A model generated the notes under the pieces. The model did not search any database and was not told the origin of the DNA. It saw nothing but the letters and a program-made list of their open reading frames with translations. This document shows positions 1-46,036 of a stretch of DNA of 46,036 nt, one piece after another (positions within the stretch are counted from its first letter, which is position 1; every line of letters begins with the position of its first letter). Origin of the DNA: Muribaculaceae bacterium (GTDB lineage Bacteria; Bacteroidota; Bacteroidia; Bacteroidales; Muribaculaceae). The stretch spans positions 1 to 46,036 of the forward strand of contig JAGANS010000085.1 in assembly GCA_017624155.1 (NCBI GenBank), read 5' to 3'. A program made the translations under genes and the position numbers.

Positions 1-284
1 CACTTGTCCCCCACGACTGAACCTTGGCGGCGCATGTCGCTCTCGAATACTCGCCACACCTCGTCTGCAAGTTTCTTATCATTGGTGATTTCCATTTTCA
101 TAAATGTATTTTCACCGGTGATAATTGTGGCATCGACATTGGGGTTACGGTAATTCTTCTCGTTGAAAACCGAGAAGATCGACAATTCACTCTTTGGTGA
201 CGGCATGCCGGCCATGGCAGTGGCGCAACTTACCGACGAAAGGCTCAATGTAGCGATTATAATAGCTAAGATCAGTCTTTTCAT
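1..284 (-). CDS. DUF4252-like exported protein, 3' end outside window (partial)
   Basis: The reading frame starts at ATG 284 and runs open to the left edge, giving 94 visible residues. An N-terminal hydrophobic segment (residues 4-22, ending SVSCATAMA) looks like a signal peptide; a Cys at about residue 20 could be a lipoprotein cysteine but the lipobox is poor. The mature part (PKSELSIFSVFNEKNYRNPNV..., then TFMKMEITNDKKLADEV) resembles the DUF4252 proteins that often follow ECF sigma/anti-sigma pairs in Bacteroidota; that family call is from memory and not certain. It is third in an operon behind the sigma factor and the membrane protein. No biochemical function is known to me; a role as envelope component or target of the sigma factor is inference. 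Confidence 0.6.
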   Translation of the reverse strand, partial: MKRLILAIIIATLSLSSVSCATAMAGMPSPKSELSIFSVFNEKNYRNPNVDATIITGENTFMKMEITNDKKLADEVWRVFESDMRRQGSVVGDK

Positions 285-303
285 TGGTTGATGGTATTAT
301 TGT

Positions 304-807
304 TTAATGAATATTATTATTGTTTACGGATTCGATTAATTCACGGGTACGTTCTATTTCACGTGCCGATTCCGTTTGTTGTACTCGCGCCTCTTCTATT
401 GCTTTATGAAAGGCACTGAGTTCGCTTTCCATGTCGCGGCGCCCCAGATCGCGGGCAAGATTCTTATCGGAAATGCGTTTACCCGACATGTATACCTCGG
501 CATTGAGCGAGTCAACAGATTTGCCGTTCACGATTACCGCAGTAGCTACTACCGTAAGGACAGCGACAGATGCTGCGGCCGATAGCCACACGCTGCGGGC
601 AACTCTGCGCTTTCGTGGAAGTCTCCTTACGGCGACCTCAAGCCCCATCGCACGCCTGCAGCTGTCAAGCAGGGGAGTGTGGACATCCGAAAAAGCCAGT
701 ATGCGGGCAAGATCGTTCTCCTCGTACCTGTCAAGGCTGCATTCAAAGAATGCGTCGGCGAGCCTCTCGAGTTCCTCGGTATTCATATTATTGTAATTCC
801 TATTCAT
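304..807 (-). CDS. Single-pass membrane protein, probable anti-sigma factor
   Basis: The 167-residue product has a charged N-terminal part (residues 1-70, with an Arg-rich stretch RRLPRKRRVAR just before the membrane), one transmembrane helix at about 71-93, and a C-terminal part of about 70 residues rich in Glu/Arg heptads that may form a coiled coil. The cytoplasm-membrane-outside order and its position directly after an ECF sigma gene, with a 4-base ATGA overlap (804-807), are typical of anti-sigma factors. There is no zinc-binding HxxxCxxC motif, so it is not a classical ZAS-domain anti-sigma factor. The start at 807 is favoured by the overlap; a second ATG lies seven codons in. Anti-sigma function is inferred from context, not from a recognised domain. 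Confidence 0.72.
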   Translation of the reverse strand: MNRNYNNMNTEELERLADAFFECSLDRYEENDLARILAFSDVHTPLLDSCRRAMGLEVAVRRLPRKRRVARSVWLSAAASVAVLTVVATAVIVNGKSVDSLNAEVYMSGKRISDKNLARDLGRRDMESELSAFHKAIEEARVQQTESAREIERTRELIESVNNNNIH

Positions 808-1262
808 AATTCACATTTGTTCCTTATAGTTTTGCGTGCACGGCTCAGTGCTGTGCGTGCTGCCTCGACCGATATGCCGAGCCGGACCGAAATCTCGTCA
901 TAATCAAGCTCGTCATATACATACATCTCGAATACCTTGCGTACAATGCCGTTAAGATTACTCTCCACAATACGGCGCACATGCTCGATGGTGTCGCGGC
1001 GTTCAACAGTGTCCTCGGACTGCGCTATCTGCACATTGTCAACTTCGACCGACGCATGGCGACGGCGCAGCGCGTCGATGCAGATATTCCGCAGGGCGTT
1101 TAAATAGTATCCCGGTTTGTCCGCAGGGCGTTGCCAGGTCCTGACAAACAATTCCTGTAAAGCGTCTTCGGCCTCGTCGTCGCTATGCAGTATCGCCGAA
1201 GCGACACTGTGCAGATGCAGCCTGAGCGTAAGGAATGTCGATGTAGGCGAATCGTGCTTCAT
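804..1262 (-). CDS. ECF RNA polymerase sigma factor
   Basis: This 152-residue protein is a sigma-70 family extracytoplasmic-function factor. Region 2 covers about residues 10-70, including DEAEDALQELFVRTWQ (core-binding, -10 recognition) and an RNICIDALRRR segment; region 4 covers about 100-148, with the helix-turn-helix LDYDEISVRLGISVEAARTALSRARKTIR. The length is slightly short for the family because the N-terminus is compact. It would redirect core RNA polymerase to a small regulon. The next gene, overlapping by 4 bases, is a candidate anti-sigma factor, so control is probably by sequestration. A TAnnTTTG-type -7 element lies 24-31 bases upstream of the start codon. The target promoters and the signal cannot be told from this sequence. 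Confidence 0.92.
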   Translation of the reverse strand: MKHDSPTSTFLTLRLHLHSVASAILHSDDEAEDALQELFVRTWQRPADKPGYYLNALRNICIDALRRRHASVEVDNVQIAQSEDTVERRDTIEHVRRIVESNLNGIVRKVFEMYVYDELDYDEISVRLGISVEAARTALSRARKTIRNKCEL

Positions 1263-1285
1263 ATACTATAATGACGCACAACTCG

Positions 1286-1293
1286 CTCAAACG
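1286..1293 (-). promoter_or_regulatory. Putative Bacteroidota -7 element for the sigma-factor operon
   Basis: Reading the minus strand the sequence is TACGTTTG, matching TAnnTTTG, 24 bases before the ATG at 1262. I see no good TTTG element at the expected spacing, so the call rests on one box. Confidence 0.4.
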
Positions 1294-1315
1294 TAACAAC
1301 AGAATGCAAAAATTT

Positions 1316-2077
1316 TTATTGGCGTCCGTAGAGGCGATGAAAAAGATGACCTACCATGAATGCACCGCCTACGATATTTCCGGCGGTCGACAAGGCAAGA
1401 TTGACGCCTAACTGGCCGACATTCACATCAGCACCGGCAAGCATACCGCATGGAATAAAAAACATGTTGGCTATGCAGTGCTCGTAGCCGAGAGCGACGA
1501 ACGCAGCCACAGGAATCCAGCAGGCGAGAGCTTTTCCGCCCAATGTCTTTGCTCCAAGAGCAAGCCACACCGCCAGGCATACGCACCAGTTGGCGCCGAT
1601 TCCTCGCAGGAATATGACATGGGGCGCCAGTTCAACCTTTGTCTGCGCGATATTGCATACGGCTGTATGATATGGCTCTGCATCAAATATGCCGCTGAGC
1701 GTCACAAACAGAACTGTGAACAGCAGCGCGCCGATAAAATTTCCGATCCATACCATCGTCCAGTTTTTCACAACATCAAATTTTCCGATTTTCTGACTGT
1801 GAAGTGCCGGAATCAGCAGCGCGTTATTGCCGGTAAACAAGTCGGCTCCGAACGATACTATGAGAAACAGGCCGACCGGAAAGGCGATAGCACTGAGCAG
1901 TTTCTGCACTCCGGGGCCGGCTCCTGGCGATACTCCCTGACCAAGTATTATGGACAGTGCTCCGCCAAGAGATACGAAAGCGCCGGCAAGAACCGATAGC
2001 GCAAAAAGACGGCCCGTCGTGCGCCCGGCTTTTTCGGCGCCTACGGATGCTGCTGTGATGATAATGTCGCGTTGCAT
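1316..2077 (-). CDS. Formate/nitrite transporter (FNT) family channel
   Basis: The 253-residue protein has six predicted transmembrane segments and the hallmarks of the FNT family: ADLFTGNN at residues 78-85, GANWCVCLAVW at about 161-171 and GYEHCIANMFF at about 198-207, where His200 corresponds to the central pore histidine of FocA/NirC. Family members are pentameric inner-membrane channels passing formate, nitrite, hydrosulfide or related small anions. Which anion is moved cannot be read from sequence. It follows the TonB-dependent receptor gene with one base between them, so the two are probably co-transcribed. No pyruvate-formate lyase gene is in the window, so the usual focA-pflB context is absent and I do not assign focA. 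Confidence 0.92.
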   Translation of the reverse strand: MQRDIIITAASVGAEKAGRTTGRLFALSVLAGAFVSLGGALSIILGQGVSPGAGPGVQKLLSAIAFPVGLFLIVSFGADLFTGNNALLIPALHSQKIGKFDVVKNWTMVWIGNFIGALLFTVLFVTLSGIFDAEPYHTAVCNIAQTKVELAPHVIFLRGIGANWCVCLAVWLALGAKTLGGKALACWIPVAAFVALGYEHCIANMFFIPCGMLAGADVNVGQLGVNLALSTAGNIVGGAFMVGHLFHRLYGRQ

Positions 2078-2078
2078 G

Positions 2079-4499
2079 TCAGAATTCTATTGATAATCGT
2101 ATATTGAACTGTCGTCTGGTAAGATAGTTGGGCACGGCATACTGTATGTCGTTGACGTCGGTGACCCAATAATATGAACTTACATTGGATATATCAAACA
2201 AATTGAAGACATCGGCACCGATCCACACGCTCCTGAATTTGCTTAGGAATCCGCTGCGTGGCTTTTCGGCGTCGGCCGGTGTAACAAGTCCATAGGCAAG
2301 GCCGATGTCGACACGCTTATAGGCCGGGGCACGGAAGTAACCTTGTTCGCGGCCATGACGCGGCGCAGTCGTCGGCAGACCATCGGAAAACAGGCCTTTA
2401 AGGCTGAACTTCAGACGGGGAAATTTCGGAAAATAATCCGTGAAAAAGAGACCGAACGAATATCTGCGGTCGGTGGGGCGGGGTACCTTCACGCCGTTGA
2501 TGTCCTCCTGAGTCTTCATAAGTGAAAAACTGATCCAGGAGTCGCTGCCGGGTACGAACTGGCCAAAGAGTTTGAAGTCCATCCCCATCGCGTAGCCGTT
2601 TCCTGCGTTTTTACCTGTGTAGACTACCTTGAGGTTGTCGACTTCAAACGGTATGATATTGCTCAGTGCCTTATAATACAGTTCTCCGGACAATTTGAAC
2701 GGGCGCCCGAAGGTGCGGAACGTATAATCTGCGGCTCCGATTATCTGAAACGAGCGTTGCGACTTGATATCCTTGTTGAGCTCGATGATGGTATTGCCGT
2801 CGGCATCAGCTACCGGCTGCCTGTACTCCTTATAGAAAGGCGATTGATAATAAAGGCCTGTCGCAAAGCGGAACGACCAGCGCGGGGCTTTGTCGGGAAC
2901 GAAACCGAGCGAAAGGCGGGGGCTGAACAGGAACTCCTTGTTGAGGCTCCAGTAACTAAGTCGCACGCCACCGTTGATGTTGAGATAACCGGCCGAGGTC
3001 GACAGCCGATATGTGTCCTGCGCATAAGCAGCGAATCGAGTCGAACTTATATCATGGCGCGAATCAAGGTTGTATATCATCTTAAGCGCGTCGGGATCAA
3101 AGGGTAGGGAATATCCGGCCGAGTCGCGCAATTCATACTCGCGTGAACGGTCGTGAATCTTCTCGGCATTCATCTGTATTCCATATTCGAGTGTATGATT
3201 ACTGATGCCGTTTGAGCCTTTCAGAGCGAGCGACAATACCGAGGCACGCAAGCGGTTGCGGGCATGCTCGTGATAACGTCCTACACCAAGCTCGCCGCCG
3301 ATGGCACCACCGTTGGAAGCATCGCCCGATGTGCCGGCCTGGTCGAGCCAGTATTCGCCCGAGATGTCGTAGCTTACAAGTTCATTGGTGAGAAATCCCG
3401 ATGCCAGCAGTGAATATTCGCTCTTTTTGGACGGACGATAACCGAGCGTGAGTGCGCCAAACCATGTCTCAAACCGATCTTTTTCCTGGCCGTCGAAATA
3501 CACTTTGAACTGCTTGGCATCGGTCGACGTACCGAAATTGGTGGTACGGTTATGAGGGATGAATCTGTAGTTGTTTATCGCGATGTTTCCAAGGAATGAC
3601 GCATGAAATTTGTCGGAAAACTTATACGTCATATTTGTCTGATAGTCGAAGTATTTCGGATCATACTCGCCCTTGTCTTCCATGGAGCTCAGCAACGAGG
3701 CATTGCTCTTGTAGCGGATACCGTGGAGCTGGCTGAAACGCCTGGAAGACGAGCCTATCGTGACACTGCCACCCATGAGGCTCGCCGATACAGCGCCCTC
3801 GAATGCTTCGGGCTGGCGGTATGTGATGTCGAGCACGCTCGACATTTTGTCGCCGTACATCGCCGAGAAGCCACCCGTCGAGAAGCCGATGGCGCCAACC
3901 ATGTCGGGGTTAATTATTGAGAGACCTTCCTGCTGGCCTGAACTTACAAGTTGTGGACGATAAACCTCAATACCGTTGATATATACAAGATTCTCGTCGT
4001 ATGATCCGCCGCGCACATTATATTGGCTCGACATTTCATTACCCGAGGTAACACCGGCAATAGTCGACAGCAACGATTCAACCGACCCTCCCGATGCATC
4101 CGGTGCCAGTCGCGAGGTATTGGCGTCGATTTTCTGCATCGAGCCTGTCTGCCGTTGTATATCCGTAACTTCCACACCTTGTAGCGCATAGCTCTTGGGC
4201 TGCATCTTCACATTGAGCGTAACATCGCTCTGTGGCTGTATCAGGCGGCGTTTTGATTCCTCATAGCCGATGCAGGTGAATATTACCCGGATCGTGTCCT
4301 GCGCCGGAGCCGAGATTGTATAACGGCCATCGAGGCCGGTAGTGGCGCCAATCGCAGTGCCGCCTATACGCACGCTTACAAATTCGAGCGGTTCGTTGTT
4401 TTCGTCAGTCACCAGGCCCTGGATTTTAATGCCTGCAGCGGTTGCAAATATGGCAAAAGCAAATGTGAGATATATGGTAAGAAGGAATTTTCGCATCAT
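2079..4499 (-). CDS. TonB-dependent outer-membrane receptor with carboxypeptidase-regulatory-like N-terminal domain
   Basis: The 806-residue product has a signal peptide (about 1-22), a CarboxypepD_reg-like beta-sandwich (about 23-100, IQGLVTDENNEPLEFVSVRI then TGLDGRYTISAP), a plug domain (about 110-235, with YNVRGGSYDENLVYINGIEVYRP) and a C-terminal 22-strand-type beta-barrel ending in IRLSIEF, a typical outer-membrane terminal Phe. Such receptors import bulky or scarce nutrients with energy from TonB-ExbBD. It is shorter than SusC proteins (about 1,000 residues), and no SusD partner is nearby, so it is not a classical glycan-utilisation receptor. The formate/nitrite channel gene follows after one base. 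The substrate is unknown. No clear promoter box was found before the ATG at 4499. Confidence 0.93.
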   Translation of the reverse strand: MMRKFLLTIYLTFAFAIFATAAGIKIQGLVTDENNEPLEFVSVRIGGTAIGATTGLDGRYTISAPAQDTIRVIFTCIGYEESKRRLIQPQSDVTLNVKMQPKSYALQGVEVTDIQRQTGSMQKIDANTSRLAPDASGGSVESLLSTIAGVTSGNEMSSQYNVRGGSYDENLVYINGIEVYRPQLVSSGQQEGLSIINPDMVGAIGFSTGGFSAMYGDKMSSVLDITYRQPEAFEGAVSASLMGGSVTIGSSSRRFSQLHGIRYKSNASLLSSMEDKGEYDPKYFDYQTNMTYKFSDKFHASFLGNIAINNYRFIPHNRTTNFGTSTDAKQFKVYFDGQEKDRFETWFGALTLGYRPSKKSEYSLLASGFLTNELVSYDISGEYWLDQAGTSGDASNGGAIGGELGVGRYHEHARNRLRASVLSLALKGSNGISNHTLEYGIQMNAEKIHDRSREYELRDSAGYSLPFDPDALKMIYNLDSRHDISSTRFAAYAQDTYRLSTSAGYLNINGGVRLSYWSLNKEFLFSPRLSLGFVPDKAPRWSFRFATGLYYQSPFYKEYRQPVADADGNTIIELNKDIKSQRSFQIIGAADYTFRTFGRPFKLSGELYYKALSNIIPFEVDNLKVVYTGKNAGNGYAMGMDFKLFGQFVPGSDSWISFSLMKTQEDINGVKVPRPTDRRYSFGLFFTDYFPKFPRLKFSLKGLFSDGLPTTAPRHGREQGYFRAPAYKRVDIGLAYGLVTPADAEKPRSGFLSKFRSVWIGADVFNLFDISNVSSYYWVTDVNDIQYAVPNYLTRRQFNIRLSIEF

Positions 4500-4550
4500 A
4501 TTTCCATAACGCGAAAAGCACGGTAATATTGCCTGCCGTTGAGAAATACA

Positions 4551-4580
4551 AAAGGCCGTGGCGATTACACCACGGCCTTT
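4551..4580 (-). terminator. Intrinsic terminator of the rubrerythrin gene
   Basis: A perfect 11-base-pair stem (AAAGGCCGTGG / CCACGGCCTTT) with an 8-base loop lies 25 bases beyond the rubrerythrin stop codon. On the minus strand it is followed by TTGTATTTC, a modest U-tract. It also insulates the TonB receptor gene behind it. Confidence 0.85.
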
Positions 4581-4604
4581 ATATAGTTTTAGTCAGCAGT
4601 ATTT

Positions 4605-5156
4605 TTATTTACCGAAGTAACGCTTGTAGAGACCTTCAAAGCCTTTGCCATGACGGGCTTCGTCCTTGGCCATCTCGTGTACGGTGTCGTGGATGGCGTC
4701 GAGGTTGAGTTCCTTGGCGCGGCGTGCGATGCGCATCTTATCCTCGTTGGCACCGGCCTCGGCGAGCATACGCTTGTGGAGGTTAGTCTTGGTATCCCAT
4801 ACACATTCGCCGAGAAGTTCGGCAAACTTGGCGGCATGCTCGGCTTCCTCGAAAGCGTAGCGGCGGAAAGCCTCGGCGATTTCGGGATAGCCTTCACGGT
4901 CGGCCTGACGCGACATCGCGAGATACATGCCTACTTCGCCACATTCGCCATTGAAGTGGGCTGTGAGGTCGGCGATCATCTGAGCGTCGGTAGTCTTGGC
5001 AACGCCTACTTCGTGTTCGGTGACGAACTTGAGCTCTGCGTCATCGTCTACTTCCTTGAAGGCGCTTTTGGGAGCATGGCAGATAGGGCATTCTTCGGGG
5101 GCTTCCGTACCTTCGTATACATAACCGCAGACTGTGCAGATAAATTTCTTTTTCAT
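4605..5156 (-). CDS. Reverse rubrerythrin (rubredoxin domain first)
   Basis: The 183-residue protein begins with a rubredoxin-like iron site (Cys7, Cys10, Cys23, Cys26; [10 protein letters not shown] and ECPICHAP), followed by a ferritin-like diiron domain (about 50-183) with the ligand motifs [18 protein letters not shown] and DEARHGKGF. Classical rubrerythrin carries rubredoxin at the C-terminus; here the order is inverted, as in the reverse rubrerythrins of strict anaerobes. The family reduces hydrogen peroxide with electrons from NAD(P)H-dependent reductases and protects against oxygen. It is monocistronic, with a TACATTTG -7 box (5194-5201) upstream and a strong terminator downstream, consistent with independent, possibly stress-dependent expression. 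Confidence 0.95.
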
Positions 5157-5193
5157 AATAAGGATGATTAGTTGGTTGATGTTTTTTACACCG

Positions 5194-5201
5194 CAAATGT
5201 A
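5194..5201 (-). promoter_or_regulatory. Putative -7 element for rubrerythrin
   Basis: The minus strand reads TACATTTG, an exact TAnnTTTG match, 38 bases before the ATG at 5156. A TTTG box at the expected distance is not evident. Confidence 0.5.
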
Positions 5202-5289
5202 ACCAAAAGAATCGGTATTCGGATAATTATTTGAAAAATTTAACTAATTTTTTTCGGCTAAAAATTTCGTCACGGGGTTTAATTATACG

Positions 5290-5297
5290 TAACTTTG
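5290..5297 (+). promoter_or_regulatory. Putative -7 element for mltG
   Basis: TAACTTTG ends 21 bases before the mltG ATG at 5319. A degenerate TTTC box lies at 5265-5268, 21 bases upstream, in place of TTTG. Confidence 0.55.
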
Positions 5298-5318
5298 CAC
5301 TAAAAAGAAGAATACAGC

Positions 5319-6323
5319 ATGAAACGCATCATAGCAATAGTCTTAGCCATTGCCGGTATACTCGGTGTCGTATGTCTCACTATGATGATGAGAGCATTCG
5401 ATAATGAAGCCGCCGTGCGCGTAAACATACCGCGCGACGCGACATCTGCATCAGTGCGCGACTCGATGACAAGCTCTCTTGGCGACAGTTATGGCAAACT
5501 TGTATACAATCTGTGGAGAATTGCCGGCGATCCGGCTTCGTCGCACGGCTCCTATCTTATCGAGCCCGGCACAACGGCCTTGTCTGCTGCACGCACTGTA
5601 GCGTCAGGGCGTCAGACACCTGTCAAGGTAACGATTAATAATGTCCGGACATTGTCAGACCTCACCAAGCGTATTGCCGCCAAGCTTGAAGTGACGCCTG
5701 CGGAAATATACAAGGCACTCGGCGAAAGACTTGCCAACCATCCACAGTTTGCCGGAAAGGAGACATATCCGGCTGCCGTGCTTCCTGATACCTATGAATT
5801 TTACTGGAGCGACAGTGCCGAACATGTTGTTGGCAAGCTCGTGGCGGCCCGTGATAACTTCTGGAACAGCTCTCGTCTTGAAAAGGCAGCCAAACTTGGC
5901 CTTACGCCTGTAGAAGTCGCGACAATCGCCTCGATAGTGGAGGAGGAATCGAACAAGAAAGACGAGCGGCCGATCATCGCGCGATTATATATGAATCGTG
6001 TCAATAAAGGCATGAAACTGCAGGCCGACCCGACAGTAAAGTTCGCGGCGGGCAATTTCAGCCTGCGTCGCATAACAGGCAAGCACCTTAGCATCGATTC
6101 GCCGTACAACACATATAAAAATACCGGTCTGCCGCCCGGCCCTATACGTGTTCCACAAAAAGAGACAATCGATGCCGTACTGAATGCACCGCAGAACTCA
6201 TATCTGTATATGTGCGCCAAAGCTGATTTCTCGGGATATCACAGCTTTGCAACGGACTATAAGACGCATCAGGCCAATGCACGTCAGTATCAGGCGGCAC
6301 TCAATCGCCGCGGGATACATTGA
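5319..6323 (+). CDS. mltG: Endolytic peptidoglycan transglycosylase MltG (YceG family)
   Basis: The 334-residue protein has a short cytoplasmic tail and one N-terminal membrane anchor (residues 4-24), then a LysM-like subdomain (about 75-145) and the YceG catalytic domain. The active-site block SIVEEESNKKDERPIIARLY (from residue 205) contains the presumed catalytic Glu208, and the following KLQADPTVKF and NTYKNTGLPPGPI motifs are family hallmarks. MltG cleaves nascent glycan strands inside the chain, releasing them from the inner membrane and setting glycan length. In many bacteria it interacts with penicillin-binding proteins. The gene stands alone on the plus strand, converging on the TPR gene with 7 bases between the stops. 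Confidence 0.96.
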   Translation: MKRIIAIVLAIAGILGVVCLTMMMRAFDNEAAVRVNIPRDATSASVRDSMTSSLGDSYGKLVYNLWRIAGDPASSHGSYLIEPGTTALSAARTVASGRQTPVKVTINNVRTLSDLTKRIAAKLEVTPAEIYKALGERLANHPQFAGKETYPAAVLPDTYEFYWSDSAEHVVGKLVAARDNFWNSSRLEKAAKLGLTPVEVATIASIVEEESNKKDERPIIARLYMNRVNKGMKLQADPTVKFAAGNFSLRRITGKHLSIDSPYNTYKNTGLPPGPIRVPQKETIDAVLNAPQNSYLYMCAKADFSGYHSFATDYKTHQANARQYQAALNRRGIH

Positions 6324-6330
6324 ATGCGCT

Positions 6331-7176
6331 TTATCTCTTATTGAAAAGGTCGGCTACCTTGAGCGGATTTGCTCCGAGACGGACGGCTTTTTCAGCGTCC
6401 TTATGTGCTTCATCGAGGCGGAAGCGATCGCGGTTGAGCCACGCCCGGTAATAATATAGCTCGGGGTCGGACGGATACCTTCTCAGGCCCTCACCAATGG
6501 CTTCCGAGGCCTCGGTAAGATCGCCGAGAGCGAGACGGCAACCGGCAAGGCTTGCAAAAAATTCGGGTGACGGCTCATCTTTGATTAGGCGTTCGAGGTA
6601 TGGTATCGCCTGCCTTTCGCGTCCCGACAGGGCATAAAGAGTGCCTAAGGCAATGGCAGTGTCTGTCGACTTGGGGATGACGCCGGCAAGGACATTGAAA
6701 TCCCGTTCAGCCTCCGCAAGATTGCCACTATAAAGCGACAGCATACCATGATAATATCGGGCATCGGTATTGAGTGAATCTACCTCAATAATTGTGGCAA
6801 AATCCTCGGCGGCATCTTTGTCGCGTCCCATAGACAGCAACAGCCGTCCGCGTCCGTTGAGCAGCGTAGTCATGTGCGGTGCTATCTCGAGGCCACGGTC
6901 ATAGGCGTCGACGGCAAGAGAATCCATGCCGAGATATGTGTATACTTTAGCGAGATTATTCAGCAGCAGTGAGTTTGACGGGTGGTCAGGTTTGACCTCA
7001 ATGGCGTCCCTTAGTCGGGCGGCCGCCTCAGTCCACGCGCTGTCGGCAATGGCCCGGTCGGCCTCGCCCATGAGTATGAAATAAGGGTCGGCCTCAAAAG
7101 TTGTATCTGCCGGCTCTTCGGCGAGGGCATTTACAGCAGCGGCAGCAAGAATTATGAACAGAAAAAATTTTCTCAT
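6331..7176 (-). CDS. Exported tetratricopeptide-repeat protein
   Basis: The 281-residue product has a signal peptide (about 1-20, ending NALAEEP) followed by about six tetratricopeptide-type helical repeats (from residue 30 to the end); clear repeat units start at about 63 (NNLAKVYTYLGMDSLAVDAYDRGLEI) and recur every 34 residues. TPR proteins are scaffolds for protein-protein contact. No enzymatic domain is visible. A TAACTTTG box (7196-7203) lies just upstream on the same strand. It is not obviously coupled to either neighbour, and its partner cannot be inferred. Confidence 0.85.
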   Translation of the reverse strand: MRKFFLFIILAAAAVNALAEEPADTTFEADPYFILMGEADRAIADSAWTEAAARLRDAIEVKPDHPSNSLLLNNLAKVYTYLGMDSLAVDAYDRGLEIAPHMTTLLNGRGRLLLSMGRDKDAAEDFATIIEVDSLNTDARYYHGMLSLYSGNLAEAERDFNVLAGVIPKSTDTAIALGTLYALSGRERQAIPYLERLIKDEPSPEFFASLAGCRLALGDLTEASEAIGEGLRRYPSDPELYYYRAWLNRDRFRLDEAHKDAEKAVRLGANPLKVADLFNKR

Positions 7177-7195
7177 CGCAATTTGAAATATGACG

Positions 7196-7203
7196 CAAAG
7201 TTA
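7196..7203 (-). promoter_or_regulatory. Putative -7 element for the TPR gene
   Basis: The minus strand reads TAACTTTG, an exact match to the Bacteroidota consensus, 20 bases before the ATG at 7176. Confidence 0.55.
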
Positions 7204-7271
7204 AGTGAAAAATACAGATTAATGTTGATAAATAATCGTAAAAAGTGTGAGGCAGTATGAAAAAATAGTTG

Positions 7272-7279
7272 TAAATTTG
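7272..7279 (+). promoter_or_regulatory. Putative -7 element that decides the start of the HU/SPOR gene
   Basis: TAAATTTG overlaps a possible GTG start at 7279. Transcription would begin roughly at 7284-7288, so that upstream GTG would not be in the message and the GTG at 7300 becomes the sensible start. Confidence 0.5.
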
Positions 7280-7299
7280 TGCACGAAAATGCGCATACG

Positions 7300-8253
7300 G
7301 TGAATAAATTGATAACTCACATAGAGCTTCTTCTGCAAAGCCACGATTGCGTGGTGATACCGGGTCTGGGGGCGATTCTCGCTCACGGCCTTGCGCCGTA
7401 TTATGATGCCGTACAAGGCCGGTGGATGGCTCCGCGCCGTGTGATGTCGTTCAATCCGGCACTGTCGCGCACTGATGGCCTTATTGCCGATTCAGTTGCC
7501 CGTAAGGAGCAGATCGGCAAAGAAGCTGCGGCGAGTGTCGTGCGCAGGGATGTGGATAAAATGCGCAAAATACTTGAGTCGGATCACAAGCTCGAACTTG
7601 GCGCCGTCGGGACTCTTGAGATGACGTCCGAAGGCTTGCTTTCATTCACCCCCGGAATATGTGAATGGCTGTCTCCCGGCCATATGTGGTTGCCGTCGCC
7701 ATCGGTAGCTCTGCTGCCTAAGGCATCGGATGTGACACATGCCTATGACATTGAGATCCGTCGCCGTCGTATGCCGGTAATCTTACGTCGTGTAGCCCAG
7801 ATAGCCGCATGTATAGCTGTGATGATTGGCCTCGGTTGGGTGGCTGCAAGGAATCTTGCCTTTGTCTCAGGAGAGCAGCTTGCATCAATAGGCCCTGCTC
7901 ATACCGAAAATATCGATACGACATCTGACGTAGCTGACAGCGCTCCTGTGGTTGTCATTCTGGCAAAGGCACCTGCGGATGAGGTTATCGAAAACATTCC
8001 GGCGAAGAAAGTTGTTAACAGATTGGATAATCAGTCCGATTTATATTATCTCATTGTCGGTTCGTTCTATACCAGGGACGAGGCAGAGAAATATATATCA
8101 CAACATATAGAAATTCCTCTTGGCATACTCGCCAAAGACGGGCGATATCGCGTATATGCGGCAAGCGGCACCACATCAGCACAGGTATATGAAGCCGCCA
8201 AGTCCGAAGCTATTTCTTCCCGTTATCCTGATTCGTGGGTATGCCGTCGATAA
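7300..8253 (+). CDS. HU-CCDC81 and SPOR domain protein, membrane-anchored
   Basis: I place the start at GTG 7300, giving 317 residues beginning VNKLITHIELLLQSHDCVVIPGLG, which matches the usual start of this Bacteroidota family. The N-terminal part (about 1-135) holds two HU-CCDC81-like units related to HU/IHF folds. One transmembrane helix lies at about 165-187. The C-terminal 70 residues (DLYYLIVGSFYTRDEAEKYI...) form a SPOR domain, which binds denuded glycan strands at division sites. The layout predicts an inner-membrane protein linking the cytoplasm to septal peptidoglycan; the job of the HU-like part is unknown. A nitroreductase gene follows after 12 bases. Confidence 0.85.
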   Translation: MNKLITHIELLLQSHDCVVIPGLGAILAHGLAPYYDAVQGRWMAPRRVMSFNPALSRTDGLIADSVARKEQIGKEAAASVVRRDVDKMRKILESDHKLELGAVGTLEMTSEGLLSFTPGICEWLSPGHMWLPSPSVALLPKASDVTHAYDIEIRRRRMPVILRRVAQIAACIAVMIGLGWVAARNLAFVSGEQLASIGPAHTENIDTTSDVADSAPVVVILAKAPADEVIENIPAKKVVNRLDNQSDLYYLIVGSFYTRDEAEKYISQHIEIPLGILAKDGRYRVYAASGTTSAQVYEAAKSEAISSRYPDSWVCRR

Positions 8254-8265
8254 GCTTACCACGAT

Positions 8266-8817
8266 ATGGAAACATTACATGAACTACTTGTGCGCCGCCA
8301 TTCCATAAGGCGCTACACCGATGAGGCCGTCTCAGCCGAAGATGTTAAAACTATAATGGAGGCTGCTCTGCTTGCTCCGTCGTCCAAGAGCGCACGCCCC
8401 TGGCAGTTTGTGCTTGTTGACGACAAGGCTGACCTTGCCCGTTTATCAGAGTGCAAGGCTGCCGGTGCTCGTCCTATTGCCGCATGCTCGCTTGCCGTGG
8501 CAGTATGTGCATCACCGGCCAAGAGCGATATGTATCTTGAGGATATGGCCATCGCAGCCGCCTACATGCAGCTTCAGGCAACAGCCCTCGGTCTCGGCGC
8601 ATGCTGGATTCAGGTACGTGGCCGTTTTGCTGCCGACGGAGAGGACGCCGAGAATATCGTACGCGATGTCCTCGGAATTCCCGACGATATGGTAGTAGAG
8701 TGCATAGTGACGATCGGTCATCCCGATGAAAACCGTAGGCCTGTCGATACAGCCAAACTATTGTGGGAAAAAGTCCATGTCGAAAAGTGGCATAATCCCG
8801 GCGATGAAGCCAACTGA
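8266..8817 (+). CDS. Nitroreductase family FMN-dependent oxidoreductase
   Basis: The 183-residue protein begins with the family signature RRHSIRRYTDEAVS (residues 10-23), followed by LLAPSSKSARPWQFVLV (about 35-51), which together bind FMN phosphate and isoalloxazine. The second FMN-contact region, AAAYMQLQATALGLGACWI, is at about 94-112. Such dimeric flavoenzymes use NAD(P)H to reduce nitro compounds, quinones or flavins; the natural substrate here is unknown. It lies in a plus-strand run between the SPOR protein and the DUF2520 gene, overlapping the latter by 14 bases, so co-transcription is likely. Confidence 0.93.
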   Translation: METLHELLVRRHSIRRYTDEAVSAEDVKTIMEAALLAPSSKSARPWQFVLVDDKADLARLSECKAAGARPIAACSLAVAVCASPAKSDMYLEDMAIAAAYMQLQATALGLGACWIQVRGRFAADGEDAENIVRDVLGIPDDMVVECIVTIGHPDENRRPVDTAKLLWEKVHVEKWHNPGDEAN

Positions 8818-9592
8818 TCGGCAAAATATAAAGATTGCCCTTATCGGTGCAGGCAATGTCGCCACACATCTGGCTGTAAATTTGTATCAGGCAGGTTTCA
8901 ATATTTGCATGGTAGTTGCGCGGCATATCGAATCCGCTACAGCGCTGGCATCGCGTGTCGGTGCCGTGCCAACAGCAAATATCGGTGATATAGACAGTGA
9001 CATCGACCTTGCGATAATTTCTACTACAGATACAGCCGTGAAAGATGTGGCCGGAACGCTTCCACATATTAGGGGCGTGGTGGCACACACATCGGGCAGT
9101 GTACCGCTCGATGTCCTTTCCGTACGGCATGAGCATGCGGCAGTCATATACCCGTTGCAGACATTCTCTAAGAATTCAGAGGTGGATATGAGTCGTGTGC
9201 CGTTCTTTACCGAGGCGACTGACAATGAGTCTCTTGAGCTTGCCGATGCAGTTGCCGGCTCATTTGGCGATCATGTATTTCATGCAGGTTCTGATATAAG
9301 AGCCAGGCTTCATATTGCAGGCGTGTTTGCATGTAATTTTTCGGTTTATATGTTTGAAATGGCGCGTAAGGCACTCGCCGAAGCCGGATTGCCACTTGAT
9401 ACCGTGCGGCCGCTTGTCGATGTCACGGTCGACAAGGCATTCAACCTTGGACCTATGAAGGCTATGACCGGTCCCGCCAGGCGTGGCGATATTGCCACGG
9501 TCGAGAAACAGATGTCACAGATCGGCGATCCTTTGGAAAAAGAAATCTATAGCCTCATTTCTCAGGCAATCTATAAGGAATTCAATAACTGA
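8804..9592 (+). CDS. Rossmann-like / DUF2520 NAD(P)-binding oxidoreductase
   Basis: The start at ATG 8804 (262 residues) puts the dinucleotide-binding fold at its usual place: IKIALIGAGNVATHLAVNLYQAGF at about residues 10-33 holds the GxGNxxxxL motif. The N-terminal half is a Rossmann domain related to ProC and F420-dependent reductases; the C-terminal half (about 130-262) is the helical DUF2520 domain, with ARLHIAGVFACNFSVYMFEMA and LGPMKAMTGPARRGD. A longer reading from 8726 would lie wholly inside the nitroreductase gene and lacks family similarity. The function of the family is not established. It is often found beside a KdsC-like phosphatase and maf in Bacteroidales, as here. Confidence 0.88.
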   Translation: MKPTDRQNIKIALIGAGNVATHLAVNLYQAGFNICMVVARHIESATALASRVGAVPTANIGDIDSDIDLAIISTTDTAVKDVAGTLPHIRGVVAHTSGSVPLDVLSVRHEHAAVIYPLQTFSKNSEVDMSRVPFFTEATDNESLELADAVAGSFGDHVFHAGSDIRARLHIAGVFACNFSVYMFEMARKALAEAGLPLDTVRPLVDVTVDKAFNLGPMKAMTGPARRGDIATVEKQMSQIGDPLEKEIYSLISQAIYKEFNN

Positions 9593-9593
9593 C

Positions 9594-10133
9594 ATGAGTA
9601 AGATACCTTATCAGCTTGACAAGATTAAAGCAGTCGTATTTGATGTGGACGGTGTGCTGTCGCCAACCGTGATACCGTTGGGCGACGATGGTGTGCCGCG
9701 CCGAATGGCCAATCTTAAAGACGGCTATTCGATGGTGCTGGCTGTACGGGCCGGGCTGCATCTCGCCGTTATCTCAGGGGCGGAGTCGCCCGGTGTCAGA
9801 GAACGGTTGCAGAATATCGGCATGACTGACATATTCCTAAATACCCTCGATAAATTGCCGGTTTTGAAACGATGGATGAAGGACAACGGCTATCAGCCTG
9901 AGGAAATAGCTTATGTCGGCGACGACGTGCCCGACATTCCTGCAATGAACTATGTCGGACTTCCTGTGTCGCCGGCCGATGGCTCGCGCGACGCCATTGA
10001 GGCTGCTGTATACGTTACCGACGCCTCAGGCGGTCACGGAGTGGCCCGTGAGCTGATCGAAGAGATAATGCGGGCCAAAAGACTGTGGCCCACACAAAAG
10101 GATTCAGATACATCGATTATCGCCAATCAATAA
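9594..10133 (+). CDS. KdsC-like HAD phosphatase (3-deoxy-D-manno-octulosonate 8-phosphate phosphatase type)
   Basis: Starting at ATG 9594, one base after the preceding stop, the protein has 179 residues. HAD motif I is VVFDVDGVLS (about residues 13-22, nucleophile and acid Asp), motif II is a Ser/Thr near LAVISGAES (about 58-66), and motif III is YVGDDVPDIPAM (about 103-114). The lack of a cap domain and the size match the tetrameric KdsC subfamily, which removes phosphate from Kdo-8-phosphate in lipopolysaccharide synthesis. Related enzymes act on sialic-acid or nonulosonate 9-phosphates, and no other kds gene is present here to settle the substrate, so I give no symbol. It is followed after 8 bases by maf. 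Confidence 0.85.
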   Translation: MSKIPYQLDKIKAVVFDVDGVLSPTVIPLGDDGVPRRMANLKDGYSMVLAVRAGLHLAVISGAESPGVRERLQNIGMTDIFLNTLDKLPVLKRWMKDNGYQPEEIAYVGDDVPDIPAMNYVGLPVSPADGSRDAIEAAVYVTDASGGHGVARELIEEIMRAKRLWPTQKDSDTSIIANQ

Positions 10134-10141
10134 TATAGGCT

Positions 10142-10723
10142 ATGGTAATACTTGCATCCAATTCGCCGCGGAGGCGCGAATTGCTTAAAATGATTATCCC
10201 GGAATTTACAATCGCTTCTGGAAAAGATGTCGAAGAGATTTATCCTGCCGATCTCGAGCCTGAAAAAGTCCCCGAATTTCTGTCGCGACTTAAGGCTGCG
10301 GCATATCTTGACGATCTGAAATCTGACGATATTCTTATTACCGCCGATACCGTTGTGATTCTTGGCCGGGAAATTCTCGGCAAGCCGCACAGCCGTGAGG
10401 ATGCCCTTACGATGCTCGGCAAGATGCAGGCTCGCACACATACGGTCGTCACCGGCGTCACGCTCAGTTTTGCAGACGGCCGCTCGGTTTCATTCTCCCA
10501 AAAGACCGAGGTGGATTTTGACAGCCTCAGCGAGAAGGAGATTGAATATTACGTCGACACATACAAGCCCTATGATAAGGCAGGCGCCTACGGCATACAG
10601 GAATGGATAGGGGCTGCTGCAATTATCGGTATCCGCGGCAGTTTTTATAATGTAATGGGGCTGCCTGTACATGCCTTGTATCTTGCATTGAAAGACTGTG
10701 GAATCAATATTGCAGATAAATGA
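10142..10723 (+). CDS. maf: Maf family nucleoside triphosphate pyrophosphatase
   Basis: The 193-residue protein carries the Maf signature LASNSPRRRELLKM (residues 4-17) and the catalytic region ITADTVVILGREILGKP (about 61-77) with the general-base Asp. Maf/YhdE-type enzymes hydrolyse dTTP, UTP or modified nucleotides to monophosphates, a house-cleaning role. QEWIGAAAIIGIRGSFYNVMGLPVHAL at the C-terminus is also typical. It is the last gene of the plus-strand run; its final 20 bases overlap the 3' end of the MBOAT gene on the opposite strand, so the two transcripts must converge. Confidence 0.93.
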   Translation: MVILASNSPRRRELLKMIIPEFTIASGKDVEEIYPADLEPEKVPEFLSRLKAAAYLDDLKSDDILITADTVVILGREILGKPHSREDALTMLGKMQARTHTVVTGVTLSFADGRSVSFSQKTEVDFDSLSEKEIEYYVDTYKPYDKAGAYGIQEWIGAAAIIGIRGSFYNVMGLPVHALYLALKDCGINIADK

Positions 10724-12185
10724 ACGGCACCAGATCGGATGATCTTGCCTGAATCACAAAAAACAGTACGATAGCAAGGAGCATCCCCTGGAATATCATC
10801 GGGGTGGCGATATATGCCTCGGTGAGTCCTGTTGACCAGCTGCGCGGGGTATAGTGCATGAGCAGAGCGGCTGCGATGGCCACAACTATCATCATATAGC
10901 TTTCTATGAACTGCGGGGCGACCGAAGCATGGAAATCGTTGAATATCTGTGTGCCAATAGCCTGCAAAGTATCGAGCGAATCGGCACGGAATATGGCGAA
11001 GCCGATAACCACGAGCGTGAAGGTGACGGCAGTGTTAATCACTCGCAATCCGAATGTGCCCCTGATAGGCTCGGGTATGCGCCAGATGCCTTTAAATGCT
11101 TTATGCACTGCAAGCAGCAGTCCGTGGTAGGCACCCCACAGCAGATACATCCATCCGGCGCCGTGCCACAGGCCGCCGATGACCATGGTAAGGAAGTTGT
11201 TGAGGTATGTTCGGGCCTTGCCATGGCGCGAGCCTCCCAGTGGTATGTATAGGTAATCGCGAAGCCATGTTGACAGCGAGATATGCCAGCGGCGCCAGAA
11301 TTCCTGAGGATTCTGAGCCTTGAACGGAGCCCGGAAATTATCCTTGAAGCGATAACCCATCAGCAAGGCTATGCCGATAGCCATGTCGGAATATCCTGAG
11401 AAGTCGCAGTATAGCTGTATGGTAAATCCTATGCAGCCCATCACATTTTCGAAGCCTGAGTAGAGCGCCGGATTATCGAACACTCGGTTGACAAAGTTGC
11501 CGGAGATGTAATCTGCTACTATTACCTTTTTGATAAGGCCGGTCATGATCAGGAACAGTCCTTCTCCTACCATTTCCTTGCTTGCCGACGGATAGCACTT
11601 GATTTGGGGGAGCATGTCTTTTGCCCTGACTACCGGACCTGCGAGCAGGGGCGGGAAGAAGGTGAGAAAGAACGTGTAATGAAGCAAATTCCTCTCGGCC
11701 TCTATTTCTCTGCGATAAATATCGACAATATAGCTTATAGATCGGAATGTGAAAAACGATATGCCCGCCGGTAATATGATGTCGAGAGTGTCGAAATCGT
11801 GGTGAGTGAGTTCGGCCCAGGTGCTTGCGAGCAGGTTGAAATACTTGAAATAGACAAGCATCCCGATGTTGACGCATACATTCAGTGCAACGATCATTCG
11901 TCGTACCATATTATTCGTTGAATGTTGCATCCACAGGCCGAGCAGATAATCACTTATGCATACCCCCAGTAGGATAAAACAACATTCAGCACTCGACTTG
12001 TAATAAAAATAGAGCGAGAACAGGATTGTCACCGCCATTTTGAGCGTATGACGGTTTCGCAGCCCCTCATATAAGGCCATGAAGAGCACAAAAAGGATAA
12101 GGAACAAGCCCGTATTGAACAATAGCGGCGCCTTGGGGTCATAGAGCAGTTGACTGCTTATTTCGGAGAGATCGGGCAAAGTCAT
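10704..12185 (-). CDS. MBOAT family membrane O-acyltransferase (AlgI/DltB/PatA type)
   Basis: The 493-residue polytopic protein has about ten to twelve membrane segments and the MBOAT core: FCDFSGYSDMAIG (about 259-271), NPQEFWRRWHISLSTWLRDYLYIPLGG (292-318, conserved His301) and GGLWHGAGWMYLLWGAYHG (337-355, catalytic His341). MBOAT enzymes of this branch move an acetyl group across the membrane for O-acetylation of alginate, peptidoglycan or other glycans. Two SGNH-hydrolase-like proteins encoded just upstream, each overlapping the next by 4 bases, are the probable extracytoplasmic acetyl-transferring partners, as in AlgI-AlgJ/X or PatA-PatB. The glycan is not identifiable from sequence; peptidoglycan or a surface polysaccharide are both possible. 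Confidence 0.93.
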   Translation of the reverse strand: MTLPDLSEISSQLLYDPKAPLLFNTGLFLILFVLFMALYEGLRNRHTLKMAVTILFSLYFYYKSSAECCFILLGVCISDYLLGLWMQHSTNNMVRRMIVALNVCVNIGMLVYFKYFNLLASTWAELTHHDFDTLDIILPAGISFFTFRSISYIVDIYRREIEAERNLLHYTFFLTFFPPLLAGPVVRAKDMLPQIKCYPSASKEMVGEGLFLIMTGLIKKVIVADYISGNFVNRVFDNPALYSGFENVMGCIGFTIQLYCDFSGYSDMAIGIALLMGYRFKDNFRAPFKAQNPQEFWRRWHISLSTWLRDYLYIPLGGSRHGKARTYLNNFLTMVIGGLWHGAGWMYLLWGAYHGLLLAVHKAFKGIWRIPEPIRGTFGLRVINTAVTFTLVVIGFAIFRADSLDTLQAIGTQIFNDFHASVAPQFIESYMMIVVAIAAALLMHYTPRSWSTGLTEAYIATPMIFQGMLLAIVLFFVIQARSSDLVPFIYLQY

Positions 12186-13417
12186 TTTTCTGAATTATTA
12201 AGAGCCTCCTCAATAGCTTCGGTGATGAGATGGCCCTGAAGGGTGTAGCCGGACCGTGTGAGGTGAATGCGGTCGGTGTTGAGATACTTGTCGCGCAGCC
12301 ATTTGTTCGAGCTGCCGGTTCCGCCTGCTACTTCATAGAAGTCGTAGCATGGAATCCCCTCGGTACGGGCAAATCCCTCGATCACATCGCGCAGACGCTT
12401 TACATTCTGATTGACACTGAATGATGCTCTGCGGCGGCGACGGCGTGTGCGGCGACGCTGACATTCCGACGGAGTGGTAATAAGAAGTTTCGCTCCGGGA
12501 CAAGCGCGGCGCAGGTCATCGACGAGGATCTTCATCGAGGTGCGCATTTCATCGTTTGTAGTAGTGTTGAATGCCTCGTTGGTACCCAGCGACAGGATGA
12601 TCAGTGCCGGATCGAAGAGGGCGATATCATTCGCAAAACCATCAACTCCGTTATATGTGCCATACGTGGCTCCGTTGTTGCCGATAACGTGATATGCAAG
12701 TCCTGTATGTCCGTTTATAAGATTGATCCCGTGAACAACACAGTTGTCGCCGTTGGTAAGGTTGATAGATGTCTGTATAGCGGGCCCGTTGAGCTTGAGT
12801 TGTACAATACCGGGTAAGGAATAGTCGCTTATATCATTAGCATCGCCGACTATCTCGGGGGTATTACCTGAATAATATATAGCCAGCGAATCGAACGGTT
12901 CACCCGCGCTGATGCACAGATCGAAATCATTGGCCTGCGGGCTGATGCCGATGCCTGTAAAGCCCATCTCGATAGGCCAGGGGGTCTTGAGCAGTCGTGC
13001 CTGAGTCATGGGAACAGACGATGTGATTGTATAGTCGACCGGTTCATTGGTGCCGGCGAGCTTGAAGGGGACTATCAGCGATCGGCCGGCCGAACCATAG
13101 TGCTCGCCAAGTCGTGTACGTGTGACGGCAGTCCCCATGTCGGCCTGCAGGTGGGAGTCGCCTATATGGACAATGGTGACACGCGAGGTATCAGAGCCGT
13201 TGAGTTTTTTTGCGAGATCGCTCCAGTCATCACCGTTCATATCGATGTGGTTGGCGCGGAGATTAACGTAGCGCGGATAGTCGATTTTAGGAGCGACATA
13301 TACCTCGCGTTTGGTAGTCTCCATATCGGGATTTTCGCGTAATTGCGATTGTGAATTATCTTGGGCCGAGGCTGCTGAGAACGCCAGCAAGGCGATTATT
13401 GCGATTGAGTGTTTCAT
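12182..13417 (-). CDS. Exported SGNH/GDSL-type hydrolase or acetyltransferase, with arginine-rich insert
   Basis: The 411-residue protein has a signal peptide (about 1-19, ending ASAQDN). SGNH blocks are visible: IGDSHLQAD (85-93, nucleophile Ser88), the GTNE block III (278-281) and DRIHL block V (382-386, catalytic Asp382 and His385). SGNH proteins next to MBOATs usually transfer acetyl groups to, or remove them from, a glycan outside the inner membrane. Residues 321-330 contain nine arginines in ten, followed by SFSVNQN, just after block III; this strongly basic loop could bind an anionic glycan. The gene overlaps both neighbours by 4 bases (ATGA), which suggests fixed stoichiometry. Confidence 0.9.
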   Translation of the reverse strand: MKHSIAIIALLAFSAASAQDNSQSQLRENPDMETTKREVYVAPKIDYPRYVNLRANHIDMNGDDWSDLAKKLNGSDTSRVTIVHIGDSHLQADMGTAVTRTRLGEHYGSAGRSLIVPFKLAGTNEPVDYTITSSVPMTQARLLKTPWPIEMGFTGIGISPQANDFDLCISAGEPFDSLAIYYSGNTPEIVGDANDISDYSLPGIVQLKLNGPAIQTSINLTNGDNCVVHGINLINGHTGLAYHVIGNNGATYGTYNGVDGFANDIALFDPALIILSLGTNEAFNTTTNDEMRTSMKILVDDLRRACPGAKLLITTPSECQRRRTRRRRRRASFSVNQNVKRLRDVIEGFARTEGIPCYDFYEVAGGTGSSNKWLRDKYLNTDRIHLTRSGYTLQGHLITEAIEEALNNSEK

Positions 13418-14793
13418 TGCAGGGTGGTATATAATGATTTGAGGAAGATGTCGGCAAGTTCTTTGCCGCCGTGATGATTCAAATGAACGTAATCGGCATT
13501 GACGAGCTTGCGGGCATGCCAGTCGACAGCCGCGCCGTCGCCGCCCATTGCGGCACGCGTATCATAGAAGAGGGAACCGGTGATCCGGGCAGTCTCACGC
13601 TGTGCTTTGATAAGCGCCGGTAATGTGGGCATGGACAGGTATTGTGTACCTTGTTTTATAGCACGGTCTCCGACACCGAGCAGGAGTATCACGGCTTGTG
13701 GATAGAGTGTCTTGATATTATTGACTACGTCGGTCATGGCGCGGCCATAGGCAGTATAGTCTGTCTGTTCGACTGATACCACATTCAGCCCGAATTCAAG
13801 AATTATCACGTCGTAATCGATCCACCGACGCATCTGCGCGGTTGTTGTGGCGTCGAGACGGCGGTGGCTCAGTCCGCTGTTTCCGCGCAGCGATATGTCG
13901 TCAAGCACAATTCCGGCGTTACCTTCAAGCCATACGCCCAACACCTTAAGATCGGGAACATCGGTCGTTATGCTGATATCCGCTGTGGGTGCGTCAAGGC
14001 TGACGGCTTGCAGGTCGTCCGATGCTCCGACCGGGAAACTCCGTGCCTGTGTGTCAGAGCCGGAGAGGGTGATTGTACCCTGCGAGGCAGATTTGAACAA
14101 GACGGTTGTACTTGTCCATGATGTGACATGCGCAGGCTTGGCGCTGCCCTTGTAGCGTGTCATGGCGCCTTCGCCGGCAGTATGGTAGTGCCCAAGGATT
14201 GTGCGCAGCGGATCCGAAGCCTCCATTTTACGTATCTCTGTTTCCTCCCAGCCGGAACACGACTGATTCACCGACCCTCGGAAGCCGGGGAATTGGCTGA
14301 ATGCACCGATATATCCAACACCGGAGCCGCCGAACCGTTCCTGCAAGCCGGCACGTATGTCCTGAGCCAGAATATCGCCTTCGATATATGAATCACCGAC
14401 CATGGCGATACGGACTTTCCGATTTCCACTCTGGCTTAGAATCTCCGAGAGACGGGTTATCCCTTTTCCGGAGGGGTCATAATCCTCTATCAGAACGCTG
14501 CCATCGCGAACAGGCGCAGTAAAGTCGTAAGGTACAGGCGGCAGTGTGTCGGCTTTTTCGGCATGCTCGCTCACTGTATCGGTCTGCGGCTCCGATAAAA
14601 GAGCCACCAGCTCCGGGTCGAGATTGTCGGACGTCGCATTATCATAGGTATGCGTAGCCGGTAATACATCGCCCAGGAGGTTGAAATCCTTGAGACGACC
14701 GCCGGTCCACTTGCTCCAGGGACACACCGACAGCACTGTCAGGAAAGCCAGTGCCGAGAATATGATAATGAACAGTCTTAGAGGATTGCGCAT
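13414..14793 (-). CDS. Membrane-anchored SGNH/GDSL-type hydrolase or acetyltransferase
   Basis: The 459-residue protein has an N-terminal membrane anchor or uncleaved signal (about 7-24), a low-complexity acidic linker (about 45-95) and an SGNH domain from about 105. Block I is MVGDSYIEGD (131-140, nucleophile Ser135) and block V is ADYVHLNHHGG (Asp434 and His437). The region between holds a beta-sandwich-like insertion typical of the larger GDSL proteins paired with MBOATs. It is the first of the three O-acetylation genes, starting 9 bases after menF. It is a divergent paralogue of the next gene rather than a recent duplicate, so the two may act as transferase and esterase; that split is inference. 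Confidence 0.88.
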   Translation of the reverse strand: MRNPLRLFIIIFSALAFLTVLSVCPWSKWTGGRLKDFNLLGDVLPATHTYDNATSDNLDPELVALLSEPQTDTVSEHAEKADTLPPVPYDFTAPVRDGSVLIEDYDPSGKGITRLSEILSQSGNRKVRIAMVGDSYIEGDILAQDIRAGLQERFGGSGVGYIGAFSQFPGFRGSVNQSCSGWEETEIRKMEASDPLRTILGHYHTAGEGAMTRYKGSAKPAHVTSWTSTTVLFKSASQGTITLSGSDTQARSFPVGASDDLQAVSLDAPTADISITTDVPDLKVLGVWLEGNAGIVLDDISLRGNSGLSHRRLDATTTAQMRRWIDYDVIILEFGLNVVSVEQTDYTAYGRAMTDVVNNIKTLYPQAVILLLGVGDRAIKQGTQYLSMPTLPALIKAQRETARITGSLFYDTRAAMGGDGAAVDWHARKLVNADYVHLNHHGGKELADIFLKSLYTTLQ

Positions 14794-14802
14794 TGCAGTA
14801 CG

Positions 14803-15798
14803 TCAGTTTGATAATACCGACAGCAGCAGGCTTGCCTTGGCCTCGGTTTCACTCCATTCCGATTCAGGCACTGATTTGGGCGTGATGCCACCGCCTGCAT
14901 AGATGGCCCATCGGCCGCTTGACGGGTCGTATTGCGCGCAGCGGATAGTGACATAGCTTGCCTCAGCATCTCCGTGCTTAACAGTGATGTATCCGCCATA
15001 GCATAGGCGCTGGTGGCTCTCGATATGTGCGATATCGCTCAAGGCAAGTTCACGCGGCAGGCCGCTGAGCGCCGGGGTAGGAGCCAGAACGTCGCGCAAA
15101 TGTCCCGCCTTGTCGGCGGCATCTGGAATATGGCCGGTAAAAGCAGTGCACAGGTGCTGAATATTACCGTATTTTACTGTTTTAGGACCGATTTCATTGA
15201 ATTTATATCCGGCTGTGACGAGCACATCCTCTATGAAACTTGCTACCATCGTTTGCTCTTCGTAGTTCTTTACATTCCATGGGCTGCCTGCGGGCAATGT
15301 ACCTGCAAGAGCTTCAGTGGCAAAGAGGTCGGGCGGGGTTATGGTGAGCAACTTCTCGGGAGTTGCGCCAAGCCATACGTTCATGCCGGGAATATAGAAC
15401 AGATAGCCCATAGAGTCGGGCAGGGCAGTCCATAGACGTTCGGCAGCACCAAGTATGTCGAGTGAGGGATTTTTGCCGGTAATAACACGTGAAATCACAG
15501 TTTTGGCGATACCGCGCCGCCGTAACTCGGAAATCAGTTTTTCAAGCCGGCTGATATACGTAGCCTTGCGCGTGGCATAGGGGATTGACGCCTCGACCGC
15601 AGCCGGAGCACCCTGGCCTATCACGTAGCTGTCGGCATATAAGCCCAGCCATGGTGTTACGCTTACACGTATCTCATCGTCGCATGTATCGATATAGTGT
15701 GGTGCCTTGCCGGGCAGACGATATATGGCGAAAGCTCTGCCCGCGGCCAGGCTGTGAATGGCGCGGCTGCGTATACTGTTTTTAATAAGTTGGGTCAT
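14803..15798 (-). CDS. menF: Isochorismate synthase-like chorismate-binding enzyme
   Basis: The 331-residue protein belongs to the chorismate-binding family. The C-terminal two-thirds carry the conserved ALAGTLPAGS (about 178-187), the glutamate-rich metal site around NYEEQTMVASFIEDVL, IQHLCTAFTGH, and the final SDIAHIESHQRLCYGGYIT block (about 255-290). Its size is close to the short Bacteroidales isochorismate synthases, and the genome clearly has the rest of the menaquinone route (menD-B-C-E at 39596-44086), making isochorismate synthase the most likely role over salicylate or anthranilate synthesis. It sits apart from the other men genes, overlapping rimO by 4 bases in the ftsY operon. 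Confidence 0.87.
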   Translation of the reverse strand: MTQLIKNSIRSRAIHSLAAGRAFAIYRLPGKAPHYIDTCDDEIRVSVTPWLGLYADSYVIGQGAPAAVEASIPYATRKATYISRLEKLISELRRRGIAKTVISRVITGKNPSLDILGAAERLWTALPDSMGYLFYIPGMNVWLGATPEKLLTITPPDLFATEALAGTLPAGSPWNVKNYEEQTMVASFIEDVLVTAGYKFNEIGPKTVKYGNIQHLCTAFTGHIPDAADKAGHLRDVLAPTPALSGLPRELALSDIAHIESHQRLCYGGYITVKHGDAEASYVTIRCAQYDPSSGRWAIYAGGGITPKSVPESEWSETEAKASLLLSVLSN

Positions 15799-17111
15799 GA
15801 TTCGTGTAAGGGTACAGCAATGAGTTCAAATGGCAGGCAATCGGTCACCTGCACGTCATACATGTTGCCTGGAATCAACGGCATGGACTTTTTGACAAGC
15901 ACTTCAGGATCAACTTCCGGCGAATCAAACTGAGACCGACATATATAATAGTCTTCGTCTTCACTGTCGACTATCACCCTGAGCGTGCTGCCGATTTTGG
16001 CCTCGTTCAGTTCGAGCGCAATTTTCTCCTGAAGTTCCATAAGCCGGTCGAGACGGGCCTGCTTCACTTCCTCGGTAATGTCATCGGCAAACTCGCGGGC
16101 AGCGCGTGTATCCTCTTCCTCGCAATAGGCAAAAGCGCCCATGCGGTCGAAGCGTTGCTCGGCCACAAACTGCATCAGTCGCTCGAATGCCTCCTCTGTC
16201 TCGCCGGGGAAACCCACCATCAGTGTGGTACGGATATGAATTCCGGGTACCTCGCGGCGCAGCGTGGCCAGCAGCTCACGGGTACCGGCCGCATCGATAT
16301 GCCGGTGCATGTTGGCAAGGACGGTGTCGTCGATATGCTGAAGAGCAATGTCAAGGTATTTGCATATATTGGGACGCGATGCCATGACAGGCAGGATGTC
16401 ATACGGGAAATCAGCGGGATATGCATAGTGCAGACGTATCCATTTCACGCCCGGAACGTCGGCCATGGCTTCAAGTAACTGTGCGAGAGGCGAGAGCTCC
16501 TGACGTCCGCCAAGATCGCGACCATAATTCGACAGATCCTGAGCAATAATATTGAATTCCTTGACACCTCGTGCTACAAGCGAGCGTACCTCATCGAGAA
16601 TTTCTGCAATGGGACGCGAATGATAGCGGCCTGTGATTATAGGAATGGCACAGAAGGCGCACATACGGTTGCAGCCCTCAGCTATTTTTATGTATGCATG
16701 ATGTGGCGGAGTGGTGAGTGTGCGCTCCCAATCATGTTTCGGGTTCCTGCGGGGACTGCGAGTCGCTTCGGCTGCTACCGCTTCCCAGTCGTATTTGCCA
16801 TACCATGCATCCACCTCGGGTATTTCGCGGGGCAGCTCCTCGCGATAGCGCTCTGATAGACAACCCATCACAATCACACGGTCAATGTCACCGTCGGCTT
16901 TGCAACGGCAGGCATCGAGAATGGTATTGATGGATTCCTCCTTAGCATCGCCTATAAAGCCGCAGGTGTTGATCACCACAGTGCCTCCGCCATTCATGGG
17001 GGCGTTGTGCACAGCCTCGACACCAGCGTCGGCGAGCATGTGCAGCACACGTTCACTGTCGACAAGGTTCTTTGAGCACCCCATCGTTATAAGGTTTACC
17101 CGGGGCTTCAT
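15795..17111 (-). CDS. rimO: Ribosomal protein S12 methylthiotransferase RimO
   Basis: Starting at ATG 17111 (438 residues), the protein has the UPF0004 N-terminal domain with cluster cysteines in ITMGCSKNLVDSERV, NTCGFIGDAKEES and MGCLSERY, a radical-SAM core with the CxxxCxxC motif in AEGCNRMCAFC, and a C-terminal TRAM domain (about 370-438). RimO uses two [4Fe-4S] clusters and SAM to attach a methylthio group to a conserved aspartate of ribosomal protein S12. A longer reading from 17186 would overlap ftsY and lacks homology. The gene follows ftsY with one base between and overlaps menF by 4. Confidence 0.95.
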   Translation of the reverse strand: MKPRVNLITMGCSKNLVDSERVLHMLADAGVEAVHNAPMNGGGTVVINTCGFIGDAKEESINTILDACRCKADGDIDRVIVMGCLSERYREELPREIPEVDAWYGKYDWEAVAAEATRSPRRNPKHDWERTLTTPPHHAYIKIAEGCNRMCAFCAIPIITGRYHSRPIAEILDEVRSLVARGVKEFNIIAQDLSNYGRDLGGRQELSPLAQLLEAMADVPGVKWIRLHYAYPADFPYDILPVMASRPNICKYLDIALQHIDDTVLANMHRHIDAAGTRELLATLRREVPGIHIRTTLMVGFPGETEEAFERLMQFVAEQRFDRMGAFAYCEEEDTRAAREFADDITEEVKQARLDRLMELQEKIALELNEAKIGSTLRVIVDSEDEDYYICRSQFDSPEVDPEVLVKKSMPLIPGNMYDVQVTDCLPFELIAVPLHES

Positions 17112-17112
17112 G

Positions 17113-18081
17113 TCAACGGCGTCCGAAAAGGCTTTCAACGAATTCACGCTTGTCAAAGACCTGCAGATCTCCGATGCCTTCGCCAAGTCCGATATACTTC
17201 ACAGGTATCTTCAGCTGGTCGCTGATACCGATCACGACACCTCCTCGGGCCGTACCGTCGAGTTTCGTCACTGCCAGAGCGGTCACTTGCGTAGCAGCCG
17301 AGAACTGCCGGGCCTGCTCATAGGCATTTTGTCCGGTAGAGCCGTCAAGGACGAGAAGTACCTCGTGGGGTGCTCCTGGAACGACACGGTCCATCACACG
17401 CTTAATCTTGCTGAGCTCGTCCATCAGACCCTTTTTGTTGTGCAGGCGTCCTGCTGTGTCTATTATCACAACGTCGGTCCCCTGGGCAACGGCTGATGAT
17501 AGCGTGTCGTATGCCACAGCTGCGGCGTCGCTGCCAAGCTGTTGCTTAACTACCGGCACGTCGGCGCGGCGCCCCCATTCGTCAATTTGTTCTACTGCGG
17601 CCGCGCGGAATGTATCGGCAGCCCCGAGCATCACTTTATATCCGGCCTGACGGTATTGGTATGCGAGCTTGCCTATGGTAGTCGTCTTGCCTACACCATT
17701 GACGCCGACTACCATAATAACATAGGGGCGCGGCGCATTTTCAGGCAACCTGAACGATCCGTCACTGCTGCCGGCGGCATTGTTCTCGGCCAGCAAGGCG
17801 GTGATTTCCTCCACGAGCATGTCGTTTAGCTCGTCGCTTCCTACGTATTTGTCGCGGGCGGCACGCTGCTGTATCCGTTCGATTATACGCAGAGTAGTCT
17901 CGGCGCCGACGTCGGCAGTAATGAATATTTCCTCGAGTTCGTCAAGGAAATCATCATCAATGGTGCTGCGTCCCACAAGGGCCCGTTTTATACGGCCGAG
18001 CACACCTTCCTTGGTCTTTTCAAGGCCACGGTCGAGTGTCTGCTTCTTTTCTCGCGAGAATATGCTTTTGAAGAATCCCAT
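17113..18081 (-). CDS. ftsY: Signal recognition particle receptor FtsY
   Basis: Starting at ATG 18081 the product has 322 residues. After a short basic N-terminus (GFFKSIFSREKK) it has the SRP N domain (about 15-110) and the G domain: G1 GVNGVGKT (126-133), ADTFRAAAVEQ (155-165), DTAGR (208-212), TKLDGTARGG (272-281) and the closing LGEGIGDLQVFD. FtsY docks ribosome-nascent chain-SRP complexes at the membrane. The long acidic A domain of E. coli FtsY is missing, as is usual in Bacteroidota. A longer reading from 18108 would begin within the likely transcription start region. It heads the operon with rimO, menF and the O-acetylation genes. Confidence 0.96.
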   Translation of the reverse strand: MGFFKSIFSREKKQTLDRGLEKTKEGVLGRIKRALVGRSTIDDDFLDELEEIFITADVGAETTLRIIERIQQRAARDKYVGSDELNDMLVEEITALLAENNAAGSSDGSFRLPENAPRPYVIMVVGVNGVGKTTTIGKLAYQYRQAGYKVMLGAADTFRAAAVEQIDEWGRRADVPVVKQQLGSDAAAVAYDTLSSAVAQGTDVVIIDTAGRLHNKKGLMDELSKIKRVMDRVVPGAPHEVLLVLDGSTGQNAYEQARQFSAATQVTALAVTKLDGTARGGVVIGISDQLKIPVKYIGLGEGIGDLQVFDKREFVESLFGRR

Positions 18082-18109
18082 AATCAGAAATGTCGTTTCA
18101 TTAATCATG

Positions 18110-18117
18110 CGAAGTTA
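18110..18117 (-). promoter_or_regulatory. Possible -7 element for the ftsY operon
   Basis: The minus strand reads TAACTTCG, one mismatch from TAnnTTTG, 28 bases before the ftsY ATG. It supports the start at 18081 rather than 18108. Confidence 0.4.
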
Positions 18118-18179
18118 CAAAATATTTTTGACACTCGGAGCCTCACGGAGCGATTATTTCATATTCCTGCAAAAATGCC

Positions 18180-18187
18180 TAACTTTG
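18180..18187 (+). promoter_or_regulatory. Putative -7 element for the EamA transporter gene
   Basis: TAACTTTG is preceded by TTTC at 18157-18160 with 19 bases between. Transcription would begin at about 18192-18196, so a GTG at 18192 is an unlikely start and ATG 18210 is preferred. Confidence 0.5.
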
Positions 18188-18209
18188 TGGCGTGAAAAAT
18201 AAGTTTGAT

Positions 18210-19100
18210 ATGAAAGGGCATCTGGCCCTTCTTGGTGCGAATACCGCATGGGGACTTATGTCGCCCATTGCCAAATATGTGATGGCAGCGGCTGTCGTAT
18301 CGCCGTTGCTGATGGCAGGCATGCGTATGGCCGGTGCCGCGGCGCTTTTCTGGCTGTCTTCTCTGTCCCGGCCGGCTGAGCATGTGCCGCCCCGCGATCT
18401 GCTGCTGCTCGCTGGCGCAGGCATGCTGGGCGTGCTTCTCAATCAGGGCTGTTTTATTGTCGGTGTCGGGCTTACATCACCGGGCGAGGCTTCGGTCATC
18501 ACTACTACGATGCCTATGTGGGTAATGCTGCTTGCATGGCTGATCCTGCACGAACCTGTCAGCCTTAAAAAGGCTGCGGGCATAGCCTTGGGCGCGGCCG
18601 GGGCTATCACGCTTGTATATAGCTCAACTTCAAGGATGTCAGCAACCGGCGAAAATCCGGCTGTCGGAGACATGCTTGTGCTCGCGGCCCAACTGTGCTA
18701 TGCCCTGTATCTCACCTTGTACCGTGATTTTATACGACGCTACAGCCTCGTGACGCTCATGAAGTGGATGTTCACATTCGCTACGCTGGCTGTAATCCCT
18801 GTCGCACTGCCGTCGGCTCTTGATACCTTTTGGGAGCAGGTCGACAAACTGCAATGGGCCGGCATAGCCTATGTCGTTGTAATAGGCACATACGTGGCAT
18901 ATATATGCGTGATGGCCGGACAGAAGCGCCTGCGTCCTACCATTGTGGGCATGTATAATTATATGCAGCCTGTTGTGGCGATGGCAGTCGGGGTTGTGCT
19001 CGGATTTGACAAATTTACACCGCTCAAGGTTGTGGCAATAGTATTTATATTTGCCGGCGTGTATCTCGTTACTATATCTAAGGCGAAAAAGTCGGTGTAA
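18210..19100 (+). CDS. EamA/DMT family membrane transporter
   Basis: From ATG 18210 the product has 296 residues and ten predicted transmembrane helices arranged as two five-helix EamA repeats (about 5-140 and 150-290). The first repeat begins GHLALLGANTAWGLMSPIAKY and the second LVLAAQLCYALYLTLYRDF, both with the usual EamA charged cytoplasmic loops. Members export or import metabolites such as amino acids or nucleotide-related compounds; the substrate cannot be read from sequence. A GTG at 18192 is an alternative start, but it coincides with the predicted transcription start. The gene converges on fbp with one base between stops. Confidence 0.9.
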   Translation: MKGHLALLGANTAWGLMSPIAKYVMAAAVVSPLLMAGMRMAGAAALFWLSSLSRPAEHVPPRDLLLLAGAGMLGVLLNQGCFIVGVGLTSPGEASVITTTMPMWVMLLAWLILHEPVSLKKAAGIALGAAGAITLVYSSTSRMSATGENPAVGDMLVLAAQLCYALYLTLYRDFIRRYSLVTLMKWMFTFATLAVIPVALPSALDTFWEQVDKLQWAGIAYVVVIGTYVAYICVMAGQKRLRPTIVGMYNYMQPVVAMAVGVVLGFDKFTPLKVVAIVFIFAGVYLVTISKAKKSV

Positions 19101-19101
19101 G

Positions 19102-21120
19102 TCAGAATCTGCGTTCTTTGATCAGACCGTGGCGATATGCGAACAGCAGTTCTCGCAATTCGTCGATCTGTCCCTGAAGTTCGACTCCCTTGTCAGTATC
19201 ACGTACGCGCATGCGGCGGCTCGACATTTCTACTATCTCGGTAGTTGATTCGATGTCGCTCCCATCGCGTATAGCCTGCTCGGCCGATGTAAAGGGCCTG
19301 TGCTTCACCAGCTGAAAACCGCGTGAGTGATATACCAGTGTATAGCCGGCCATACCGGTCGTGGCATGGTAAGCCTTGGCAAAACCGCCGTCGATTACCA
19401 TGAGTCTGCCGCCGGCTCTGATCGGACTTTCGCCTTTGCCTTCACGCACAGGCACATGACCGTTGATTATATGGCAGTGAGTACCGGTAACGCCAAACAG
19501 GTCAAGTATCATGTCGCATACGGCGGGATTGTCGCGCAGCTCGTAATAATGGCCTTTCGCCTCGTGCCATGTCGCACGGTCGGCTATGAAGTAGCGCTCG
19601 AATGTCGCCATGCGCGACTTGTCGAATAGCGGTGAGTCCGGACCACACCACAGGTACCAGTAAAAGTCGCAGGCATAAGCGCGGCGTGCCGGCGGCGTAT
19701 CATAGTTGAAGGCCGCGCGCATTACTGTGCCGACCGCATCCATCAGTTTGCGGCCACTGCACATTCGCCCTTCGACATTTACACTTCGAGGTGTACCGTC
19801 GGCATTGAGCGGCAGAGAGGCATGAAACAGCAGATTGGAGTTATACACCCCGTACATTGAACCATGGCTCAGAAGCAGCCGCATGTGGCGGGCGAGTTTG
19901 TCGCTGACTCGGAATGAATGTCGCAATTTGGCAATTAGTTCGGATTCTTCGGGGCTGAGCCGGTATGGGTCAGCCGGGTCGACAGTCGGCAGGGATATAT
20001 CGGTAAGCTGATGAACGGAGCCATCGGGCAGAGTCACGGTACCGGTCGTATGGTCGATGCGGTGCAACAGACACCTGTCGTCCATATTCCACTCCGGATG
20101 GCGCCCGATAATAGCGGCTTCGAGTTTGAACTGCAACACTGTGACGGCTTTGTGCATTCTGGCGATGAGCGTACGTGTTTTGTCAGGAATGTCCTGCGTG
20201 GCTTCGGAATCAAGATGCGGTTCATAGCCGTGACAGGGATCATTGCCATAGACCTCCATGGCGAATGTCGCAAGAGGAACAAGGTTGATACCGTAACCGT
20301 CCTCGAGTGTCGTGAGATTGGCATAGCGCAGGGATATGCGCAGCACATTGGCAATACAGGCCTCGTTGCCGGCCGCGGCACCCATCCATAATGCATCATG
20401 GTTGCCCCACTGGAAGTCAAACTTGTCGTAGCGCTCGAGCACATCCATGATTATATGAGATCCGGGGCCACGGTCGTATACATCGCCGAGAATATGCAGC
20501 CGATCGATACTGAGACTCTGAATCACGTCGCACATGGCGACGATAAAGGCATCGGCGCGTCCGGTGGAGATTATTGTCTCTATGATACGGTTGTAATACG
20601 CCTGCTTGTTCTCGTCGCCCGGTGATTCGTGCAGCAGTTCTTCGATGATGTAGGCAAATTCACGCGGCAGAGCCTTGCGCACCTTGGAGCGTGTGTATTT
20701 GGATGACACTGATTGTACCACGCGTACCAACCGGTGCAGAGTGATATTATAGAAGTCGGTAAGATCGATCGACGGGTCATCGGTTATGTATTCGAGTTTC
20801 TGTGCCGGATAATATATTAATGAGCATAGCTCTCGTATGTCGCGCTCGCTCAGAGAGGTGCCGAAAATTTCAGTAACCTTGCGCTTAATATTGCCCGAGG
20901 CGTTGCGCAATATATGTACAAAAGCTTCATTCTCACCGTGGAGGTCGGCTACAAAATGCTCGGTACCCTTGGGCAGATTCAGGATAGCCTCAAGATTAAT
21001 TATTTCGGTAGACGCAGAACCTACATTGGGAAAGGTATTGGAGAGCAGTTCGAGCACACGGCGGTCGATCTCGACCTTCTCGGGTGTGAAATCAGGTATG
21101 GCGGGTAAGGATTCAGTCAT
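19102..21120 (-). CDS. fbp: Fructose-1,6-bisphosphatase class III
   Basis: Starting at ATG 21120 the product has 672 residues, essentially the length of the Bacillus subtilis class III enzyme. The metallophosphoesterase motifs are visible: HFVADLHGENEAF (about 55-67), LGDVYDRGPGSH and WGNHDALWMGAAAGN, and the C-terminal INGHVPVREGKGESPI with a further metal-binding His. It hydrolyses fructose-1,6-bisphosphate to fructose-6-phosphate in gluconeogenesis. The window also holds class II fructose-bisphosphate aldolase. A longer reading from 21189 is ruled out because a good promoter (21147-21178) sits inside that extension. Confidence 0.96.
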   Translation of the reverse strand: MTESLPAIPDFTPEKVEIDRRVLELLSNTFPNVGSASTEIINLEAILNLPKGTEHFVADLHGENEAFVHILRNASGNIKRKVTEIFGTSLSERDIRELCSLIYYPAQKLEYITDDPSIDLTDFYNITLHRLVRVVQSVSSKYTRSKVRKALPREFAYIIEELLHESPGDENKQAYYNRIIETIISTGRADAFIVAMCDVIQSLSIDRLHILGDVYDRGPGSHIIMDVLERYDKFDFQWGNHDALWMGAAAGNEACIANVLRISLRYANLTTLEDGYGINLVPLATFAMEVYGNDPCHGYEPHLDSEATQDIPDKTRTLIARMHKAVTVLQFKLEAAIIGRHPEWNMDDRCLLHRIDHTTGTVTLPDGSVHQLTDISLPTVDPADPYRLSPEESELIAKLRHSFRVSDKLARHMRLLLSHGSMYGVYNSNLLFHASLPLNADGTPRSVNVEGRMCSGRKLMDAVGTVMRAAFNYDTPPARRAYACDFYWYLWCGPDSPLFDKSRMATFERYFIADRATWHEAKGHYYELRDNPAVCDMILDLFGVTGTHCHIINGHVPVREGKGESPIRAGGRLMVIDGGFAKAYHATTGMAGYTLVYHSRGFQLVKHRPFTSAEQAIRDGSDIESTTEIVEMSSRRMRVRDTDKGVELQGQIDELRELLFAYRHGLIKERRF

Positions 21121-21146
21121 TATGCAGCTTCTATGATTAGCGACGG

Positions 21147-21178
21147 CAAATATACGTGATAAACCGTATAAATGCAAA
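21147..21178 (-). promoter_or_regulatory. Promoter of fbp with both Bacteroidota elements
   Basis: On the minus strand TTTG (plus 21175-21178) is followed after 20 bases by TATATTTG (plus 21147-21154). The start codon lies about 27 bases downstream of the -7 box, which fixes ATG 21120 as the start. Confidence 0.7.
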
Positions 21179-21269
21179 AAATATAACACAAACCTTGCGC
21201 GGCGGGTTCAGATATTACACGCCGAAGAAAAAAACGTGAACTTTATGTGTATAATTCAAAAAAAAACAC

Positions 21270-21277
21270 TAACTTTG
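21270..21277 (+). promoter_or_regulatory. Putative -7 element for clpP-clpX
   Basis: TAACTTTG lies 46 bases before the clpP ATG. No convincing TTTG at the usual distance; a TTTA at about 21242-21245 is the closest. Confidence 0.5.
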
Positions 21278-21323
21278 AAAAAGAATTTCAACAGACAAGA
21301 AAAGAAAAACTATTATAACAAAT

Positions 21324-22028
21324 ATGCAACATTCCGATTTTCGTAATTTCGCCGTAAAAGGCCTCGGCATGAACGGGCTTGCGCTCGACCAGTACAGCGC
21401 TGCCGTAAACGCCGGGATTACCTCAAACTACATCAATCCCAGCATCATCGAGGAGCGTCAGCTCAACGTGGCGCAGATGGACGTGTTCTCGCGCCTGATG
21501 ATGGATCGCATCATATTCCTCGGCACTGAGGTAAACGACTATACTGCAAATGTGATACAGGCACAGTTGCTTTATCTCGACTCGTCGGACCCCGGCAAGG
21601 ATGTGTCGATATATATAAACTCGCCCGGCGGCTCGGTATACGCCGGCCTCGGTATCTACGACACCATGCAGTATATTTCGAGCGATGTCGCCACCATCTG
21701 CACCGGTATGGCGGCTTCGATGGCAGCCGTGCTGCTCGTCTCCGGCCAGAAAGGCAAGCGCTTCGCCCTGCCTCATTCGCGTGTTATGATTCACCAGCCT
21801 ATGGGGGGCGCCCAGGGCCAGGCATCGGATATCGAGATCACGGCACGCGAGATAAAAAAACTCAAGCATGAGCTTTATACCATCATAGCCGACCATTCAG
21901 GCCAGCCATTCGATCGTGTGGAGCGCGATTCCGACCGCGATTATTGGATGACGGCTCAGGAAGCTCTTGAATATGGCATGATCGATCATGTGCTTGTAAA
22001 ATCTGACAAACCTGCCGCTGAAAAGTAA
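21324..22028 (+). CDS. clpP: ATP-dependent Clp protease proteolytic subunit ClpP
   Basis: The 234-residue serine protease has the catalytic triad Ser132 ([11 protein letters not shown]), His157 ([14 protein letters not shown]) and Asp206 (RDSDRDYW), at the same spacing as in E. coli ClpP. The first 40 or so residues are longer than in E. coli and may be a processed leader. ClpP forms a double heptameric barrel that degrades unfolded proteins delivered by ClpX. The stop and the clpX start overlap (TAATG at 22026-22030), so the two are translationally coupled. Confidence 0.97.
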
Positions 22029-23296
22029 TGGCAAAGCGTAAGAACGAATACGAAGAAGTGTGCGCATGGTGCGGGCGTCCCGGCGACGCCTCGCAGCAAC
22101 GCCTGCTCATCCCCTCGGGCGATCAGCATGAATTCATCTGCACCGAGTGTGTGGAGGCAATGCACGAGATGATTGCCGATCAGTTCCCCAAAATGCGCAA
22201 AAAGGCGGATTCCGATTTCCGTAAAAAGATGAAGGATAATGTTCCTACACCACATCAGATAAAGGAATTCCTCGATCAGTATGTCATAGGACAGGATGAT
22301 GCCAAGAAGTATCTCTCGGTTGCGGTCTACAATCACTACAAACGCCTGATGCAGCCCAAGGATGCCGATGACGTTGATATCGAGAAAAGCAATATCATAA
22401 TCGTAGGTCCGACAGGTACGGGCAAGACTCTCCTTGCCAAGACTATCGCCCGGCAGCTCGACGTGCCGTTCACTATCGTCGACGCAACCGTCCTCACCCA
22501 GGCCGGCTACGTTGGCGAGGATATCGAGAGTCTGCTCACACGCCTGCTTCAGGCCGCTGACTATGATGTGGACAAGGCGCAGCGCGGAATTGTATTTATC
22601 GATGAGATCGACAAAATAGCCCGAAAAGGCGATAACCCCTCAATCACCCGCGATGTATCGGGCGAGGGCGTCCAGCAGGGACTGCTTAAACTGCTCGAAG
22701 GTTCCATCGTGAATGTACCCCCGCAGGGCGGTCGCAAGCATCCCGAGCAGAAAATGATTCCGGTCGACACCAAGGATATACTCTTTATCTGTGGCGGAGC
22801 ATTCGAGGGCATAGAAAGCAAGATTGCACAGCGCATGAACTCGCACGTAGTGGGCTATGCCACCGATGCTACCCGCAACCGCCTGAAAGACAAGCAGGAT
22901 TATCTGCGCTACGTGGCCCCTCAGGATCTGCGGTCGTATGGGCTTATCCCCGAAATCATCGGTCGTCTGCCAATCCTTACGCACCTTACCCCCCTCGACC
23001 GTAATGCACTGCTCAAGGTACTTACCGAGCCTAAAAACGCCATCACCCGTCAGTATGAAAAATTGTTTGCGATGGATGGTGTAAAACTGACATTCGCTCC
23101 CGAGGTACTCGACTTCGTAGTTGACAAGGCTATTGAATACAAGCTCGGCGCCCGTGGCCTGCGCTCAATAGTAGAGGCAATCATGGTTGACGCCATGTTT
23201 GATATTCCGTCAATGAAGGTCAAGGAATTCGAGGTAACACTTGATTATGCCAAGAAAAAATTCGAGGCTGCGCACTTCGAGGCTGCCTCAGTATAA
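22028..23296 (+). CDS. clpX: ATP-dependent Clp protease ATP-binding subunit ClpX
   Basis: The 422-residue AAA+ unfoldase has an N-terminal C4 zinc-binding domain (Cys12, Cys15, Cys38, Cys41), Walker A GPTGTGKT (127-134), the pore-loop tyrosine in [11 protein letters not shown] (158-168), Walker B IVFIDEID (188-195), the sensor and arginine-finger segment, and the C-terminal ClpB-D2-like small domain with [15 protein letters not shown]. It recognises and threads substrates into ClpP. The gene overlaps clpP by one base. A 58-base gap without a visible terminator separates it from recQ. Confidence 0.97.
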
Positions 23297-23354
23297 CCCA
23301 TATTTCAATTCATAAGACATATCCTAATATCCACCTCATTTTTCACTGCACTCA

Positions 23355-25538
23355 ATGGAAACCACCGTCAGCCTTACCGATGCCCTACGCCGCAACTTTG
23401 GCTTTGGAACCTTTAAAGGCAACCAAGAAGCAATCATCCGCAGTCTTCTCGACGGCAACGACGTCTTTGTGCTGATGCCGACAGGCGGAGGCAAGTCGCT
23501 GTGCTATCAGCTGCCCGCGCTGCTTATGGACGGTACGGCCATTGTGGTGTCGCCGTTGATAGCGCTTATGAAAAATCAGGTGGATGCCATGCGCAATTTC
23601 AGCTCGGCCGATACTGTGGCACACTATCTGAACTCTTCCCTTACACGGGCACAGATCGACAAGGTGAAGGCCGATGTCATCGACGGCCACACAAAGTTGC
23701 TGTACGTTGCGCCGGAATCCCTTACTAAAGAGGAAAATATAGAATTTTTAAAAACAGTCCGAATCTCATTTTATGCCATCGACGAAGCGCACTGTATATC
23801 GGAATGGGGTCACGACTTCCGGCCCGAATACCGTCGTATACGTCCGATAATAAATGAGATAGGCAACCGGCCGGTAATAGCTCTTACGGCTACGGCCACT
23901 CCAAAGGTACAACACGACATCCAGAAAAATCTTGGCATGCAACAGGGTGCAGCGGTGTTCAAATCGTCATTCAACCGCCCGAACCTCTATTATGAGGTGC
24001 GCCCTAAAACCAAGAACACCGACCACGACATTATACGGTTTATCCGTCAGCATCCGTCCAGATCCGGCATAATCTACTGCCTGAGCCGAAAGAAAGTTGA
24101 AGAGCTTGCAGAATTACTGCGGGTGAACAACATCAGGGCGCTGGCATATCATGCCGGCATGGACGCAGCCACACGCTCAGCCAATCAGGACGCATTCCTG
24201 CTTGAAAAGATCGACGTCATCGTGGCTACAATAGCGTTTGGTATGGGGATCGACAAGCCCGATGTGCGCTTTGTGATCCACTACGACATGCCAAAGTCGC
24301 TTGAAGGCTACTATCAGGAAACAGGTCGGGCAGGCAGAGACGGAGGGGAAGGCTACTGCCTTACTTTCTATGCCTATCGTGACTTGCAGAAGATGGAAAA
24401 GTTCATGCAGGGCAAACCTCTTGCCGAGCAGGAAATCGGCCGCCAGTTGCTGGCCGAGACTGCCGCATACGCCGAGTCGTCGGTGTGCCGCCGCCGCACA
24501 CTCCTTCACTATTTCGGTGAGGAGTTTGATGCGGACAACTGCGGCAACTGTGATAATTGCAATAATTCTAAAAAGAAAGTGGAAGCAAAAGAAGAACTCT
24601 TGGCGGCTCTTGAAACGATTGCCGCCCTTAAAGAAAAATTCAAAGCAGACTACATACTTGACGTTATGACCGGTAAGGCTACCGGTGATGTAAAAAACTA
24701 TCAGCACGACCAGCTTGATGTATTCGGCTGCGAGGAATCGGGCGATCGCCGTTTCCTCAATGCAGTTCTCCGTCAGGCTGTCCTTGCCGGCTATCTCAGC
24801 AAGGATATAGAGAATTACGGCACTCTGCATATCACTGCCAAGGGCAATGATTTCATGAAGAAGCCCGCATCATTCAAAGTCGTAGAAGATTCGGAGTTTA
24901 ATGACGAGGAGGAGATCACGCCCATGAAGGGCGGCTCGGCTTGCGCCGCCGACCCCGAGTTATATGCCATACTCTCGGCCCTGCGCAAAAAAATATCTCA
25001 GCATCTGAGCCTGCCGCCCTATGTGATTTTCCAGGACCCGTCGCTCGAGGCAATGGCAACTACATATCCCATTACCCTGGAAGAACTTCAGAACATCCCC
25101 GGTGTTGGCGAAGGAAAAGCCAAACGCTATGGTGAGGAGTTCCTCAAGGTAATCAAGACTTATGTTGAGGAAAATGAGATTGAGCGTCCTGAGGATCTCA
25201 GGGTGCGTTCGGTCGCCAACAAGTCTAAGCGCAAGATCGCCATTATCCAGGCCATCGACCGTAAAATTGACCTGGAAGAAGTTGCCATAAGCACCGGCCT
25301 TGACTTTGACCAACTGCTCGACGAGATAGAATCGATTGTCAACTCGGGTAATAAAATTAATATCTCGTACTTCATAGACGACAAACTCGACGAAGACGAG
25401 CAGGAAGAAATTTTCGATTACTTCAAGCAGGCTGAATCGGGTTCGCTTGACGATGCATACCGCGAATTATGTCCCGCATATAACGAGGAGGAAATACGCC
25501 TGGTACGAATCAAGTTCCTTTCCGAACTCGGTAATTGA
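23355..25538 (+). CDS. recQ: ATP-dependent DNA helicase RecQ
   Basis: The 727-residue superfamily-2 helicase has Walker A MPTGGGKS (41-48), the DEAH box (143-146, followed by ISEWGHDFRP), the motif VI region QETGRAGRDG, the RecQ zinc site (CRRRTLLHYFGE and CGNCDNC), a winged-helix RQC domain (about 410-510) and an HRDC domain (about 530-605, with LEELQNIPGVGEGKAKRYGEE). A further C-terminal tail of about 110 residues beyond HRDC (SKRKIAIIQAIDRKIDLEEV...) is normal for the Bacteroidales form. RecQ unwinds DNA during replication-fork repair and recombination. It heads a plus-strand run with the kinase/RapZ gene 5 bases downstream. Confidence 0.96.
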   Translation: METTVSLTDALRRNFGFGTFKGNQEAIIRSLLDGNDVFVLMPTGGGKSLCYQLPALLMDGTAIVVSPLIALMKNQVDAMRNFSSADTVAHYLNSSLTRAQIDKVKADVIDGHTKLLYVAPESLTKEENIEFLKTVRISFYAIDEAHCISEWGHDFRPEYRRIRPIINEIGNRPVIALTATATPKVQHDIQKNLGMQQGAAVFKSSFNRPNLYYEVRPKTKNTDHDIIRFIRQHPSRSGIIYCLSRKKVEELAELLRVNNIRALAYHAGMDAATRSANQDAFLLEKIDVIVATIAFGMGIDKPDVRFVIHYDMPKSLEGYYQETGRAGRDGGEGYCLTFYAYRDLQKMEKFMQGKPLAEQEIGRQLLAETAAYAESSVCRRRTLLHYFGEEFDADNCGNCDNCNNSKKKVEAKEELLAALETIAALKEKFKADYILDVMTGKATGDVKNYQHDQLDVFGCEESGDRRFLNAVLRQAVLAGYLSKDIENYGTLHITAKGNDFMKKPASFKVVEDSEFNDEEEITPMKGGSACAADPELYAILSALRKKISQHLSLPPYVIFQDPSLEAMATTYPITLEELQNIPGVGEGKAKRYGEEFLKVIKTYVEENEIERPEDLRVRSVANKSKRKIAIIQAIDRKIDLEEVAISTGLDFDQLLDEIESIVNSGNKINISYFIDDKLDEDEQEEIFDYFKQAESGSLDDAYRELCPAYNEEEIRLVRIKFLSELGN

Positions 25539-25543
25539 CCACT

Positions 25544-26980
25544 ATGGAAACAACAGTATTAAAGGAGCTTTACACAAATTATTGCGGCTCGGAACCTGAA
25601 AAAATCGACGAGTTGCCATCTTCGGGCAGCAACCGTCGTTATTTCCGTATTACCGGAGATGGCGGCAGCATTATCGGCGTGCTTGGCAACAATCTTCAGG
25701 AAAATGAGGCTTTTCTTGATTTCGACCGCCAGTTCATGGAAAAAGCGCTGCCGGTCCCTGAGGTGCTTGCTGTAAGTCCTGACCACATGGCATATCTGCA
25801 GGTTGACCTTGGTGATACCCTCCTGTTCAATGCAATAGAAAAGGGCAGACTTACCCATGTGTTTTCACCCATGGAGAAGCAGCTGCTCGAACAGACGATG
25901 CGCCGGTTGCCGGATTTCCAGTTTGCCGCTTCCAACGATCAATTCGATTTCTCGAAGTGTTTCCCGGCCAAGGAATTTGACCGTCGGTCCATTATGTGGG
26001 ACCTCAACTATTTCAAATATTGCTTCCTGAAAGCAACCGGGCTTGAATTTGAGGAAAACCTGCTTGAGGATGATTTCAACCGCCTTGCCGATACACTGCT
26101 TAAAGCCGACTGCGACACATTCATGTATCGCGATTTCCAGTCGCGCAATGTAATGATCCACAACGGCGAGCCGTGGTTCATTGATTTCCAGGGCGGACGC
26201 AAGGGCCCGTGCCAATATGATGTAGCATCCTTCCTGTGGCAGGCCAAGGCCAATTTCTCATCGGAGTTGCGCAAGGAACTGATAGATGAATATATCCGCT
26301 CGGCCCGGCGTTATCGCGACATAGACAAAGCTCATTTCATGGACACATTGCGGCAGTTTGTCCTGTTCCGGACGATGCAGGTGCTGGGTGCATACGGCTT
26401 CAGAGGGTATTTTGAAAAGAAGCCGCACTTCATGCAGAGCGTACCCTTTGCGATCGCCAATCTGCGGGCGCTGCTTGCCGAAAAGCCATTTTATGAATAT
26501 CCTTATCTACAGGAACTGCTGCAGCGGCTTGTCGACCTTAAGCAATTTACATCCGACCTTGAGAAGCGTCAGCTCACAGTGCGCGTAATCAGCTTCGCTT
26601 ACAAGAAAGGTATTCCATACGATCCGACGGGCAACGGCGGCGGCTTTGTATTCGATTGCAGAGCAGTGAACAATCCCGGCAAATACGACCGCTACAAACC
26701 GTTTACCGGGCTCGACCGTCAGGTCATCGATTTTCTTGAAGCTGACGGAGAGGTCTTCGATTTCCTTGAGCACTGTTATGCCCTCGTGGATGCTGCCACA
26801 CGTCGATATATCGACCGCGGCTTCACAAACCTATATGTGGCCTTTGGCTGCACAGGTGGCCAGCACCGCTCGGTCTATTGCGCCCAGCACATGGCCGAGC
26901 ATCTTAACAAGCTCTTCAATGTCAAGGTAGAACTCATCCACCGTGAGCAGGATATAGAACAGTTGTTTCCGCGCCGATGA
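25544..26980 (+). CDS. Sugar-1-kinase-like phosphotransferase fused to a RapZ C-terminal domain
   Basis: The 478-residue protein (ATG 25544) has two parts. Residues 1-330 form an aminoglycoside-phosphotransferase-type kinase resembling AmgK: SSGSNRRYFRI (26-36) as nucleotide loop, MYRDFQSRNVMIHN (194-207) as catalytic loop and FIDFQGG (212-218) as metal-binding motif. Residues 344-470 match the C-terminal domain of RapZ: VISFAYKKGIP, FVFDCRAVNNP, KPFTGLDRQV and FGCTGGQHRSVYCAQ (434-448), the loop that in E. coli RapZ binds glucosamine-6-phosphate. The RapZ P-loop domain is absent. AmgK phosphorylates MurNAc or GlcNAc at C1, and the next gene, overlapping by 4 bases, is MurU-like, so peptidoglycan-sugar recycling is likely. 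Control of the kinase by an amino-sugar phosphate is my inference. Confidence 0.88.
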   Translation: METTVLKELYTNYCGSEPEKIDELPSSGSNRRYFRITGDGGSIIGVLGNNLQENEAFLDFDRQFMEKALPVPEVLAVSPDHMAYLQVDLGDTLLFNAIEKGRLTHVFSPMEKQLLEQTMRRLPDFQFAASNDQFDFSKCFPAKEFDRRSIMWDLNYFKYCFLKATGLEFEENLLEDDFNRLADTLLKADCDTFMYRDFQSRNVMIHNGEPWFIDFQGGRKGPCQYDVASFLWQAKANFSSELRKELIDEYIRSARRYRDIDKAHFMDTLRQFVLFRTMQVLGAYGFRGYFEKKPHFMQSVPFAIANLRALLAEKPFYEYPYLQELLQRLVDLKQFTSDLEKRQLTVRVISFAYKKGIPYDPTGNGGGFVFDCRAVNNPGKYDRYKPFTGLDRQVIDFLEADGEVFDFLEHCYALVDAATRRYIDRGFTNLYVAFGCTGGQHRSVYCAQHMAEHLNKLFNVKVELIHREQDIEQLFPRR

Positions 26981-27717
26981 AAGCCCTGATATTCGCCGCC
27001 GGCATCGGCAGCCGCCTGAAGCCATGGACCGACTCGCACCCCAAAGCACTTGTCGAAGTCGGTGGCAAGCCTATGCTCGGCAGGGTGATTGACAATATTA
27101 TTGCTGCAGGGATTTCCGACATTATTATCAATGTCCATCATTTCGCCGGCCAGATTGTGGATTATATCAACAATACTGAGTTCAAGGCACGTATCACAAT
27201 AAGCGACGAAACTGATTTGCTGCTTGATACAGGCGGAGGGTTGCGCAAGGTCCTTACTATGCTCGGAAACGAACCGGTGCTGATCCATAACGCCGACATA
27301 CTCACGACATTCGACCTTAAAAAGATTATCTACCGGCAGGCACGCAGCGGTGCGGATGCCACCTTGCTCACACAGGAACGCGACAGTTCGCGTCGCCTTG
27401 TGTTCGACCGTGACGACCGTCTGCGCGGATGGACAAACCTTAATACCGGAGAAGTGAAGCCGGCAGGACTTGCGATTACAGCCGGCATGAAACTCGAATC
27501 TTTTGATGGCATACATATAGTCGATTCGTCTATGTATGATTCGCTGAAAAAGTTTCGTGGGGCCGGCAAGCCGTTTTCCATCATTGATTTTTATCTCGCC
27601 ATGTGTCCCGACTGGAAGATAATATCAATGTCGCTGCCTGATGATGACCACTGGTTTGATGTAGGGAAACCTGAGACACTCCAACGAGCAAGAAACTTCT
27701 ACTCGAATTCCAAATAA
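26977..27717 (+). CDS. MurU-like sugar-1-phosphate nucleotidyltransferase
   Basis: The 246-residue protein has the nucleotidyltransferase fold with LIFAAGIGSRLKPWTDSHPKAL (residues 4-25), the NTP-binding GxGxRxxPxT-like loop, then VGGKPMLGRVIDNI. NADI at about 106-109 provides the metal-binding Asp, and a second Asp lies in DDDHWFDVGKPE near the C-terminus. It closely follows (ATGA overlap) a sugar-1-kinase-like gene, the AmgK-MurU order of Pseudomonas, where MurU makes UDP-MurNAc from MurNAc-1-phosphate. Mannose- or glucose-1-phosphate nucleotidyltransferase activity is an alternative, since this family is hard to tell apart by sequence. pyrK follows after 4 bases. Confidence 0.85.
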   Translation: MKALIFAAGIGSRLKPWTDSHPKALVEVGGKPMLGRVIDNIIAAGISDIIINVHHFAGQIVDYINNTEFKARITISDETDLLLDTGGGLRKVLTMLGNEPVLIHNADILTTFDLKKIIYRQARSGADATLLTQERDSSRRLVFDRDDRLRGWTNLNTGEVKPAGLAITAGMKLESFDGIHIVDSSMYDSLKKFRGAGKPFSIIDFYLAMCPDWKIISMSLPDDDHWFDVGKPETLQRARNFYSNSK

Positions 27718-27721
27718 TCTT

Positions 27722-28504
27722 ATGAAGCAAGTAAAAGATTTTATACTGACCGGAAACCGTACCCTGCCATCGGGCTGTCACCTGATGACGTTTGTGCCGG
27801 CTGATGGCGCCAAACTGCCGGCAATCGAGCCTGGACAGTTCGTGCAGGTCAAGGTCGATAATTCTCCGAAAGCGTTTTTACGGCGCCCGATTTCGGTATG
27901 TGATGTACGGTATGAAACGGAACTCGTTCTGTTTGTAAAGCCGCAGGGCGAGGGTACAAGATGCCTTGTTGAACTGCCTGAAAATTCGGTCGTAAATATC
28001 ATGCTGCCCCTCGGTCGCGGTTTTAGCTGCGACGAGTGCAACGGCCATAAAGTTCTGCTTGTCGGCGGCGGTGTGGGCGCTGCTCCGCTTGTAGCTTTAT
28101 GCAAAAACCTTGCAGCCGGCGGAGCCGACGTTACTGTCGCAATCGGCGGCAGATCACGTCGTGATGTAGCCGGTGTCGATGTGCTGTATAAACCTTATGC
28201 TTCAAAAGTCCTTGTTGCCACTGACGACGGATCATGCGGGCATAAAGGCGTCGTGACTTCTCTGCCCGGATTCGATGAGCATTACGACAGGATCTATTGC
28301 TGCGGTCCGACTCCGATGATGAAGGCTGTAGCCCGCATCGCGCGCGCCAAAGACATCTGGTGCCAGGTTTCGCTTGAGAATCACATGGCATGCGGCATTG
28401 GCGCATGTCTGTGCTGTGTGGAGAATACGTCCGACCGCGGTAATGTATGTGTGTGTACGGAAGGCCCTGTGTTTAATATTAACCGTCTGCAATCATGGGA
28501 ATAA
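27722..28504 (+). CDS. pyrK: Dihydroorotate dehydrogenase electron-transfer subunit PyrK
   Basis: The 260-residue protein has an FAD-binding barrel (PGQFVQVKV, LRRPISVCDV at about 56-64), an NAD-binding region (LVGGGVGAAPLVALCKNL at about 116-133) and a C-terminal [2Fe-2S] site with probable ligands Cys224, Cys229, Cys232 and Cys245. With PyrD type 1B it forms the NAD-dependent enzyme that oxidises dihydroorotate to orotate in pyrimidine synthesis. The end of the gene overlaps pyrD by 10 bases, supporting the complex. Confidence 0.95.
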   Translation: MKQVKDFILTGNRTLPSGCHLMTFVPADGAKLPAIEPGQFVQVKVDNSPKAFLRRPISVCDVRYETELVLFVKPQGEGTRCLVELPENSVVNIMLPLGRGFSCDECNGHKVLLVGGGVGAAPLVALCKNLAAGGADVTVAIGGRSRRDVAGVDVLYKPYASKVLVATDDGSCGHKGVVTSLPGFDEHYDRIYCCGPTPMMKAVARIARAKDIWCQVSLENHMACGIGACLCCVENTSDRGNVCVCTEGPVFNINRLQSWE

Positions 28505-29406
28505 ATCTTAAAGTAGATCTTGGAGCCGGGCTCAAGCTCGACAACCCCGTTCTCACAGCATCGGGAACATTCGGCTTCGGTCACCAATATGCTGAATTTA
28601 TCGATCTCAACCGTCTCGGTGGTTTTATTGTGAAAGGCACCACACTCGAGCCAAGGCAGGGCAACCCCGCTCCACGCCTTGTTGAGACACCTTCGGGAAT
28701 GATTAATGCCGTGGGACTGCAGAATCCCGGTGTGGAGGATTTCGCCAAGTATATTTATCCTACACTTACAGGCTTTACATCCAAGGTGATAGTAAATATC
28801 TCGGGGGCTCAGGTCTCGGACTATGTAAAGGTAGCCGAGATTCTTGCTCCGCTTGAAAAGGTCAGTGCCATAGAGGTTAATATTTCGTGTCCGAATGTAA
28901 AGGGTGGCGGCATGTCGTTCGGCACATCGCCCGAAATGGCTGCCGAGGTCACCGCAGCGGTGCGCAAAGTATGGCCCCGCCACATGATGGTAAAGCTTAC
29001 ACCAAATGTTACCTCAGTTGTCCAGATCGCAAAAGCCGTCGAGGCCGCAGGCGCCGACAGCGTGTCGCTCGTCAACACATTCCTTGCGATGGTAGTGGAC
29101 GTCGAGCGACGCAAGGCATGTCTCTCAACCGTTACAGGCGGTCTCTCAGGACCCGCTATACGTCCTATTGCAGTACGCATGGTATGGCAGGTGGCACAGG
29201 CCGTTAAAATCCCCGTTGTAGGGCTTGGCGGTATTATGGACGCATCAGATGCTCTTCAGTTCATAATGGCCGGTGCGACAGCTGTGCAGATAGGTACAGC
29301 CAATTTTATCGATCCTGCAGCCAGTGTCAAAGTCGTCGATGGTATTGAAGATTACTGCCGTCGGCATAATGTGGCTGATATCAGCGAGCTGCGCGGTATC
29401 ATCTGA
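28495..29406 (+). CDS. pyrD: Dihydroorotate dehydrogenase catalytic subunit (class 1B)
   Basis: The 303-residue FMN protein has the barrel fold with the class 1 active-site cysteine in VNISCPNVKGGG (Cys132), the GTFGFGH and KGTT motifs near the N-terminus, and the FMN-phosphate loops VGLGGIMDASDALQFI and GATAVQIGTANF near the C-terminus. Class 1B enzymes pass electrons through PyrK to NAD, which fits its overlap with pyrK. It is the last gene of the plus-strand run and converges on holB, 21 bases away, with no obvious hairpin between. Confidence 0.96.
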   Translation: MGINLKVDLGAGLKLDNPVLTASGTFGFGHQYAEFIDLNRLGGFIVKGTTLEPRQGNPAPRLVETPSGMINAVGLQNPGVEDFAKYIYPTLTGFTSKVIVNISGAQVSDYVKVAEILAPLEKVSAIEVNISCPNVKGGGMSFGTSPEMAAEVTAAVRKVWPRHMMVKLTPNVTSVVQIAKAVEAAGADSVSLVNTFLAMVVDVERRKACLSTVTGGLSGPAIRPIAVRMVWQVAQAVKIPVVGLGGIMDASDALQFIMAGATAVQIGTANFIDPAASVKVVDGIEDYCRRHNVADISELRGII

Positions 29407-29427
29407 AATTGCCGGTTTACAAGATAA

Positions 29428-30564
29428 TTAGCCTTCCTGACCTTGCTTGATGAGCAGAATCATCTTTACGGCGAGGTCGAAGGCTATTATTTTGCCATTA
29501 CCGTTAAGCATGGTGTCGTTGCGTGCAGCGGTGATTGTATCGAATATACGCTCGACATTCACCACATTGATATAAGGCGAGAACCGTCGGCTGAATTCCA
29601 TTTCTGCCGGCGACATCGATACGATACGCGTGTCGCCGATATTGAGGATGAAATTTTCCCTGACAAGGCGCGCGCAATAGTCATAAAAGCGTATTGAGCC
29701 TTCACGTCCCATGTCGGCGACCTCAGTACTCCATTTGCGCAGATCATTTACCCTACGCAGGTATGCCTTGCGCATCAGCTCCATGAACTGGTCCAAATAT
29801 CGGGTACTTGCAATATTATTGTTCCTCAGCTTAAGGGCGAGATTAATATTACCGTCTGCCATTTCGGCAATACAATCAGCCTCATCTTCAGAGCTTCCTG
29901 CCGACTGCATAATTTGCCGTACTTCATCGTCCGTATATCGTCGCACAGATATGCGCTGAGTGCGCGACAGTATAGTAGGGAGTATCTCCCTGGCATTGTC
30001 CGATACCATTATGAACAATGTGTCGGGGTAGGGCTCCTCAACGAGTTTCAGCAACTTATTGGCCGCAGCTTCCTGCAACCGTTCGGGCAGCCACATCAGC
30101 ACGATCTTATATTGCGACTGGCGGGCTGTGCGGTTCATGCGTTCGAGCAGGGCAGATGCCTCGTCGACATATATCAGCGGCTGCCCGTTGGGGTTGCCGA
30201 GCATCGACAGCCACTGCTCAAAGTCCATATAAGGTGAATCGGTCAGAAATTGTTTGAATTCCGGAAGATAATCATCGCTTAGAGTTGTCTGCCCACTTTT
30301 ACGCTTCAATACCGGAAATGAGAAGAAGGTATCGATATGGCCGAGCGACGCATGTTGCAGGCACGACGGGCAACGCCCGCAGGCATCGCCACCGGCAGTG
30401 CGTGCAGTGCAATGGATATACTGCGCCATAGCTCTGGCAAGATTGAATTTTCCGCTACCCTGCGGCCCTTCGAGCAGAAGCGCATGCGGCAAACGGCCCG
30501 AGTCAGCCATTTCGCGCAATCGCTTTTTTACCTCTTCATGAAACGGTATGTCGGCAAATCTCAT
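29428..30564 (-). CDS. holB: DNA polymerase III delta' subunit-like AAA+ protein
   Basis: The 378-residue protein has a clamp-loader AAA+ domain: GPQGSGKFNLARAM (residues 34-47) as Walker A-like loop, a zinc module with CTARTAGGDACGRCPSC (about 52-68), LIYVDEA as Walker B-like segment and KLLKLVEEPYPDTLFIMVSDNAREILPTILSRTQ with the sensor-1 and SRC-like motif. The threonine or serine that should follow the Walker lysine is phenylalanine, as expected if the delta' subunit does not hydrolyse ATP. It belongs to the beta-clamp loader. The start overlaps mlaF by 4 bases, an unusual partner for a replication gene. Confidence 0.9.
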   Translation of the reverse strand: MRFADIPFHEEVKKRLREMADSGRLPHALLLEGPQGSGKFNLARAMAQYIHCTARTAGGDACGRCPSCLQHASLGHIDTFFSFPVLKRKSGQTTLSDDYLPEFKQFLTDSPYMDFEQWLSMLGNPNGQPLIYVDEASALLERMNRTARQSQYKIVLMWLPERLQEAAANKLLKLVEEPYPDTLFIMVSDNAREILPTILSRTQRISVRRYTDDEVRQIMQSAGSSEDEADCIAEMADGNINLALKLRNNNIASTRYLDQFMELMRKAYLRRVNDLRKWSTEVADMGREGSIRFYDYCARLVRENFILNIGDTRIVSMSPAEMEFSRRFSPYINVVNVERIFDTITAARNDTMLNGNGKIIAFDLAVKMILLIKQGQEG

Positions 30565-31337
30565 GGCTTGCTCTTTTCGTGGCTTACCACATATTTGCGG
30601 ACTTCCTGGAACAGCCGTGTCGCAAAGACAAATTCATTCAGTGCCTCGTTGGCTGTAGTATAAATCTGGCTCATGTCACCAACCCATTCACGGTGTCCCT
30701 TGTTGATGAAAATGATATTTTCGCCTATTCCAAGCACCGAGTTCATGTCGTGAGTATTTATTACGGTGGTGATATTATATTCGTGTGTAATGTCGCTGAG
30801 CAGCTCGTCAATGACAATCGATGTCTTGGGGTCAAGGCCTGAATTTGGCTCATCGCAGAACAGGTATTTGGGATTGAGGGCGATGGCGCGGGCGATGGCA
30901 ACACGTTTCTGCATACCGCCCGAAATCTCAGACGGGTATTTATCCTCTGCACCTTTGAGATTTACACGCTCGAGACAGAACATCGCACGTTCTCGCATCT
31001 CCTCATACGGTTTGCGGGTAAACATCTGCAATGGGAACATTACATTGCCGAGTACCGTTTCAGAATCAAAAAGTGCCGACCCCTGAAACAGCATGCCGAT
31101 TTCCTTGCGCAGTTCCTTAACCTGTTCCTGATTCATGTCAAGCAGATTTCGTCCGTCAAACAGGATCTGTCCCTTGTCGGGCTGCATCAGACCTACAAGA
31201 CTCTTCATGAGCACGGTCTTGCCTGATCCGCTTTGGCCTATAATGAGATTGGTCTTGCCGGTGTAGAATGTCGCGCTTACTCCATGCAGTACAGTACGAC
31301 CGTCAAACGACTTGGTAACGTCTTTAACTTCAATCAT
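30561..31337 (-). CDS. mlaF: ABC transporter ATPase, MlaF type
   Basis: The 258-residue ATPase has Walker A GQSGSGKT (34-41), Q-loop MLFQGSALFDSETVLGNV, signature ISGGMQKRVAIARAIA and Walker B LFCDEPNSGLDP. The SALFDS/VLGNVMFPL region and MQKR signature are typical of MlaF, the ATPase of the MCE-type phospholipid transport complex that maintains outer-membrane asymmetry. The permease gene (mlaE) is immediately upstream with a 4-base overlap. No MCE (MlaD) gene is in the window. Confidence 0.93.
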   Translation of the reverse strand: MIEVKDVTKSFDGRTVLHGVSATFYTGKTNLIIGQSGSGKTVLMKSLVGLMQPDKGQILFDGRNLLDMNQEQVKELRKEIGMLFQGSALFDSETVLGNVMFPLQMFTRKPYEEMRERAMFCLERVNLKGAEDKYPSEISGGMQKRVAIARAIALNPKYLFCDEPNSGLDPKTSIVIDELLSDITHEYNITTVINTHDMNSVLGIGENIIFINKGHREWVGDMSQIYTTANEALNEFVFATRLFQEVRKYVVSHEKSKP

Positions 31338-32083
31338 TGCAGCAGGAGTTTAGTGAGTATAACATCAAAAAGCAGAATAAGAATACTCGAGGCCACAACG
31401 CCGTTGGTGGAGGCTTTGCCTACATCAAGTGCGCCGCCCTTGACATAGTAGCCATAGAACGATGCGACCGATGCGATGATGAATGCAAACACTACGCTCT
31501 TGATGAGGCCATACCATACATACCATTCCTGAAACAGTGCCTGCAGGCCGTATACATATCGCGATACGGTGATCAGATCGGTGACAACAGCCACAAGATA
31601 ACCGCCTATCAGTGAAGTGGCCATACAGATGACTACAAGAGCCGGCATGAACAGAACAAAACCGATGATTTTGGGCAACACCAGATAGTTGGCCGAGTTG
31701 ACACCCATGATTTCAAGCGCGTCAATCTGCTCAGTCACTCTCATTGTGCCTATTTCCGACGCTATGTTTGATCCCACCTTGCCGGCGAGTATAAGACACA
31801 AAATCGAATTGGAGAATTCGAGCAGCACAATATCGCGGGTAGCCAGACCTACTGAGTATGCCGGTATCAGAGGCGATGCGATATTCAGCTGCATCTGTAT
31901 CGCTATGACGGCACCGATAAAGATCGAAATGATGATTACCAGCGGGATTGAATCAATGCCGAGTTTGCTTATTTCCTGAACGGTGCGGCGCAGAAAGATA
32001 CGCCCGCGGTCGGGCAAGGCAAACACCCGGCGCATGAAGAGGCAGTAGCGGCCGAATGTGGCCAACGACGATGTTAATATCAT
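31334..32083 (-). CDS. mlaE: MlaE family phospholipid transport permease
   Basis: The 249-residue integral membrane protein has about five transmembrane helices and the MlaE signatures SIPLVIIISIFIGAVIAIQ (about 45-63), GLATRDIVLLEFSNSI, LAGKVGSNIASEIGTMRVTEQIDALEIMGVN (about 100-130) and KGGALDVGKASTNGVV near the C-terminus. It is the permease of the MCE-type lipid transporter and pairs with the MlaF ATPase encoded next. A TAACTTTG box (32106-32113) upstream gives the probable promoter for mlaE-mlaF-holB. Confidence 0.94.
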   Translation of the reverse strand: MILTSSLATFGRYCLFMRRVFALPDRGRIFLRRTVQEISKLGIDSIPLVIIISIFIGAVIAIQMQLNIASPLIPAYSVGLATRDIVLLEFSNSILCLILAGKVGSNIASEIGTMRVTEQIDALEIMGVNSANYLVLPKIIGFVLFMPALVVICMATSLIGGYLVAVVTDLITVSRYVYGLQALFQEWYVWYGLIKSVVFAFIIASVASFYGYYVKGGALDVGKASTNGVVASSILILLFDVILTKLLLQ

Positions 32084-32105
32084 ACTTCGGTGATGTTTTA
32101 TGATA

Positions 32106-32113
32106 CAAAGTTA
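32106..32113 (-). promoter_or_regulatory. Putative -7 element for mlaE-mlaF-holB
   Basis: The minus strand reads TAACTTTG, 22 bases before the mlaE ATG. The TTTG box at the usual distance is not clear. Confidence 0.5.
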
Positions 32114-32250
32114 CACATTAATTTTAATTTGACGTACTCCATGTCTAATCAAAACATCCGGTCGATGACTTTTTACCCAAGTTCATTTACAAAATTTCCA
32201 ATTTCATAGTTTTTTTAAGCCGTATTCGCGGTAGTATGGACGATTTTTTG

Positions 32251-32258
32251 TAACTTCG
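32251..32258 (+). promoter_or_regulatory. Possible -7 element for udk-lptB
   Basis: TAACTTCG, one mismatch from consensus, ends 26 bases before the udk ATG at 32285. The rest of the 201-base mlaE/udk gap shows nothing else I can support. Confidence 0.4.
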
Positions 32259-32284
32259 CTCCCGCAAAGCACATCTCATTCGCC

Positions 32285-32905
32285 ATGATAATTATAGGTA
32301 TCGCCGGTGGAACCGGCTCAGGAAAGACGACTGTTGTTAACAAGATTATAAACTCCCTGCCGCAGGGCGAGGTCGCTGTGATTCCCCAGGATTCATATTA
32401 TAAGGACCTTAGCCACATACCGATGGAGGAGCGCAGCAAGATTAATTTCGATGAGCCCGACGCAATCGAATGGCCTTTGCTTGTAAGACAGCTGCAAATG
32501 CTTCGCGACGGTAAGGCGATTCAGATGCCTACATATTCTTATCTGACATGCACACGCCAGCCAGAAACGGTAGAAGTGCGCCCGTCGGATGTCGTGATTG
32601 TCGAAGGTATCCTTGTGCTCAATGACCCTGTGCTTCGCGACATGATGGATATCAAGGTGTTTGTAGATGCGGATGCCGATGACCGCCTGATACGTGTCAT
32701 TGCCCGCGACTGCATTGAGCGCGGACGTACGCCGCAGATGGTTATCGACCGCTATCAGGATGTGCTCAAGCCCATGCACTGCCAGTACATTGAACCGTCG
32801 AAGCGTTTCGCCGATCTGATTGTGCCTCAGGGTGGATCAAATATCGTTGCCATCACGCTTCTTACCGATTATATCGAGAGTCGTCTCCGCAAAGCTAAAG
32901 CATAA
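32285..32905 (+). CDS. udk: Uridine kinase
   Basis: The 206-residue P-loop kinase begins IIGIAGGTGSGKTTVVNKI (Walker A GGTGSGKT, residues 8-15). It continues with QDSYYKDLSHIPMEERSKINFDEPDAIEW (nucleoside-binding region, about 37-65), the YSYLTCTRQPETVEV segment, VVIVEGILVLNDPVLRDMMD and the lid RDCIERGRTPQMVIDRY. It phosphorylates uridine and cytidine to monophosphates in pyrimidine salvage. Its stop overlaps the lptB start (TAATG at 32903-32907). Confidence 0.95.
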   Translation: MIIIGIAGGTGSGKTTVVNKIINSLPQGEVAVIPQDSYYKDLSHIPMEERSKINFDEPDAIEWPLLVRQLQMLRDGKAIQMPTYSYLTCTRQPETVEVRPSDVVIVEGILVLNDPVLRDMMDIKVFVDADADDRLIRVIARDCIERGRTPQMVIDRYQDVLKPMHCQYIEPSKRFADLIVPQGGSNIVAITLLTDYIESRLRKAKA

Positions 32906-33810
32906 TGGGTATTTCATTCCGACTCGATAGAAACAAGGAAGAGCAGGGCAATGAGACTCCGTCGCTCTTCGACCTGCAGCAACACGATGATGCCCGCGAG
33001 ATCCGGCTCGTGGGAGAGGAAACTATAGCCGAAGAACCGACGCCGGCTCCAGAATCGCAAGATGATGATGCTCCTATGGTGCTCCGTACCGATAATCTTG
33101 TGAAACGCTACGGCAAGCGCACTGTCGCCAATCATGTGTCGATAGATGTTAAGCAGGGCGAAATCGTCGGCCTGCTCGGTCCTAACGGCGCAGGCAAGAC
33201 CACGACTTTCTATATGACAACCGGATTAATCACTCCGAACGAGGGCCGCATTTTCCTGAATGATCTTGAGATTACCAAGTTCCCGGTATACAAGCGCGCA
33301 CGCCATGGTATAGGTTATCTTGCTCAGGACGCATCTGTATTTCGCAAGATGACGGTCGAAGACAATATCCGCACTGTGTTGCAACTTACCGGTAAGCCCA
33401 AGGAATACCAAAAAGAGAAACTTGAGAGTCTGCTTGACGAATTTGGCCTGAAACGCCTGCGCAAGAGTTACGGTGACCAGTTGTCGGGCGGTGAGCGGCG
33501 CCGTACCGAGATCGCTCGATGCCTTGCCATCGATCCTAAATTCATCATGCTCGATGAGCCGTTTGCCGGTGTCGACCCGATCGCTGTGGAGGATATTCAG
33601 CGAGTTGTTTATCACCTCAAGGAGAAGAACATAGGCATCCTTATCACCGACCACAATGCGCCTGAAATACTGTCGATTACCGACCGTGCATACCTGCTTT
33701 TTGAAGGCCGCATACTGTTTCAGGGTACATCGGAAGAACTCGCCGAAAATCCCACAGTGCGTGAGAAGTATCTTGGCAGCAACTTTATATTCCGCCGCAA
33801 GAAACTTTAG
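32905..33810 (+). CDS. lptB: LPS export ABC transporter ATPase LptB, with N-terminal extension
   Basis: The 301-residue ATPase has a normal LptB core from about residue 58: Walker A GPNGAGKT (92-99), Q-loop YLAQDASVFRKMTVEDNI, signature LSGGERRRTEIARCLA, Walker B FIMLDEPFAGVDP, and the C-terminal HNAPEILSITDRAYLLFEG. LptB powers extraction of lipopolysaccharide from the inner membrane with LptFG. The first 57 residues are an acidic, low-complexity extension (…EEPTPAPESQDDDAP) not present in E. coli LptB. The start is fixed by the one-base overlap with udk. The stop overlaps that of nrdG on the other strand. Confidence 0.94.
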   Translation: MGISFRLDRNKEEQGNETPSLFDLQQHDDAREIRLVGEETIAEEPTPAPESQDDDAPMVLRTDNLVKRYGKRTVANHVSIDVKQGEIVGLLGPNGAGKTTTFYMTTGLITPNEGRIFLNDLEITKFPVYKRARHGIGYLAQDASVFRKMTVEDNIRTVLQLTGKPKEYQKEKLESLLDEFGLKRLRKSYGDQLSGGERRRTEIARCLAIDPKFIMLDEPFAGVDPIAVEDIQRVVYHLKEKNIGILITDHNAPEILSITDRAYLLFEGRILFQGTSEELAENPTVREKYLGSNFIFRRKKL

Positions 33811-34265
33811 AATTCAGTTATTATCTGTTGATTTGACGACCCGCGGAATCTTAGCGTCGTATCCCGCAGTGCCTCGATAAATGGTCCGTCAACTATAGCT
33901 TCAAGATAAGGAAACAGAGCTGTCGCCTCGGGCATGTCGCGCAGTTGTTCTATCGTAAAGCCGGTATAAAGCCATATTGTACGGCCGTTGCCGCGAAGGT
34001 CTTTTACCAATGGCAGCAGATTGCGTGCCTGATAAATAGGATCTCCGCCCGTCAAAGTGACATTGAAATCCGCTTCCTCGACAAATCTCAGCAGTTCGCT
34101 GACAGTCATGTCACGTCCTGCATCATGGGGCCATGTAGAAGGATTATGGCATCCCGGACAATGATGATCACATCCGGCAAAATAGATCGAAGTGCGGAGC
34201 CCCGGTCCATCGACCGAGGTCCCTTCGATTATGTCAACTACGCGCAATATAGGATCGTTATTCAT
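33807..34265 (-). CDS. nrdG: Anaerobic ribonucleotide reductase activating enzyme NrdG
   Basis: From ATG 34265 (152 residues) this small radical-SAM protein has the CxxxCxxC motif in FAGCDHHCPGCHNPSTW (about residues 28-44), preceded by TSVDGPGLRTSIYF. It uses SAM and a [4Fe-4S] cluster to generate the glycyl radical on NrdD. LTGGDPIYQ carries the SAM-contacting GGDP motif. The start overlaps the end of nrdD by 8 bases. A longer reading from 34301 would extend further into nrdD and is not needed. Confidence 0.94.
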   Translation of the reverse strand: MNNDPILRVVDIIEGTSVDGPGLRTSIYFAGCDHHCPGCHNPSTWPHDAGRDMTVSELLRFVEEADFNVTLTGGDPIYQARNLLPLVKDLRGNGRTIWLYTGFTIEQLRDMPEATALFPYLEAIVDGPFIEALRDTTLRFRGSSNQQIITEF

Positions 34266-36117
34266 GTACAACTCGGTCGTTGAGTTCAGCCAGTTTGGCA
34301 TTATTCCAACGGTCGGTGGTACCTACGAGATAGCCTGTGATGCGCTGGAGCCGGTCAATATTGTGCGAGTGGCATTTCGGACATTCCTTCAGGTCGGCCG
34401 ACGCATCCTCATAGCCGCAGTCCATGCATCGGTTGCGGTTGTGGTTTACCGAGCAATAGCCTATGTTGTACTTGTCCATGAGATCGACGATATTGGCTAT
34501 GGCCTCAGGATTGTGAGTGGCGTCGCCGTCTATCTCCACGTAGAATATATGACCGCCTCGGGTGAGTTCGTGATACGGGGCCTCAATCTCGGCCTTGTGT
34601 CTGGGCGAGCAGTGGTAGTAGACCGGCACATGATTGGAATTAGTGTAGTATATCTTGTCGGTGATACCCTCGATGATGCCGAAAGTCTTGCGGTCCTTGG
34701 CTGTGAATTTGCCTGACAGGCCTTCTGCAGGGGTGGCAAGAATCGAGAAGTTGTGGTCGTAACGCTCCGAGAATTCGTTGGCTCGTGAGCGCATGTGGCT
34801 TACGATCTTAAGGCCGAGTTTCTGGGCCTCGTCGCTTTCGCCGTGATGCTTGCCTATAAGGGCTACAAGACACTCCGCAAGGCCTATGAATCCGATGCCG
34901 AGCGTACCGTGGTTGATTACCGACTCGACTGTATCGGTTGGCTTGAGCGCGTCAGAGCCGTTCCAAAGCTTCGACATCACTAACGGGAATTGCTTGGCGA
35001 GTGCCGTCTTTTGGAAATCATATCTGTCGCATAGTTGCCTGGCTGCGATTTCGAGCACGCGGTCGAGTTCCTGGAAGAACTTGTGTATGCGTTCGTCTTT
35101 GTCGCGTATGCTCATGCACTCGATAGCGATGCGCACAATATTGATTGTGGTGAAGCTCAGGTTTCCGCGGCCGATAGATGTCTTTTCGCCGTATCGGTCC
35201 TCGAACACCCGGGTGCGACAACCCATAGTGGCTACTTCATACAAGTAGTGCTTGGGGTCATTGATATCCCACTTTTCATGCTGATTGAAGGTCGCGTCGA
35301 GATTGACAAAGTTGGGGAAGAAGCGGCGCGCCGTGACTTTACATGCCAACTGATAAAGGTCGTAGTTGGGATCTTCGGGCAGATAGCTTACGCCACGCTT
35401 CTTTTTCCATATCTGTATCGGAAATATTGCAGTAGCGCCGTTGCCCACGCCTTCATACGTCGAATGGAGCAGTTCGCGGATGATGCAGCGGCCCTCGGCC
35501 GAGGTGTCGGTGCCATAGTTTATTGAGCTGAATACTACCTGATTGCCACCACGCGAGTGGATGGTGTTCATATTGTGTATAAAGGCCTCCATAGCCTGAT
35601 GTACACGGCTGACGGTGCGGTTGACGGCATGTGCGAGCACACGGTCGCGGCCGGTAAGTCCGTCGAGACAGGTAGTCTCGAAGTCCTTGAGTTTAACGTC
35701 ATACATATCGGAGAAGTCTTCGCCGTACAGCTTTTCAAGATTTTGGATTTCTTCGATAAACGACGCGCGCACATAAGGCGCAAGATAGAAGTCAAATGCC
35801 GGTATTGCCTGGCCGCCGTGCATCTCGTTCTGTGCCGTCTCAAGCGATATACATGCAATCACACTTGCAGTTTCGATACGCTTGGCCGGACGGCTCTCGC
35901 CATGCCCTGCAATAAAACCATACTCAAGGATGCGGTCGAGCGGATGCTGCACGCAGGTAAGACTCTTGGTAGGATAGTAGTCCTTGTCGTGGATATGTAT
36001 ATAGTTATGACGAACTGCGTCGAGCGATTCTTCACTCAGCAGATAATCGTCTACATAAGGCTTGGTTGTCTCCGACGCGAATTTCATCATCATGCCGGCC
36101 GGTGAGTCGGTATTCAT
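34258..36117 (-). CDS. nrdD: Anaerobic ribonucleoside-triphosphate reductase, catalytic part (separated from its ATP-cone)
   Basis: The 619-residue open frame from ATG 36117 contains the catalytic ten-stranded barrel of class III reductase: HIHDKDYYPTKSLTCVQHPLD, VIACISLETAQNEMHGGQAIPAF with the catalytic-site cysteine, TCLDGLTGRDRVLAHAVNR, and the C-terminal zinc ribbon (CMDCGYED and CPKCHSHN) followed by the glycyl-radical loop RITGYL (Gly at about residue 595). It reduces NTPs to dNTPs without oxygen. The usual N-terminal ATP-cone is missing from this frame and lies just upstream in the same frame, cut off by a TAA at 36154-36156. See the separate entry and the finding. nrdG follows with an 8-base overlap. 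Confidence 0.93.
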   Translation of the reverse strand: MNTDSPAGMMMKFASETTKPYVDDYLLSEESLDAVRHNYIHIHDKDYYPTKSLTCVQHPLDRILEYGFIAGHGESRPAKRIETASVIACISLETAQNEMHGGQAIPAFDFYLAPYVRASFIEEIQNLEKLYGEDFSDMYDVKLKDFETTCLDGLTGRDRVLAHAVNRTVSRVHQAMEAFIHNMNTIHSRGGNQVVFSSINYGTDTSAEGRCIIRELLHSTYEGVGNGATAIFPIQIWKKKRGVSYLPEDPNYDLYQLACKVTARRFFPNFVNLDATFNQHEKWDINDPKHYLYEVATMGCRTRVFEDRYGEKTSIGRGNLSFTTINIVRIAIECMSIRDKDERIHKFFQELDRVLEIAARQLCDRYDFQKTALAKQFPLVMSKLWNGSDALKPTDTVESVINHGTLGIGFIGLAECLVALIGKHHGESDEAQKLGLKIVSHMRSRANEFSERYDHNFSILATPAEGLSGKFTAKDRKTFGIIEGITDKIYYTNSNHVPVYYHCSPRHKAEIEAPYHELTRGGHIFYVEIDGDATHNPEAIANIVDLMDKYNIGYCSVNHNRNRCMDCGYEDASADLKECPKCHSHNIDRLQRITGYLVGTTDRWNNAKLAELNDRVVHE

Positions 36118-36153
36118 GTTGGCGTTTTCGCGTGTGATCTCATTATTTTTTGT

Positions 36154-36156
36154 TTA
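36154..36156 (-). other. In-frame TAA splitting nrdD
   Basis: The upstream 103-codon ATP-cone frame and the downstream catalytic frame are in the same phase. Between them lie this TAA and twelve codons reading TKNNEITRENAN, a segment I recognise as normal NrdD sequence just before NTDSPAGMMMKFASETTKP. The simplest explanation is a nonsense change in a once continuous gene of about 735 codons. A sequencing or assembly error is possible. Confidence 0.8.
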
Positions 36157-36465
36157 GATGATTTCGACAAACATATCGCGGGTCTTGGCCTTGCGGGCAC
36201 GTGAACGCTGGTCGCGGTATGCGATGTAGCGGCGTGCGACTTCCTTGCGTGAGCTTTTCATCAGCTCAAGTTCCACAAGATCCTGAATCTCTTCCACGGT
36301 CATGCGTTCATCACCGCGGGTTCCTATGCGGGTGGCAATTTTATTAATCAGGCCCTCGTCCTCGCCAATTTCGGTAGCAAGCATGGCCTTGCGGATGGCT
36401 GCCTTAATCTTCTCTTCATTATAGCCCACGACACGGCCGTCGCGCTTTACTACAATCTGTATCAT
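36154..36465 (-). CDS. ATP-cone domain, detached N-terminal part of NrdD
   Basis: The 103-residue frame is a complete ATP-cone: IQIVVKRDGRVVGYNEEKIKAAIRKAM at the N-terminus, then MTVEEIQDLVELELMKSSRKEVARRYIAYRDQRSRARKAKTRD. ATP-cones bind ATP or dATP and switch the reductase on and off. In Bacteroidales the domain is normally continuous with the NrdD catalytic part. If the stop is real, the cone could be made as a free protein and dock in trans, or the locus could have lost allosteric control. It has a well-formed promoter upstream (36533-36564). Confidence 0.85.
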   Translation of the reverse strand: MIQIVVKRDGRVVGYNEEKIKAAIRKAMLATEIGEDEGLINKIATRIGTRGDERMTVEEIQDLVELELMKSSRKEVARRYIAYRDQRSRARKAKTRDMFVEII

Positions 36466-36522
36466 CTTTTATTATAGGGTAGGGTTTAGTATATTTGCGT
36501 AGTATGTCGCCTGTCGTATCGA

Positions 36523-36532
36523 CAAAGCTTTG
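36523..36532. promoter_or_regulatory. Perfect 10-base palindrome at the nrd transcription start
   Basis: CAAAGCTTTG lies directly downstream of the nrd -7 box, where transcription should begin. It could be an operator, but a palindrome this short may arise by chance. Confidence 0.3.
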
Positions 36533-36564
36533 CAAAGGTACGAAGTATTCCAAAAAACAGCAAA
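36533..36564 (-). promoter_or_regulatory. Promoter of the nrd locus with both Bacteroidota elements
   Basis: On the minus strand TTTG (plus 36561-36564) is followed after 20 bases by TACCTTTG (plus 36533-36540). The leader before the ATP-cone start is about 60 bases. The remaining bases to 36675 show no terminator or gene. Confidence 0.7.
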
Positions 36565-36675
36565 CTATTTTTACGATAATTTTTTTCTTTTGGAAAACTT
36601 TCTGCCTATATAAAATTTTTAATCAGCTGTATATCAAGCATTGGGCGTTATATTTTGGATAACTTTAGACGATTG

Positions 36676-38373
36676 TCAGTGGGCGATATTTTTCTGTTTC
36701 AGCATTTCATAGTCGTAATTTTGCAGGCCGGCTTTTTCAAGATTGACGGCTTTGTTGTGATCGTTGAGATATAATCTTGGAGTTTCGGTATATGCGCTGT
36801 CGATAAGCGACTTTGTCTTATCGGCATACGGTGTGATGATACCTCCAAGCTGCATCATGGTGTCGAAAACCGATCTCGATGATGACACATTCTTGCCACT
36901 GTTATTGTTAGCATTGGCATACAGCATAGGATAGGCCTCCTTGAATTGCGGAGACATCCATATAATGAGCGGCACATGTATCTGCCAATAAGTAGGGACA
37001 GGCGAAGCATGCAGGAAACGGTTTCGCTTGTCATCGAATATGTCCTCTCCGTGATCCGACAGATATATCATGCCCGACAGGCATTGTCTGTTCTCGAGCA
37101 TATCGATAACTCTATTGAGAACATAATCTGTAAATCTGATGCTGTTGTCGTATGCATTAATAAGTTCATTACGATTGAATACATCGGCATCGGCGGTCTT
37201 GTCAGGTAAAAAAACGCTGAACGATGACGGATACCGGTCCATGTAATTAAAGTGTGAACCATAAGTATGCAGTATTACCATAATCTTGCTGTTCGTCGAC
37301 TGCTCGATGAAGTCATGAAGTAGCGGCAACAGTTCCTCGTCATGGTGTGAATGGCCATTATCGGTGAGGAAAACCGTTTTCTGAGCCTCGCGTGCGAAGA
37401 AATCTATGAATGAATGGTTGCGGCCCTGGTTTGACAGATATGCTGTGGCGAAGCCTGCCTCGTTAAAGGCTGAGATAAGACTTTTTGTCGTATATATCGA
37501 ATCAGCGAAATTCTCGGCCGATACCCACGACAGCATCAGCGGCACACTTTTATGAGTCGTGTTGCTTTCTGACAATGTCTTTGGATAGGCAATCAGTCCG
37601 TCGCGTTTAGTAAGCAGTGGATTGGTAGGCCGGCCATAACCGAAAAGCTGCCAGTCATCGGCCCTTGAAGTCTCGCCGATAACGAGAACGTATACTTCCT
37701 TCTTATCGGCAGGTCGGCTGCTGTGTGCCTTGTAGCTGAAGCCTTCCGATGTTTTGTAATAGTTGCCGGTAGCTTTAGTTCGCTGTATAGCTATAATCGT
37801 ATTGTGAATCACATTAACCGGAAATATATCACTATTGATACTAAACCGGACATCGAAGGCATAGGCCATGAACATGCATGTCAGGCCAATGAAAATTGAC
37901 ACCACACCGCAGTAGCGGGCGCGGAGTAATGAAGGCCGCGATGCATATATACGCTTTATAGCCGATATGACACACCATATCAATGTCGGTACATATACAA
38001 TCAGCAGCGTGATTATCGCGCCCACGAGATTGCCGAGCAGTTCCGTAGCCTCGCTGACATTAGTTGTAACAAGGTTGAGAAACATATCCACAGCAATTAT
38101 TGATTCGCCATAGAGATACAACAATACCACCTGAAACGCCCCGTAAAACAAGAAAGGAAAAAGCAATAGAGCAGTTCGCCCCACATTTTTCCATATTCCC
38201 ATAATCAAGATATAGAAGCCGAATGGCAACAGGATATTGGTGGCCTTCGACCATGCCGTGGAATACTCGGTGATGTCAAGGGCAACATTAGGCACAATAA
38301 GCAGCAGGGGATAAAACCATAGTAATACCCCCGGCGAGAAAATCCGACGTAATGTATTATCAAAATGCTTCAT
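36676..38373 (-). CDS. Phosphoethanolamine-transferase-like sulfatase-fold membrane enzyme (EptA-like)
   Basis: The 565-residue protein has five N-terminal membrane helices (about 12-185) and an extracytoplasmic sulfatase-fold domain. It starts VYVLVIGETSRADDW (metal-binding Glu) and continues SESNTTHKSVPLMLSW (presumed nucleophile Thr). Then come ILHTYGSHFNYMDRYP and IYLSDHGEDIFDDKRNRFLHASPVP, with further metal ligands. This is the EptA/CptA/OpgE type, which moves phosphoethanolamine from phosphatidylethanolamine to lipid A or another glycan and can alter resistance to cationic peptides. The acceptor is not known here. The first bases overlap by 14 the end of the Omp85-type gene upstream. 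Confidence 0.92.
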   Translation of the reverse strand: MKHFDNTLRRIFSPGVLLWFYPLLLIVPNVALDITEYSTAWSKATNILLPFGFYILIMGIWKNVGRTALLLFPFLFYGAFQVVLLYLYGESIIAVDMFLNLVTTNVSEATELLGNLVGAIITLLIVYVPTLIWCVISAIKRIYASRPSLLRARYCGVVSIFIGLTCMFMAYAFDVRFSINSDIFPVNVIHNTIIAIQRTKATGNYYKTSEGFSYKAHSSRPADKKEVYVLVIGETSRADDWQLFGYGRPTNPLLTKRDGLIAYPKTLSESNTTHKSVPLMLSWVSAENFADSIYTTKSLISAFNEAGFATAYLSNQGRNHSFIDFFAREAQKTVFLTDNGHSHHDEELLPLLHDFIEQSTNSKIMVILHTYGSHFNYMDRYPSSFSVFLPDKTADADVFNRNELINAYDNSIRFTDYVLNRVIDMLENRQCLSGMIYLSDHGEDIFDDKRNRFLHASPVPTYWQIHVPLIIWMSPQFKEAYPMLYANANNNSGKNVSSSRSVFDTMMQLGGIITPYADKTKSLIDSAYTETPRLYLNDHNKAVNLEKAGLQNYDYEMLKQKNIAH

Positions 38374-39523
38374 TTATACCGAAGAACAGGCCGCGCTCAT
38401 GCTTGCCGAAGCCTATGTCGACGCGGACATTTACGTTTCTCTTGAATTCCCAGCGATAGCCGAAACCGAAGTTTGGCAGCAGCCGGTTGAAATGTATACT
38501 TGTGATGCGTGGAAAAATCGAACCGACACCGGCCCATGCCACGACGCCGTTGCGGCGCCACACATGCTGACGTAATTCCACACACAGATCGGCCGCGCCC
38601 TTATCGCGGTAACGGCCTTCAAAGTATCCGCGCATAGTCTCGCTGCCGCCGAGATACGACATAAGGCCCCAGGGCGTCTCACCCCAGGTTATGCGCCAAT
38701 GCAGCCTCGACGCCAGCGTACAGCCTTTCCATACAGGCTGAAACCAGGCAACAGTGCATTCATTAATCTTAAACGGATATTTGTTGCCCATCCATCCGAA
38801 GTCGAATGTCTGGTCAAAGCGGATCAGGACTCCTTTTTTCGTTGCGGTAAGATTGTCGCGGGTGTCATAGCGCAACGATGCCCCGATACCGTAGTTGAAC
38901 GTGCGGTGAGGCAGACCATACCACAACTCAGGCTTGTGAAAGGCTCGGGCATTCACATAGTCAAAGGTCATCAGCGGACCCATATATATATTCTTGCCGA
39001 AACGGATGGCAAACAGGGCCTCGGCATGCGAAGCGAGATATTTGTACTTCGACTCATTGCTGTTGTTGCTGCACATTTCATATCCAATGCCCCAGTATTT
39101 GGTGTCAATCGACGAAAAAGACACATTATAGTCAAGCCTGTAACGGTCGTGAGGGAATACATGCACGCCTTCAAGCGACAGCTCGAAGTGGGCGGCGGTT
39201 GTGGCCTTGAAACTCAGAGCCATATCCGATGGGCAGGTCAATGAATCATCAGGCGCGGTGGAATATGCTCCGGCGGCAACGATACCTATACCGAATTTTG
39301 AATCGCTTGAGTAAAACGGCCCTCCGATAAGGCTGAAATCCATTTTACGGCCAATAGGTTTCTTGTTGGATTCTGAGAAATAGTTGATTATCCTGTTGAT
39401 AATACCGTGATCTGGCCGAACTGCGGCTGTGTCGGACACAACATCACCGTCCCCCAAAGCATACGCGAAATGGGCGAAAACAAGGATGAACAGGGGCGAA
39501 AGCAACAGTCGGTATGTTTTCAT
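38360..39523 (-). CDS. Outer-membrane beta-barrel protein of the BamA/TamA (Omp85, D15) type
   Basis: From ATG 39523 (387 residues) there is a signal peptide (about 1-22, ending FAYALGDGD). A beta-barrel follows directly, without the POTRA repeats of BamA. The D15 hallmarks are present: SLRYDTRDNLTATKKG, then LGGSETMRGYFEGRYRDKGA (the MRGY motif of the conserved lid loop), and a barrel ending GLFFGINEAF with terminal Phe. The short form without POTRA domains is common in Bacteroidota and its role is unclear; it may be a porin, a phospholipase-like or a secretion partner. A TTG start at 39541 is less likely. It forms an operon with the EptA-like gene. Confidence 0.88.
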   Translation of the reverse strand: MKTYRLLLSPLFILVFAHFAYALGDGDVVSDTAAVRPDHGIINRIINYFSESNKKPIGRKMDFSLIGGPFYSSDSKFGIGIVAAGAYSTAPDDSLTCPSDMALSFKATTAAHFELSLEGVHVFPHDRYRLDYNVSFSSIDTKYWGIGYEMCSNNSNESKYKYLASHAEALFAIRFGKNIYMGPLMTFDYVNARAFHKPELWYGLPHRTFNYGIGASLRYDTRDNLTATKKGVLIRFDQTFDFGWMGNKYPFKINECTVAWFQPVWKGCTLASRLHWRITWGETPWGLMSYLGGSETMRGYFEGRYRDKGAADLCVELRQHVWRRNGVVAWAGVGSIFPRITSIHFNRLLPNFGFGYRWEFKRNVNVRVDIGFGKHERGLFFGINEAF

Positions 39524-39534
39524 AGAATTTTTCT

Positions 39535-39567
39535 TTTGCAAATTAACAAATAAAATGCGTAACTTTG
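39535..39567 (+). promoter_or_regulatory. Promoter of the menD-B-C-E operon with both elements
   Basis: TTTG at 39535-39538 is followed after 21 bases by TAACTTTG at 39560-39567, and the menD ATG is at 39596. It lies in the 72-base gap between the divergent Omp85-type gene and menD. Confidence 0.7.
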
Positions 39568-39595
39568 TTTATTCAATTTACATTTTTAACTAAAA

Positions 39596-41320
39596 ATGGT
39601 GAATAATACGACTAAACGGTCAGCCCGTATGATTGCTTCGCTGCTTGCGCGCAGCGGCATATCGGATGCTGTATTGTCACCCGGCAGCCGCGACGTTCCT
39701 CTGATTGTTGCGCTCGAACGTCAGCCCGGAATAGCGACAAGAGTCGTTGTCGACGAGCGTTCGGCAGCATTTATAGCGCTCGGCATTTCAATAGCATCGG
39801 GCAATCCGGTGGCTATGGTATGTACGTCGGGCACAGCTCCGCTCAACTATGCCCCGGCACTGGCCGAGGCTTTTTACCAGCATATTCCGCTTATTGCCAT
39901 AACGGCCGACCGTCCATCGGAATGGATAGGCCAGGATGACTCGCAGACTATCATTCAGACCGGTATCTTTGAAAATTTCACCAAAGGCACATTTGACATA
40001 CCGGTCGAGAGCGATGATCCTGACCGCATGTGGTATATCAACCGCAGCCTTAATGATGCCATAAATACTGCCACATCAGGTATTCCCGGCCCCGTTCACA
40101 TTAATATGCATTTCTCCGATCCGCTTGGAGAGACTGCCGAAATCGAAGAACCTGATATATTTGGAGCTGACTCAAGATATATTGAGCGAGGCTATGTACC
40201 GCACGATATGTCGTCATTATTCGAAGAACTCGGAGCGCGTATGGCGCCCCCGGCCCGTATACTTATTGTCGCAGGGTATATGAAGCCTGACAACGGACTA
40301 AGCCCGATGCTCTGTGAGTTATCCCGACACCCCAATATTGTGGTGACGCAGGAGGCACAAAGCTGTCTGCACGGATATGGCGCATTCATCACTAATGTCG
40401 ACTCCACTCTAAGATGTGCGGGCAAAGACAATCTGCCCGTACCCGACATCGTGATTACGCTCGGCGGTTCGCTTACATCTGCTTTGATGAAATCATACTT
40501 GCGCCGACTGCCTGCCACGACCGAGCACTGGAGCATCAATGCAGGTGAGCGCTGTGTGGATACTTTCCGCAGGCTCACACGGATAGTGGCTTGCGACGAG
40601 CATACATTCATTAATGGAATATGCCGACATATCCCCAGACGCAAAGACGGTGTGGCAACGACTTTCAAGACTTCGTGGCTTGATGCCTCAGCTACTGCCG
40701 GCAGGCTTACAGCCGAAGCTCTGTATATGGCTCCCTGGAGTGATTTCAAGGCTATGGGCCGGATAATGGCTGCGCTCCCTAAAAACTGGTGGCTGCATAT
40801 AGGCAACGGGATGGCTGTGCGCTATCTGCAATGCTTTGACTATGGCAAAGCATGCAATGTGAGCTGTAACCGGGGTGTCAGCGGTATCGACGGATCGACC
40901 TCCACAGCTATAGGTGTTGCCTCAGCCTGTGGAGACAGCCGTCCTGTGATTCTTATATCGGGCGACATGTCAATGCAATATGATATCGGTGCTCTTGCCA
41001 CAGCTGACATGCCTGCGAATCTTAAAATAATTGTCATAAACAACGGCGGCGGCGGTATCTTCAGATTTATCAAAACGACACGCGATCTTGATGAACTCGA
41101 CCGCTGTCTGGCCTGCGAGATAAAACTTCCTCTCAAGAAACTGGCACAGGCATTCGGATTTAGATATTATTGCGCTACTGACTCGGCTGAGCTTGAGGCC
41201 TCTATGAAAAGACTCACAAGTTCCACAACGACGCCGGTCATACTTGAAGTTGTGACTGACGGAACGGTATCGGCAGGCGTATTCACAGATTACTTAAAAA
41301 ACAAACTCACTGCAATATAA
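39596..41320 (+). CDS. menD: 2-succinyl-5-enolpyruvyl-6-hydroxy-3-cyclohexene-1-carboxylate synthase MenD
   Basis: The 574-residue thiamin-diphosphate enzyme has the N-terminal Pyr domain with [15 protein letters not shown] (catalytic Glu region, about 47-61) and [19 protein letters not shown], and ends with the PP domain including [25 protein letters not shown] and [14 protein letters not shown] with [10 protein letters not shown] (GDG-like ThDP motif, here GDM...NNGGGG). It condenses isochorismate with 2-oxoglutarate, the committed step of menaquinone synthesis. Its stop overlaps the menB start by one base (TAATG). Confidence 0.96.
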
Positions 41321-42141
41321 TGAAACGTAACTGGACTACTATCAAGGAATATTCGGATATTTTGTTCGACTTTTACGAAGGCATCGCCCGCATAACCATC
41401 AACCGACCGGAGGTGTATAACGCGTTCCGACCGCAGACTAACGCTCAGATGCTCGACGCAATGGATTATTGTCGCGACAGCAAGGATGTGCGTGTCATTG
41501 TCCTTACCGGTGCAGGCGATAAGGCATTCTGCTCGGGAGGGGATCAGCACTACAAGAGCCGTGGCGGATATCGTGACGAGGACGGCGTGCCCCGTCTCAA
41601 TGTCCTTGACCTCCACAAGGCGATTCAGAGCATCACCAAGCCGGTGATAGCCATGGTAAACGGATACTCAATCGGCGGCGGCAACGTATTGCAACTCGTG
41701 TGTGATCTCACTATTGCCTCTGAAAACGCACGCTTTGGCCAGACCGGCCCTAAAGTCGGCAGTTTCGACGCCGGGTTCGGCTCATCATACCTGGCTCGCT
41801 GTGTCGGTCAGAAGAAAGCCCGCGAGATTTGGTATCTGTGCCGTCAGTACACAGCTCAGGAGGCCCTCGAAATGGGTATGATCAACAAAGTGGTGCCTTT
41901 CGACAAGCTTGAGGACGAAGTAGTGGATTGGTGCATGACTATCATGAAACGCAGCCCCTTCGCAATCCGCATGATCAAGCGCGCGCTCAATGCCGAGCTT
42001 AACGGCCAGCACGGCCTTATGGAATTTGCCGGCGATGCCACTCTTATGTACTATCTTATGGACGAGGCACAGGAAGGAAAAGACGCCTTCCTTGAGAAGC
42101 GCGATCCTGACTTCGGCAAGTTTCCGCAATTTCCGGGATGA
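41320..42141 (+). CDS. menB: 1,4-Dihydroxy-2-naphthoyl-CoA synthase MenB
   Basis: The 273-residue crotonase-family enzyme has the oxyanion-hole segments [19 protein letters not shown] (about 67-85) and [27 protein letters not shown] (about 115-141), then [28 protein letters not shown], including the conserved Asp and Ser of MenB. It closes the second ring of o-succinylbenzoyl-CoA. It lies between menD (one-base overlap) and menC (4-base overlap), in an operon with a promoter at 39535-39567. Confidence 0.97.
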
Positions 42142-43163
42142 TGAAGGCATACTGGTGTCCGTATACCCTGCGTTTCCGCTTTGAGGCGCGCACCTCGCGG
42201 CAATCCATGCTCGTCAAGGATACGTGGCTTGTACGCATACTTGACGAGCATAGCGGCCGGGAAGGGGTGGGGGAATGTGCCATGTTCCGCGGGCTGAGCG
42301 CCGAAGATTCGCCGAAATTTGAGGATTCACTTGCCGAGGCATGCCGCAGTTTTGATCCCGACAATCTACCGCTTGAGTCATCAATCCGCTTCGGCTTTGA
42401 GACAGCTATCAGGAATCTCTCCGGCACTCCGGTCAATGACTTTACCCGCGGCGCGTCCTCTATCCCAATCAACGGACTGATATGGATGGGCGACAAGGCC
42501 ACGATGAAGCAACGTATCGATGAAAAAATCGCCGCCGGCTTCAAGGTTCTCAAACTCAAGATCGGCGGGATAAACTTCGATGACGAACTCGACCTGCTGC
42601 GATATATCCGTGACATGTATCCCCCTGACATACTGGAATTGCGGCTGGATGCCAACGGTAGCTTTTCACCCGGAACTGCAAAGGAAAAACTCGAGACACT
42701 GTCAAGCCTCGGAATCCATTCCATTGAACAGCCGATACAGGCCGGCCAACCTGAACAGATGGCGCGTATCTGTAGCGAGAGTCCTATTCCGATCGTCCTG
42801 GACGAGGAACTTATAGGAACACGTACACTTGAAGAATCGCGTGAACTACTTGAACAGATCAGGCCGCAATACATTATCCTAAAGCCTGCTCTCTGCGGAG
42901 GCTTCAGCGGCGCCGACCGCTGGATCAGAGAGGCGCGTCGGCTCGGTATAGGCTATTGGTTTACATCGGCGCTTGAGTCGAATATCGGTCTTGAGGCAAT
43001 CGCACTGCATATCGCCTCAAGAGGCTGTGAACTGCCGCAGGGACTCGGCACAGGACAACTGTATCACAACAACTTCGACGGCCCGCTTTACCTTCAGGGC
43101 GAACGCATGTACTACAATCCGGCAAAGAAGCTAATAATCCCTGACCTCGAATGGCGTCAATAA
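42138..43163 (+). CDS. menC: o-Succinylbenzoate synthase (MenC) of the enolase superfamily
   Basis: The 341-residue protein has the enolase-superfamily layout. [12 protein letters not shown] (about residues 136-147) carries the KxK lysine pair. [18 protein letters not shown] and IVLDEELIG supply the metal-binding Asp/Glu/Asp, and [17 protein letters not shown] carries the second catalytic lysine. It dehydrates SHCHC to o-succinylbenzoate. Related dipeptide epimerases share the fold, but the men context settles the role. The gene overlaps menB by 4 bases and menE by 13. Confidence 0.93.
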
Positions 43164-44086
43164 GTGAATTCATGGCTTCGTGGCAGTCTGACCGGCCATA
43201 TATCGAAGCGCATACGAGCGGCTCGACAGGGACCCCTAAGACCATACTACTGCCCAAAGCCGATATGCGCGTGTCGGCCGAGGCTACAAACCGCTTTTTC
43301 GGCATTGCGAAAGACTCGGTCCTTGCCATTCCTTTGTCGATGGATTATATCGCGGGAAAAATGATGGCAGTAAGAGCTGACGTGGCGGGATGCCGCCTTA
43401 TTGCAATGCCTGTTTCCAACACTGTCGTTGTAGATACGACCGTAGACTTACTTGCGATAGTGCCGCCGCAGGTCGAAAGTGTACTCTCTGACCCGGACAT
43501 AACCGACAAGGTGAGAAATATACTTGTGGGCGGTGGTCCGCTGTCCGCGTTGCGGACAGCAGCTCTCGCTGCATCGGGTATCCCTTCCTATTTGGGCTAT
43601 GGCATGACGGAGACATGCAGCCATGTGGCATTGCGGCGCATAGGACATGATAGCTGCTACCACGCCATGCCCGGTGTAACTTTCGATACCGACGACCGGG
43701 GATGCCTTGTGATAGTTTCTGACAAGTATTCATGGAAACGTCTCCCGACTAACGACGTCGCAGAAGTCCTGACGCCAACCACATTCAAATGGCTCGGGCG
43801 ATATGACAATGTCATCATTTCGGGTGGGCTGAAGCTACACCCCGAGGCAATCGAAGAAGATATACGGAAGCAGATACCCGACTTCCCGCCCTTTTATCTG
43901 GTCGGAGAGTCCGATGAGAAGTGGGGCGCCCGCCTTGTTATGGTAACCGAGGCAACCGCTGGCCATGTGACGGAGATGCTCGGACGCTGTGACATCGACC
44001 GCCGCAAATTGCCCAAGAGAATCATTTACGTAAAAAAATTGCCTCAGGCGGCCAATGGCAAACTGAGGCGTATAATTCATGAGTGA
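43151..44086 (+). CDS. menE: o-Succinylbenzoate-CoA ligase-like adenylating enzyme (MenE)
   Basis: The 311-residue protein is a compact acyl-adenylate ligase. Its motifs are EAHTSGSTGTPKTILLPK (P-loop, residues 19-36), YLGYGMTETCSHVALR, LGRYDNVIISGGLKLHPEAIEE, and the A10 lysine in LPQAANGKLRR near the C-terminus. It is shorter than typical MenE proteins (about 450-490 residues); the N-terminal subdomain is largely absent, as in related Bacteroidales. It makes o-succinylbenzoyl-CoA. Its final codons contain, on the other strand, the hairpin that probably terminates the Crp/Fnr gene (see the finding). Confidence 0.92.
   Translation: MASISEFMASWQSDRPYIEAHTSGSTGTPKTILLPKADMRVSAEATNRFFGIAKDSVLAIPLSMDYIAGKMMAVRADVAGCRLIAMPVSNTVVVDTTVDLLAIVPPQVESVLSDPDITDKVRNILVGGGPLSALRTAALAASGIPSYLGYGMTETCSHVALRRIGHDSCYHAMPGVTFDTDDRGCLVIVSDKYSWKRLPTNDVAEVLTPTTFKWLGRYDNVIISGGLKLHPEAIEEDIRKQIPDFPPFYLVGESDEKWGARLVMVTEATAGHVTEMLGRCDIDRRKLPKRIIYVKKLPQAANGKLRRIIHE
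44032..44069 (-). terminator. Intrinsic terminator of the Crp/Fnr gene, embedded in menE
   Basis: Beyond the Crp/Fnr stop (44094), the minus strand forms a 7-base-pair stem (GCCTCAG / CTGAGGC, plus 44041-44047 with 44063-44069) with an inner GCC/GGC stem around a three-base loop. It is followed by AATTTTTTTA from the A-run at 44032-44038. The hairpin lies in the menE codons for LPQAANGKLR. Confidence 0.75.
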
Positions 44087-44093
44087 AACGTGA

Positions 44094-44792
44094 TCAGCCG
44101 AATTTGCTGATCTTGCGCAGCTGGCCCTCGTTGATAATGCGTATGCGCCGGCCGTCGACAGTGATCAGATGCTCATCGACAAAGGTCGATAAAGTTCGGA
44201 TAGCATTGGCTGTAGTCATGTTTGACAGATTCGCCAGATCCTCACGCGACATATATATTTTCAATGTAGCCTCATCGTCCTCATAACCGTAATTTTCGCG
44301 CAATACCATCAATGCCTCGGCAAGCCGGCCGCGGATATGTTTCTGAGTGAGGTTGACAATACGTGTGTCCGAGCCGCCGAGATTGCGCGACAGTTCGCGA
44401 ATAAAGAACCATGCCAGCTGACGGTTTTTATCAATCATCGAGCGCACAAGTTCCAGCGGAATTGCACCAAGGGTAGAGGGCTCGAACGCAGCTGCACTCG
44501 ATACATACGGCTCATGGGCGAAATAAGCACGGTAACCGAAATATTGCACCGGGCGGATAAGCCGCAATATCTGCACACGCCCGCCGACTCCTTCCTTGAA
44601 CTTCTTTACCTTGCCCTTGAGAAGGTACCACAGAAATTCAGGCTCTTCGCCTTCGGCATATATGAATTGGTTTTTCTTAAAGGTCTGAATGTTGAAATTG
44701 TCGACAATCAGGCGCTTTTCATCGCCGTCAAGTATCGACCATATCTCAGCCATGTCTTCATGAATAACCTTTTCGATTGCTGACTTTATCAT
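44094..44792 (-). CDS. Crp/Fnr family transcriptional regulator
   Basis: The 232-residue protein has a cyclic-nucleotide-binding-type beta-roll (about residues 20-130, FIYAEGEEPEFLWYLLKGKVKKF), a long dimer helix, and a C-terminal winged helix (about 165-225) with YMSREDLANLSNMTTANAIRTLSTFVDEHLI as helix-turn-helix. There is no N-terminal cysteine cluster of the Fnr kind, and the phosphate-binding arginine motif of cAMP-binding Crp is not evident, so the ligand is unknown. It has a clear promoter (44840-44870), a dyad upstream (44883-44905) that may be an autoregulatory site, and a terminator inside menE. Confidence 0.93.
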   Translation of the reverse strand: MIKSAIEKVIHEDMAEIWSILDGDEKRLIVDNFNIQTFKKNQFIYAEGEEPEFLWYLLKGKVKKFKEGVGGRVQILRLIRPVQYFGYRAYFAHEPYVSSAAAFEPSTLGAIPLELVRSMIDKNRQLAWFFIRELSRNLGGSDTRIVNLTQKHIRGRLAEALMVLRENYGYEDDEATLKIYMSREDLANLSNMTTANAIRTLSTFVDEHLITVDGRRIRIINEGQLRKISKFG

Positions 44793-44839
44793 ATAGTGGG
44801 TGTGCTATCGGTTTATGCTTTACAACATGTATTATTGGG

Positions 44840-44870
44840 CAAAGATAAGTTTTTTTCACATATTTACAAA
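44840..44870 (-). promoter_or_regulatory. Promoter of the Crp/Fnr gene with both elements
   Basis: On the minus strand TTTG (plus 44867-44870) is followed after 19 bases by TATCTTTG (plus 44840-44847). The leader to ATG 44792 is about 40 bases. Confidence 0.72.
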
Positions 44871-44882
44871 GCGTTTACGACA

Positions 44883-44905
44883 AAATTTGATTTCTTGCCA
44901 AATTT
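44883..44905. promoter_or_regulatory. Inverted repeat centred between two divergent promoters
   Basis: AAATTTG and CAAATTT are perfect inverted repeats separated by 9 bases. The dyad lies 12 bases from the TTTG box of the Crp/Fnr promoter on one side and 12 bases from the CTTG box of the rightward promoter on the other. Size and symmetry suit a Crp/Fnr-family dimer, though the half-site spacing is one base longer than an E. coli FNR box. Confidence 0.5.
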
Positions 44906-44917
44906 TTAATGAACGCT

Positions 44918-44949
44918 CTTGCATATTTAAACTATCGTGCCTACCTTTG
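44918..44949 (+). promoter_or_regulatory. Rightward promoter of the candidate small RNA
   Basis: CTTG at 44918-44921 is followed after 20 bases by TACCTTTG at 44942-44949. No annotated-size gene lies downstream on this strand before a strong terminator at 45184-45224. Confidence 0.6.
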
Positions 44950-44955
44950 TGTTAT

Positions 44956-45230
44956 TAAAACAAACGGATGATAATCCACAAGTACATTGAAAATATTGCC
45001 GCATCAAAGTTGATTGGGAAACTCTTCAAATTATAATGAAATACCGAGACAATCTTAGCCGGACAATGGCGGGCCTCGATCAGGACTTGTCCTGATGCTT
45101 TATGCCGGAGGATTACAAAGGACGGCGAGAACTCAAATCCTGTCATATCGGAGTTTCATCGCATCCTTTGGTGTGGCCCCTACAAAGAGCGTGACGTTGA
45201 TAATTCATCGAAGTCACGCTCTTTAATTTT
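44956..45230 (+). ncRNA. Candidate structured small RNA, possibly with short open frames
   Basis: A promoter at 44918-44949 and a terminator at 45184-45224 define a transcript of about 270 bases in the 505-base gap between the Crp/Fnr gene and fba. Hairpins are visible at 44967-44978 (GGAT/ATCC), 45045-45078 (CGAG/CTCG with inner GCC/GGC), 45079-45096 (8-base-pair stem, 2-base loop) and 45109-45141 (6 base pairs). Three short open frames also exist: 44968-45036 (22 codons, MIIHKYIENIAAS...), 45036-45095 (19 codons) and 45095-45226 (43 codons), joined by TAATG and TGATG overlaps. The last ends inside the terminator stem, which argues against it being a real protein. I do not recognise the RNA family; it does not look like tmRNA, RNase P or SRP RNA. 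Confidence 0.45.
45184..45230 (+). terminator. Intrinsic terminator of the candidate small RNA
   Basis: A perfect 12-base-pair stem (AAAGAGCGTGAC / GTCACGCTCTTT, 45184-45195 with 45213-45224) is followed by TAATTTTG. The 17-base loop can form a small inner stem. Confidence 0.82.
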
Positions 45231-45246
45231 GTGGGTATACAAAAAT

Positions 45247-45277
45247 CAAGGGATACACCCTGCTGGGCATATCCCCT
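45247..45277 (-). terminator. Intrinsic terminator of fba
   Basis: Just beyond the fba stop the minus strand forms AGGGGATA...TATCCC-type pairing (plus 45250-45255 with 45270-45275) with an inner CCC/GGG stem, followed by TTGATTTTTG. The two terminators at 45184 and 45247 serve opposite strands. Confidence 0.75.
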
Positions 45278-45297
45278 GTGAATCGTATAATTATGTA

Positions 45298-46036
45298 TTA
45301 TTCGGCTTTGCCGGCGGAACCAAGCACATTAACGATCTTGTGCTTGTAGAGTTTCTCCATGTTGTCGCGGGCCGGGCCGAGATACTTGCGGGGATCGAAT
45401 TCAGCGGGCTTTTCGGCGAATACGCGGCGAACAGCTGCGGTCATGGCAAGGCGGCTGTCGGAGTCGATGTTAATCTTGCAGACAGCGCTCTTGGCAGCCT
45501 TGCGGAGCTGCTCTTCGGGGATACCGATAGCATCGGGGAGCTTGCCGCCGAACATGTTGATTGTGTCGACTTCTTCCTGAGGAACCGATGATGAGCCGTG
45601 GAGCACGATGGGGAAGCCGGGAAGTTTCTCCATAACAGCGTCGAGAACGTCGAATGCCAGTGGCGGGGGAACGAGCTTGCCATCGGCATTGCGTGTGCAC
45701 TGAGCGGGAGTGAACTTGTAAGCGCCGTGCGAGGTACCGATCGAGATAGCGAGGGAGTCGCAGCCTGTGCGGGTGGCAAAGTCAATTACTTCTTCGGGGT
45801 CGGTGTAGGTGTGGTGGTCAGACGATACTTCGTCTTCAACGCCGGCGAGTACGCCGAGTTCACCTTCGACTGTTACGTCAAACTGGTGTGCGTAGTCAAC
45901 TACTTTCTTGGTGAGGGCGACATTCTCCTCGTAGGGGAGGTGCGAGCCGTCGATCATAACCGACGAGAAGCCGAAGTCGATGCAGCTCTTGCAGAGCTCG
46001 AAGCTGTCACCATGGTCGAGGTGAAGCACAATCTGG
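45298..46036 (-). CDS. fba: Class II fructose-bisphosphate aldolase, 5' end outside window (partial)
   Basis: The frame is open to the right edge and gives about 246 residues of the C-terminal two-thirds. QIVLHLDHGDSFELCKSCIDFGFSSVMID carries the first zinc-binding His and catalytic Asp. SSVMIDGSHLPYEENV, TVEGELGVLAG (metal-binding Glu), SIGTSHGAYKF (zinc His) and IVLHGSSSVPQ (third His region) follow. It cleaves fructose-1,6-bisphosphate to two triose phosphates. The frame continues upstream of the GTG at 46029, which is an internal valine codon and not the start. Confidence 0.95.
   Translation of the reverse strand, partial: QIVLHLDHGDSFELCKSCIDFGFSSVMIDGSHLPYEENVALTKKVVDYAHQFDVTVEGELGVLAGVEDEVSSDHHTYTDPEEVIDFATRTGCDSLAISIGTSHGAYKFTPAQCTRNADGKLVPPPLAFDVLDAVMEKLPGFPIVLHGSSSVPQEEVDTINMFGGKLPDAIGIPEEQLRKAAKSAVCKINIDSDSRLAMTAAVRRVFAEKPAEFDPRKYLGPARDNMEKLYKHKIVNVLGSAGKAE

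Follow-up and report, generated by a model that had tools for sequence, protein, structure and literature searches.

The window analysed here, a stretch of 46,036 nucleotides from a contig of a Muribaculaceae bacterium, carries two overlapping genes that would encode a three-part MurNAc salvage module leading to UDP-MurNAc. The parts are an AmgK-like 1-kinase, the C-terminal domain of RapZ (RapZ_C) and a MurU-like uridylyltransferase. AmgK and MurU are known to yield UDP-MurNAc by recycling. RapZ_C would be the phosphosugar-handling part of this module. Its C-x5-R-S loop would remove the phosphate from a hexosamine 6-phosphate, above all MurNAc-6-phosphate, and thereby let the kinase work at C1. 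This is the step that the unrelated HAD enzyme MupP performs in Pseudomonas. For RapZ_C itself, we infer the catalysis, the substrate and the direction of the reaction. A salvage module of these parts is very probable if the phosphatase claim is left aside. The whole proposal, in which RapZ_C is the hexosamine-6-phosphate phosphatase doing the MupP step, is tentative and falls somewhat short of an even chance. The RapZ fold of the domain, its intact loop, the near-exact co-occurrence of the three parts, their gene order and their fusions are direct observations.

The first gene (25544..26980, on the forward strand like all features of the pair) encodes a 478 aa protein whose structural model has a pLDDT of 90.3. 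It is a single frame that joins an AmgK-like kinase to RapZ_C and lacks the RapZ P-loop domain, which confirms what the preliminary description of this DNA had reported. The APH-type kinase domain occupies residues 23-257 (25610..26314). Within its catalytic loop YRDFQSRN (residues 195-202, 26126..26149), R196, D197 and N202 are invariant in alignments A1 and A3, as are D214 and Q216 within the metal-binding motif IDFQGG (residues 213-218, 26180..26197). Domain search, alignments and structure comparison all give an APH fold with the catalytic Asp/Asn and the metal Asp. Among 114 kinase ORFs, in which one place is counted twice (L003/L123), an RD-x4-N-type catalytic motif is found in 113 and an I/L/V-D-F/Y-Q metal motif in all 114. 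Scores against the two NCBIfam AmgK equivalog models are 61.5 bits (cut-off 550) and 34.9 bits (cut-off 500), and the kinase is called AmgK-like because it lies below both. It is a probable cell-wall amino-sugar 1-kinase. Its identity to the N-acetylhexosamine 1-kinase NahK is 13%, and we know of no RapZ_C and no MurU linkage for that enzyme.

RapZ_C spans residues 345-469 (26576..26950) and matches Pfam family PF22740 (114.6 bits; cut-off 27). Structure comparison agrees with this assignment and assigns the RapZ fold, not the HAD fold; with the whole fusion as the query, the 50 matches listed are all kinases and RapZ chains. A GNGGG loop (residues 363-367, 26630..26644), absent from E. coli RapZ, is inserted just before the VFD strand. 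The C-x5-R-S phosphate-binding loop CTGGQHRS (residues 436-443, 26849..26872) has a Cys and an Arg that are invariant across 113 alignment rows. The N-terminal P-loop (Walker) domain, PF03668, was found neither in the fused protein nor in its own genome, nor in any of the 45 genomes tested.

The second gene (26977..27717) overlaps the first by ATGA, again as originally described, and encodes a sugar-1-phosphate uridylyltransferase of 246 aa. Its product matches an NCBIfam MurU model (E 8e-34) and is called MurU-like because it does not reach the NCBIfam equivalog cut-offs (117.1 of 370 bits and 114.8 of 250 bits). The nearest solved structures by profile, the top two of nine, are 4y7t, which we take to be MurU of Pseudomonas putida, and 8hhd, which was deposited as an N-acetylmuramate alpha-1-phosphate uridylyltransferase. 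Elsewhere in the window, at 10704-14793, an MBOAT acyltransferase gene adjoins a gene of the GDSL-lipase type and another with a sub-threshold GDSL match. This arrangement presumably resembles polysaccharide or peptidoglycan O-acetylation sets.

The fusion beside a MurU-like gene recurs across the phylum and is not confined to the window genome. In a sample of 296 genomes spread evenly over the phylum, RapZ_C is present in 36. A strong match to the kinase subfamily (E 1e-75 or better, a line set after the gap to weak matches of 6e-42 to 5e-26 was seen) occurs in 36 of 36 carriers and in one of the 260 non-carriers (G009). A strong match to the MurU subfamily (E 5e-54 or better, likewise set after the gap to weak matches of 2e-43 to 6e-41 was seen) occurs in 36 of 36 carriers, with one internal stop in each of the matches of G216 and G271, and in two non-carriers (G009 and G231). 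At the searched limits of 1e-25 for the kinase and 1e-40 for MurU, 58 and 15 further genomes match, respectively, all with family code f18. Because RapZ_C, kinase and MurU co-occur near-exactly, a role in MurNAc salvage is likely. The one sampled genome with a strong kinase and a strong MurU match that lacks RapZ_C, G009 (L120 6090-7801), also lacks AnmK and MurQ.

Of the 36 genomes, 27 have RapZ_C joined to the kinase, and the other nine encode it on its own in a gene of 133-139 aa. In 21 of the 27 fusions, MurU lies on the same strand inside the 1.5 kb flank, and the order kinase-RapZ_C-MurU is found in seven of the nine genomes with a separate gene; in G180 and G271 all three genes are apart. 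The fusion also occurs in Bacteroides, Parabacteroides, Phocaeicola and Prevotella-group genomes and in MAGs labelled Calditrichia, Ignavibacteriales and Elusimicrobia. In a quick tree of the 36 RapZ_C domains, which has few well-supported branches, fused and separate states require two changes, so splitting or joining of RapZ_C seems rare. All three domains share one 760 aa ORF in a Bacteroidaceae MAG (L081, 7992-10274). At another locus (L014, 1489-1497), a single in-frame TAA parts the kinase from RapZ_C and an ATG follows two codons on; a congener of that genome (G124) retains the fusion.

Alignment with E. coli RapZ (sequence from NC_000913) shows what the relatives keep and lose. Cys247, Thr248, Gly249, His252, Arg253 and Ser254 (E. 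coli numbering) are invariant in 113 of 113 rows, which represent 112 distinct sequences with the window counted twice, and this invariance is partly built in because 80 loci were retrieved with conserved-loop patterns. The loop consensus is CTGG[Q/R]HRS. Sequences found by profile, 36 in number, agree with the loop invariance except for one Q-to-R change. ORF calling gave no single fused ORF at three of the 80 loci (L052, L068 and L102). The pocket for GlcN6P or sulphate, as judged from sequence, keeps four of its five residues (H190, T248, G249, H252 and R253) in the 113 rows, and the exception is His190, which is Gly in every row (Gly379 of the fused protein). Trp191 is replaced by Arg or Lys and once by Gln. 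F181 and D182 of the VFD strand are invariant. The GGG of the insertion, which is preceded by N or H, is present in 113 of 113 rows and in 36 of 36 profile-found sequences, and it is gapped in E. coli RapZ. Unlike E. coli RapZ, these proteins have no N-terminal P-loop domain and no basic RNA-binding tail. The last 12 residues carry a net charge of +4 in E. coli, against a median of 0 in 111 relatives (the triple fusion L081 is omitted from the 112 sequences), only three of which reach +3 or more. In an excerpt of PMC7073468, this basic tail is described as limited to Enterobacteriaceae. The E. coli GlcN6P site is only partly recovered here, in that the phosphate loop and most pocket residues are kept but His190 is Gly throughout. 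This substitution weakens a direct transfer of GlcN6P specificity, but because the phosphate loop remains it does not fully refute the early interpretation.

The distribution of AnmK and MurQ places RapZ_C in a metabolic context. Scored by PF03702 at E 1e-20 and by TIGR00274 at E 1e-30, AnmK is found in 205 and MurQ in 211 of the 296 genomes. The 36 carriers divide into 12 with both enzymes, 12 with AnmK only, five with MurQ only and seven with neither. All 12 genomes that have AnmK and lack MurQ carry RapZ_C; they belong to six family codes (f4, f5, f16, f34, f41 and f47), and half of them come from f5. Conversely, all 181 genomes with AnmK but without RapZ_C have MurQ at E 1e-30, a count that could acquire up to seven exceptions at the curated cut-off, which 204 of the 211 MurQ matches pass. 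The matches below that cut-off include, by their E-values, those of G001, G006, G011, G016 and G086, all of them genomes with AnmK but without RapZ_C. Six genomes outside f18 lack both MurQ and RapZ_C, among them G056, G121, G157, G173 and G288, whose family codes were not established. According to this pattern, each genome with AnmK appears to have a way to use the MurNAc-6-phosphate that AnmK makes, through either MurQ or the module.

Outside f18, which leaves out 60 genomes, AnmK is found in 24 of 36 carriers and 181 of 200 non-carriers. It is also present in five of 16 further carriers, one of them a fragment. AnmK as a universal reason for RapZ_C was rejected, given its absence from 12 of the 36 carriers and 11 of the 16 further ones, and these genomes do not fit directly with a requirement for RapZ_C where the sugar is phosphorylated. 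In f18, 58 genomes have a more distant kinase and lack RapZ_C, AnmK and MurQ. This arrangement fits RapZ_C being needed only where the sugar comes in phosphorylated. At the one f18 locus examined (L124, 4718-7838), the gene order is kinase-MurU-NamZ. NamZ is an exo-muramidase that is expected to release unphosphorylated MurNAc.

The proposal that RapZ_C is a phosphatase is favoured because the phosphate loop is invariant, because genomes with AnmK and without MurQ all carry RapZ_C, and because the order kinase-RapZ_C-MurU is pathway-like in its fused, split and triple-fused forms. By its sequence, CTGGQHRS matches the C-x5-R-S/T loop of Cys-dependent phosphatases. Xanthomonas HpaP, presumably a RapZ homologue, is said in the title of a study to have ATPase and phosphatase activity. 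The resemblance of the RapZ pocket to the loop of Cys phosphatases was pointed out by Khan and Gorke, who suggested that GlcN6P is hydrolysed over time (PMC7199280). In the accessible portion of Islam et al. (PMC9841335), C247S inactivates RapZ and crystals of the RapZ CTD given GlcN6P contain a likely transformed product. An excerpt of PMC7525490 states that YvcJ, the B. subtilis RapZ homologue, has phosphatase activity. Counting against a phosphatase are the 12 of 36 carriers without AnmK, seven of which also lack MurQ; in these seven, the AnmK and MurQ searches revealed no known MurNAc-6-phosphate enzyme. The same MurQ distribution would be expected if an ordinary HAD phosphatase removes the 6-phosphate and the kinase with MurU is enough to take over from MurQ. 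Furthermore, C247 mutants of RapZ also lost RNA binding (PMC9841335, in the part available), so the RapZ cysteine may be structural.

Close behind the phosphatase reading in probability is the idea that RapZ_C is a non-catalytic sensor that raises or lowers kinase activity on binding one of the amino-sugar phosphates GlcN6P, MurNAc-6P and MurNAc-1P, the last being the product. In the fusions it would act in cis, and where it has its own gene in trans. This is the interpretation of the preliminary description with GlmS removed. The E. coli RapZ-CTD alone binds GlcN6P with a KD of 10 nM, an affinity that suits a sensor better than a fast enzyme, and full-length RapZ gave no response to GlcN or Glc6P (both from excerpts of PMC7073468). 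Most pocket residues are retained, and a sensor is compatible with carriers that have or lack AnmK and MurQ. However, His190 is Gly in all rows, and no sugar kinase influenced by a RapZ domain was found in the accessible parts of the literature on RapZ. The separate RapZ_C genes in nine of 36 genomes, two of which (G180 and G271) have it away from kinase and MurU, also speak against a sensor, and they leave an obligatory gating of the kinase in cis unsupported.

The same early interpretation compared the fusion to a protein-level version of GlmS/RapZ feedback without small RNAs. Its association of a 1-kinase-like domain and a RapZ ligand domain with a MurU-like enzyme is supported, but the GlmS analogy is not, because GlmS is missing in several RapZ_C carriers. 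At a limit of E 1e-100, GlmS was not found in the window genome (G000, 87.8% complete) or in G230 (99% complete). In a Tannerella-linked genus (that of G296), RapZ_C is present in 11 of 31 genomes and GlmS was found in none of these 11, for which completeness is not given. GlmS occurs in five of the 20 genomes of this genus without RapZ_C and is missing in 15, and 19 of these 20 have MurA. Although 34 of the 36 carriers sampled across the phylum have GlmS, which counts against dismissing a link, its absence from some carriers means that GlmS regulation cannot be the general reason for RapZ_C. MurA (limit E 1e-60) was not found in seven of these 47 carriers (36 of the phylum sample and 11 of the genus): the window genome, G115, G132, G180, G216, G267 and G337. 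The last of these, an assembly in many contigs, is one of the 11 carriers without GlmS. Carriers without MurA or GlmS are possible MurNAc or amino-sugar auxotrophs. In some of them, including perhaps the window genome, which is incomplete, salvage may be essential for UDP-MurNAc.

Less likely than a phosphatase or a sensor is a structural role, in which RapZ_C uses its VFD strand to bring the kinase into a dimer, as happens in RapZ, or hands MurNAc-1-phosphate from the kinase to MurU. Self-interaction of the RapZ-CTD requires strand residues 179-182, YVFD (PMC5737377, in part), and the invariance of F181 and D182 and the placement of RapZ_C between kinase and MurU in fusions and operons agree with such a role. 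A scaffold would not obviously need the invariant C-x5-R-S loop, however, and RapZ_C is unlinked from both enzymes in the two genomes where all three genes are apart. Finally, the reading of the fused protein as a RapZ-like RNA-binding regulator, which follows the deposited name 'RNase adapter RapZ' on two of four plasmid-collection records covering most of the protein and a match of 106 bits to the RapZ NCBIfam model, is very improbable and was set aside because that score falls short of the 244-bit cut-off and because the P-loop domain and the basic tail are absent.

Among known systems, the module is close to the AnmK-MupP-AmgK-MurU pathway of Pseudomonas, in which an APH-fold 1-kinase likewise adjoins a MurU-type uridylyltransferase. 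Like the AmgK/MurU route of beta- and gammaproteobacteria (PMC5371407, in part), it takes the place of MurQ in some of the genomes. Unlike in the Pseudomonas pathway, RapZ_C is added as a fusion or third gene unrelated to MupP, and the scores of the kinase and of MurU fall well short of the curated cut-offs. Lacking the HAD fold, RapZ_C would be at most an analogue of MupP. Parts of two reports on Tannerella forsythia describe how its AmgK and MurU were expressed in E. coli to allow labelling with MurNAc probes (PMC13041923) and its lack of glmS, glmU, murA and murB (PMC5790795). The window genome is similar in that neither GlmS nor MurA was found. A study of Tannerella forsythia was the only one on AmgK with MurU in Bacteroidetes found in the accessible literature, and a search for RapZ with Bacteroides and phosphotransferase returned, in the sources as available, only a phage-resistance screen, judged by its title. 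No literature was found that joins RapZ with MurNAc through its C-terminal domain, and none among the matches listed joins RapZ/YvcJ with AmgK/MurU.

The kinase and RapZ_C both belong to known Pfam families. As far as our searches show, two findings are new: the almost strict linkage of the three parts and the pattern of AnmK and MurQ. That RapZ_C accompanies recycling enzymes in the sampled relatives suggests that the pathway has a third component so far unrecognised. What the C-terminal pocket of RapZ does is not settled, since it binds GlcN6P, resembles a phosphatase loop and depends on a cysteine that is essential in E. coli. Here the domain is free of the other half of RapZ and of the RNA tail, is tied to a defined sugar pathway and is sometimes encoded by a gene of about 135 aa, so that the choice between sensor and enzyme becomes a simple matter for the bench. 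Some of these proteins bear the name 'RNase adapter RapZ', which would be corrected. The broader claim that RapZ_C, as a cysteine-type hexosamine-6-phosphate phosphatase, supplies the MupP step in this phylum and a few others is slightly more doubtful than the whole proposal given at the outset. If true, the domain with which RapZ senses GlcN6P would be related to an enzyme of peptidoglycan recycling and would have been repurposed. RapZ_C could also supply a missing cell-wall salvage step in the phylum, and some carriers, apparently without MurA, may depend on this route.
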